Origin: Tubulanus polymorphus
Lineage: Eukaryota; Nemertea; Palaeonemertea; Tubulaniformes; Tubulanidae
Direction of reading: 5' to 3'
DNA: 64,000 bases
NCBI RefSeq assembly: GCF_964204645.1
Contig: NC_134030.1
Span: 7,872,278-7,936,277, forward strand
Part shown: one piece after another, positions 1-64,000 of the stretch
Numbering within the stretch: the first letter of the stretch is position 1
Layout: each line of letters opens with the position of its first letter
Program-made: the position numbers and the translations under genes
The notes under the pieces: generated by a model
Told to the model about the DNA's origin: nothing
What the model saw: the letters and a program-made list of their open reading frames with translations, nothing else
Database searches by the model: none

Positions 1-3000
1 CTCGTCAATCTGGGTTCGTGTGAAGAACAGTGCACGAATACGGTGGGAAGTTATATTTGTAGTTGTTCCGGAAATAAGATACTCGATTCAAACGGCAGAA
101 CCTGTTCAGGTTAGAAAGATTCAATCTATTCTGATTGACCATTCATCCTTTATTGATGGCGTCTTGACGTAGCAATAAACATGACATTCATTACAGATGA
201 AGATGCTTGCGATGGAGTCACTGTGTGCCAGCATAGGTGTATTTCCGAACATGGAAAATGGCGCTGCGATTGCAATAAAGGTTACCAACTCAATAGTGCT
301 GACCAAAAATCATGTTCCGGTAAGACATTTCCGATAGCCCATGAATAGATATTAATACGAATCTTCAGAAATTCGTTGAAAATTCTTTTTGTTTTGAAGA
401 CATAAATGAATGCGCGACCAACAATGGGAACTGCAGTGAACTTTGTATAAACGAACCTGGCAGCTTTACATGTGACTGTAACATAGCTGGACATGTACTT
501 AATTCCGATAAACGAACATGCAAAGGCAAGACATTCCTTAAAGACACATTCAATTCTCATCGATTTGCTTTAGAGGTTTCTAAGGGCTTATTCGTTTACT
601 TGTGCAATGTATTTGTATCGTTCCCTCTAGCTCACATTCCATGAATCTAAAATATCTATATTGCAATATTTTTAAATGTTTCAGATCCTTGTGATCCAAA
701 TCCCTGTCTTCATAAAGGCGTATGCACCATTGCTGCAGGTACATTTGATTGTAGCTGCTCGACTGGTTTCACTGGTAATACATGTCACCGAGGCTTGGTG
801 ACTGTAGATATGCCTGATGTTGTAAACAGTGATACTCCAAGTCAAATAATCGTCTACGCTAAGCCGAAAAATGAATTAATCATTAGACCTGTTGGAAAGA
901 ATCTGATTTTCTCGCCAATTGAGGTCGTTATTAAATATCCCAAAACCTCGGCCATATTCAATGTCATATCAAAGGCGCAAGGGAGGCATCGGGTGGATTT
1001 TATTCTATCCGGAATAGACTCGCCGATATTTGGACTAGCTCCTGGGTTAGGAGAGCTGGTCCTTCTTGCAGGTGATGTTTTCACTCGCTTACAACTACCG
1101 AGAAAAACTCTACCCAAGGGGTGCTTTAAGATCGACATAGCAAAGTGTCCAGATGGCACGAATAAACTGACATTTTCCCTGTCCTCAAGTTCACCGTGGT
1201 ATCGTCTGAAATCGAATTCCAACGTATTGTTTACATTCGGGATCGTGTTTGCCGAAAGTGGAAAGTTAGCGATACCGGTATCATTAATCGGTCTACTGGT
1301 AGACGAATCGGACAACGGATTCAAGATGGCATTTGTGAGCTCCAACCTGAAAGCAGATGATGGCCAGAAAGTATTAGGAGATAGGGAGAACTGCTTAGAG
1401 ATTCCGCTATCTTCGAAGGATATTCGCGAGCTCATGTACAGCAACGCGTTTGCTCGACAGTATTTGCTGTCGCTGTACGAACAGCTGCCAGCTTGGATAC
1501 GTCTGACAGAGAAAGAAATGCCTCTTTTGACGTTCGCTGACATGAAAGCAGACCTCATGCTCGGCAAAGACACACAGAAGCTGTTATCTTGTCAAGGAGC
1601 CCCAATCCACGATGATCGCTACTACAGCATTTTCCAATTCCAATCTGGTGCTTCGATGTCCATTCTGAACAAAACAGTGAACCTGTTTTCACCACTAAAA
1701 GGCAAGAAATTTTGTCTTATCGTCGACATATGCAAAGATGCCGCCCGCACCGTGGTACTAATGCTTCCACCAGGATCGCGTGATATCTTAGACGGCCTTG
1801 ATATAACTAACGGATTGAAAATCAAGGTCAAAGGAATTGGCATCAGTCTTACAAGAGACCTAGCGGTGCGACTTCAATCTAAGAGTGTTCGAGTTTGGAC
1901 CGGTAATGAAATTATTCCTTATCCGTAAGTTCCTTATCATTTTCCTTATCCGTGATTAATGTGATCAGTCTCATTAATAATAATTTCAATACAATCATAA
2001 AACTATTTCTATGCAAACCTGCAGTGTTGATCCATCTGCTAGTCTTTGGTTGGCCGGAGAATTCATCTATCACAGAAATGAGTCCTTTACGCGAATCGCA
2101 GCGAATGCCGACAGCCAATTTTTCGCCGTGGTGCCATCGCCTAAAAAAGTAAGTAAAATTTCGTTCTCTCTTTACATACATAAGATGAAACATTCTATTC
2201 GATTTATATTGCATGTTATTAATTCGCGTTCTTCTGTAGCTCCTGACGCACGTGTTTTTACAAGAATGGCACAGCTATCTAAAACTCGACGCCGTTCTCA
2301 ACGTGACTCTGAATTTCGAACTGTTTCAAAATCCTCGCTCGCTGCATTTCCCATCAGCTGCTGTACTCGACTCATCAATGTACGCCTCGATCGGTGGTAT
2401 GTAGAATGAGACGAGACTGATGATTAAAAGTGAGACGTTTACTGAATGGTCGATGAATATTGTACCTCTGTTTCAGGGCTGCATGAAAGAAAGATGTGCG
2501 CCCCCAGAGCCAATCCTTCGGGCATTTTCTTCGCCATGGAACTTGAAGTGAACCCCTTCAGTTTCATTCCAGTCATCGGGGAGTTTGCCGTCACCAATCG
2601 CCACATCGCCTATGCATTTTTAACGTACGATCCTCGTAATGCAATACTGACAGCAAAACCGATCAACATAGGCCGCGATATCCTCGATCTGAAGACAAGA
2701 GCATCGCGTATAGCGAAGTCCATTAAAGACCACGCCAAACAACTGGTGGCTGAAGCGACCGCTGCTGGAAAACAGTTCTACGACAAATTTGAGAACCATG
2801 TCGATATGCTAGAGGCAAATCTATCGAAAATGGTGGAAGAAATCAGTTTTTTCAATCTGCCTAAGCTTAGTGATGCACTTGCCTTAATCCGTCAATTTGT
2901 GAAGGACGTGGAGTTATCGTTTGAACATTTCACGGATGCACTTAAGATGCCGATCAAAACGGCTATAGAAGGTGTCATCAATTCGATCAAATGGGAAGTA

Positions 3001-6000
3001 GCAGACGTTAAGTACAAAGTTGAAATGTTGCAGAGGAGAATCATGCAGCAGGTGACTGATGTGATGAACAAAAAGTCTGGCTGGGGTTTGAAATATCGAA
3101 CAACGATTGAAGTGTTCAGTATTGAATTTGGGGCGGTGGACTTAGAAGTGGTATACTCGACGAATTTTCTCGGTGAATGCAGCCGTTACAAAAGAGTCTA
3201 CGAGCTTCTGAAAGGTGAACCAGCACTACGAGGTCTCGCCATATTCCACGTTAAAAAACAGATATATTGGTGGCTAAGTGTAAATTTTGGTGGCGGTTTT
3301 GAATTGGCTATGGGAACTGAAAGTAAAAATTTCATCATCCGTATCACCGCTTGTTTGAAGATTTTTCAAGTGATCACTTCCGAAGTCGACGTGTACATCA
3401 GTAAGGCTGGGATAACCACTGGCTTAGAGTTGAGAGTATGGGATCTGTTTCGAGTTCGGTTGATCATCAATTCTACCGTAGATGTTCCATGGAAGAAAAT
3501 GAATGTGAGAGCTGAAGTCTGGTTTTTGCCCGGTGGCGACAACTCTTTCGAAGGAAGTCTTTCTGAGGCGATCATTAATGTAGCTAAAAGGATTGGAAAT
3601 GAAGCTAACAAGAGACTGACACAAGCGCAGGAAATTTTTGACATTGCCGATGCGAAGTTGTCCAAAGCAGAGAATTGGCTCGATGAGAAAAAAGCCGAAA
3701 TGAACAAAGCGAAGAAAGTATTCGATTACGCTGTCAAAAAATTAAAACAACTTGAAAAGAAAGTGGATGATCTGAAGCGACCGTTTGAGAAAGTCGTTGC
3801 CGATCTTGGTCGTGCACAGGATCAAGTCGATAGGCTCTGTCGAATCAGGATTTGCGAACAGATTTGTATTCCTGGATTTAAATGCCGTATAAAATGCATC
3901 AGGGTCAATATATTTTGGGTATCTGTTAACTTATGTTTCCCGATTTGTTCTCTTACTAGTTGCATGTTCAGCATTCCCAATCCTGTGTGTTTAATAGCTA
4001 ATGCACTGTGCAGTCTGGTCCGGATTGCAGCATACCTCGCTCTTGAAGTGGCAAAACTTATTGTTCGTGGAGTTCTACTTGCAATGGATGTTGCTAAGGC
4101 TGCTGTGCGCGTGGCTGCTTTTGTCGTAGACAAGTCCAAAATTATTGTAGACTTAGCTAAACTTCCTTTAGATTTGGCAGGGATTGCACTTAAGGCAGCT
4201 AGAGTTGTGTTAAAAGCAAGCAAGGAATCTCTAGGCTTTGTAAAATTGCTTGTCAAAGGTGCCATAAATCTGTTTACGTTCGTTATCAGGAATTTGCCGG
4301 TTGACATGAAAAAATGTGGGTTCTCTGCTCAATTATCCATCGAGGACCAGTATGTGTTCGACATTTCGTGTGAGTTGAATATTTTCTATACCGGATGGCA
4401 TACGGCGAGGTTTCGTATCAATTTCCGGAATCCATTCGCGACCATTTGGGAGGTTGCGCGTGAAATGGTAAAGGCCCTCGTAAACCTTTTTAGATTTGGA
4501 AAACGTCGCAAACGCGATTTGTTATTTGAGGCAAACATGCAGATGAATCGGTTCCGTCGCAGCGTTGAAGATGATTCAGGTTTTGAAGATCTATTGACGA
4601 ATAAAACATTATCGTTTACTGATACTGTATTTGATGAGGAATCAGCTGGTAATATAAGAGCGGAGGATTTGAAGGCGACGGATTTACGTATTGCTTATTT
4701 CAGAAAAAGATGTAAACAAGTTACTGAGGTCGACTTGTTCCTTACATCAGTGGTTTCTATCCTGAACGGAATCGCAAAAGAGATTTTTACTGATGTAGAG
4801 AATTCGAAAAACGCTTCAAAACGGGCAGCGTCAACGCAGCAACCGACCCAGGAAGATAGTTTTGAATCACTGGGTATCAACACGACAGAAGCGATAGAAA
4901 AATTCAATATGACACGCGAACAACTTGATGCTATGCTGCAAGAGGCTTTGAAAACTGAAGAATTAGAGGCAACTAAAAATATATCGGACTTAGCCGAATC
5001 TGCAACAGATGATGTTTCATACCAATTGGATAACTTTCCTTTACTAGATTCGTGGAAAGCAGAAATGGAAAACGTGACCAGTGATCAGTATTCGACATCC
5101 GTGTGCAAAGGATTCGCCGATTGTGTCTTGGTGAAATTTGGAGAACTGTACGATATATATTCTGGAATTGATTCGCGGTTGAAAGATGGAGCAGACCAGG
5201 CAAAACTTATCATTCCAGAAGTAGAAGAAATGGTCCTACAGTTGTTGAATACAAATCAGAGCATGACAGTTACTGAAATATACAACTCAACATCAAAGAT
5301 CATCGAGTTACTGGATAAGCTGAGAGCTACAAATCCATTTTGTGTGGAACCTCCGCAGATCAAGGTATCTCCTCGTTCTAAGGAAGTTCTTGAGGGTGCA
5401 ACTTTAGTGTTGAGTTGTCGTGCTTCAGACGGTATTGTCTGGCTCAAAGATGGTACCGTTCTTAATACAACTGCTGATGACCTGCGTATAGAAAATGCAA
5501 GTATGGAAGACGCCGGTAATTATCAATGCCAAACTGGTAATATCGTAGCAAATATCACTTCAGTTGTTGCTGCTGTTACCGTAGAAAATCCACCGGCTAT
5601 AACTAGACAACCTCTGGTGTCAGTTTCTGTTCCCGAAGGGTTCGAACCTGCAGTAAAACTGGATTGCGGTGTAACCGGCATACCAAAACCTGTGATAAAA
5701 TGGTGCACTTCGAATAAAGAAGGCATTGATGGTCGTTGTTTTGAAGCAACTGGTGAATTGGTCTTACGTAAGCCTTCGCCCAAGGATTCCGGTATGTACT
5801 GGTGTGAAGCCCGGAACATTCACGGCAATGTTACTTCAAGAAGATCGACGGTATTAGTGCGAAAAATACAGTTAGGGTCTCCAGCTGTCAGGATGATGGT
5901 CGGATACTTCTTGAAGACGTCAACAGCAAGGCAGAAACGACCATTGACCGACGAGCAAATATTGCACCACGCTTTCGCTACGTCGATTATCAACAACGTA

Positions 6001-7529
6001 GCCGTGCCAGGCGTCGAACTAGAATTACTAAACAACAACCTTACGATGAGCTTCCAACTCATTAAGCCAATTCTGGGTCTGATCGACAACTCGGTACCCT
6101 ACGCTAATCTGTCCAGAACATTCGATAACGCGCGCATGTCGATATATTTTGCCATTGACAACTTCAGAAAAGCTGTAGAAAATGAAGACGTGACAGCTAC
6201 GTTTCCACAGAAGACATACGTAGCTGATCGTAGCACACTCGTCATGTCTGACGTATGGACGTACTGCCGGGCAGGATATGAACAAAGCAACCATCAAGTG
6301 TACCTCTGCGGTAGGCTTCGATATGATCGTTATGTTCTTCTTATTCATCCATTATTGCTACGTTTTTAATGAAACCTCACTTATATAAGTAAAATATTTG
6401 AAGTGTTTCACAATTCAATTTGCAGAGGCCTGCCCCATCGGGCAGTATCGCACAGATGAATTACCAACATGTAGAAATTGTCCCAATGGTACTACCACTC
6501 AAGAACAAGCGTCGCCCTCATTAACATCGTGTCAAGGTACCGTGCCATAGTGAAACGTGGTCGTCAAAGGTTTTGATGCGGCTTTTTAAAGAACAGGAAA
6601 AGATAAAATTCAAGAAAAATTACACATCGATGTCCGTTAGTTAACAGTGAAGATATGTTGTTGTGATAAACATCTATTTCCAAGTGGCCTGCCTATTTAC
6701 TCTTATGATCTAAGAACTGTTTGTACATAGTATGTATATTTTTTCAGATCCCAGTAAGATATGCTGTCAAAATAGATCGGTATGTAACTCTTCTTCGAAA
6801 TATTTTTTTTCTTCAGACGCATAGATTATCACATACTTCTTTATTCCTTCATAGGATTTTAAGCTCCACATTGGCGTTGGTTTAGGATTTGGATTGTTGT
6901 TCGTGATAACTATTGTTGGTAAGACACCTCATGCATTGTCATTGAGATTGCTTCGTTATTATCAAAATTATCAGGGGCGGTTCGAGGATTATTTGCGGAT
7001 CAACACATGATGGGCATCTTTTTCCGTCAATAGATTTTATTTTAAGTTTCTTGAAATAGACCATGGCCCTTTATTTCATGAATGAGTTTTAATACAATAC
7101 AAGAAACATTATGGATACCCGAACAATGTGAGCCCCGCTGACGTGAAGCCAAAAAAGGAGTTGAGAGGAGGGTCATGGAACACATCCTTCTGATTAAAGA
7201 CCTAGTTGTTTTTTTTCTCGAGATTTCTGAGATGCCCCTTAAGCATTTAGGTAGATATCTTGTCAACATTTTGGTGAGAAACTCAGAGGGGCCCATTCGC
7301 CTTGAATCCACCCATGTCTTAACTAAGAAACCACACAGGATGCTATGCAAAGACTGTTAAGTGTATTTCAGGAACTGTAGCGTATTTACTGAGAAGACAT
7401 CACGAAAAAGCTCGAACTACAACGGAAATAAAACAAGAACGGAGTGTTATAAACAACCCTGCGTACGAATCAACAGACTCTGAACTTACCGAATCAAGAA
7501 CCACTGACTTGCAGAACGATAATCCATGA
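1..7529 (+). CDS. Giant modular single-pass receptor (EGF / Ig / ephrin-receptor-like), 5' partial
   Basis: The exons read in one frame are 1-109, 197-319, 400-525, 685-1924, 2025-2148, 2240-2396, 2477-6310, 6426-6536, 6749-6780, 6855-6918 and 7372-7529. They give 2,025 residues, open at the 5' end. The first three exons each encode a calcium-binding-type EGF module (the third starts DINEC), and a fourth EGF opens exon 685-1924. Residues of about 160-1580 match no domain I know. They include a Lys/Glu-rich coiled-coil-like stretch (around 3600-3840), a Cys-rich patch (3840-4020), a long amphipathic hydrophobic stretch (4020-4300) and two furin-like sites (KRRKR, RFRR, around 4498-4562). Two Ig domains follow (5350-5560, 5590-5840), then an ephrin-receptor-like Cys module (6426-6536), a membrane helix (6855-6918) and a 52-residue tail with NPAY. 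It is likely a cell-surface adhesion or recognition receptor. The intron after 525 uses a GC donor. Splicing is inferred from frame and phase. Confidence 0.8.
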
Positions 7530-7982
7530 GTAACTCAAGATATATTGTCATGAGGTTACGGATGCGATCCATAGCGATAAACAGTTGATAAACTCGTTGT
7601 TTAATGAACAAGAACGATAAGTTTATAACATATCTACAGAGAAAATTGGAAAAAATTCATTCATGGAAACACAGACGTTTCTGATATCACTTGTTAATGA
7701 TTTCGGCACTTGTTATACACATCGATAGCAAGTAAACCTTCCCCAACACAACAGCCCAATACTAACCCTTGGTGCCAGGTTTATATATAGAAATGCATGC
7801 ATGTTTTGCTTCAATGATTTGCAGTGCTGTGGTTTCCGTCGACTGAGTGAAGGATCATCATCAGATATTATGAATCGCAGAAGACCTACCTACCATTCCA
7901 CATTCAGCAGATACATATATAAATTCCAGAGTATTTTATTCTTCAATTCAACTGTGTTCTTCAATTTGTTCTGTGTGTTTTA

Positions 7983-7988
7983 AATAAA
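7983..7988 (+). promoter_or_regulatory. Candidate polyadenylation signal of the giant receptor
   Basis: AATAAA lies 454 bases after the stop codon at 7527-7529 and before the convergent bursicon-like gene. It is the first clear signal seen in the 3' flank; use is not proven. Confidence 0.4.
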
Positions 7989-8361
7989 AAATCCAGTTAT
8001 CAATTCGAACATTATTCGCAATGATCACTATATACCGCACCGTTTTATTCGTATATGTATAATTCAAGAAAAAGGATTTGATCTTGAGGAGTAGATTGCA
8101 CTTATCATTCAAATCTTAAAGATCTTTAATCTTTAAGTCCAGTTAAATGTTCGTATATTATTTGAAATTACACCATATCACTATACCATATGACAGGTTT
8201 TTATCATTTTTACGAGAATATTTTATTTTCTGTTCTATATTCATTAGAAATCGTGTGATATTTTAGTAAATATATAGTATTTTTAGTATCGAAAGCGATA
8301 TGATTGTTTATTAGTATAGATTTAATTTCACGCCATCCTGGCCATTTCACGTTTCCTTCAT
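7989..8361. other. Short intergenic stretch between convergent genes
   Basis: AT-rich sequence between the 3' ends of the receptor and the bursicon-like gene. I see no coding signal beyond 3' UTR-like sequence. Confidence 0.5.
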
Positions 8362-8866
8362 TTACGCTGAACATTTTAGGCAACCACATTGCGACGGTTC
8401 CATGTAAAAAAATTAACGTATCCAGGAATATTCTTTCCAAGTCCATCCAAACACCCCTCTAAATTCACTGACCGCTTCACTATCTGGTGTTCATGGCAAC
8501 AGAGGCAACACTGTAGAAATGGAAAAAAGGTGCTAAATGGGTGCACGATAAAGGATCATCTTTTTTGGAATACGTATATTAATCATATTTTTATTAGACA
8601 TGAAATACTCAAGAACGCAGGATTTCTAAAAAAACCCAATAATAATTAATCACCTTTCTGAAACCAGAGTGAATCCAGCTTGGCCAGACCTGTGACATGC
8701 AGCGTCCTTCGCACTTTTTAACTGCCACTGTACCAAAACAACTGACCGGAATTTCGACGCCGTTTTGTAGATGCATTATTTTCGGTACTGAGATCTCGGT
8801 GTCCATCAATAGACAGGATCTACGTTCACGAGACGCTAGTACCACTCCTACTAACAACACCGACAT
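8362..8866 (-). CDS. Pburs: Bursicon beta subunit-like cystine-knot hormone, with an apparent 1-base frameshift
   Basis: Exon 1 is 8654-8866 and exon 2 is 8362-8510, joined in phase 0 by GT-AG signals. Exon 1 has a hydrophobic leader followed by a Cys pattern and motif (CFGTVAVKKCEGRCMSQV, then GFRK) typical of bursicon beta. Exon 2 continues with the conserved CxCC motif and ends with EPSQCGCLKC before the stop, matching the EPxxCxCxKC end of the family. Bursicon is a secreted heterodimeric neurohormone; in arthropods it acts through an LGR receptor. The two halves of exon 2 lie in different frames. The run of seven A on the plus strand (8406-8412, T on the coding strand) is one base short of joining them. 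The length would be 120 residues, normal for the family. Either a homopolymer error or a real frameshift explains this. The hydrophobic frame extends upstream past 8866 to a possible acceptor, so the true start codon may lie in an earlier exon. Confidence 0.8.
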
Positions 8867-10746
8867 TGAGCAGACGATTAGCTGAGATACTTATGTCATC
8901 TTGGATTCTGTAAAATCTAGTTTTCATCAGTTTAAAGCGGCACACGAGAATGCAAAAATAATATTTACGAATACAGTTTGTGTATCCGTTAAGAATTGCG
9001 ATATCGAATGAAAATTATTGAAATAAGTGGATAACAAGTTGAATTTAAAAGAAAATGCTGTGAAATATAGAAGCTCTCCACCCGCACGCCTATTGTTAAA
9101 ATGTGTGACATTCATTGCGCCATCAAATTGGTTAGTTTCTATTTCAGTTAGTCACTCAGGCTTGACGGCCAGCATGACACAATAACACATTGTCTATTGA
9201 TGGTGAGTTAGTTTTCGTCTTCGTAAAATGTTCAAACCCAAGAGTTTTGAATATTGAAAAACCAGTGGTATATTTTGTCTGATTATGAGGCATTTGATTT
9301 TATCAATTTTTGTTCGTCTCAATACTGATAAGAAAATATGTACGATAGATTAGAAAACCCATCTGTATCAGAGACCGACAATAACAAGACACGTCTAACT
9401 CTTCCATGCTCTTACGACTGTGGCGAAAGATTTCTGACTGAGGTCGATTATATTCATAATCATTACTTCTGCCACTTAATCTTAATCGTCATGATTTCCA
9501 TACCACAGAGACGAACAATCTTGTAAAATGATATGATTAATTTGAGTTATGCAACGGCGTTCTAATCTACAACTGTCAACCTCAACTAATTTTCTATATG
9601 ACAACACTCCCTTCTAAAAAATATCCCAGATCTGCCCTTTTTTAAGTGTATTTCGCCTATATAAGATGACAGGTAAAATGATACTTTGATATCTAAATAC
9701 ATCGCCATTCTGTTGATCGCTATCATATGAAAAGAACCGTTTACTTTCCGTCTTAGATAATTGATTGTAAACCCGAAAACGGGCAATAAACACGTCCACA
9801 ATGGATATTGTTACTGAGTCAAAGGATCTTTTACGGATTCAGCAATTAGTTGCAAGACGGTTCTATTCACCGTATTAATCTCGCTAGTTCATTTGGTTTT
9901 TTGCTTGTATTATTTTGTTAACTTCTACAAGCATTGCTTGATTTCATTGATTCAGCGTGGTGTTCATTCTTCTGTCTAATATTTCGTCTATATGAATATG
10001 AAATGATTGTAGATAAATGTTCTAAATATGCATCCTCCTTAAGAATTTTCCCAACACACTGTCTGTCACACATGCTCTACAAGCGACTTTTCGATCTGCC
10101 TGTATATCATACATCAGTTTATTCAGAAAGGATTTTAGCATTCAGAAATAAACTACAAATTCACATATACTTATTTCTGTTTTCATCTATATCAGCAATT
10201 TTTACCTAGAATGCTCTCGCATGAAATGACCTACAATGCTCTGTTATAATGATAAGTAGCTAAAAGTAATAGAATCTGCACTGAATTGAATATTCATACA
10301 TGAAATGTGAGAAATCCTATAAAGACATGTTAGTGCCATGCCAGCAAATTATATTTAGTTTTATCGCATACGATACTACACTCAAATGAATCTAGAAAAG
10401 CTATCATCCATAAATTATCTTCATAGTTGTAGTTGGAACTACAAATGCAATACTCAAACAGCACGATAACGTGCAAAACGGTAACTTCTATACCTGTCTG
10501 TCAAGATATTCTTCGTCTTTTGGTTAGCTTTGGCAGAGTGGCTGTGCGTATGTCCATGCGCGTACATCTGACAATGAGCGTGTTCTACAACTGATGCCGT
10601 GTGGTCGATAGATACGCCGTATTGGCGTTGAAAAGGACTTTCATGTCCTATCCAAACATTTTATTTATTACTGTCCTAAGATTTGAATTCTGATGAACCT
10701 CGTCCGATCATCTTCCCGATCATCTGGTGAATTGGTCATTTTACTT
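8867..10746. other. Intergenic, upstream of the bursicon-like gene
   Basis: No domain or convincing exon was seen on either strand. It may hold the 5' exon and promoter of the bursicon-like gene: the leader peptide frame continues upstream of 8866 to a possible acceptor (ctcag) near 8886, but I could not identify the exon it would join. Confidence 0.4.
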
Positions 10747-11140
10747 TCATTTCGAATCACACAGGTAATTAATTAATAAGACGTGTTTAGCAGTTTTATT
10801 TAAGGCGTCGTTCGTTGCGCAGTAAACGAAGAAATTCATTGATGAGACAGTTTGATTTACTGAGAAAAATTCCCACTTATCATTTCCCGCATTATCAATG
10901 ACTGTTCATAAAACAGACACGCGAACTCAAACGTGCACTTTTCCATAGTAGTCATATTCTCTAGCATAGAAAAATGACATTCAGAAACCACGATGAAACA
11001 TGTGGTTAGAGGTATAATGCAAAAAGTCAAAATCGTTCCCGTCACCGAAATCGTCGAAGAAGATGTTGGCGCAGTCGGTCGGAGGCGAATGACAACCCGA
11101 TACAGAAAGCCCTTAAACCTGATCGACAGCTTTATCTTAT
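10747..11140 (-). pseudogene. C-terminal part of a class A peptide-type GPCR (TM6-TM7), frameshifted
   Basis: On the minus strand one open frame (about 11140-10857) holds a basic loop followed by a hydrophobic helix with FCIIP, which resembles the TM6 FxxCWxP motif with the Trp replaced. The next frame (about 10880-10747) holds NQTVSSMNFFVYCATND, resembling a TM7 NPxxY segment of FMRFamide-type receptors with Pro replaced, then a short basic tail and a stop. The two frames would join if one T were added to the T5 run near 10867. I found no TM1-TM5 in the next several hundred bases. It is therefore a decayed fragment, the last exon of a longer gene, or a sequence affected by a homopolymer error. 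Confidence 0.45.
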
Positions 11141-11878
11141 CGCCTTAATTTCTATCTAACTGATATCGAGTATATCGAGTATATACAGCTATACAAAGCA
11201 AAGTTCTAATGTCAATAGATATTAACGGTGATAATTGCTTGTCTTGAAGTTACACGTCACCCGAAAGAATGTTCCATTCACACTATTGGAGAACGTGAAA
11301 ATTAAGATCATTTGTCATTTATTCTAATTTCACAAAAAAAGTTTTCATGGCCATATGGAGATAATACACGACGATTTATACAGAAGAATGGTCAATATAT
11401 GATATTCACATTTTATTTTTACTTTTCTTTTATCAGTAAACGTGGAGACAAATAGTACGTTGAAGGTTTACTAAATCTATTCAAAGTACGAGCTTTGGTT
11501 ACTACATAGTAGCTTCATCAGGTAAGAGAATGCAGAAACCACCGTATTTACAGGGAGACTAAGACTAATAAGAGAACGCTCTTTTTATGAATTTTCTTTT
11601 TATGTACGAGCTGGGTTCACTTAAGCACCGACTTCGAACATACCAATTATCATACCTCCAATCTTCATACCGTTCAGCTTCTTTACATATAGCTCGAAAA
11701 CAAACACGCGGGAATTACCGTTTTTAAGCATAACGCGTAACTTTCTCATTTTAATTCATAGAGTTCTTGGCTCCTTACAATTTGATGGATGGGCACCAGT
11801 GTAATGCTTAGAGTCAAATTGCTTTGTACTGTGGCTTACAGAAAAAATGCAATGCCTTGAGCTAATATAACAACTTCG
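11141..11878. other. 3' flank of the first CTLD/WSC/mucin receptor
   Basis: Mostly AT-rich and probably partly 3' UTR of the minus-strand receptor. It contains a short repeat around 11486-11530 that is similar to one at 16995-17030. Confidence 0.4.
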
Positions 11879-14800
11879 CTATGCTTCTGACTGATCGTTG
11901 TTAATCGAACCGCCTTCCTCGGTTACGATCATGTTCCATTTCAAACTACTATCGTCTCTTAGTCTCGACGAAATGCCGTCGTAAATCGGATTATCGCAGT
12001 ATAGCAATTCTTCGTCGCCTTGCTGGTGCCCTAATGTTAGCGAATTCGGGATTTTCCGTGGACCATTAATCAAATCCTGATCTACGACAGCGTACGTCGG
12101 GTCGTCGCTAGAAAACAAAGGGTTCGCGTAATTTAACGAATCCGACCTCTCGTAATTTGGCTGTCGTCTAATGCTATGCTGATCAAATTCACGAAGTCTT
12201 TTTGCTTTGTATTGTGATCTATTCCTGTAATGAACATAAACAAGTCTTATGCAATTTATTGAGAAATCACGTTTTGAATTTAAGGGTTTATCTAAATAAG
12301 ACTTAACGTTATGACTGACCTTTTTGAATTAATGATGAATATGAGTAAAACAAACAACACAATTACCACTCCAATTCCGACGCCTATTCCTAAGACAGTA
12401 TATATATTCATGCCGTTTGCCGAGTTTGAAAGTTGACCAGCAACGGCTGTTGTCTGAACGCTTGTAGAAAATAAGTAATGTGTTGATAATTTGGGATAAG
12501 ACGTGCTTTCACCAATCAAAGTCGAAATACTTTTATCTGTAGTTGAAGGATCGTTTGTCGTCGATATTTTAGGTGGTGAAATCGTTGTTTTCCGACGTGT
12601 TGTAAGTGGGATAGTGGTAGAAGATATCATCTCGGAAGGAGAACTCAATGACATGGTAGAAGTGAAAAAACTGGGCAGTTTTGAGGATTGAGAAGTTGTA
12701 GTTCCCGTTGATAATTCACCTACCATCGTACTCGTTCGGTGTATCGATGGAGAGCTGCTCATCATGGGCCTTCTCGATGTGCTTGGAAACATTGTTTGTT
12801 TTGGGGTTGTAATCACTGATTTAGTGGACGCCGACTGAGTTGTTGTTATTTCTATCGTTGTTGGACTGGTAACCGTGGGTTCAGTAGATGTTGGTCTAGC
12901 AGTTATTAGTGAATTGTTTGTCGTGCGACTAGTAGCTGGTTCGGTAGTTTCTGGTTTAATTGTTGGGGTCGTTGGTCTGGTATTTGCTTGACTACTTGTG
13001 TGTTCCACCGTAGGTAATGGTTTGGCTGAACTCGGGCGAGTAGTCATTCGTCTGGTTGTTAGCGAAGAATCAGTAGTCGATGTAGTTGGTGGTGAAGATT
13101 TTGGTTTGGTTATTAGTGAAGTAGTAGTCTTTGTAATTGATGTTGAAGTAATACGTTGTGTAGTAAGTGTATAAGTAGTCATGGTAGATTTTAGTGAAGT
13201 TGTTATTGGTTTAGTAGTTTGTGGACTAGAGGTCATGGTAGATTTTAGTGAAGTTGTTATTGGTTCAGTAGTTTGTGTACTAGAGGTCATGGTAGATTTT
13301 GATGAAGTTGTCATTAGTCTAGTAGTTTGTGTACTAGGGGTCATGGTAGATGTTGGTGAAGTTGCGATGGGTTTAGTAGTCTGTGTTCTAGAGGTCATGG
13401 TAAATTTTGGTGAAGTTGTTATTGGACCCGTAGTTGTTGCACTAGTAGTGGTTATAGTTGATGGTGAAGACATCGGTTGAGTAGTTGGTGAACTAGAAGT
13501 CTTGGTAGATTTTTGTGAAGTGGTTATTGGTTTAGTAGCATGTGTACTAGTAGTCGTTTTAGATGTTAATGGCGATGATATAGGTTTGTTAGTTGGTGTG
13601 CTTGTGGTCAAAGTTGTTGTGGGGCGAGTAGTCGCTGACTTGGTAGTAGAGGGAGTCATGGTAGATATCAACGGAGAAGTCATTGGTTTGGACGTTGATG
13701 GACTATCTGTAATGGTTGTTGGTGGATGAGTAGTTGATGTACTAGTGGTCATTGTTGATTGTTTTGGAGTTGATGAAGTAATGGTAGATCTTGGTAGAGT
13801 TGTAGTAGACTTAGTTGTAGTTTTTGTAACAGTGGTCTTTGGTATTTCGTATGTTGAACTAGATGCTGTAGACATGGTAATGGTTCGGGTAGTTGTTGCA
13901 GAGGTAGATGGCTCATGTGTAGTTGTCGTCGTTCGAGGAGGTAGCTCTAAAAATACATTAAAACATTGTAATATCACAATGCTCCTAAACTGTACCAACG
14001 AACCCGAGGCGTATACTCACTTTTTTCGCAAACGTTTGGTAGTGGACTGGAACACGGAGCTTCCGACCAGTGAACTTTGGGCCCTTCTAATCCGACAGTT
14101 AGCGTGAACATCGCCACGCATTGTTCCACCGAAGCCTTTACCTTTTTAGGGTAAGTTTTGAACCAATCCGTATATACCATCGGTTGTCCTAGTCGTGAAA
14201 TAAAAACCATACGTTATATCGGTGGGCCAAATGCTTCGATACCTGGGCCTAGTAATTATATCATACCAGTGTGTAACATCCACTTCACGTTTGTAGCACC
14301 GATCCAAAATTTATCAATCAGATTATCCGAACCTTTCAAATGACTGATGAAACTTCTTACTTCAACCTGTTGCATCGTTGTAGTAATGGTTAACAGACCA
14401 CCACCTCTTTTAGCGCAAAATTCTCGCGCTTTAAACCACGACAGCTTTACGGAACTGGCATACAAACAGCGGCCCCCCTTCTTTACATTATCACAGGTTT
14501 CTGTTCCTGGAACGGTGAAATAACTGTGATATTTATCTAGGCGTGCATGGTAAGAATTTTGTGGCTGTATGATCGAACCTTTTATTTCGCAGATGAATTT
14601 TAGCAATGCGGAACAGGTCTGTTCCGACCACCGATAATCAAATGCTGATATTACCGCGCATGACTTGGTTTCTCGTCCTGAATTCGGTCTATTCTTTTTC
14701 CAAAAATCAAATCCACCTGAAATCAAAGTGACCCCATCAAACGAAGGATGCAGAATTTCAGTTAATTCACCTGTACCATTGATTTTTCAAAACATTCGTA

Positions 14801-17800
14801 GAGAAGCCGTGTTAAACTGGCGATAGGTTAACTTGGTTATATCAGGGAAGTGTGATGAGATGGAATACGGACGCTATTGTGCAGCTCTTGTCGAATGTGC
14901 GTTGTAATTGCCCTAAAGCCGATAACGGTTCGTCGGCGAGCGCTTTGTTACGTAACGCGCCGATAAGCGATAACCAGCGAGATCGGGAATCTCCGTAATA
15001 ATTCAGTTGTTTCCGAATATCGGTTTTTCATCCCATAATAAACTTATATAAAAATTCCTCTGTAAACTGGTTAAACTCAACACCTGATTTCCCCTCATCA
15101 ATTATGGTCGATCAACTTGTATTCACAATTGTCTTAAATTTAAGTGCCCCCTAGTTTGTCTCTTAACTGCTTCTCTTTAATCTGTTTTAGCGTGTAACTG
15201 TTTCTACGTTAATTTTCCTTTAGTTAGTATCATCTCTGATTTCTTGAATTAGTCTCTTTGTCTCTGGATTGTATATATCTCTCATAATTTCTGTAGTATT
15301 CATTATTTCTGAAGATGACTATTAGGACATAGACGAAACGTTGAATAAACTACTAACATTTTTAATTGGACTTTTTCGTTATCATTGTGGGATTCTCTCT
15401 ACATCGCTTCAGACGGATATAGTGTTTTATCAATCGTGATATCGGTTCTTTCCGCTGTATTAAAATGGCAACGGTTGTCAACGAAATTATAAATGATGAC
15501 GATTTTGACGATCTATTCTTTGATAGTGACGAATTGGTTCAGATCGATACGGAAATATTACGGGAATCCTCTGGATCAGGTTCAACTAATTCGGCCGATT
15601 CTAGTGAGTGTTATTCCTTTTGAATCAATGAAATATCGGAATAGTTTCCACCTAATTGCAGGCACTTTATTCTTTCCTTTTCTTTTTCATATAGGTACTT
15701 CTCAGGCTCAGCTGACCAGAGACTGCGATCTGAACACGAGAAAACACACATACAGGTATTTTTTACATTTATTTTTATAATCAATACAATCCTTTTAGGT
15801 TATAAAATAATAAACGAATACAGAAAATAATATATAAACATAATATAAAAAATCCAGATAAGTACATGTTAAAATAATAATAATTATTATTATTTTCGCA
15901 GGAACACTATATATTTGGAAAAGGCTATGACTGAAGTGATTAACCATCGAGTATTTAAATTCAGTTCAAATGGAATGGCAGCAGTACATTATGGAAAATC
16001 GATCGATAAAATTTTGACTACAAATACGTCGCCGTCCAGACTTGGAATTGACCAGTGGTTTACATGTCCATTGTTTTAATTTGATAGTCACAGGGACAGT
16101 TTTTTTAACATTTTTGTTCTTACGCCATTTTTGTAATTTGACACGACACATATTACAGATATATATCGGGTACTGTTCAGTATCATCATCAAAATCAATG
16201 TTGAACAACTCCTTCACATGGCTTTTGAAATTATTTTTATCGATAGGACGACGATCCACACAATCGACAAAGATCCATGACTAAAAACAAGAAAAGGTTA
16301 ATCAAATGAGATTGCTGATGCTATTTAGGCAACTTTATTTATATGGGGGACAATAATTTGTAGGCCAAATGTAAGCGTTATTAAGTAACATTATTATGTA
16401 GTAAATACACATTTTAAAGATCATACTTCGTGTATATGTTTGTGTCGTAACATAGCAACATGACGTCAGAAACGAAAGCTGCGCGAGTCTGGGCCGAAAT
16501 ATTTGACATCTTCAAGGCCCAAATAACGCTAAACCCGGAATCGGAACGAACTGGCAAAAACATATGTTTAACACATAAAAACAGACTTTAATCACAATAT
16601 AAATACTTAATGTTCCGATACCGGGTTTCGGAGATATAGAAGAATAAAAATACATACCTTTTTGGACAAATTTTACGAGAAATTGTTGAATTTCAACCGA
16701 TTTTCTAAAGAAAAATATGTGTATACACAGCCACTTCCACGTTGTTCAATGAACTGCAGTGCGCATGCGTAGTATCGATCGCAGAACATTTATCGGGCTA
16801 AAACTATTGCGGGTTGTTCTGCGACCGAATCAAAGTTGATGTTGACTGGTGTTCAGCTGGTAACACACACTCGATAAGCGTAGCTTACTGCTGTTGCGGT
16901 AACCTTTGATGTACGGGCTGAATTGAATAGCCTACATCCGGCAATTAAAAGCGTCCGTATTCCATCTCATCACACTTCCCTGGTTATATGAACTACGAGC
17001 TTCCGTTACTAACGCGTAGCCTCATCAGGTAAATGAGACCCAATGAAGCTGCGATACATTAGTAGCAAAGGCTACCTTTGATTTAGGAAAATGTTGTTGT
17101 GCTCGAATGAAAAGACTTACCATTAACATTATAAATATAATTGTGCAGTGGTCCACCACAATTTTTGGTTCTATCTCCTGAACATTGTAATCCACAGGAA
17201 ATTCCGTACCCGTATCTGCCATATTTATTTCCGCACCAGCATTCTTTAGCGTACTGAAGGAAAATTACGACGAAGCTTTTACAAATTTTGATGTTCGAAT
17301 GTTAGATCTACATAAACCCGAATTCTTACCTGAAGACCGGCATATTTCCATTTCTCGTGTTTGCACAATTTCATACATATATCAATGGTCATCGAATTAG
17401 AGCGACGGATTCTTACTTGAAGATCACGATTTTTGCTGTTGAATATACCATCCTTTTTATCAACAAAACAGCCTTGTGCCCCTATATCTAGCGACGCTGT
17501 ATAAGATATTGAACAGATGCAAGGCTTATATGACAAACAAACAAATGTAGAATGATTTCATCGTCGGTTTTGCAGGAAACCATTCATTTTAGGGTGGCTT
17601 ACATGTTGCGAGGCCATTTTCGAGTTCAAAACCGTTACCATGATTCCTTTATACATTGATAACTGCTATCGATGTGCACTACGTCATCAATATTGGCGTT
17701 TCAAAATAACAATAATAATTGTGAATTTTGGCGTTGCCTTTTTGATGATGAATTTGAGTCAGAATTTTGGCTAGACTGGTTGATTCAATTTAGTTCTCGA

Positions 17801-18430
17801 TATTACCAAATTAAAAAAAAAAACTTCATTTATACTTGATATCCCATATTATTCATTTTCGACTTTTCTTCAAGGCGTCAATAAAATTTTGAGTTAGTTT
17901 TCTTGTTAGTTTTCAGAACTTACTCATATTATGTTCCCAATGCCAATCGGTTTGCGTCAGGGTACCACCTGTCCAAGCAGAGTTCCATTTTCTTTTGCCC
18001 ATTTGTCCGACGATAAAATCTCGCTCTTCCTGACTCTCAACGTCCAACTGGGACATTCCTCGATTTTGGCAGGATGTCTGCACTTGCAGTTGAGTAAGTT
18101 CTTTCTCGTTGAAGTAGTAACAGGAGTCGGCGAATTCCACCTCATCGTTGCCTGGACATCTATCATTACTTGAAGCTATGAAAACGAACATTATATGAGA
18201 GGTTTTTAAGAGTCCAATCTCCGAGACAAAACTTTCTCCAAAAACAGCAGCAACATCTTTCTAGTCTCATTATATTCAAACATAAATCGGTCATCGTCAA
18301 GAAAATAAAAGATGACAAGTTGTGCTTACCCCCAACAGAGACGACTGTTTAACCGATACTTACCGATAGGAACGGATAAGCTGATAATGCAGACTAGACA
18401 CTTAAACAAATAAAGCAAAATTGGCATCAT
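11879..18430 (-). CDS. CTLD receptor with an inserted WSC domain, mucin stalk and NPxY tail (paralogue 1)
   Basis: Exons in transcript order are 18430-18364, 18175-17924, 17496-17330, 17253-17121, 14716-14267, 14188-14021, 13946-12320 and 12224-11879; the sum is 3,210 nt, 1,069 residues. The order of parts is: signal peptide; N-terminal half of a CTLD (three Cys, ending near DWHWEHNM); a WSC domain with its eight Cys in the next two exons; then the missing C-terminal half of the CTLD (FWKKNRPN ... FICE). A complete second CTLD follows, then about 500 residues of Thr/Ser/Pro mucin, one membrane helix and a 115-residue tail with TYAVVD and DNPIY. The CTLDs lack EPN/QPD; RPN is present instead, so canonical calcium-sugar binding is uncertain. 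It is likely a carbohydrate- or microbe-sensing surface receptor, which is inference. CTLD1-C and CTLD2-N share one exon here but are separate in the paralogue at 34359-39790. A transposon sits in the intron after the WSC. Confidence 0.85.
12320..13946 (-). repeat. Degenerate Thr/Ser-rich mucin repeats in one exon
   Basis: The exon encodes a Thr/Ser/Pro stalk with loosely repeated motifs such as TTKPITTS and KSTMTSS, expected to be heavily O-glycosylated. The repeats have diverged more than those of the paralogue at 34832-37097. The long open frames on the opposite strand are by-products of this composition. Confidence 0.75.
15305..15416. repeat. Repeat copy inside the transposon, shared with 39163-39380
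   Basis: The segment has gaagatgactattagga, gaaacgttga, taaactact and gggattctctctacatcgc in the same order as the reverse-complement copy around 39155-39260. It may be an interspersed Penelope-like or SINE-like piece. Confidence 0.5.
15465..16079 (+). pseudogene. Plus-strand transposon gene remnant, acidic N-terminus
   Basis: The exons 15465-15603, about 15696-15754 and about 15901-16079 can be spliced in frame. They start MATVVNEIINDDDFDD, continue with a Ser-rich linker and end at a stop near 16079. Its last exon overlaps the antisense zinc-region piece. I see no catalytic domain. It may be the 5' part of a longer element gene cut by internal deletion. Confidence 0.35.
15966..16284 (-). 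pseudogene. Transposon-borne RAG1-N-terminus-like zinc region, frameshifted
   Basis: After an acceptor near 16284 the frame starts MDLCRLCGSSSYR. A neighbouring frame then continues with KNNFKSHVKELFNIDFDDD and YPIYICNMCRVKLQKW. The arrangement CxxC, a Val/Phe-Asp helix region, then Pro, CxxC and a basic tail resembles the zinc-binding part of the RAG1 N-terminal region and the related N-RAG-type transposon proteins. The frame changes between the two parts and no catalytic core follows, so it is not an intact protein. Family assignment rests on motif memory only. Confidence 0.4.
16990..17035 (-). repeat. Short repeat with a ctgatgaggctacgcgttag motif
   Basis: Read on the minus strand it gives ctgatgaggctac ... 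agtaacggaagctcg, close to the copy at 11486-11530 (ctgatgaagctac ... agtaaccaaagctcg). It directly abuts the transposon target site, so the transposon seems to have landed in an older repeat. Confidence 0.45.
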
Positions 18431-19531
18431 TTATTCAAGACGCTAAAATGTATAGAACATCCGATGGTCACCGATCATAGAAGGACAGTAAATATAACTG
18501 AGGTATTGAAAGTCAGATATGAACATCGTTCGATTTGATAAGCGATAGGGTCAGTATTGTTTACGGTAGCTATCTAAAGTCTTTAACACTGTTATCTATT
18601 TTGTAGATTTTGTCAGCATTATTAGATATCGCATGTCAAGTTTATACCACGATTTATATATTTGACGTTGCCTCAGGCAAGAACATGTTCTAGGCTACGA
18701 CTGGGTCAACGCAGGTCTCTGAGTGTTATGTCTGAAGGCTCATTAATTGACCCCAGGGCACTTATATAGTCCAATCTATTAGCTCACGAATTTACCTTAG
18801 GAATTGCTTGATTTCAGTTCATTTGACGAGATACGATCGAAACTTTTAGTCGAACGTTTCTTTAGAAAATTGCTGAATTGATAATCAAGATGGCGCATTC
18901 GACGACGATTGGTCATGTCTCACAGTCGTTCAGTAATTTAACTGGAACAATCAAAACCAAGAGATAACGCGTAACTTTTTATTCACGAATAAGACAGCAT
19001 ATATCCTTTTTCATATGAAACACGGCATAACCATCATCCACCATAATCTTAAAACTTAACTGAAAAATTCCAGATTATTTCGAATATTCATTCATTAACG
19101 CATGTCCTAACAACATAATATATAAAGTATTCCATATTTGATATTACAAACATAATATATCATACATCGAAAACATAACGTGAAAACAACATAATTTCCA
19201 TAACGTCTTGAGTGATGAAATTGATTTTCGGCCAAGCAAGTGATGATTCAACGTCAATTTAGATAAAAAGTTGCGGTAATCCTCTGCGACCGCTCATCGA
19301 TCCTTGATCAGCGATGGCGGGTAAATTACCTCCCACTTCCATACGAGGGCGAAATAAACTTTCAAAGGTAATGCGTGGAACGAAAGTCTCCCCCTGGTGG
19401 CAGGAACGGGGAACGACAGAAACAGATTCAACGAAATAGGATTGTCACCAACCTTGGACGTATGAAGTCGTATGAAGTAACGACATAAGATTGCCACCAA
19501 CCTGGACATGTTTATACGGCCATGCATCGAT
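18431..19531. other. Promoter side of paralogue 1 and 3' flank of the next gene
   Basis: No exon is visible. The right part (about 19270-19531) is GC-richer and probably 3' UTR of the minus-strand gene ending at 19532. Confidence 0.4.
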
Positions 19532-20770
19532 TTAGCAATCGTCTTCCCCATTCGCGTGTTCGTTTCCATTTATCATTACGAACGATTCGACTTTATTTTC
19601 GACTGTCATTTGTTGTTTCAGTTTGCGTAATTCGACTTGTAAATCGTGCATTTGAAATCTTGCCCTTTGCAGCATACGCCGGGATTTTATCGATTCGGGC
19701 GAATCGGCTTCCGTCTCGACGTATACCTCGTATTTGTTTTGCGGCTTGTCGACCGCTTTCAAAGCGATTTCGGAGTTTATCTTGAAGACGGGCACGTCGG
19801 TGAATATGACGTTATCGGTGGTGAATTTTTTCGAAAATATCACCTCGGTATCCTGTTGATGCGCGACTGGTGGTGGCGGCGGCGGTGCATTTTCGGCAAG
19901 TTGGTTGCAAGAGGAAGCCTCGGCACCCCTGAGTTCGAACGGGAACGGTATCGAATCGAAAACGATATTGCCGACGAGAGTTGAATCGTCCATGAATAAC
20001 TGGCTCCAATACTGCGAATCGTCAACGTTCGGGAACAGAGTGTTAACCTCTCTTAACGCGTTGTTTACCATGATTCTCGCGAACCGATCGATTTTCGCCA
20101 TGTTCCTGGCGAATTTCACGCGCTCTAGATCCTCCAGGTAACGATTCGCGAGGACGGTTATCGGCGGCAATTCGGTAGCCTGCAATTCCGCTAGGCGTCG
20201 CTCCTCATCGGCAACTCCGTACTCGTTCGACGAGCAGGAAGATCCGGTCTCGGAAGCGTTATGTTCGTCGTCGCCGAAAGCCGCCATATCGTCGACGTCG
20301 TCGTCCCAGTTTGAAGACATCGACGAAACCGATGACCTCGTGTTAGATCCTAAAGTCTCGCGAGATGCCGCGCGATCTTTCTTTCTCAATTTTCGCCGTT
20401 TGGACGGAGATAGAAGCTTGACATCCACAGGAGGTTTATTCATCGGTTCATTTTCAGCCAATGATCCATGATAGCCATTGGGCAACTCGCCGTTTTCACT
20501 TGCCTCTACCCCTTGATCGTTATTTTTGATATCGGGAAGATCGTGCATACACATATCTGTAAGGCACTTCTTGCCGAGAATATCGGAAATGACATCATCT
20601 TGAATGTTTGATGACATCTCCCAGTCTAGCATTCGAAGTTCGTCTTCAATTTTGCTTGACAACGAGTCGAAAACTTTCATATCCGGCTTGCCCGGATGTT
20701 CGCTGTTTTCAATACGCGTATTCACAACTACATCGCCGTTCACTAGCTCCAAGTCATCTGAATCACCCAT
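19532..20770 (-). CDS. Unrecognised 412-residue protein with acidic N-half and C-terminal coiled coil
   Basis: One uninterrupted frame starts ATGGGTGAT at 20770, with an acceptor-like ttattttcag just upstream (about 20787), so the coding region is probably contained in the last exon. Residues of about 1-190 are acidic and Ser-rich, with a basic SPSKRRKLRKK patch. The middle (around ITVLANRYLEDLERVKFARNMAK) looks like a conserved helical domain. A six-residue Pro run follows. The region FTDVPVFKINSEIALKAV precedes a C-terminal coiled coil (residues of about 360-395). No signal peptide or membrane helix is seen, so a cytosolic or nuclear protein is likely. GC content is clearly higher than in the flanks. 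I do not recognise the family. Confidence 0.75.
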   Translation of the reverse strand: MGDSDDLELVNGDVVVNTRIENSEHPGKPDMKVFDSLSSKIEDELRMLDWEMSSNIQDDVISDILGKKCLTDMCMHDLPDIKNNDQGVEASENGELPNGYHGSLAENEPMNKPPVDVKLLSPSKRRKLRKKDRAASRETLGSNTRSSVSSMSSNWDDDVDDMAAFGDDEHNASETGSSCSSNEYGVADEERRLAELQATELPPITVLANRYLEDLERVKFARNMAKIDRFARIMVNNALREVNTLFPNVDDSQYWSQLFMDDSTLVGNIVFDSIPFPFELRGAEASSCNQLAENAPPPPPPVAHQQDTEVIFSKKFTTDNVIFTDVPVFKINSEIALKAVDKPQNKYEVYVETEADSPESIKSRRMLQRARFQMHDLQVELRKLKQQMTVENKVESFVMINGNEHANGEDDC

Positions 20771-22248
20771 AATGAATGAATTAAGCCTGAAAATAAAGAA
20801 AAAGATCCGAATAAGGTTCTAATGACAGGTTATCTGAGACAGAAAATGTAGTTAGCACGAGGGATTCGGGAAACACACGTAATCCCCATTCTGAACTATC
20901 CCTTCAAATACGTTGTTAGGGTGTTGAGAATTTCAATACGATACGCGGAGAAATAGTAATATAAGAAGCTTTCCACATCTCTTATGTCTACATATCTGGT
21001 TTACAGAGACATGCGTTGATCAAAGGAGCAAATAAAAATAGCTACAAAAACTACATGTGGCGATGCAAATCGGCGGATGAACAATTGACGGCTATGACTC
21101 TGCAATGTGCGTGTGGGGGAAAGTAAAACCGCTTCGTTCGCGTAATCATTTTCAGGTGAAAACCGTGTAAACAAGTGCACGAAAATAAATCTGAACGATC
21201 GACGTATGAACCGTTAAAGTTTATTACAAAACTTTGCAATGGAATTTCAACTATAAATTGCCTCACAATTTTCCTCGGTTGAGCGATGTGTTTTTTTTTA
21301 GAGTCGATGTTTTTGCTTTCAGAATTCGCTCTTGCTTCTGAGTTTCAGGCCCGAAGAGGTGGAGGGGGCAAAAGAGAATGCCACTCGTTTTTAATCTTAG
21401 AATATTATTCAGCTAAAACGTATAACATTTCAACTATAACAACTTAATATATGTATATGCATTAAATTTGTCGATCTTTTCATTTAGACCCTCGATCAAC
21501 GGGAATCATTCGATCAGAGGCCATTGTCTGAGCATCAAATTTCTGAAGTCTTTCCGTGGGAGAGCCCACAGTTTTCATTTCAGTTCCAACTGAATTAAAA
21601 ACGGACCCACCCACTCATTTCCCATGCTACGGAAATGAGTTTGTATTTTTTTCAATTCTTCTTCGGCTGTTAAAAATTGTAGGCAAGGTAAGGATTGTTA
21701 CCAGGATTGCAACGGAATGCACGTATTCTGTATTGCTTTTCAATGGATGAAGTCTGACCAGAACATTTATTTCGTACTTTCTGCCTGGAACGACGATTTT
21801 AGTGTGTTATCTATGGGAAATAGTTCACTTTATTAAACGTGTGTAGAGCACATTCGGTTATCGTGGTGGTATTCGTTTTAATGAAAATACCATTCATTCA
21901 GCACGCAATAAGCTCGACTCGGAAGTTGCACTTTAACATTTTCATTTACTTTGATTCCTACGCTAATTCGGGATCAATTGATCTTAAACGCGCACGTGCT
22001 TTGTCTTTATTTGATGAGTCTATTACCGGGTAAGATCTTCTAAAAAGAATAAGATTTTGTTTTTCACCAGCCGACGTGTCTGTTTGTACCGATCTGTTTC
22101 CATGACGACTACAGATAGATATATCATTGACGTATACAAAACTAAAATTCGTTCCTCGATAAAATTAACTCGTGACGCCGAAGAATAGAAAAAAATGGAA
22201 AAAAAGAACAATAGAAAAATTTCATATTGCCGTATCTTCACACGCGCC

Positions 22249-22262
22249 GGGGGGGGGGGGGG
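22249..22262. repeat. Homopolymer of 14 G
   Basis: Fourteen consecutive G in AT-rich sequence. Such runs are unstable and prone to length error; a matching 14-C run lies at 48128-48141. Confidence 0.9.
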
Positions 22263-24412
22263 AAATTAACTGCAAAGGAAACATATATTCGATCGAGAAA
22301 TTCTGGTAGTACCAATTACTTAGTTATCGGTTGGCGTTGATTGGCGCCTTTTGAAGATAATGAATTGAAAGCCGATCAAACTAGATTTAAGACAGGAATC
22401 AATGCGGGTGGCTGGCGGCGGCTTTAAGCCGAAATGGTGCAGTTAAGCGTATCTATATAAGTCTGAAAGCTGCGCGTAATAAGATAGATAGAGGTTTCAT
22501 CGTATAATCTATTAGATTCTGTGCCTACGATTCAATAAATCGAATAAGTAATTCGTTTTGCGTTTATGAAGTCGTCAATCTTAAACTGACGACGTTTCAA
22601 AGCCGAAGCTGCTCGTTTATTCTCGATGTCTTGGTCTTGCACAAGGCATGCTTACGGTGCTTTAGCCAAACCGGCCTGGTTCTGGAGAACCCTACACGTA
22701 TAAAACACATGGTGGTTATGTATAAAAACCAAACAGTTATTTCTTTTCTTTAACACTTTATGGTATTATATTTCCGCGGGAAATCACCAAAATCACTATA
22801 AAAAAGTAATAAAAAAGCTTTCCTCGCAAATCCGGCAACAAAATACACGTTAAATGATGAATAATAAATCGAAAAACACGAAACCATGGCAATACAGCCA
22901 ATATCTGCGGATAGATATTTTGCAGAGATTAACTCGCGTTCTACTCACCCCACCGACGTCAGGAAAGGATGCTACCAATTTAACTACCCCTTAGTTAATC
23001 GCTGGACCTGTGAATGAATTATTTCACTTAATTGATAATGAATTGTGATGAAATATTTAGATACGCTTTGCACCGCGAGAATAATGTGGCATAGGGCCAA
23101 ATGAGGGAATGCGCTGGAATGACAAGTTCATTTTCAAAAGGTCATCTAAGATTACTGAAAACATTTTTTTCCGATTTGTGTCATGTGTTGAATTTCACTT
23201 GTCGGGGTAATATTTCGATATGAATGACGCAACAAACCATTTTGAATTTATTTTCATTGCTGACGTTAGTTATATTGTCTGTCATAATAAAAGTCGAGTG
23301 CGAAACAGAAATAAAATTCATGACCTGGGATAAAACAGTTATCTGAATCAATATGATGATAACACACGTAGGTAAAAAGGTTTTGTCCCGCCTGAAGATG
23401 TGGGTGGCCGCTTCGTAGTCGATACTTGCATACCATACGAGGATCTGTCTCCAGAGAAGCTGGTCAAAAATCGAGCCGTGTCCTTCGCAAATTACTCCGA
23501 GTGTTTCTCGGAGAAATTAAAAACGAAACTGTTTCCGCGCGTGCCTAGGAATAGCGCCCGGAAAGGCACGGCCGTGCTACCGCGCAATACGAAGCGTTTC
23601 ATCTGCGGGGCAGGTCTATTACACGGCTTCATCTCATCAATACGACTGTAAAAGCTATACCCACGCACGCTACCGAGTGTCAGGTGCGCTAAGTAATAAA
23701 CGCGATAACAATCTAACGTATAAAACACTGCAATAAGCGTGCGTGATTTCTTCCTTGCGCCTGTAACATCGGTATTTTTTTAGTCAAAAAACCCCCGAGA
23801 GTATCGTTCTCTACCGTGAGATGTTATCGACGTTACAGTATGAAATGATAAATTAGGCGCCGCATTAACCAGCGAAACTGCGTCTCGGTCACAGAGAGTG
23901 AATTACATCTGCCAATTTCTGATCTGTGATTTACGATTCGAGTCAATGCTCGGAAAACTCGAAGACGACAAATAACAAATCCAACTTACCAAAATGAGAG
24001 CGATTAAGTTCTGTTTTATGGTTCTCACAAATGTGAATGCGAGATCTGTATTCCGCAGGGGTAAACATGTACTACACGTCTCGTCAACGTGCCGCCTGTG
24101 AGACAAGAAGCCGTTTAAGGCTCCGCTTCCGTAATCAGAGTTTCATATCGATGAGCGACGGTGAGAATTCCCATTAATTGTTGGCGTTAAGACGTACGTA
24201 CGACAGAAAGAGAGCCGGTGAGTGTTTTCTCATGACGACCGTGCACTCGTCTCCTAACGCATCCACTGGGATTATAAAATGACTCCCAATTACCCCCTCG
24301 ATAAGATCCAACTTGTTCGTGTTAGTACTGCTATAATCACGGGTATCTATTCAAGAGCCGTTTAAACGATAAGCTGTATTCTGTAGATGAGAAACTTAAT
24401 TCAATATCGCAG

Positions 24413-24664
24413 TTACGGGGACAATTTCGTCGTCAATTTCGAATTGCCGTTGATTTGCAGTGTATTTAGTGAGGAATTGTCGGATACAATGGTGATGATT
24501 GTACGTATGTCATAACTACTCCATAGCTCAGGAGCTGCAATGGCGAACGGACGTATAATTGAATTCCAGTCGGACCTGGCAGAGATCGCGTGATGAGAAT
24601 CGATGGTCAACGTCGAACGGGCAACCCGCAGGGAGATAGTCGTCGGGTTATTATATATATGCAT
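24413..24664 (-). mobile_element. Possible relic of a non-LTR retrotransposon C-terminus
   Basis: The minus-strand frame contains LRVARSTL, then RPFAIAAPELWSS, DIRT and SLNTLQ. The order resembles the C-terminal end of LINE reverse transcriptases (RSFxVAAPxLWNSLP ... IR ... SLxxFK). Spacing is disturbed and no polymerase core is nearby, so it would be a degenerate fragment. Confidence 0.35.
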
Positions 24665-27600
24665 CAGTCGATTTTATGAATTTTGAATACACGGAACCCT
24701 TGGGCGAATTGAGTAGTAGCAAGATTAGTTAGTGTAATGGACCGATACATTGTAAGATGTAACGTCGATACATGTATATATTACGACTTGAGAGCGCGAG
24801 CTAGGAAAACATGCAAAATAACTACTACAACATAGTTGTTTGACATTGATTGGTACGATTGACCGATGAAATGCAATGTATATCCGACAGAAATGGAGAG
24901 AACGATTGGATGCCGTGAGTGCTTCGGGCAAATATCGTGGCAACAAATTGAAGGCTGCTGTAGAAAGAAAATGAAACAGGCATTTTGGCAAAAATGACTG
25001 CACCGACTGCGAGAAGTGTACCGTGTTGTCAATGGAATCTAGAGGTTCACTATCAATGGGCAGAAAATCGTGGACAAGCTGGTTGTACTCCAGAAACCTT
25101 TTAAATCTACTCAGGCTATGTTATGTTGTCAGAGCTGTTCCCGTAATTCTTAGTTGAATCCATCAACAAATTGCTTTGTGAGCGCAGCGCGGATAAATGA
25201 GTCAATCAATATTGCAAAACCTTACCACATAACATCTATTTGCACAGAGGATATGGAGCCTGCGAGGATCGTAATTATCACAAAAATAAGACCCGAAATC
25301 GCTGCAACGAGTTATTTACCAATTATATACCGCACTTTATCATTTACGGAGTAAATCTATCGGGCAAATGGCGTGTTTGTAGCCAATTTCTTTCATTACT
25401 GACTTCTGAGTATACGCTAAATATCTGTGTGGTTGAAGTTCATTAGTTTAACGACGTCGTAGCTGACTGTTTATCGTTTTTAACAACTTAAAAAAGCGCC
25501 CGCTGAAATATCTGATGATATTTCCAATTCTCGATAGAAATATGAAAAGTTTCATTCGTACATTATTTACGTTCATTAAACGACATTATTTTGTACACAC
25601 TCGAGTGCCCAGGGGTCCAGTTCGTCCTTGAGTATCGTGTATACACAGATGAGCCGGTTTCGGCCACTGCTATGCTTCCAAACTCAATGAATACTCGCGA
25701 CAGAAAATCAGCTTGACATGAAAAACGACAAAATGATGTAGATGCTTCACGTAATAACGTGCACCGTGAAGGGGATGACACATTATAACGGGCAGGTGAC
25801 TTTTGATGTCTCTCCTAGATGAGTGTCGTGTCTTGTACATGTTGGTTGATACTGTATGAAGAGCAGATGTTTGAGCCGAGCGCCTGTCGATACAACTCAT
25901 AAATGAAACTAATGACTCGGAAGCAAATTCTCCACGATACCTTGCAGATTATGAAGATGTACCTCTAAGTCATATTAACTGAGATCATGAAATAACGGAA
26001 AAAGGAACGGTGAAAGATGCTGATGTAAAAAGACAAAGATATTACGGTAAATGTGGCCTGCCATTGAAATAAACTAGACAGCCAACTTAATTAATCCCAA
26101 TTAAACTCGCCAACCCTTGCCGGTTGAGACTGGTTGGAAGAGTGTTTGAATGAACAGTAACCGAATTTCCCAATCATGAACTTCGATTTAAACAAAGAAA
26201 TCCTGTAAACTCGACCACCGATCACAGAACAATATATCTGTATACTTCGATTACCGATTTCAAAATCAAACCCCCTGTTTCAACAAAATCTACCAGCTAG
26301 ATAAATCAGGGTCCATCCCTATTTCAAGATAAAAAATGCAACTCGAGCAGTTAAAGTCGAGCCACTAACAATTTGATTATGTACCAATGCAAATTTAGAA
26401 AAGCCATCATCCCAGACAAGACTGGATAAGCTTTAACAAGCATTTCTTATATTTACCGTCTTGTTTTAAGTTCATTTTTTTCAGGGCCATCGTTTTAATA
26501 CGAGCTAGATATTTACCAAACGTTGCGGAGCTTTTTTCCTCGAGTTCGGTCACACATGCTCGCCGTCTGCAGGTTCAGGGATATGTAAACAATAATTAAA
26601 TTCACAAACAAATCTCATGATCTTAAGGAATGGTATGTAAGAACCTCAGCGTGTCGCGGATGAAATGTAAGCGAAGGTTTCTTTAAGAAACTTTTTTTTT
26701 TTGAAACGGCAGCGCCTTAGTCTAGAATAATGACTCGTCTCCGATTTCTGGTATTTCATTCATTTGCCAATTTGCTGTGTATCGAATGTAAGTTTTACCC
26801 TGACGCCAAAATACATTCGTTTTTTGTTAACCATATATTGAATCGATACATTTTTAGTAATATAATACGGATACGAGGGATACGTTTTCACGTCACCATC
26901 CCATAACTCTGTATAAAGCTACGGCCATATCAAAAAACACAATTTAATCAAAACCCCGTTCAACATTCTATTCTCTTAAAACGGGGATGTCACATTGTCA
27001 ATTTCAGCAGATGATTTACGAGAAACAGGATATAAATTCACAATGAAGCGTCACGTTACAGAATGATGTCGTAGAGGCGAGCTAAAGATAACAATGATTA
27101 TATACCTTCATACGATTCGATGTATGTTTCCTATGTGGAGGCGGTAGTTTACTTCTGCTCATTCGCTTGTCAATTACGCATCTTTCGCAGCGACGTTCGT
27201 ACGTATACACGATTCGAAAATACCGCCAACACCTATTCTGAGTCTCATATTTTACCCGAACATTCGTTTTGCCTCTGAGCCGCCTTGCCGCTTTTAGTTT
27301 TTGTTAAAATATGCGTACTTAAATTCTTGTATTTTGTAAGGTTTAGTTAGCAACGTGCTGATGAAACTTTGATGTAATTTCAAGTTGTTCTGTACGGCCC
27401 CGGTATTATCAACCGTAACCCACGAACGCACGATATAAAATAAGAATTATTTTTCATTTCTTCATGGGGCTAAAAAACTGATACCTATTTGTTTCTCCTT
27501 TCTGCTGAGCTCAAAAGTTGACCCGGCCAGCCGCCTATTGACCCCGTACATTACTCTTGAAATCACGATCAAGCTAACCATAACAGACCCGGCAGCCAGA

Positions 27601-29980
27601 AATGAACTGATTACACATTTCATTGCGATTTACCAACCGATTATAGGAGAAAAGAGTCAAGGTATGAAAGATATAAGCGAAGTCGTCTTTATCAAGGTTG
27701 TGGTTTATCATTTCATTTCACAGAAAGGTATATGGGTATTTCTGTACATACCCAGTGTCATTTAAAAATGGATCATGTATTCATGACGTTTTCGTATCCA
27801 CGAAATATTTATTTCTCTATTATAGACTAAATATCTTCTAATAATTAAGCCCCTGGAGTTAAGCCCCTGTGTAGTACTTACCGACTATTCTGGATTCCTC
27901 TATTTTCCGAGCCGTACTACGATCTACTCGAGCATCGTTGCTGTACTTATGAGCTCGCTCTGGCGTAACCGAATGATACCTACCAGCAAGATAGTGATGT
28001 CGAGCAACCGACGCTGCGAGTGAAGGTATAAATAGTCTCAACCGATCAGTTAACCTTACCGTCGAGAAAATACAGTATTACGAACGTTCGCAAGCTAAAG
28101 TTCCGATTGTGTAAAATAATATGTTTACCCCACGGAGCGAACTAGACGACCACGGGCTAATGTTATCAGTCTAATTGTCGGTTCCTTAATAAACCTTATA
28201 AACGTAGTACGTATCTTCTAAATCAAAATAAAAAGTTTGAAAGACTGAAAATACGTACGTGAAACAGCTGCACTTTTTCATGTTTTTCTCGTGGTTTTTT
28301 AAACCGTTTTCTAAGAAATGTCGTCAGACGTTCTTGTTTTTCCGTCGAGAAGCTGTATCAGCGTGGACGTTTCGTGTGCGTCATAGTAAACAGGTTGATC
28401 ATAGCCCTTCCGTGTTACGAAAACAAAAACGAGCGATATCTTATCAGCCCAACGAAAAATCGGATAAAGTTCCAGTCATTCGCCACTCAACGAAGGGTAT
28501 TGTAGTATATGTAAACTATCAAGAATCAGTTTTATCAGCATGTACGCAGTGCAGGAAAATCTGATGCCATTTCAGATGGACGGTCGGATAATCATTGACG
28601 TCATCGAATAGAAAACTTATCTAAGGAGCCTATATTCAAATCTACTACTTTAAGATCGTATGCTCTCTTATTTTACTTAAATTTTTACATCCCCAATGGA
28701 TAGCTTATACCAGGTGCGGTTTATTCAATGGAAAATAAAAAATTATTTTTCTATATCAAATAGTCTGTCAAATCTTGTCCATGCGTTAGAGACAGGACCC
28801 AGTCACCCAGAAAAAAGTTACAATACAGATATGTCAAGTAATTTCGCATAATTTTCGTAATCGATTCTACGTATCTGACTGCAAAAATATGGCTATATAA
28901 AAAACATTTCACTTGTGCTCGAACTGTAGGATATTCAATCGTTAACAAGAAAGGTAAATCATTGTACTTGATAGTTCAGACACTTGTTTTACTTTGTTAA
29001 CTAAAGACTCGTAGATCATTCAAGTATCTCGATCTCGGCGTGTTTTCATAATGACGATCGTTTTCGTTTTCAGGCTCGTTGCATTTGTCGACAAGTGAAT
29101 CCGGTAGATGGCGAATAGATGGCTACATTTCTGTTTACTCCGAAAACTCTAACATCCGTGATTCGTTGACTAATGAATATTCTATTCATCATTCTTTATT
29201 TTAAAAATCAGTGAAATGCAAAATTAGATAATGAAATATTGGATATTGATATATGATACATTTTGCATTTTTTTCGGACCAAAAGCAAATCTTACGTGAC
29301 GAGGCCACCCAGGTCAATATGGGCGACAATACCCTTCAAGAATACTATATTTTGTTTCACGCAGCGTAAAATACAATTCCGCGCCGCGAGAAATCAAAGA
29401 ACAAACTTTGTTTAGTCATTCGAATCGAATTTTATATCGAAATAAATTTAACTCCACACTGAATATCTTACAAAAGAAACTGCATTTTTCGAATGCTTTT
29501 TCTATTTTCACGCTGTCATATACTCGCAATGAACCGTTCGTTGTTAAACCCCGGGCCATCTTTGACATGGAGCTAATTAATCATGTAATCGTCGTTGCTT
29601 TTTACCAACCGCTAGGGGGTTTATAACGCTGACAAACTCCGTATAGGACTATGGCATTACAAGTTCACTTGTGGCATAATTATTATGTATTGTACGCATA
29701 AAACATATTCATGATACAACATCGCTCCTACATATAGTTTCTACAGTGTATATGTCAAGACATAACCTCAGGCATGGTTTAAGCAGCTTAAATACACTTC
29801 TTTCGGGATGCAAGGCGATAATACATACATCAAAATATAATCCGCAGACAAAACTGTAGATCCAATGCTCACAGGGAAAGCTATGTACGTTGATCTTTTT
29901 TTCAGAAACTGTTTGAGCGAATGAAACCCTGCAGTGATTATGGTTCCATGAATAATTCTGCGTTTCCATTTGCCAACTAG

Positions 29981-31994
29981 ATGTTCGATGATATGGCTTT
30001 ACTAGGCATTGTTTGGTGGCTACTCTGCGTGAATCGTAAGTTATCTACATGCTTGTTTGTTTGTTTGTTTTTGCTTCACGTCGTTTGGATCTTGGTTCCC
30101 TTAATCCTATTGGATTGGGATTGTTCATTTAACCTCATGACGGGACGGATTTAGAAGTGTTGCCCTGTAGTAAGCAGCCAACAGGATTCGAACCCGCTTA
30201 TTACTCATCACTGATAGGTAAAGCAAAGGCATCACGTGTATTTGAAACTTTTCTGTATCAGATACTCATGGATACGTGCATGTCAGTATTCAGATTATGA
30301 GCGCTCATCGGAGAATAACTCAAAACTCAATTCAAAACGTGTTTCCGGAATCTATGCCTTCACCTTTGAATCTTTGAATCTCACCTTTGAATCTCGGGAG
30401 AAATATTCTTCTAATTTCAGAAATAATCGCCGATAAATGTCCTCCTGATAGACCCGATGTCGGCTATTCGGTTAAGAAATTTCACTATCCAATAAACGAA
30501 AGCATCGCGCGTGAAATCATCCGCAATCGTAAAATAGATAACTGTTTTAGGGTAAGGCATGTTATTCGTAGAATTCGTTTCCCAATTCTATGTAGTTAAG
30601 CAAAAGTCCAATAATGTAACATTCTAATGCGGAATAATTTCGAACGCGGAGCGGGGGATCGAGACTCCCTTCAACCTCCATTGGATCCGTCCTGCACTGG
30701 AATAAGCATCAACAGATGAGGATTCCTGAATACTGGACGATTATTCCATGATGCTGGGCAGTGAACTTAAGAGCTCCACTGCCGAATGATCTTTTGATTG
30801 ATATCGAGATTATGAAAAATAAATAGACCGTTTCCTCGTATCATTGATTATGGTATAGATTTTTAATTTTTCCCTTCTTTTTTTTCCAAGAAATGCATTG
30901 AACTGTTCACACAGGATAACGGAAAGTGTCGCGCAATCAGTTATACGGGAGACCAATCTGGGATAGGTTCGACGTGCTTTATGCTGCAAACCACGTTCAA
31001 GGCTCAGCCGGAAGTTTTTCGAAACCAACAGGAAGTTCGATACATTGCACCTTTTTGTTTCAAAAAGAAAAAACCCGGTGCGTATGTGCGCTGCTTCTAA
31101 CACTAGATGTAACATTCGCCAGAGATTCGGATCTAGTGGCCATGGCCGAGTATCGTGGTGCCATCAGGTTCGAATCCCTGTCTTATGTTCCCTTGCATCA
31201 TATAGTTGTAGGTTGTCCATCCGAAAGACCTGACGTATTATTCAGAACTGTCGGAAACATAATTCCTAGATACCACAGAGACGTGCTAAAAATATATACT
31301 GATGTAAAGTTAGACGACTGCCTAGGCGTAAGTTAGATTTCTAAACATTGTTGAGCCTACAGTGATCTATCTACGCGTAGATTTAAGGGGTAATGCTTTG
31401 TCATCTGTGTTTTTTTTAAAGAAAAATCATTAGGGATGAAATGGAGTGTTCTGAATAACTATTTTTCTTAGGTCTCATTTATTTCTTCTATGATTTTCTG
31501 CCATACTTTTGATATAGTTACTATACGGTCTCGAATGAATAAGTATATATTATTCAGATATTTTTTCGATAGATTTGCCTTGCGAATTTCAAGAAAATAA
31601 CCAAATCCGATTGTCGCGCTATAGTCTATATAAAACAGCAAAGGAAATGCTTCGTCATGAAGACGAACATACAAATCAGTCCGGAAAGTTTCCAACAAAA
31701 TTTGGTGGTCGGAATTTACATTGAGCCATACTGTGCCAGAAAAGGTAAGAATCTGAAAACCTTCAAACTGTACTTCTTTGAACTAGACACCGACTACTTT
31801 CAGCAATGACAGGAATAAACCGAGGTATGAGCACTTTCTTTTTTTCATATCAAAATAGGACCTTATTTATTTAATTGGTAGATTCCGTTGTATTTGGTGT
31901 GCCCGACAAACCCACCACAGCTACCGGGAGCGAAGAAGGCTTTAGCATGTTCCTAGCTAGATGTGATATTCTTTATATTTCTATTTTTGGATGA
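29981..31994 (+). CDS. Secreted protein with two PAN/apple-like Cys modules
   Basis: Exons are 29981-30035, 30421-30551, 30915-31077, 31212-31327, 31594-31744, 31804-31824 (a 21-nt microexon) and 31882-31994; the sum is 750 nt, 249 residues. Exon 1 is a signal peptide (MALLGIVWWLLCVN from the second ATG at 29993). The next four exons encode two copies of the same two-exon module. Each copy has CPxxRPDV, then a Cys before the second exon, then CRAI, CF.M and a final Cys after a Tyr-rich strand. The CRAI ... CF pattern resembles PAN/apple domains, though one expected Cys is missing. Matching exon phases (1-0-1) support module duplication. The last two exons are less certain. It lies among other surface-recognition genes; its ligand is unknown. 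Confidence 0.6.
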
Positions 31995-33094
31995 CCGGCT
32001 TATGGAGCTCGAAAATTTTCGAAATTGAAGGAACAGCGAAAATTCAACTTTGGGGCTCGGTTAAACGCCTTGTGTGAAAGTAACGAAATGACTACTACAT
32101 GTAGTATACGATTTCAGTTGACGAAGCTTCATCGACCTGACAACAAACGATGTACACCAGTTCTGGTGTAATCAATCACATCAATCTGTTCTTACGTTGC
32201 TTCGTTTTAACCAGCGATAGAAGTCATGCGGAAGTATTTATAGTTGGTATCGAACTATTGTATCTGATAATGAAGATTTTAGCAAACAAGTATTTTGCAT
32301 ATCTAATATCAGATAGATAATGATAAAATCATAACAGTGAATTGATATAGAACAGGCTCTGTATATGAATCCATACACATTGACCCCTTAATTCTATTTT
32401 TATGAAAAGATTAGGGGCAGATCCAAAAAAGGGGGCCTAAGTTACCCAGACCCCCTATTTTAGCCGAGATTACATTTTCACTCCCTGGCCTAAGAAAGTT
32501 ACACACATACATTTTGTTCTAGAATCACTCTAGATGCCCAGAAAAAGATCCATTTTTTCCAAATTTCCTTAGGGCCCAAAACCCCCTTGTAGGGACTTAG
32601 CGACTACGGTACTCGTGTTCATGTACCATCAGTCGATCGTTGACAAAAATACGAATTTCGATAAACGGGGCTAGTTCTAAAGTCACGGCTTAATTTCAAG
32701 AATTTAAGACCATCTGCATTCTACATTGTATAACCAGCTAAAGGCCAGTCTTATGATGTAAAGACCAAATTTGGCCATTTCTTTTTATGTCACGACTATG
32801 GAACCGGCCCCAGATAAATTGACAATCTGCAGCTAATGAAAATAACAACATTGATGACAAACTGGATTCAAAATGCGATTTTTAATGAGTGATTAAATGT
32901 GAAACTGGATCCTAAATTATTGGAGCTCGCGATGATCGAAAATCGATATTCCAATCACCGGTAAATTATGACTTGACATGTCAGTGTGTTTGCGAAAAAA
33001 TATTGTATATCTGCAGAATGCGTTTTCAAAGTAAATAAACGGCATGCGTGCATTTTCTCATGTCTATTCAAAACAGATGTACAGAGAGGTAATA
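31995..33094. other. Intergenic region with a short Pu/Py-rich repeat
   Basis: No exon was recognised. The segment 32404-32590 is rich in G4/C4 tracts (aaaaaagggggcctaag, agaccccctatttta) and may be a transposable-element relic. Confidence 0.35.
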
Positions 33095-33989
33095 ATGAAT
33101 TCTATAACCATGTTACGGACAGTAGTTGTGACTTTTGTGTTAACGATTTTATTACCATATCGACACGGTAAGTAATCTTATAATGCGTTTTGACCGGTGA
33201 TGGGTATTTTTTTCAAAAAATATGTGGCAATTATAGAAGATTCGTGAACAACCAAATCTGAATTAATTCATATAGGAGTTCATTGTCTGCGATGTTTTTC
33301 GTGCGGGTATTTCGAAACGATGCCTAGCCATCTTGCGCTGGCTTTCACAAAAGATTCGAAACCCGGCTGCCTTACTCCGGTCAACGCAGCCGATATTATC
33401 CAAGACTGCAAGGATGGCTACAGATGCGGGGTAAGTCTCCGGTAAAGACTTCTAAAATAGGAAAAATGTTGATGTTGGTAAAATTGTATGAATTTTCGTA
33501 TTTTTGCTTTGAAATGTTTGCAGTCAACTCTCGATGTACCGCCCTCCCATATACCACTACCCCCGCCTACCGCCAGGTTTTCTCAATGTACATCTTTATA
33601 CAACTACATAGTAAAACATCCCCGATATACCGCCATACTCTCTATACCGCCAAAATCGTTCTGCACCGATGTGGGCGGTATATCGGGGTTCGGTTGAATC
33701 TATCGAGAGAATTTGTGTACATTATAAGTGTCACCCTTGATTCTATTTCGTCTTACCGTACGATTCTTAACAATTTCAGGAATCGTTAGCGATGCTAGGT
33801 AAGCTCGAATTCTACACGAGATCGTGTGTGACGTCAGTATCCTGCGGCCTGGATTTCGGACAAATCATATCGCAAGTGGACCACAGGCTTACAGGTGTGC
33901 TACGATGTTGCGACACCGAACTGTGCAATGATACACCGTCGATGAATATGACGAAACCACCGCCAAATTTTATGTATTTTCATCATTAA
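33095..33989 (+). CDS. Secreted or GPI-type Ly6/uPAR three-finger-fold protein
   Basis: Exons are 33095-33167, 33276-33430 and 33780-33989; the sum is 438 nt, 145 residues. Exon 1 encodes a signal peptide (start at 33095 or the in-frame ATG at 33110). The mature part begins HCLRCFSC, has ten or more Cys, and ends with LRCCDTELCN, the Ly6/uPAR signature (CC followed by a C-N pair). The intron phases (1 and 0) suit a Ly6 gene. The C-terminal tail after the signature is short and not strongly hydrophobic, so a GPI anchor is not evident. Ly6 proteins act as extracellular ligands or receptor modulators; the partner is unknown. Confidence 0.85.
33620..33688. repeat. Inverted repeat of 15 bp in a Ly6 intron, possibly part of a pogo-like MITE
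   Basis: ccccgatataccgcc (33620-33634) pairs perfectly with ggcggtatatcgggg (33674-33688). The surrounding intron begins cagtcaactctcgatgtacc and resembles the ends of Tigger/pogo-type MITEs. Confidence 0.55.
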
Positions 33990-34358
33990 TCAGTTGGGGA
34001 TTTATGAAAAACAAATGTTTCACTAAACCTGACTACTTTACTTATTTCGGAATGTCATTTCCGCATAATTTTTTCGCTACCTCTCTTTTCACGGACGAAA
34101 TTTGGAAAAATTTGATGTAAATATTGACTAAAAGCATATGTACAAATAACGCATGGTTAAGTCAAACACAGATGATGATATTTTGTCGACAGTAGTTACT
34201 GTTAGTCGCAATGTCTTGAGATTTTAGTTCGTCGACGTATGTCACTGGATGTTGCAATGATTGGCTGCTGCGTCAGGTTTATGTCCCGCAATCTTCAACA
34301 AGAAGATCAATGGAACGTTCCCTTCATCCTTCCTTGCACTGCGCTTGGCATATTCGAA

Positions 34359-37300
34359 TCACGTCTGCGATGTTCTGAATGTTGGTTCATTTCTGGAGTC
34401 AGGTTCATTCCTTCGCTGAACCCGATGTGAATTATCTGTAGTATCCCAGTCGTTCATTGAAACGTACTGAGGATTATCGTAACAATCTGTCTCATAATTC
34501 ACCGAATCGTCTCTCACAAAATCAGGATTTTCAGATGCTCGGCGTAACTCGTCTGCCAAAACCAATCTCGAATGCATTTCGTCACGTAACTTCCCCCGAC
34601 GCCTGAAATCCAAGATATCTTATCTTAATTTCTAACGGGAAATGAATTATTGCCGCGCAAACAACTGAGTTGGCAACTAAACCGAACGCACACAGCGAGA
34701 CACACACCCGAAATACGAAACAGAAAAGCTTTTCTAGCTTGTTTCGCGACTGGGTGCGCTAATTCGAAACGGAGCATTTCAGGTTCATTATCTAGCGATG
34801 CTGGCACATCATGCACCATATTATACTGTACCTTCTATTTGCAATGATGAAACCAAACAATGTTACCAGAACGACGAATACTATGAAGCATATTGCGGTT
34901 ACCATGACCATCTCAGAGGAAATGACTTTCTGACTATTTCTGTTGAGATTCACTGCGGCATTTGCAGTTGTTGACGTATTACTACTTTTTGATGTAGTTA
35001 GTTTGACTGCGGAAGATGCATTTTCAGACGAAATGACGCTTGTTTTTGCTGTGGCTTGGAAGGTTGTTACATATGAATCCGTCTTTGGCCCATTGGTAGT
35101 GGTAAGGGGTTCAGTGGTAGTTGTAGGGGGTAGAGTGGTAGTTGAAGGGGGGTCAGTGGTGGTTGTAGGGGGTTCAGTGGAAGTTGTTAGGGGTAGAGTG
35201 GTGGTTGTAGGGGGTTCAGTGGTAGTTGTAGTGGGTAGAGTGGTGGTTGTAGGGGGTTCAGTGCTGGTAGTTGTAGGGGGTAGAGTGGTGGTTTTAGGGG
35301 GCTCAGTGTTGGTGGTTGGGGGTTCAGTGGTAGTTGAATGGGGTTCAGTGGTAGATGTAGGCGGTTGAGTAGTGGTTTTAGGGGGTACAACGATGGTTGT
35401 AGGGGGTAGAGTAGTGGTTTTAGGGGGGACTGTGGTCGTCGTAGGGGGTAGAGTGGTAGTTGTAGGGGGTAGAGTGGTAGTTGTAGGGGGTTTAGTGGTA
35501 GTTGTAGGGGGTTCAGTGGTAGTTGTAGGGGGTAGAGTGGTAGTTGTAGGGGGCACAACGATGGTTGTAGGGGGAAGAGTGGAAGGTTTAGGGGGTTCGG
35601 TGGTAGTTGTAGTGGGTACAGTGATGGTTTTAGGGGGTATAGTAGTTGTTGTAGGGGGGGTCGTGGTGGTTGAAGGGGGTTCAGTTCTAATTGTAGGGGG
35701 TTCGGTAGTTATAGGGGGTAGGGTGGTAGTTAGAGGGGGTTCAATGGTAGTTGTAGGGGGGCCAGTGATAGGGAGTAGTGTGGTAGTTGTAGGGGGTACA
35801 GTGGTGGTTGTAGGGGGCTCAGTGGTAGTTGTAGGGGGTTCAGTAGTAGTTGTAGGGGGTTTAGTGGTAGTTGTAGGGGGTTCAGTGGTAGTTGTAGAGG
35901 GTTTAGTGGTAGTTGTAGGGGGTAGAGTGGTAGTTGTAGGGGATTCAGTAGTAGTTGTAGAGGGTTTAGTGGTGGTTGTAGGGGGCTCAGTGGTAGTTGT
36001 AGGGGGTTCAGTAGTAGTTGTAGGGGGTTTAGTGGTAGTTGTAGGGGGTTTAGTGGTAGTTGTAGGGGGTTCAGTGGTAGTTGTAGGGGGTAGAGTGGTA
36101 GTTGTAGGGGGTTTAGTGGTAGTTGTAGGGGGTTCAGTGGTAGTTGTAGGGGGTAGAGTGGTAGTTGTAAGGGGTTCAGTAGTAGTTGTAGAGGGTTTAG
36201 TGGTAGTTGTAGGGGGTTCAGTGGTAGTTGTAGAGGGTTTAGTGGTAGTTGTAGGGGGTAGAGTGGTAGTTGTAGGGGGTTCAGTAGTAGTTGTAGAGGG
36301 TTTAGTGGTAGTTGTAGGGGGTTTAGTAGTTGTTGTAGGGGGCTTAGTGGTAGTTGTAGGGGGTTCAGTGGTAGTTGCAGGGAGTTTAGTGGTAGTTGTA
36401 GGGGGTTCAGTGGTAGTTGTAGGAGGTTCAGTGGTAGTTGCAGGGGATTTAGTTGTAGTTGTAGTGGGTTCAGTGGTAGTTGTAGGGGGTTCAGTGGTAG
36501 TTGTTGTGGATAGAGTGGTGGTTGTAGGCGGTTCAGTGGTAGTTGTAGTGGGTAGAGTGGTAGTTGTAGGGGGTTCAGCGGTAGTTGTAGGAGGTTCAGT
36601 GGTAGTTGCAGGGGATATAGTGGTAGTTGTAGGGGGTTCAGTGGTAGTTGTAGGGGGTTCAGTGGTAGTTGTAGTGGGTAGAGTGGTGGTGGTTGTAGGC
36701 GGTTCAGTGGTAGTTGTAGTGGGTAGAGTGGTGGTTGTAGGCGTTTCAGTGGTAGTTGTAACGGGTAGAGTGGTGGTTGTAGGGGGTTCAGTGATAGTTG
36801 TAGTGGGTCGAGTGGTGGTTGTAGGGGTCTTAGTGGTAGTTGTAGGGGGTTCAGTGGTAGTTGTAGGGGTTTCAGTGGTAGTTGTAGGGGGTTCTGTAGT
36901 AGTTGTAGTGGGTGGAGTGGTAGTTGTAGGGGGTTCAGTGGTAGTTGTAGTGGGAAGAGTGGTGGTTGTAGGCGGTTCAGTGGTAGTTGTAGTTGGTAGA
37001 GTGGTGGTTGTAGGGGGTAAAGTAGGGGTTGCTGGGGGGACAGTGGTGGTTGTCGTGGGTACAGGAGTGGTTTTTGTTGTAGTAGTCGATGGAATCGCTA
37101 GAATGCAGAAATAACTTCAAATAAGTCATCAAACTTCGTTATGATATGATATAGAGCTCCCTATCAGAATACACACCTCTTACACAAACGTAGTAATTTG
37201 CAGTAGTGCACAGTTCATCCATCATCCCACTGGCGGCGATAGTGATACACATCGATTTCCGGTTTTCGTTAAAACTATTCGGCCGACCAGGAGACCAATC

Positions 37301-39790
37301 CGTATAAATCATTGAAGATCCTTGAAATAGATTCATTTGATTTCATTTCATTCATTGGAAGTAAGACTTTCTTACGCAATGATAGGTCCTTACCGTCACC
37401 GTGCAACCATAAACCACTGGTCACATCAATCCAAAATCCATATTCATATTGAACCGAAAGGTTGACTTTTGTTCGTAAATGTTGTCGCACATAGTTCTGT
37501 TTACTTCCGTCTGTTATATCCAGTAACGTTCCATTCATATTACGGCAGATTTCACGAGATTTGAACCACGACACGTATTTTCCTTCCTTGCTGACATACA
37601 AACAGAGTCCATTCGTCAATACGTACGGCAGGCTGCAATTTTGAACACCTACAATAAAAATCTTTGACTTCATTGGGAAAAAAATCAGTCATTACTATTC
37701 ACCAAAAACCTTAAGGAGCTACTATTTTCGTACCTGTTCGTTCGCAGATAAAACGGTCGGAATCTGTGCAGTCTGATTCCACCCAATTAAAGTTGCGGTT
37801 CGTTTTCAATAAGGCGCACATATTTGTATAACGATTTGAATCTGGCCGTGGTGTTTTCTTACCATCAACTTCGTGTATATCCCAACTTGAATACCATCGA
37901 CCTTGAATAGAATTCGACAACAACATAAACACAGTTTTACGAAGAACTATGAAATTTGCTCTTTTTGAATGACTACTGAATGCGATATTCAAGATATCTA
38001 AGGCTTTTTGTATTGTTCACGAATCTACGACCCGATCTTGTAAGTCTTACCATGAATGGAATATATGTAATTTCGACGATCACCGCCGCATAGTTTCGTC
38101 GTATCCCCCTCACAAGGCATGTTACAGCCAGTGCCCATTCCAAACTTGCCGTATGAATAGTCACAGAAACACTCATTCCCGAACTGCAATGGAATTCAAT
38201 CTCGCATTTTTGTAACTACATTGATACCCAGCACGATCATGACGGGAGTCAGTCACCGAGTTATTTGTTACCTGTACGCTGGCATATTTATATCCTTTTC
38301 GTTTACTTTTGCAAGTCAACCGGCATACTTCAGGGGTATTGTCTCCGTCACGATTTTTGACTTCGTTTTTCAAATCTCGTTTCCAGTCTTTTATAATCCA
38401 GGCATCAGTCTCTTTGTAGCAGCCTTGAGCTGATAGGACCTCGTTTCCTAGAAAAAAATAGTTATTCCTTAATCATTAAGATACATAATCAAAAATTTTG
38501 CCAAGTTTCAATATTCCTAGCCACGTGATCAGTTTCTAGATACAAAATATCCATTTGAGGATCTTCATTCCCTTCCAGGTATAGAAGACCAACCCAATCG
38601 AGTCCCGCGTCTCCGCGCGTTAAACCTGGGAGTTGTTCATGTACCCGAGTAAAATCACTAAATGATCCAACCTCGTAGATAACCTAGACTCGCACTGTCA
38701 TTGACAGACAATGTTAACATTTTCAGATTTCAGATGTTACCCAATTCAAAGCTTATGCCATGTATGTTGTCAATCAGTGTCTTTATTTTATGAAACACTT
38801 ACTCATTCCGAAGCGCCAGTCTCCAATGCTCGCAGTGCTTCCAGTCCAGGCGCGTGCCATCTTACGTGTGGTAATTATATCCACTATGAAGTTACGTTCA
38901 TCTTCAGATTTTAAATCAAGCAGCTTCGAACCCTGGTAATCAGACATGCAGCTAGATTTTGCTTGATCTTTAGTCCGCTTAGTTTTGCTAAAGAAATAGC
39001 AGCTACCTTGAAATTCGACGCCATCTTTGCCGCAAACTTCTACAGCGGCTACTGTCGCTGGATTACCTGAACAAAACAGACATTTTTCATGGTACATATT
39101 GGTAGATGGTTTTCTATTCTAATCACGATTGGTAGAACAGCATATCCGTGTTGACGCGATGTAGAGAGAATCCCTCAATGATAATAAAAAGTCCGAAAAT
39201 GTAACTTCGAGATAGTAGTTTATTTCAACGTTTCGACTATATCCTAATAGTCATCTTCAGGAATAATGTAACGTAATAATGTAATGTAATAACGAATAAT
39301 GTAATGTAATAACGTTGAAAAAAACTACTATCTCGAAGTTACATTTTCGGACTTATTATTATCATTGTGGGATTCTCTCTTTTCTATTCTAATTTTATAT
39401 GATGTTACAATGATTTTACATGATCCAATTTTACAAACGGTGAAGGATCTGATCTGCCCGACCATTACCAGGCCCTTGTCAAATCTTAAATGAGTTCACA
39501 ATTTTTGAATTTGTGGATTGCAAGTGGTCTCGGAAGTGACTCGCTTTGCTTTGTTTATGCATTGCTTAGTATCGAGTGAGTGGTTTACGTGCGAAGGCGC
39601 TATCTAAATTAGGGACGGGCCAAATTTGACTCGAGTCTGATCTGCTCCAATTTGACTCGAGCCAAATCCTCTCCGCGTGATCGTAGCATATGGAAAATTG
39701 CTGTATTACGAACAAAACCCCGAAGCCAGACTTACCTGATTGTTGTGCGGATATGGTACTGAGTAACAAAACCCAGCGAATGAAAGGCAT
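34359..39790 (-). CDS. CTLD receptor with an inserted WSC domain, heptad mucin stalk and NPxY tail (paralogue 2)
   Basis: Exons in transcript order are 39790-39736, 39066-38803, 38447-38272, 38183-38051, 37901-37734, 37648-37394, 37320-37177, 37097-34832 and 34602-34359; the sum is 3,705 nt, 1,234 residues. Parts in order: signal peptide; N-half of a CTLD (ends GDWRFGM); WSC domain with eight Cys in two exons (176 and 133 nt); C-half of the CTLD (RWYSSWD ... FICE, with RPDS instead of EPN); a second CTLD split over two exons; a mucin stalk of about 90 heptads of the type E/L/K-PPTTTT; a membrane helix; and a tail with DNPQYVSM, giving NPxY and YxxM motifs. The same order and junction phases as the gene at 11879-18430 show they are paralogues. 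Two acceptors (before 37901 and 37320) end in AAG. For the first, a TAG acceptor at about 37955 is a possible alternative that adds some 18 residues. Confidence 0.85.
35090..37080 (-). repeat. 21-nt minisatellite coding heptad mucin repeats
   Basis: About 2 kb of tandem 21-nt units (plus strand: ggtagttgtagggggttca-like) encode (E/L/K/V)PPTTTT on the minus strand. Length changes are multiples of three, so the frame stays open through the exon. Copy number is likely to vary between alleles. The opposite strand is open by chance and gives a long Val/Gly-rich frame. Confidence 0.9.
39163..39380. repeat. Inverted repeat element (59-bp arms) in the first intron of paralogue 2
   Basis: Arm 39163-39221 (agagagaatccctcaatg...) and arm 39322-39380 are near-perfect inverted copies. 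Between them lie a gtaatgtaataacg tandem and, on the minus strand, ctgaagatgactattaggat followed by atagtcgaaacgttg. A related copy is at 15305-15416. Confidence 0.75.
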
Positions 39791-40110
39791 CTTCAGCGTG
39801 ACATTGATCGCAATAGAAATAAAACATATATCAGAAAGAGCCTAAACCTTTTTTCCATTATGTGTACTAAAAATGATAAGCAAGCGTTAACTTGCAAGAT
39901 TGGTCGTTCATATCTTAACAAAACACCCAAGTCTATTAATTGTTCTAATGTAAATATGGCGTGATAAGTCACCTGAATGAATATGTATATATACAATGAA
40001 AATGTACTTCTAGGCCTAGTTTTCATTATCGCTTAGATCTATTTTTTTGACGTCAATGAACACCAACCGACGATTAAGAATATATCAAAATGCGATCTAG
40101 ATAATTATTT

Positions 40111-41760
40111 TATGGTGGCTGATTGTGGCCATACTAAAAGTTATTTCTATACGGCTAGAGCTACGATAAAAAATATTCACGTTGGCCCGTTTTTTGGTTT
40201 TCTCGCGCGAGAAAAGAAAACATTTTGGGTTGAAAAAACATTTTGGTTTTCTGACTGTCTATAGAGGCTGGACGTATCGGCCCCACTCCGCTCGACGTAT
40301 CGGCCCCACTCCGCGCGGTGGCGCCACCCCGCGGGATTTACGCGAAGCAGCAGAACACAAACACGGCCACTCTCTCAATTTTCAATGATAGAAATCGTGT
40401 GTGCATTTCAATTATTTCGGCTGTTAGGGTTTTAAGGCACAATATAAGTTGATGATGTGATATGGGGATGTTAATTAATGATAATTCCGCAGTGAAGCTA
40501 GTCACGAACGGTGCCGATTGAGTGTATAGCTGCCAAAAACACTGAAATGTGCGTAGTTGCGTAACTATTTGCAGTGAATTGCAGACGAAACATGAAGCCT
40601 TAACGGCCGTTTAAAAAAAAATTATACCAATCGCAATTGTAAAATAAAAATGAGATAGAACCTAAGTTAAAATTCTGGCCATTTCTAAAATGTTATTAAT
40701 TATTATTACTAATTTTTAGTCAGTGCGGAACGTTTAGTTTTCCAACAATAATGAGGGGTGGTAGGTAGTCATGCAATTCAAGTCATCATTTATTACACGT
40801 TACTACCGTGTTGTTGAAAATCTCGCGAGTCCTGGACCAAACCCCAATGAACAATGTGATCTGTGTGCTGGCCACAAATGCACACAGATCACACTACACT
40901 ACCCATTACACACTCCAGTACCCACAGCTTTCATATATCCATCCAAATATTTAGTGGCTTTCTTCCTGGGTGGCACCACCGCGCGGGATTTACGCGAAGC
41001 AGCAAAACACAAACACTCTCTCACTCTCTCAATTTTCAATGATAGAAATCGTGTGTGCATTTCAATTATTTCGGCTGTTAGGGTTTTAAGGCACAATATA
41101 AGTTGATGTTGTGATATGGCGATGTTAATTAATGATAATTCCGCAGTGAAGCTAGTCACGAACGGTGCCGATTGAGTGTACAGCTGCCAAAAACACTGAA
41201 ATGTGCGTAGTTGCGTAACTATTTGCAGTGAATTGCAGACGAAACATGAAGCCTTAACGGCCGTTTAAAAAAAAATTATACCAATCGCAATTGTAAAATA
41301 AAAATGAGATAGAACCTAAGTTAAAATTCTGGCCATTTCTAAAATGTTATTAATTATTATTACTAATTTTTAGTCAGTGCGGAACGTTTACTTTTCCAAC
41401 AACAATAAGGGGTGGTAGGTAGTCATGCAATTCAAATCATCATTTATTACACGTTACTTCCGTGTTGATGAAAATCTCGCGAGTCCTGGACTAAACCCCA
41501 ATGAACAATGTGATCTGTGTGCTGGCCACAAATGCACACAGATCACACTACACTACCTATTACACACTCCAGTACCCACAGCTTTCATATATCCATCCAA
41601 ATATTTAGTGGCTTTCTTCCTGGATAAAAAATGTTTTACATTTGCCAATTTTTTTTTAATTCTCGCGCGAGTGTGAATTCTCGCGCCAATGTGAAAATTG
41701 TTGTATTGTTCCTCTAGCCGTAAAGAAAAAGTTTTTAGTATTGCCCAATCAGCCACCATA
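40111..41760. mobile_element. TATGGTGGCTGA-ended element containing a 654-bp tandem duplication
   Basis: The left end tatggtggctgattgtggcc (40111) and right end ccaatcagccaccata (to 41760) are inverted copies; the similarity extends about 100 bases inward, imperfectly. Inside, the segment from about 40318 to 40970 is repeated almost exactly at about 40970-41625 (offset about 654). No transposase is seen. The same ends flank 54511-55157. Confidence 0.75.
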
Positions 41761-43405
41761 TCATTACGACACTTGAACTTCACGTAGATGGCTTCCGAAG
41801 ACTAAAGTATAAGTGAACCATTGAGGTTTGGTCGTGACTGTTTACCTGAAATTAGATAAGCGCGCCTATCTTATTTTCAAATTCTGGCTACGAATATCTT
41901 ATCAAGTCCCGTAAGATAATCGTAGCCGGCTGTCTGAGATCTTAAAAAAGGAGTGCAGTTCTACCATGAACCATACGATTAAGTTTATAAAATTTAGTTG
42001 AAGTAAAAAAATAGTATTCATTCGCAAATGAACCAATCCTAGCAAATAAGGTAAGTATTTTGGTACCAAAATTATTCGAAGGCTATACTTCGAATTCGTT
42101 GTAACATTGAAACAGTTTATTCAAAGTTTATATAACATCAACTTCGAATAAAGATAATGACATCATTTCAACATCACTTCATCACTTCATCAGCTTTAAA
42201 TTTGAATTTTAGCTTTATCGTCGAAAGGTTGATTATCGAGACATTCCATCATTACCGGACGGCACTTCTAATCACGCATTTGATCATCCAGCCCCGCGTT
42301 GATGATTAATCTGGTCTTCAGCCAATGCCTGATAATATGATGGCCGGACTTGTCGAAGTAATTGATCTGCAAATGAGCCGCTAGACGTCGCGCCAATTTA
42401 CGCTTGTTTCCAAATGCGTAGCGTTCAACGTAAGAATGCGGCAGATGAATACGTTGGTAAAGATTTCCTCGAACGGATAGAAAACTTGACAGCCTCTTCT
42501 TAAATATTTCGTCAGCACTTAGCGAAATGATTATAAATCCAAGTTGTAGATGCCGAAGATCGTCATTTTTTTATCTCACCACTTTTAAAATATATATCCC
42601 AATAACAAATATTCACTTTTTGTCATTGAACCGTTTCAATTGTTTCATGGCATGATTTCAAAAAGGACACCTAAGAAATCATAGACCAGTGAAAAAAAAT
42701 CAAATGAGGCTATTTGTCATTTAAGCAATTAAGACACTTTATTGTAACAATAGTCATATGATATTTTGGATTAGTGGACGGAATATGGTAAAACTATGGT
42801 AAAAGACAATTTTCCAAATACTGACTATAAGCTAAAAACTAAACCCGTTCAATTTGACATTTTGTATTTTTTGTTTGAGACGTAGGGCCTACACGATAGA
42901 CAGAAGTCAATGATCAATTCAGTCTTGCAAAAATACACGATTTGACATATTGAATGAGACATAACGAGACAGACAGCAAGTCAATAAACAATACAATGGT
43001 CTATGTGATAAGTAACAATATATATATTTGAACCGCAATAAAATCTATACCAGAATATTAGTTCACAGGTCTCGCCGACCTCGCCTTATTCGTACATGAC
43101 CAACTGGGACTCAATTAACGAAATTATTTTCTAATTTTCTTATCTTATTTTTCCAATTCTTAACTCGGACCGATTTTGCCGATCTCATTGGTTTTAATGT
43201 AGATTCTTCTAATGTCTACAAAAGCGCAGTGTCATGGTTGGTATTTCCAGGCGTAAAAAACTTAATTGGTTAAAAGGTTGGGCCTATATACATATACAAC
43301 TGGGAGGTTAGAATCGTCTGTTTTTCATTGCCGTAATTCAGCTCAAAACACGCTCGAAGTAAAAAGTATTGTCATATCTACAGAACTAGATTGAGCGATT
43401 TCATT
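41761..43405. other. Intergenic, 3' side of tetraspanin A
   Basis: AT-rich; the only coding-like part is the 101-codon minus-strand open frame at 42268-42570 listed separately. Confidence 0.4.
42268..42570 (-). other. Orphan open frame without start codon, possible exon
   Basis: The minus strand is open for 101 codons, from just after a TAA to a TAG at 42268-42270. The translation is rich in charged and aromatic residues and looks protein-like (for example VRGNLYQRIHLPHSYVERY and NKRKLARRLAAHLQINYF). It has no ATG, no clear acceptor at its upstream edge and no neighbour exon that I can find. It is either the last exon of an unseen gene or a relic. Confidence 0.25.
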
Positions 43406-46400
43406 CTAATCAGAGCGGTACAGCATCACAGCACATGCGATTAACAAAGCCTGAAACGAGAAAAAAGATGGCTTTTTGACGAACGACAATAGAATATACG
43501 GAGTCGCAGATGAGACAGAGAAAGGTTTTGTCTCGTGTAAACGAACTACTCGGTATTTCCAAAGTATATATGAATTGAACCGTATTTAGAAAAATTACCA
43601 ATCGAAATATACCGTTCATGTTCAAGTTCTCATAATCTCACGCGCATATTATGTATTGCGAGCAATATACAACACCTACCTGGAAAATGACACCAAGAAT
43701 AAAAACAACGATAATCCACGCCTGGTTGTTCTTAATCAAGTCTTCAAGTTTGGTCCAACAAGGCTGTGGAGGCAATTGACGAATATCTCGATTAAGAATT
43801 TGTTTTCAGCGTCAGGCTTTAAAGCAGTTTTTACGTAACTGGCAATTATTCAGTTATGAACGATGTCAATGATTTATTCGAATTACATTTACCATTTCAT
43901 AATTGGAATTCGTGGTGTCTGGTGTTTCCAAGCAATTAATGTCGTTGATGTTATCGAGGACGAAGTCAGACAATCTTGACGATGCTGGCCACGTGAGGTT
44001 TGTCCGCTTGCAACAAGCTGCAGGGATCTCCTATGAAATCCGACAAATAGAACTCATTAGGCATTTTAATTACTTAAAAGTACGCATTTTGAGATGGAAG
44101 GGAAAAAATGAACGAAAAAAGATGCCACGGAAGAACTGCTGAAAAAATAATATGCGAGCGAAAATTGTGATGAATTGGATTCGGATAATGGGAAAAAATA
44201 AAGAATTAAACTAAATTTAACGCAAAACACGATTATTGGATATCAAGATGAACGTGACTTTTGCAAGTTACTAGATTGAAAATCAAGACGGACATAACAA
44301 AAAAAGACGAATGACGACTATATTCTTTTTAAATTTGATGATTTTTTGCAGAATTCTAGGTGGCGGATCCGTTCTCTGAGTATTGAACAAAGGCCTTGAT
44401 AACGAAGACGAATAGATTTTCGTTGTATTAACGACTATTAAATCGTTTTACCTGGGTAAAGTCATTACTTATTTGGTTCGATACGTCAAAAGGACCGACA
44501 CCGCCTATAAATGTTCGATTCCACTTCGGAGCTGTATAGAAATCGCTGTAGTTCGTCAAACCGCAGCATTCGCCCTGAAATCAAGCACAAAACTACAAAA
44601 TTCACGAGGAGACCTGTTAATAGAAGTACTATATAGGTTAACTATTTATTTGACGCACGAGCTTAGTAGCGAAAGCTCGTGCGTCAAATAGATAGTTAAC
44701 CTTTAAAGTACTTCTCGTGTCATTATTGATTCTAAACCCGGTTAACACGGCTACTCTACGAATCTTCTCATCGTAACGATATACACGTCAAAGCTAAGTT
44801 TCAAGGCTTTAAGTTTAGGTTCAGGGCATATTAAGACCGCATCTAATTAGTTAAATTGGTTATAAAAGACTCCTGTCAGGCCAGTTGCGCAGTCAAGGCT
44901 TCGATAAAATACCAGTCTATAAGATCATCTCAGTTCTGTATAACCAATCAAACAACTTGAGACCAGTCTCAGAACTTAAGGAATTTGCGACTGGCCCCTG
45001 ACTCGATCGAGCTTTGGGCTCGATCGAGGTCCAGTTTTCGAAGCTTATTTCAGGGGTAGATTTCAATTTTTGATATTGAAAATCAAGGGAGAGTATTCAG
45101 AGGGTGTATCGAAACAAAAATGGCCGAACACTTACGAATATCATGCCGATATTGAGCAACTGCGATTCGGGAGTTGTGCCGTTTACTCCACCGAAAACCT
45201 TATTGATGACTCCTTTCATTTCGGTTTGCACTTTAGTTCTGACTTCGTTTTTCTTAGCAGCAATCACAATGGCGGCGATGATTTGAGCACCGAGAATAAC
45301 GCTGACTAGGATAACATACTATAAGAAAAACAAACTAATTCAACTAATTGGCAATGGTTTATCTTTGTCCTGTATAAGAATTATATATATTTTAAACTGT
45401 GTATTGAGTAACTTAATCAGTTTTTATTTTCTGTACTTATATTCGACCATACGTACTAAATACTAAATAGTGAGGAGAATCCATTTATTATTACCTCGGT
45501 AACTTATATCTAAAAATAGTTTGATTGTTCAAGTAGTTCGCAGATCTCGTAATCGAGGGGCATGTAGAAATAAAACCAGAAAAAGAATTTGATATTTTTG
45601 GAGCTTCATTCTATTCATGATTTTCGTGAATTCCAGAGAGGCTATGAAAAAATGTCATTGAATCAGGGTTGGAAATAGACACGAGTAGTTCGTATAGTCT
45701 CTCTGAATCTCCACCGGTATCTACTCACGATAAGCAGGCATATTTTGTTTTTGCAATACGCTCCGCAACAGCCGAAAAACCCAAGCCCGAAGAAAATGGC
45801 ACCGACAACGATTAAGGGTATCGCCAATTGGGTCGCGAAGCTTTTTAACTGGTCCGCCTGTCCGATGGACGATATGATCTTATCAATGGGTAAATCGGCG
45901 GGAATCGCGTTCAAACTGTTCAACGGCAGCGTTTTGAGGAAGTTCAGCAATATGGTATGCACCGCGAAATGGAAGGCTATCCCCAGTCCGAGCAGAACGA
46001 GTCCGAGTATCTAAGGAATGAAGAAAAACTGGTTGTTACATTGACATGTTCTTGACAATCACCAAGTATGAATATTACATTTTATGACTATTGGCGATCA
46101 AAGTCTCCAATTGTCAGACTACCTTTGGTGACTTAACTCAATCGCTACGTGAGCAATGATAGGCAATGTTAGGCTGAAGATATCATCTTTAGCAATTCTA
46201 TTGTGAGACTAGAACATTATAATGATATAGATTGATCATAACCCTTTTCAAAAACGAGCTTTCGTATTCATTGATTCAGGGTTTTTCAAAATGTCTACGA
46301 CGGTGCATAACGAATGAAAATTTGATGGAATGAAAAAAGAAAAACGATACTTCAAAGTGAAACTTTAAAAAAGATATCGTATTCAAGCTGAATTCCGCAA

Positions 46401-46863
46401 AAAAAGGTAGTCTCGAAGCTCCACCTATATCATGAGTCATCGACGTTTATTCAACTTTAAGTTGGCGGTGCCAAAAACATTCCGATTAATGATCGTGTTC
46501 TATAAAACCGGTTAAGACTGTTTCGGCGTATTCGGGATTTCCTCCGTACAAAATATTCATACATTTTGTACCATGAATCGTACGTACACACTACCAAATA
46601 ATGAATATGAAATACCCGTTGTTTCCGTATTGTACACGGTAGAGTGACCTCCTGCTCTTAATTTCGAATTTGCGAGGAAACCAAATTGGTTTCCTTGCAA
46701 ATTCGAAACAATCCGGCCTGATTCAACATTTTTATCTCGACTGTCGATCAAGAGACGATCGGCCGATAATTCAGACCGAAATCTAGTCAAACAATTCTGT
46801 ACTTACCACCCAAATGATGTTGAACACCACCAGCAGGACTTTCGCGCACAAATCAAACGCCAT
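43406..46863 (-). CDS. Tetraspanin A
   Basis: Exons in transcript order are 46863-46807, 46010-45729, 45318-45136, 44574-44452, 44030-43893, 43763-43680 and 43450-43406; the sum is 912 nt, 303 residues. All junctions are phase 0. There are four membrane helices. TM2 is followed by GFFGCCGAYCKNK, and the large loop contains GECCG, PAACCK and PCW (usually GCW), the tetraspanin Cys pattern. Tetraspanins are plasma-membrane or endosomal organisers that group receptors into microdomains. Its exon 3 (183 nt) corresponds to two exons (75 + 105 nt) in the paralogues at 49719-54078 and 60812-63091, so an intron was lost or gained. The C-terminal tail is very short. The large loop is longer than usual. 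Confidence 0.9.
44623..44714. repeat. Fold-back hairpin with 42-bp arms in a tetraspanin A intron
   Basis: Arm 44623-44664 (gaagtact ... gcacgagctt) is the inverted copy of 44673-44714 with only a few mismatches and an 8-base loop. It may be a tiny MITE. Confidence 0.75.
46662..46708. repeat. Palindrome in tetraspanin A intron 1
   Basis: tttcgaatttgcgaggaaac and its inverted copy (one mismatch) are separated by a few bases, ending at 46708. Confidence 0.6.
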
Positions 46864-49718
46864 CTTAACGAAGTCTGAAAAATAGTTTAAAACATTTCGA
46901 ATTCAAATCTCCTCGATGAACTAGATTTCAAATCCGCAGCATTAATTTCCCTAGTTGTAGACGGAGACAATTTCGCAATGCTATCCCTTATTATCAAAAT
47001 TAACCTGTTCCTTACCCGCAACCATTTTTCTCTATTTTAATATTTGTTGAAATGCAAGTGTTATACGTAGCTAATCTATGTAAGCTCCTTATCGATCGAT
47101 GTGGCTTATACGACACGATGTAACTACTATGAAGGCTTATGCTTTACTCTTGGTAACATCTGGCGTAAATATCCTTTTTGTTACCTTTGATGAATGATCC
47201 AGATCGCGAAAGAAATCATTAGAGATCGAAGATTAAATGTCGATATAATATCTAAGCATGGCCTGAGTAGAATAGGCCAGAAATAACTCGAAAGTAAATC
47301 GCAAGTAACTAACGTAAAAGATTTTCTTGAATATTTCAGTCAGGGCTTTGAGAATGGGCCCATTGAAGGTGCCAAATTGAATAACCTCAGCACAAAACCT
47401 GACCCGATAGAATCAAGATTCTTGAGCACGTATTTATTCAATCCCCAAGCAAAACACTTAAAACATGTACACGTTCCACAACGAAATATGCTCAAACATT
47501 TTCCTACATTATTCATATTCATACTGGGAAAATACATACATTATATTCTTATAAATTCTTCTACAATCCGATGGAAGCCTTACACGTAACTGCGCACAAG
47601 AGAACTCGAAACGAAATATTGGGTATAGCATTAACCTAAATGTTTATATAGTACATTTTCAGGTAAAGTCAACTTAATCATCGAAATTGTCAAAAAGTGT
47701 ACTCAAAAACCAGTTTTTTTCTGGTGCTTTTTTCTTATTATTGATAGCAACGTTGTAAACAATCGCGATTCATTTGAATGGTTGTGACGTCGTAAAACAC
47801 CTATATTCACGAAATGTTTTACATCTAAATCAGGAAATTGAATCCTATGAATTGTGTGGAATGTTTGATGAATAGAACACATAATGAGTTATAGAATTCT
47901 GCTAGTACATACGTATTATCGTTATTTCGCTAAATCACTAAAAATGAAGTCTGCATACGATATTCTTTTTATGTAAACGACACGAGCTGAACCCGTTTCG
48001 TTATTAGCGAAAATACATTCGTCACTTCTTCGAAGAAAAGGTTGAAAATATGGAACTTATTCGATTCCGCGTGACAATTAGTCAATAGTTTTCTCTTTAA
48101 AAAGAAGATCTTATTCGGCAGGCATTGCCCCCCCCCCCCCCTGACGTACGTGGTAGTGACGGCATAGCCGAGTTGGTGAAGAAAGTATTGGAAAAACCAA
48201 TGTCTAAGAACATAAACTAGGATAAGATTTCTCCGAATAGCAAAAGTGAAATGTGAATGTATGGCTTTTTGACTCCAATTGCCATCGATTTTATTTTTTT
48301 CTATTTGGTTCAGAATGCTTGTTATCGAAACCGTTTTTAACAACTTCGGTCGGATCTTTTACAAAGAAAATGGGCATCGATCAAATGCTGAAGAAAAAGA
48401 GTCAATCAGTAGTAAACCAGTTTCAGATTTGTGAATTGAATATATGACCATGAAGACGTTATACGTCCATTATATGACCATAGAGTTTCGATGACCGTAG
48501 TTTATATCGTGTGAGGATTCCACTTGTGATAAGCGAGCATCCATGACGTGGCAACAACAGTGCGCGCCGTTCTGGCAATGATGCGATCGATTGAATATAA
48601 ATAAGAGTTCCGGCCCATGACTTCAGAAGTCCCTAGGTTACATACAGGAAATCTTTTACCAGTTTCGACTTATTATGAGTCTGAATTTCGAGTTAATTAT
48701 GTCGAAATTCGACTTATTTTATGTCGAATTTTGAGATATTAAGTCTACATAAAAATAACACGAAATTCGACATAATTAATTCGAAATTCGACATAATAAG
48801 TCGAATTGCGACATAATTAACTCGAAATTCGACTTAATAAGTCAAAATTGTGGAAAAATTATCTCGTATGTCACCTAGGGGCTTCCGTATCGATGATGTA
48901 AGATCGATGTACGACTTTATAGTGCAACGTGAAGGGTTACATTTGGAGTAAATCGGGAAGTTCCTTATCATATTCAATAAAAATCTATCCACAATTTCTC
49001 AAACTCCATGAATGATGAATAAGCATTTCCATTCACTATCAGTGCTAGTGACAAACGGGTTCGAGTGCTGCTGGTTGCTTAGAGGGCGACACTCTAAAAG
49101 GCCATTCCTTTTTTATATTGAATGACAAAATCCGATACGGTTAGTCTTGGGGGAAGTAGTTGATGGCATGAGTCCTTATAAATTACTCCGCTTTGCTGTA
49201 CTGGAGTCAAATTTGCATTCATCCAGACTACATTTAAAGATAAGATAAATATTGCAGATTTGATATAACGAGAATTTATTGTTAATAAAATATATCAATA
49301 TATACATGTATTTGTCTACGTAAAAACAATATCAAGAGAAAGGAGACTGAAATAAAAGGAAACAAACGTAAAGAATTGTAATAAGAGACGATATATAAAT
49401 CAAGCATTTAATCGGTGAGACAAACAGAAATAAACCGTGTCATTCATTTCCAAATATGTAAGATATGTACAAAAATAACAGCGAATCAAGTTCATTGAGT
49501 TGTGTCGCAAAATATTTCGGGAGTAGAACACGTAACTAACTATTTCGTCATGCCGTTTTACTTCGACGTGTAAAGCTGCGACATGTAGAAGTGTTGCGAA
49601 CTACGAGTTTCGTATTATTAGACGTAACAAAAAGTATAATCGAAAACAATTCCTCCGAAATGGAGATTTTTCACCAACTGTTTACTCCTGTCATCCGATA
49701 TCATGTAATATATTCGCG
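46864..49718. other. Intergenic between tetraspanins A and B
   Basis: It would contain the promoter of tetraspanin A and the 3' UTR of tetraspanin B (a reverse-strand AATAAA at 49275-49280 is a candidate signal). It also holds a 14-C run (48128-48141) and a palindromic repeat (48664-48848). No other gene is seen. Confidence 0.5.
48664..48848. repeat. Self-complementary ttcgacttaataag-type repeat
   Basis: Repeated variants of cgaaattcgacataattaa and its complement alternate over about 185 bp, so the segment can fold into several hairpins. Confidence 0.7.
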
Positions 49719-52700
49719 CTAATCCGACTCGTCCTTGATGATGAGTACTGCGCAAGCGAAAAGTAACACCTGAAAAATTTTTAAAAAACCGATGATCATG
49801 TTCATTATGTTGATTGTGTTGGAAAGCTTGACCCGAAACTATGTACAAGATTCAAATTATAACGATATTCAAGGACTCGATCTAGCAAATAAGAAAATAA
49901 TGACCAAAACATTGGGAGGATTCAATCAAAATTACGTAATTCCCATTACGTTTACATCGTTTACAATTCATATCAAAAAGCCTAGTGCATACTATATCAT
50001 GTAGAGCTATCATGGTGATACGTGTTCTGTGTGCCACCGTGAGTCCACGGTACAACGATATTATGTTAATGGGAACCTACGACCTCCTGTGGCAATCGAG
50101 GATTCCACCTATGGCAGGCAGGATCCACCAGGTTTGCTAGTAGTTATTCGGTATTCAAAATATATTTATTGTATATTTGGTGGGTCGTGATGATATATGC
50201 ATTCGGGAGCCTAGAAATTCAGTTCAAAGTTCATTTAAAGCGAACTCATTTTGATAACGTTCGTCATGCCATCTGGTGGGATAGCTGGTGTTGCGGTTCC
50301 CCATTGATGCCAGCCTATGAAACTATGTTCCAGATCATTTCATACATACCTGTAATAAAATGAAGAGCACTATTATGGTTATCACCCACGGTAACTGAGC
50401 TTTAATTGCTGTCTCGATCTTTGTCCAACAACCCTGCAATGTAATTTGAAAGGAATTTGCAAAATGCGTAGGAAAAACTCTTCAGAGAACGTGACCCGGT
50501 GCGAGTGAATTTACCGTCTTGTAGTTTGAATTGGTTGAGTCAGGTTGATCGATACAAGTAACGTTCACCCAATCGCTTTGTGCCGGCAAACCCATCTTAA
50601 ATCCTGGATTCTTCAACTTGCAGCAAGCAATTGGGGTCGCCTTATAGAAAATATTGAACTCAATGAATGATCCCCAAGAACAGTTTGAAAGCCTCGATTG
50701 AGGCCTTGCCTAAATACACCGTTTACACACAACGAAGGTTAGATTCTGACCTTGGTAACATTTGCTCCATCAACTGTTATTATTCTATCCCAATTCTTTG
50801 CTCCATCGAAATCACGATAATCGTTAAGTCCACAACATTGTCCCTGAAAAAGACAAAAAACGTACGTAAGTAAATTCGTTTTGTGACATAACCTGAATAT
50901 GAGAAGGACTACATTGGTCGACCAGGGTACTGGGTCCTCGAGTCAAGAAAGTCCAACGGGTTAGGAGCCATCCATAAAAGACATCCACGCTATAGGGGGA
51001 GGGGGTTTTAGATTTTTTTTTTAAACTTGGGGACAAGGGGAGGGGAGGGGGGGTCAGTAGTTTAGGAACATCTTTCGTGGATAAAAGTAAAAGTAAAATC
51101 CCTCAATCCTCCAATGACTAGTTACCAGAAATTTACAAGTTATAATTATAACACCAGGTTAAGGGAATAAATGTAAATACGTTAATAAAAGTTAAGTTTT
51201 TTTATGCTGCATCAAATCTTTATCAAGTGTGAATCTTAAGGTCCACTGTCCGTCGGACAAGAGGGCGGGGGTCTTGCTGATATAAATTTTATGTGGACAC
51301 GGGGGAGGGGGGTCAGATTTTCCGTATTTTTTGTGGACGTCTTTTATGGACAGCCCCTAATAGGCCACACATCTTAAACTTATGAAATCAATTTTCTATT
51401 CGACAAAAAACAACCTTTAGTTCTTTTCAGGCCCTAATTGATTTCATCGTTTTTAGCCCCGAATAGTTGTTTTCATATCCAACACACGTCGCAAATTACG
51501 AGCTGATCTCAGTAGGTAACCCCTGAAAAGAACTTAAAGTTCCTGAAAACATCTTTAAAGTGGTTTTCAGGGCCCGAAAAATTGATTTCAGCCAAAACAA
51601 CTTTAAGAGACTGGAAACATCTAAAACGCGTTTTAATGACCGAAAGGTAAAAAATTCGGTGGGTGCTGAAATTGCTTAAGGCCTTGAAACAACTGAAAGT
51701 TGTTTTCTGTACTTTATATGTTTGTAAATGTTTTCCCGACTAAAAGGTTTATTTCAGTCGAAATCGAAATCGAAATCAACTAGTTTTTATCCTAATCGAG
51801 TTGAGATTTTTTTTGTGGCCCGAATCAGCCACTGCATTACGTGATTGTTTGTTACAAATTACCATCATCATTCCCATGTTCAGCAGCAGTGATCCTATAT
51901 CGGCAGCTTGGTCGTTGTAATACTTGTCGATGTAGGATTTAAATTCCACGCCTAGCTTGGTTTTAACCTATACAAACAAAACACCAAGAAAATGTATTTC
52001 AATCGACATATTGCGTAAAATGTTTTGACGAAAGCGGGAAACGTTTCCTTTCGCTAAACGTACCGTGTCCTTCATCGCTACTATAACGATTATTGCAATT
52101 ACTTCCGTCAGCACGACAAGTCCAACGACAGCAGCATACTGGAAGATTAATTCAAAAACATGATTATACATGTATATTTTACGTCATGAAAGTGTCTTCA
52201 AAATGATTGAAAAGTGATCAGCACAGTTTCGAAGTTGAACTAAAACATTAATTTTCAATTTTACGCTGTATTGAAGGACTGCCAAAAAGTATTCTTGGAA
52301 TGGGGTTGAATAAAGAAAAATGACTTTAATATCAATGTTCAACAATCGATTATAAATATATTTCCACCATAATTACTTATGATTTGAAAAAAACTTGATT
52401 CATTTAAGAAAAGGGTGTCTTTTTTCTATGATGCAACCCCTTATAATGTGGCTTTTTTGGCAATCCTTCAATGCAATGTAAAATGGATCAAAATCGATGT
52501 TTTAGTTCAACTTTGAAAACCGATAAATTCAAGGTAGCCTGTATCGCCGAAACACTGACTGAGCTTGACCGCCTGACGTCCTCAAGCAAAGTTGAAATAT
52601 ACATTTAGCTTATAGATGAGAGGATTACGTAGGATTGACGTTTAAGAGTTCAATTGCGAATGAAATTACTCACGATGATCAGCATAATTCTGTTTTTATA

Positions 52701-54078
52701 GCAGGCTCCACAGCAACCGAAAATTCCAATGAGAAACAGGATAACGCCGATAACTATTAAAGGAATGGAGATTTTATTGATGAGCCCCATAAATTCGGAG
52801 GCAGCTTGCGCAGTGATCCCGGACGAAGAAGGAAGAGTATCGAGGAACTTCTTGAGAAGACCTTGGACCAAATCTTGGGCAAATTTGACAGCAGCGCCCA
52901 ACCCCAGCAAAACTAATCCCAAAATCTGAAAAGAAAAACACATTTTCACTCACTGACTTTTTGCAACAAATTCATAAATGGCCTAGTTTAGTCAGTAAAG
53001 TAGCCTATATTTATGAGGTAGTTCCTACGATGTCTCACCAATGACCTTAGTGCCTCTTCACTAAGAAGAACCTTAATGTCGTACCACAGACACAAGGATC
53101 GTAGATCGTCGGAGATCGCTGTAGGCTACTGGGTGAAAGTGCCTCATGTACCAAAGACACCGGAAAGGTAGAGTGACTCCAGATTGTGGGTAAAACCACT
53201 TCCAGTTCCAGGACTGGATGAATACGCTTGGAATACGATGATCAAGACACCGGAGCAGTGATTTGGCTGAACACACTGCGTCGGTCAGGCATCGTCGGCA
53301 TTGTGGAGACATTTTTCACGCCTTCTCGTCTTAAACTAATGTCTATTTATTAATTGATGAGACCTGTTTTTCTGGGATATTTTGCTTACTTTTTGGGGTA
53401 CATACCTCATTTATGTCTTAACAGAATGCCAAAAATCGCGGACAACAACTGAATATCCGATATATTTCCAGTTCTGTACCAATTAGATGGATTAGCAAAA
53501 AGACTCCTTAAGTCCAGTTGAATGAGAGAGAAAATCCTCCATTTTGTCAAATTTCTTGGATTTGAACATTGTTACCATGCCTACGCCACCCTGATTTAGT
53601 TGTTGAGACCCCACAAGAAAAATAACTTCATTTCGTAGGCATGGTGACAATGTAAAAATTCAAGAAATTTCACAAAATGGAGGATTTTCTCTCTCATTCA
53701 ACTGGACTTAAGGAGTCTTTTTGCCAATCCATCTAATTGGTACAGAACTGGAAATATATCGGATATTCAGTTGTTGTCCGCGATTTTTGGCATTCTGTTA
53801 AGACATAAATGAGGTATGTACCCCAAAAAGTAAGCAAAATATCCCAGAAAAACAGGTCTCATCAATTAATAAATAGACATTAGCAGTATTTGGCGCAGAC
53901 TCCAATTTCCGTGTTCTTTGGTCGAATTTAATGGTTCCTTCCACTCGTTGCATTGACATTGGGCCTATAAAACTTTCTAACCGAGGTTTTTGTAAGAGCA
54001 CTTTAAAGTAGGCCTACTTACCGTCCAAAATATGTTGAAGCCTATCAACAGGCATCGGCCACATCCTAATAAACCCAT
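49719..54078 (-). CDS. Tetraspanin B
   Basis: Exons in transcript order are 54078-54022, 52925-52674, 52138-52064, 51967-51863, 50843-50751, 50640-50515, 50433-50350 and 49769-49719; the sum is 843 nt, 280 residues. All junctions are phase 0. It has four membrane helices, GIFGCCGACYKNR after TM2, and GQCCG, IACCK and GCW in the large loop. The exon sizes match tetraspanin C almost exactly (57/60, 252/255, 75, 105, 93, 126/123, 84), so the two are close paralogues in opposite orientation. The acceptor before 50640 reads tataag, an AAG acceptor. The introns hold a fold-back element (53339-53880) and a MITE-like element (50961-51360). A 5' UTR exon may lie at about 55738-55830, where a good donor is present. 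Confidence 0.9.
50961..51360. mobile_element. MITE-like element with G-rich subterminal tracts in a tetraspanin B intron
   Basis: The ends TTAGGAGCCATCCATAAAAG and (inverted) cttttatggacagcccctaa are about 28-base imperfect inverted repeats. Long gggggagggg-type tracts follow inside each end. No coding capacity is seen. Confidence 0.65.
53339..53880. mobile_element. 542-bp fold-back element with TA target duplication in tetraspanin B intron 1
   Basis: The left arm (53339 to about 53580) and right arm (about 53636-53880) are near-identical inverted copies of some 240 bp around a 55-bp spacer. TA flanks both ends (53337-53338 and 53881-53882), as for Tc1/mariner-type MITEs. Confidence 0.85.
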
Positions 54079-54510
54079 AGTTTGTTGTTAAATCGAAGAG
54101 ATATTTCGTCACGTCGCTGCAAGTATCTGTAAAAGAAATAATTCCCCTGGCGTAAGTCAAAAATGTTGAACGAACGGACTTCAAACAAATCGCTTAATCT
54201 GATAACTGCTTTATCGTGCCTCCTCTTGTTTTGTCGATACGTTTTACTTTAATTCGTAAATGTGGTACTTGTCTCATAGCAACAATAACCATTTCAACTG
54301 TTTGAATGAGTGCTGAAAATAGTTGTCGAATCCCAAATTTGGACAGGGTTTTTCCGTGGATTACCCGTGGCTGGATCGAGGGACTTGATCGAGGGATCGA
54401 GTATGTCGGTTTCGGTATTTCGGTTTGTCGGTATGTCGGTTTGTCTTGAAAAGTACACAGCCGAATTACTCCTTTTCTAAAAATGTATCTTTGAGCGGGG
54501 AACTATTCCA

Positions 54511-55157
54511 TATGGTGGCTGATAAGGGCCATAGCGTAAAATTCCTGGTATGTAAATGAGGGCGCCAGAACGCCAGAACGCCAAAACGAAAAAAAAACGT
54601 CAAATTTTCTCTGAAAGTTCGTTTTGGCGCACCAAAACAACGAATATTCCGTTTCGGCGCCCCCGCCAAAACGAACTTTCATTTTGGCGCCCCCGCCAAA
54701 ACGAACTTGCCAAATTGAAAAAATATTTTTACTGTTGTTAAATGCTTGTTTTGACGGGGGCACCAAAACCGAAATAACCGCGCCAAAACGGAATTTTCTT
54801 TGTTTTGGTGCGCCAAAACGAACTTTTAGAGAAAATTGGACGTTTTTCGTTGTTTTGGCGGGGGCGCCAAAACGAAAGTTCGTATTGTCGGGGGCGCCAA
54901 AACGGAATTTTCTTTGTTTTGGCGCGCCAAAACGGAATTTTCTTTGTTTTGGCGCGCCAAAACGAACTTTTAGAGAAAATTTGACGTTTTTCGTTGTTTT
55001 GGCGGGGGTGCCAAAACGGAATTTTCTTTGTTTTGGCGCGCCAAAACGAACTTTCAGAGAAAATTGGACGTTTTTTTTTCGTTTTGGCGTTCTGGTGTTC
55101 TGGCGCCCTCATTTACATACCAGGAATTTTACGCTATGGCCCTTATCAGCCACCATA
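54511..55157. mobile_element. TATGGTGGCTGA-ended MITE with internal gcgccaaaacg repeats
   Basis: tatggtggctgataagggcc at the left and its inverted copy at the right extend into terminal inverted repeats of about 90 bp or more. The centre has several copies of ggcgcgccaaaacg plus the cttttagagaaaattggacg motif. It shares ends with 40111-41760. Confidence 0.8.
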
Positions 55158-57764
55158 ATTTTGCTACGATGAACCGGAAACCACTTCCCTACTAATGAGA
55201 CTAAATTTTAACGCGACGAGGATCGATAGTTCCCCGTGTTTGTACAGGTAATGCCAATCAGTATGAGTTGCCATGGAGAGAAAGAGTGTTGCTGTCGAGG
55301 TAGTTGATATTTTCCCGATGTTTATCAATGCACGGCCAGTAATCATACTGATATTGATAAGCGACGAGTAGCGATTTACTATTTAATCGTTATACAAAGG
55401 GTAGGGCGAGGAGGCACAACACATCAGTATCCAGTTCCAGATTGATTCGTAGAAACTAGTTAGGCCTATTTCTAATGATTCAACTGCGGGCTATACAGCT
55501 CCATGTGGCCCAAATCATTTGAGTTTTAACTCTGAGAACTGGTCCAGACGCCTTGGGTGTAAAATTTAATACATACATATATTGGAAATCAGTTGAGTCG
55601 ATTCTACCTGAAATTTAATTCTACTGTAAAACTGGCTTCATAAGCTCCGGGAATTTCGAGATATTTTTAATACATTATAATACAATAAGAAGGATATAAA
55701 ACATTGAATATGTGAATGGAATATGAGCCTGGAACTTACCTTTTAGATGCGTGGGAATGATTGATTGGAGCCTCGCCACCTTTTCCGTCCGGCGTTTGGA
55801 ATTTGACAGACAGGCCGAGCAAGCCGAGTTAACTACTTTCCTCAAACAAATGACGAAGACGAATTCTTAAATGAAAAATATATAATACAATCGTCGAGGT
55901 TGTAAATACGGAGAATAACTGCGTGCTTTTTGAAAACTAACACTCTAACCCTCACCATTTTCCATAAAAAGTCATGCTTTGTATTGTCTAAAAAACCGGT
56001 TTCCAATCTGCACAATATACATACGCCAATGTCCCCTACATGGATTCAAAACACGAGGAGTGCGTCTATAGCAACAGCCGCTATTGAAACCAATGCCGTA
56101 ACTGCCATTTCAATGACGCATGCAGTACCGAGTTGGCTTCAAGAGGATAGGATCAGGCCTATTCGGAATAACCTCATTACAACGAACCCCGTTGGACCAG
56201 ACAATACGTTCGTTATATCCAGTATGAAATTGATTGAATTGTGTTACTTGGGACGAGATTCTATATTTATTATATCTGATCTGATGAATCGTTGTATCCG
56301 AGGTTGCACTCGTACGCATACACGCGTATTTTTCGCGCGCGTAATAATCTGCATCGCCCGCTTTAATGTGCCGCCGGTTGATACCAAAATACGCCCGCAC
56401 GACGATGTCTACTTGAAAGTGTTTACGATAAACTGTCTGGTGGTTATAGTTCATTTTTCAATAAAAACAGTAACAGGGTTTCGCCTGGACGATCAAAATT
56501 GGAAAAGTCCTTACGATAATGAAGATCATTTTCATTCTAAATAGATTTACATTTGGTCATGATGATTTTATTTATCCAAATCCAGTATCCAAGAGCAGTG
56601 GTCCCGGCTGCAGATAAGGATAGAAGTACTAAGTAAATGTTGGCGGTTTTGACCCTTAATATCTGAATTAAGAATACATGTATATCGCGGTTCTGAATCG
56701 TGTTAAAAATTCACACTGGTCTTCCGTCATTTCCACTTCCGGGGGCGAAATCAACGATGAGGTTTCCAAGGTATTTCGTTGAGCTTTTTCCAACCTTAAA
56801 ATTCTCAGCAATCCCGAACTCGAAGATCAACAAACACTATTAACAAAAGATATCGTTTCTTGCGTAATATATTTCTGTTTGATTTTAAAAAAAAGAAAGA
56901 AACACGTACATACACAATACATAATTATGTACTAACAAAACATCGCCTACACGATCACAAAACATTGAAAGAGAAATTGTACCGGCATTATCAAATTATG
57001 ACATTAGATATATTGAATTATGAATCTCAAGTCGGTGAATATTACAAAAGGGTTTCTTTTGACGGAGTAGTAAATATAAGACCGGCGCCGAGTTACATAT
57101 AGCGAACGTCTACTGTAAACTGTAATTTACAATGTGATATACTGTAATAAATCGACTAGATTTGAATTTAGCCCCGTATACACTATATATGCATATCGTA
57201 AAACGAGGGACATATAATATATATAGGGTGCCTTGAAAAGAAATATCACTCTGATTTAATTCTTTTTAAAGAGTTATGTAATATAATCAATTTGTTCTAG
57301 AATGAAGCCATTGGATGTTTACTTCATTCTGTTAAACCCATGAAAAATGATGACGCAACTGATTGCTAAAAGGACACAGATTGAATTGGTCATATTGATC
57401 GTCTTACCAACTTGCACTTGTGATTATGAATAAGGTTGCTGATTCGATAAAATAAACCAACGTGTAACTCAAACATAAACAGTTTCATACAAAAACTTGA
57501 TCGAATATTGCACGTTATATAATCTCAATAGTCAATAATCAATAATAGTCAACAGTTCCTGATTAACTTTTAACTCAGATTCAGATTTAATCAAGAACTA
57601 TGGAGTCGGGCCAGGTCTTTTGCGATCCCTTATGGTCCCATTGCCGAAAATCAGGATGACGACAATCACGAATCCGAGCATCAGACTAGAGAACTACCAC
57701 ACCGGACAAGCGGGTCCTCGTTGAGGTACGGTTTTGATTGTATGGACGACTGCATCGACGTTCG
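55158..57764. other. Intergenic between tetraspanin B and the START gene
   Basis: A minus-strand donor at about 55738 may mark a non-coding first exon of tetraspanin B. A 204-codon plus-strand frame (55930-56544) shows no known domain and overlaps antisense frames of equal quality, so I do not call it. A minus-strand frame (56537-56662) preceded by an acceptor encodes a 41-residue piece with one hydrophobic helix (KTANIYLVLLSLSAAG...), a possible last exon of a small membrane protein. Upstream of it, ccggaagtgg near 56740 resembles an ETS-type promoter motif. Confidence 0.35.
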
Positions 57765-59768
57765 TTATTCGCGTCCATTTCCAGATTGTGAATGCGCGTC
57801 GTATTTAGGATAACAACGGCAAGCTGTCTGCATTTGACTCAAGAACTTCGGAACACCAGTCTGCAAAAATCACCACAACTACATGTCATTTTATAAGTAC
57901 GGCTTTCACTGTAAAGACGATTCTGAAAGAGTGAATGAAAACCACAACACTAAAAAGTCATACCTTAGCCCCCCAGTTAATGAGCCACGTTGGAATTGAA
58001 CCACCTGGATTATCGAAATACTTCATGTACGCTGCAATGCATAATTGAAAAAAAAGTTTCGACTAAATATCAACTAAAAAAGAACAATTTCTATATTTCC
58101 CGTATTCATGTGGACAAACGGTCTGCATATGTAACAGTAAACAGTATAAGATTACCTTTTGAACCACGTTTACCATCAGATGTCAATGCACAGGTTTGTA
58201 CATAGTCGGTCACTCGTACAACGCCTGGTTTTTCTGGTACCTCGGACAAAGTCACTGCTTTCACTAGAATCACCCAGACCTTCTGACCATCGATTTCTAA
58301 TTCCCGAAGTTCACGAGCGTAGACATACTATCAAAATCATGTTAAGTAGTCAGCACGGATGTAATGTATTTTCTGGAAAGTCTTTAAATCCTTTCATTCT
58401 CAAATCAAAACAAAAATAGAAACAGCCCATAGGGTCCAGCTTCATGAAAAAGGTTTAAGCTTAAAAAGGTTAAGTTTGACAATACAAAATTGCCACTGGC
58501 GAGTTAACTTTTTCGTGAAACTGGACAAGAGTGTACCTATGTCGATGTCAAAATTTGGTTAAAACTATGTTTTATACAAATCGTAATGGCTTAAATAATG
58601 TATGTTTAGGTACAAGGATACATCTCTATTAGACATTGGCCAAGGAAAGTTCACTTCCCAATAAATTGCCGTTCCACCTCTTGTTGGAATTTCTTTAAGC
58701 TCTGTTAAGAATATAGAAGTATCCCGCCCTTGAGATTGAGTGAATATTGAATATTTTTCAATTTTGATTGATAAAAGAAAATTACAACATTGACTGACTT
58801 AAGTGAATGTTTTACAACCATTCAACATTTTGGGGGAAATTCTGAATATTTTCAAAGACAAGCCAGGGATGACACAGGGGTGGGTCCAGATGCGGCTCCC
58901 GTCGCTACTCTCCGGTACCCTTTTGAAAAAACAATGGCAATATCATTCAGGGTAATTTTTCCAAACGCAACTAATGAGACAGAAGTGCAATAGCTTTAAT
59001 TGATTCTCATAAATGTGCAAGAAATTGTATGAAAATGCACCGAAATTTCGAAATTTCCAGACCCCTTGTTTTGGGTGCATGGATACTTGACTTGCCCGTC
59101 TTCAATGCCCTTTTCATTTCTTTTAAGAACTGTAAAACTCTGCCATTGGATATACGCCCCTGTTACCAGTAATTGAATCAATATTCATTCATAAAAAAAT
59201 AGCTGAAAATGGCATCTGCAAAATGTCCAAAACAAGAAGTGTAATTAGTTAAGTAGTTTACCCTTCACAAAGCTATCCCAAGTTTTCCTATATTCCAGAT
59301 CCATGTAAACTTGTGCACATACTTCAGGCAATACATCATCCAGAATGCCGTAGATCTTGTATTGATATAAACCAGAGTCCTAAAATTCAAATCCGAAACC
59401 TTATCGAAAAACAAACATGAAATTCACAATAACAGATTAATTTATTCATTCAGCAGCAGCTTGAGGAGTGTGTAAGTGAAACGGTCCGTGCGGTTACTGA
59501 CAATTGTTGTGGGTTCATTGCCACACCCCAAAAAACAAGGAGTATATAGGAATAAACTTTCTGAGAGAGAATAAAGGTGATGATGATACATGTGACATGT
59601 GTGATAAACGAGTGTGATTACCGAATCAAAATTCCGATATATTTTGACGTCGTGCGATTCAGTGAAAAACTCGTAGCCTTCACCCGGTGTCGGGGGCCGG
59701 TCTTGCCTCAACGCCGCACAAGCCGACTCGAAGTCGAACTCACTGAAACCCAGCCCTAATGTACTCAT
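57765..59768 (-). CDS. PCTP: START-domain lipid transfer protein, phosphatidylcholine-transfer (PCTP/STARD2) type
   Basis: Exons in transcript order are 59768-59622, 59379-59262, 58701-58622, 58327-58156, 58031-57964 and 57860-57765; the sum is 681 nt, 226 residues. The START landmarks appear in order: [44 protein letters not shown],  [45 protein letters not shown] and [10 protein letters not shown]. The length is close to vertebrate PCTP (about 214). No signal peptide or membrane helix is present, so it is a soluble cytosolic carrier. PCTP binds and moves phosphatidylcholine between membranes. The close relatives STARD7 and STARD10 cannot be excluded by eye. It lies head-to-head with tetraspanin C, 1.04 kb apart. 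Confidence 0.9.
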
Positions 59769-60811
59769 TTCTGCGTCGGCTAAGCCAGGTTTGTAGTATA
59801 TACCGGTTCCAAACAGTTAACATTGCATTTTTGTAAATAAAGTAAAATAAATTCAACAAACGCGGAAGTATAATCGAGCAAAGCGCCGCCTCCAGGTCGG
59901 TTATCCCTAATTTTCGGATAAGATATCGCTAGTGGCCGGATTAGGCATTATTACTAGCTTCCCTGTGTATTCTAATAGTCGGAAACGATGAGACAAGCAC
60001 CGTAACCTATTATACAATCCAGACTGGAGCCCACTGCGACACATAGGCCTCTCAGCACTGAAAACAAAATTCGGAAAAAACGAAAATTCAAAAAAGAAAC
60101 ACTATTTACTTCGAGTTGCCCGCGTACGCGTAGACAACTCCAATTTTTCATTTTCATTTTTCATTTCCCTAGAACGTTTTCTGAGTTATTAGGTAACCCT
60201 TTTAGTTTGTACGCCAAACTACGGATATTATGAAAACAATAACGACAGTAGACACGAGTACTAACTGACAATGTCTTAGCAATTAAGCAAACAGAAAGTC
60301 TTTTATATTTCCCAGAGGAATCTCTATTTAGTCACGGTCTATAATAGCACTAACACACCGAGTGCTGCTAAAATATACAAACTCGTTTGTCCACGCAGGG
60401 TCACACATAACATTAGTACTGACGTCTAAATAACTTGCGGTCTGCAATGTTTACAAACGGTCAACCAGACTAAATGACTAAATGAAGAACCAATAAGACC
60501 GGACGCCCGACGCAATATTTTTCATCAATCGCCAAATATTTGTAGATAGACAATCGTCAAAATATAGTTATTGCAAGGATTTTAACGCAAACAAACTACT
60601 GGAATACAAACGTTCAGAGAACCACGACTAATTCTGAAAATAGGGCCTACCTGTATTTAAACGACGAGTTTTGGCCTATAGGCGCATAAAACCAAGCGCA
60701 GTATTGACAAGGTACGTTCACATTTTATTTCCATTTAGTAATTTGGTATAGGCGGTCTCATGATTTCATTACTCTACTTCTATCTATTAATCTTTTTATA
60801 GGGAATTCAGA
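59769..60811. promoter_or_regulatory. Shared upstream region of the START gene and tetraspanin C
   Basis: The two start codons point away from each other across 1,043 bases. A 5' UTR acceptor for tetraspanin C (tttttatag) ends at 60801. No TATA box was clear. Confidence 0.45.
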
Positions 60812-63091
60812 ATGGGTAGCGCGGCTTGTTGCGGAAAATGTCTCCTTATATGTTTCAACATTATGTGGGGAGTAAGTAATGAAAATGATCCACAACGTTT
60901 TCGAATATCAAATTTATACATATTTACCTCATAATTTGGAAAATGGCTTATATATGATTCATATTGAAGGATAAAAGCTGTTATGTAAGAAATGAATCAG
61001 ATTTGAGATTAATCTTCCTTTTTAGATTGTGGGATTGATTCTTCTGACGGTTGGCGTTGCTCTTCGGTTTATGAAAGATATCACCAACAGTCTTTTGGCT
61101 GCTATGTTCAGTTCCTTGCAAGGAAGTAGCGGGACAAGTATGTCCGAGGCATCACAGCAATTCTTTACATACTTGGCCGAGCTGTCGACTCCCCTGATCT
61201 GCGTCGGTGCCGTCCTATTCATTTTGAGTTTCATCGGCTGTTGCGGAGCTTGTTATAACAGTAAAAAAGCATTGATTGTTGTAAGCTAAATTTTCACCTA
61301 TCGAATAGAAATTCACGTTGTACCGGAACCGCAAACATTTAGATTTTTCTTGCTTTTTAGTACGCGATAATCATGGGAATTTTTGTGTTGGGGGAGATCG
61401 TGACTGTGATCGTGGTCGTGGCCATGAGGGATCAAGTAAGAAAAACTTGATATCATTATTAATTGTCGAGTGACTTTGATTGTTGAAACAATAGTGTTAA
61501 ATTTGACCATGGAATCAGTCATAAATATACATTACTAGTTGAAAAAGGTAACAAATAACCCCTGCAATAGTGTGATAGCCGTTTTTAGTGGAAAGTTAAA
61601 AAAATGATTTCCCTCTTTTAGATAAAAGAGAAAATCCAAGCGGAATGGCAACTTTACATCAATGCACACTACGACACACTTGCAATCGATTTAGGATCTA
61701 TACTTCTGAATGTGGGAATGATGATGGTAAGTACAATTATGTTCATTCGACCCATTCGTCATGGTCGGACACGCTTTTCAATATTAGAACACGTTTGTGG
61801 TAATGATACAAAATTTGGCGTACGACTTAAAACAACCATGAAAAAAATTAATATTGTGGAATTCATAAGCTATTAAGATAGGATGAAATCCAATGAATAT
61901 TTAAGTTAAAAGATTCGTATGAAATGAAGAATAAGAGCAAACAAAAACCTTTGTCGTAAGTTATAAATGATATACTGTAAAAATTAATGGTAGCTATATT
62001 TCTCTATTACTAGGGCGAATGCTGTGGTATAGATGGATATGGCGATTTCAATAGCGCCACTAAGTGGAATCGAACCTACGAGTACAGCGGCAAGACAGTT
62101 ACCGCGGTAAGAACGTTGAGCTATTCGAGCTATGAACAAATGTTTGCTGGTTCCTACTGTAAAAGCTGACAAATGCGAATCGAGAAATCCTCGTCGAATG
62201 GCAACTGTAATGCCCAGTTGAAAAATTGCTATGTATGACCATGGACGTATAAACTAATCTAGTTTATACGTCCATGGTATGACTGAGAGGAGCGTGAAAA
62301 ACCCGGAGAAGATCCTAAACGTGTACATTTATATCAATGGGATGTATACAAACCTTCATAAGTAGTTATATTACCTTATTATTTTTCCAAACATAGGTGG
62401 CTCCATTTTTATGTTGCAAGTTCAAGCCGGGGACGACTATATTCAATGCAGATCAGAATTCAGCTATCGATATGAAATGCCTGGATGCTCCTGACCCAAC
62501 AATATCTAACTTTCAAACAGTAAGTTTGCCACAACAACCCCAGACAAAATATATTTAATCGCGTATATACAAATAAGAATCTAAAATCCGAAATGCGGAT
62601 TAAAACACGTTCGACTGTGGAAAACGTTGCTTCGAAATTTCCGATGAAAAAAAAACAGATGTGAAAACTGCGCTGAATTTGTAAGAATCTATCAATGACT
62701 TTTTCTATGTTTATAGGGCTGCTGGGCGAAAATGGAGGGGTTCCTTACTGGCCAGACACCGTATATCATCGCTTTTTTAGTAGTTCTCTTGGTACTGGAG
62801 GTAAATCAATTCACTTCAATGCACTATTTAATCTGCACACTGATACGAAAGCCGAAAGCCGGAACTCGAGTCCGCGGCAGCATCTCGTGATGCCACCAGG
62901 TTGAAAGAGGATAACTTTTGCATATGTTTCAAAATTCTTTACAGCTCGTCTTGGTGGCTTTTGCTGTCATCGTCGCAAACAAGGCCAATAAATCGTCTGT
63001 CAGTCCTGAGAATAACGGAGGTGTAAACAGAGGTCGTAGACATGATGGCCGATCGAATTACGACAATCGAAGAGATGGTCTGCAGTTTTAA
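60812..63091 (+). CDS. Tetraspanin C
   Basis: Exons are 60812-60871, 61026-61280, 61361-61435, 61622-61726, 62014-62106, 62397-62519, 62717-62800 and 62945-63091; the sum is 942 nt, 313 residues. All junctions are phase 0. There are four membrane helices, FIGCCGACYNSKK after TM2, and GECCG, LCCK and GCW in the large loop. The N-terminus MGSAACCGKC offers several likely palmitoylated Cys. Unlike tetraspanins A and B it has a longer cytoplasmic C-terminal tail, rich in Arg, Asn and Gly (about 30 residues). It is the inverted partner of tetraspanin B. It probably organises surface receptors, as known for the family. Confidence 0.92.
62239..62277. repeat. Perfect 18-bp hairpin in a tetraspanin C intron
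   Basis: ccatggacgtataaacta (62239-62256) and its exact inverse (62260-62277) are separated by atc. Confidence 0.8.
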
Positions 63092-63629
63092 CAATAGGGA
63101 ACGAATGTTAATATAACAATGGCCACGGAATCGCTCTATCATTTGCTGCGTGTGGCACTTGCCACAATGAATGTAAACAAGATTACGATTGTCAAAAACT
63201 CAGAAACATCGGGTTCGTAGCTGACACTGACAGACCGACGAGTCGTTTTAAATGGTATTGTTTAGTTTTGTTTTTAAACAGGATGTCATGACTTTTCATT
63301 TCTTAGTATTACATACATTATCAATTTTAAAATACTCTATTTTGGTAAGAGATAATAAATATGAACTTTGTTGCCCTCGGGATGACTGGGTGTTTCAGTA
63401 GATACATTATATGTCTTTGTATTGAATAAGTATCATTTGTCTTCGAATGATTGAAATTCTGACGTAGGTAATTGCAACCAAATAACATTTAAACTGTTCA
63501 AGACAGAACGTCGCACGTATGCATCTGACAAAACCCATCAACATCCCTGCGCCGTCATTTTGCTTTTCGGGTTATTCATTAGTACCACAGCTGAAGTCAT
63601 ATCAGAAATAATACTTGTAACTGGGAACG
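63092..63629. other. 3' flank of tetraspanin C and promoter of the next gene
   Basis: It contains the tetraspanin C polyadenylation signal; beyond it I see no other gene. Confidence 0.5.
63354..63359 (+). promoter_or_regulatory. Polyadenylation signal of tetraspanin C
   Basis: AATAAA lies 262 bases after the stop codon, the first such hexamer in the 3' flank and in the right range for a short 3' UTR. Confidence 0.6.
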
Positions 63630-64000
63630 ATGCAACTGACTCGAAGTATTTTCATATTGTCTTTCGTGGCAGCATCGGCAACGGGTAAGTCATCTTGATA
63701 TACGTATGTGCGTTGGCGTGCGTTTAAAAAATGTTAAGTGGAAACTGGATCTGAGAAGATCATATAAAAGCGGGAATTAAGCGGGCCTTATGGTCTAATA
63801 CTCAAATGAATTAAATTGAGAGTGATTTTCTAATTCGCCATAACAGCGTCTCATGTAACACTATCAACTGAAATCTAATTTTAGTTATGGTGAATTGTAT
63901 CATGGTCGACAATCGAAATATAAATCTCAAGATGTTGAATAAATCTGGAGACCTGGTGAAGTTGGAACTAGGAAGTGGATTTATCTATGCTAAAAAAGCA
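63630..64000 (+). CDS. Secreted protein, 5' end only (runs off the window)
   Basis: Exon 1 (63630-63684) encodes a signal peptide (MQLTRSIFILSFVAASAT) and ends in phase 1 at GTAAGT. Exon 2 starts at 63885 after ttttag and stays open to the window end (VMVNCIMVDNRNINLK ...). There is too little sequence to name a domain. Confidence 0.65.

Follow-up and report, generated by a model that had tools for sequence, protein, structure and literature searches.

A WSC domain nested inside a C-type lectin domain in a family of predicted membrane receptors

A complete WSC domain interrupts the first C-type lectin domain (CTLD1) of a predicted membrane receptor, P1, and profile comparison of the translated exons confirms this nesting. 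The gene lies in a window of 64,000 nucleotides (C6:7872278-7936277) taken from a 268-Mb eukaryote assembly of 77 contigs. Its structure recurs in a nine-copy family in which the WSC and both lectin halves are under constraint. The reading that we consider probable is that a WSC module was shuffled into a phase-1 intron of CTLD1, and that the two lectin halves fold together around it to give a compound recognition head on a receptor with a putative uptake tail.

The gene models of P1 and its paralogue in the window, P2, were built by hand on the minus strand; every intron has GT-AG borders, and each reading frame runs uninterrupted from the start codon to the stop. P1 has eight exons and P2 nine, an additional intron in P2 separating CTLD1 from CTLD2. 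In both, the predicted order begins with a signal peptide, the first half of CTLD1, the WSC, and the remainder of CTLD1; CTLD2, an S/T/P-rich stalk, a membrane-spanning segment, and a tail follow. In P1, exon 1 (18364-18430) supplies the ATG, a hydrophobic, signal-peptide-like leader, and a GTAAGT donor, and exon 2 (17924-18175, bounded by splice sites in phase 1-1) encodes the first half of CTLD1 with cysteines C0, C0', and C1 and a WTGG motif. The WSC follows in exon 3 (17330-17496), which starts in phase 1 and ends in phase 0, and exon 4 (17121-17253), which starts in phase 0, ends in phase 1, and is also recovered by the genome-wide WSC search (C6:7889429-7889569). Exon 5 (14267-14716) carries the second half of CTLD1, with C2, C3, and C4, then a linker and the first half of CTLD2. 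CTLD2 scores 51.5 bits as a whole, and its second half is encoded by exon 6 (14021-14188). In translation, exon 7 (12320-13946) reads as a mucin-like stalk and transmembrane segment, and exon 8 (11879-12224) as a cytoplasmic tail in which NPLF and NPIY motifs precede the stop codon.

P2 spans 39790-34359 with an identical layout. Its gene model places the start codon and signal-peptide-like sequence in exon 1 (39736-39790), the first half of CTLD1 in exon 2 (38803-39066, also seen in the Lectin_C profile), and the WSC in exons 3 (38272-38447) and 4 (38051-38183), both matched by the WSC profile and the latter also recovered by the genome-wide WSC search. The second half of CTLD1 occupies exon 5 (37734-37901), and model and Lectin_C profile together assign the halves of CTLD2 to exons 6 (37394-37648) and 7 (37177-37320). 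Exon 8 (34832-37097) encodes a T/P-repeat stalk and transmembrane segment, and exon 9 (34359-34602) a tail with NPDF and NPQY motifs and the stop codon. Both genes can be read, on their predicted translations, as type I membrane receptors with S/T/P-rich stalks and NPxY-type tails.

The two halves of CTLD1 give an end-to-end lectin match only when joined. Against Pfam Lectin_C (PF00059), for which the curated cut-off is 22.6 bits, the first half of CTLD1 in P1 reaches 19.8 bits on its own (profile 4-60) and the second 23.4 bits (71-106). With the WSC removed, the joined halves produce a single 43.1-bit match that spans profile 4-106 of 107; with the WSC left in place the match falls into two stretches at 30.1 bits. 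The halves of P2 score 17.4 and 18.3 bits alone and 36.0 bits joined. Removal of the WSC thus leaves an end-to-end Lectin_C match above the cut-off, which places CTLD1 in the CTLD superfamily, with C1 in the first half and C4 in the second. The WSC itself (PF01822) is intact, scoring 57.7 bits in P1 and 53.1 bits in P2 over profile 2-82 of 82, with eight cysteines in each. A first-pass annotation of this DNA, made from the letters alone, had proposed a full eight-cysteine WSC in two exons nested inside a CTLD; both the nesting and the coordinates that it gave hold up, and the phases across the WSC pair are 1-0-1. Its statement that the next exon supplies exactly the missing half is also correct, except that the first half lacks three conserved cysteines (C2, C3, and C4) and not two.

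Chance can be excluded as the source of this layout, because it is identical in P2 and recurs in seven other copies, located on contigs C1, C3, C6, and C11. These were retrieved by searching the genome with both ectodomains and then scanning the retrieved regions with profiles: C6a (locus L031), C6b (L034), C3a and C3b (both L032), C11 (L033), C1a (L035/L036), and C1b (L039/L035). With P1 and P2 they bring the family to at least nine copies on four contigs, all with the same domain order; a scan of prokaryote contigs returned no relatives. Joined CTLD1 exceeds the cut-off in each of the six copies scored out of these seven (C6a, 47.1 bits; C3a, 36.0; C3b, 35.4; C11, 27.8; C6b, 32.3; C1a, 24.2). 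Across the five aligned copies, all 14 cysteines of CTLD1 and the WSC are invariant. The copies C11, C6b, C1a, and C1b (group B; L033, L034, L035, L039) have diverged first halves, which gives the impression of a host domain in flux around its WSC, and C1a and C1b carry an additional intron within that half.

The family bears directly on whether the gene model could be wrong, either because the two halves come from separate genes or because an overlooked exon completes the first CTLD ahead of the WSC; the first-pass annotation had named both as grounds for abandoning its claim. In P1, the WSC and the second half are 2404 nt apart and a transposon-like element sits in the intron between them, so that such an error is conceivable from this copy. 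Elsewhere the same intron shrinks to 149 nt in P2, 130 nt in C6a, and 82 nt in C3a, and it is absent from C11, where the second part of the WSC and the second half of CTLD1 share one open exon of 313 nt; that junction is readable in the DNA itself, with no splice prediction needed. On the other side of the WSC, the intron of C3b measures 74 nt, too short to hide a completing exon, and in none of the nine copies did profile scans place a CTLD second half between the first half and the WSC. No copy holds the entire CTLD1-WSC stretch in a single exon. Contradicted by nine copies already, a modeling error is very improbable.

A subtler alternative is that the WSC is flanked by two truncated CTLDs, one without its end and the other without its beginning, which do not fold as one domain. 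Domain order alone could arise in this way, and the diverged first halves of group B lend the idea some substance. Against it, the profile segments matched by the two halves complement each other exactly, with no overlap, in every scored copy, and the break sits at a known CTLD intron position. C1 is also retained along with C4 in eight of the nine copies, the exception being C11, in which the first half has no clear C1 and the C1-C4 bond would accordingly be missing; and every part is under constraint. We therefore regard a pair of truncated domains as improbable, and infer that the halves of CTLD1 most likely co-fold, with the C1-C4 bond reaching across the insertion and C2-C3 lying within the second half.

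Constraint was gauged in the closest pair, C3a and C3b, where the first half of CTLD1 has a pN/pS of 0.48, the WSC one of 0.24, and the second half one of 0.39 (upper 95% limits 0.68, 0.34, and 0.54); synonymous sites in this pair are near saturation, and ages based on synonymous changes were rejected for that reason. These ratios indicate that all three parts are under purifying selection; the copies are old and have kept all three. The ratios also bear on the possibility that the WSC exons form a cassette subject to alternative splicing, yielding one isoform with a plain CTLD1 and another with the WSC. The exon pair is symmetric, from phase 1 to phase 1, so that skipping it leaves an open frame and a normal CTLD in P1 and P2, and in-frame skipping would be possible in most copies. 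C11 is the exception: the fusion of its second WSC part with the second half of CTLD1 means that the WSC is not skippable alone. Moreover, the WSC is conserved at least as strongly as the lectin halves, and symmetric phases are equally what exon shuffling leaves behind. A cassette is thus unlikely, although a better contender than either of the alternatives above.

Alignment to solved mannose-receptor CTLDs places the WSC between the WIGL equivalent (WTGG) and the EPN/QPD equivalent (RPN). The long loop region of a CTLD lies between strands beta2 and beta3 (PMC7618208), and by this alignment the insertion site is in that region, as the first-pass annotation had stated, and more precisely in its first part. 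In the WSC fold, the first and last strands, beta1 and beta5, lie side by side (PMC5014086, PMC9024836); both ends of the domain should consequently be close together and joinable to the loop with little strain. A folded CTLD1 would then anchor the WSC at both its ends, on the side that faces the ligand, and the two domains may act as one recognition head. The first-pass annotation had suggested that the WSC could replace or extend the face to which ligands bind. The motifs that mark calcium site 2 of sugar binders, EPN/QPD and WND, are replaced in P1, P2, and C6a by RPN or RPD and by WSE, WVE, or WRE; CTLD1 and CTLD2 alike are without EPN/QPD and mostly without the WND residues, and WND is retained only in CTLD1 of C3b. 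With the calcium-site motifs of CTLD1 mostly lost, ordinary calcium-dependent sugar binding is unlikely.

How a domain came to sit inside another appears to be written in the intron phases. Exon shuffling of 1-1 modules follows Patthy's phase rule, and the WSC exon pair is in phase 1 at both outer ends with a phase-0 intron inside, while its host intron, likewise in phase 1, lies roughly a dozen residues past the WIGL equivalent. This class 1-1 arrangement is found in P1, P2, C6a, C3a, and C3b; in C11 the downstream intron has been lost. In CTLD2 of both P1 and P2, the corresponding position also carries a phase-1 intron, unoccupied. Genome-wide, 20 of 63 CTLD matches end at profile positions 46-71 and 13 begin at 52-68, indicating that an intron there is common in this genome; a phase-1 intron downstream of WIGL is likewise described for some vertebrate CTLDs (PMC514892). 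The phase pattern is the signature expected of the shuffling of a 1-1 module. We propose that a complete WSC module of two exons with phase-1 outer boundaries was inserted into an apparently old phase-1 intron, one found just behind WIGL in many CTLD genes. The receptor that took it up had two CTLDs, and the insertion would have put the module into the long loop of the first.

A possible source of the module is a gene in which WSC and CTLD stand side by side. Of the WSC matches across the genome, only those of the nested family and of a locus on contig C9 (L037 and L038; C9:13940000-13956000) have a listed CTLD match no more than 10 kb away; at the C9 locus, six tandem WSC domains are followed by several split CTLDs. 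The C9 WSCs share phase-1 outer boundaries where these could be read, but differ from the nested family in that the WSC repeats precede the CTLDs and the intron inside the WSC lies elsewhere. In a weak tree of the second WSC exon (45 columns), built to ask whether all nine copies descend from one insertion, the WSCs of P1, P2, C6a, C3a, and C3b (group A) cluster (99/92) beside those of C9, their nearest relatives in this tree; C11, C6b, C1a, and C1b are placed elsewhere on long branches.

In the open papers that we searched, no published CTLD with a nested WSC was found. The first-pass annotation's claim that no named family has this arrangement is consistent with those papers, and we treat the nesting as new provisionally. 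Its components are familiar. Among solved sequences, the CTLDs match MRC1 and MRC2 best, sharing the cysteine pattern, WIGL-like motif, and C-terminal half motifs of mannose-receptor-like CTLDs; they differ in that a whole WSC interrupts the long-loop region of CTLD1 and the calcium-site motifs are mostly lost. Likewise, the WSCs have the eight cysteines of Kremen1 and yeast Wsc1, with a CGG motif in P1 and P2, and Kremen and Wsc1 are also type I membrane receptors with S/T-rich stalks, but there the WSC is one domain in a row whereas here it lies inside another. Polycystin-1 and the sea urchin REJ proteins combine WSC and CTLD within one protein family (PMC1934368), as separate and consecutive domains. 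None of the other hallmarks of that family (PKD, REJ, GPS, PLAT, and multiple spans) was seen in P1 and P2: they are predicted to be single-span proteins with only CTLDs, a WSC, and a stalk, and their CTLD-WSC parts give strong Pfam matches to Lectin_C and WSC alone. Bivalve CTLD proteins are reported with WSC among their added domains, nesting not being described in the text found (PMC10140915).

Nested domains are uncommon in animal receptors, and here the route to one is legible in the genome: the module has phase-1 ends and occupies a phase-1 intron, CTLD2 holds an empty twin of that intron, and one copy has since lost it downstream of the WSC. Well-known examples of binding modules inserted in a host domain are the integrin alpha-I domain in the beta-propeller and the fibronectin type II modules in the catalytic domain of MMP2 and MMP9. 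The folds differ, but in those proteins the inserted module carries or adds binding, a role that is putative for the WSC. By analogy with the integrin I domain, one might go further and suppose that the lectin fold has come to depend on the WSC and to use it as the principal surface for binding. This would be a new kind of compound head, diversified over at least nine genes and recognizing microbes or other cells; we offer this bolder reading only tentatively. CTLDs vary their ligand binding in the long-loop region, and a whole domain there illustrates how far that loop can extend. The CTLD-WSC head may serve as a natural design for two-module lectins, and the nested family as a candidate set of invertebrate surface receptors.

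The tails suggest what might follow recognition. NPxY motifs occur in P1 (NPIY), P2 (NPQY), C6a (NPLY), and C6b (NPLY and NPAY), although motifs this short can arise by chance. Such a tail would drive uptake via PTB or clathrin adaptors, and, combined with the long mucin-like stalk, it fits a surface receptor that binds a ligand through its CTLD-WSC head and is then internalized. Recognition of microbes is one option for this putative role, and adhesion another. In P2, a long TTTTEPP/TTTTKPP repeat (window 35100-37097) makes up about three quarters of the 2266-nt stalk exon and shows strong strand asymmetry, with a GC skew above 0.4.

The large P1 intron between the WSC and the second half of CTLD1 is mostly taken up by an element of about 2.1 kb (14843-16982) with 36-nt terminal inverted repeats (14843-14878 and 16947-16982) that are 97% complementary. 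The element has ATATAAC on either flank and contains a broken open reading frame on the minus strand (15969-16280) that is weakly zf-AD-like, below the Pfam cut-off. A 70-nt inverted repeat (96%), MITE-like in appearance, lies in the first intron of P2 (39163-39380), and sequence resembling it can be seen around 15300-15400 within the P1 intron. Upstream of P2, window positions 40317-41308 hold a 300-nt direct repeat, 97% identical, with copies 654 nt apart. Between P1 and P2, an intact single-exon open reading frame on the minus strand (19532-20818) encodes an acidic protein of 413 residues; it was suspected by eye to be FEZ-like, which we rejected as Pfam gives no family match. On the plus strand, 651-1928 and 2446-6369 contain exons of a large, secreted-looking protein with an EGF-like domain followed by a 1307-residue exon that holds two immunoglobulin domains.
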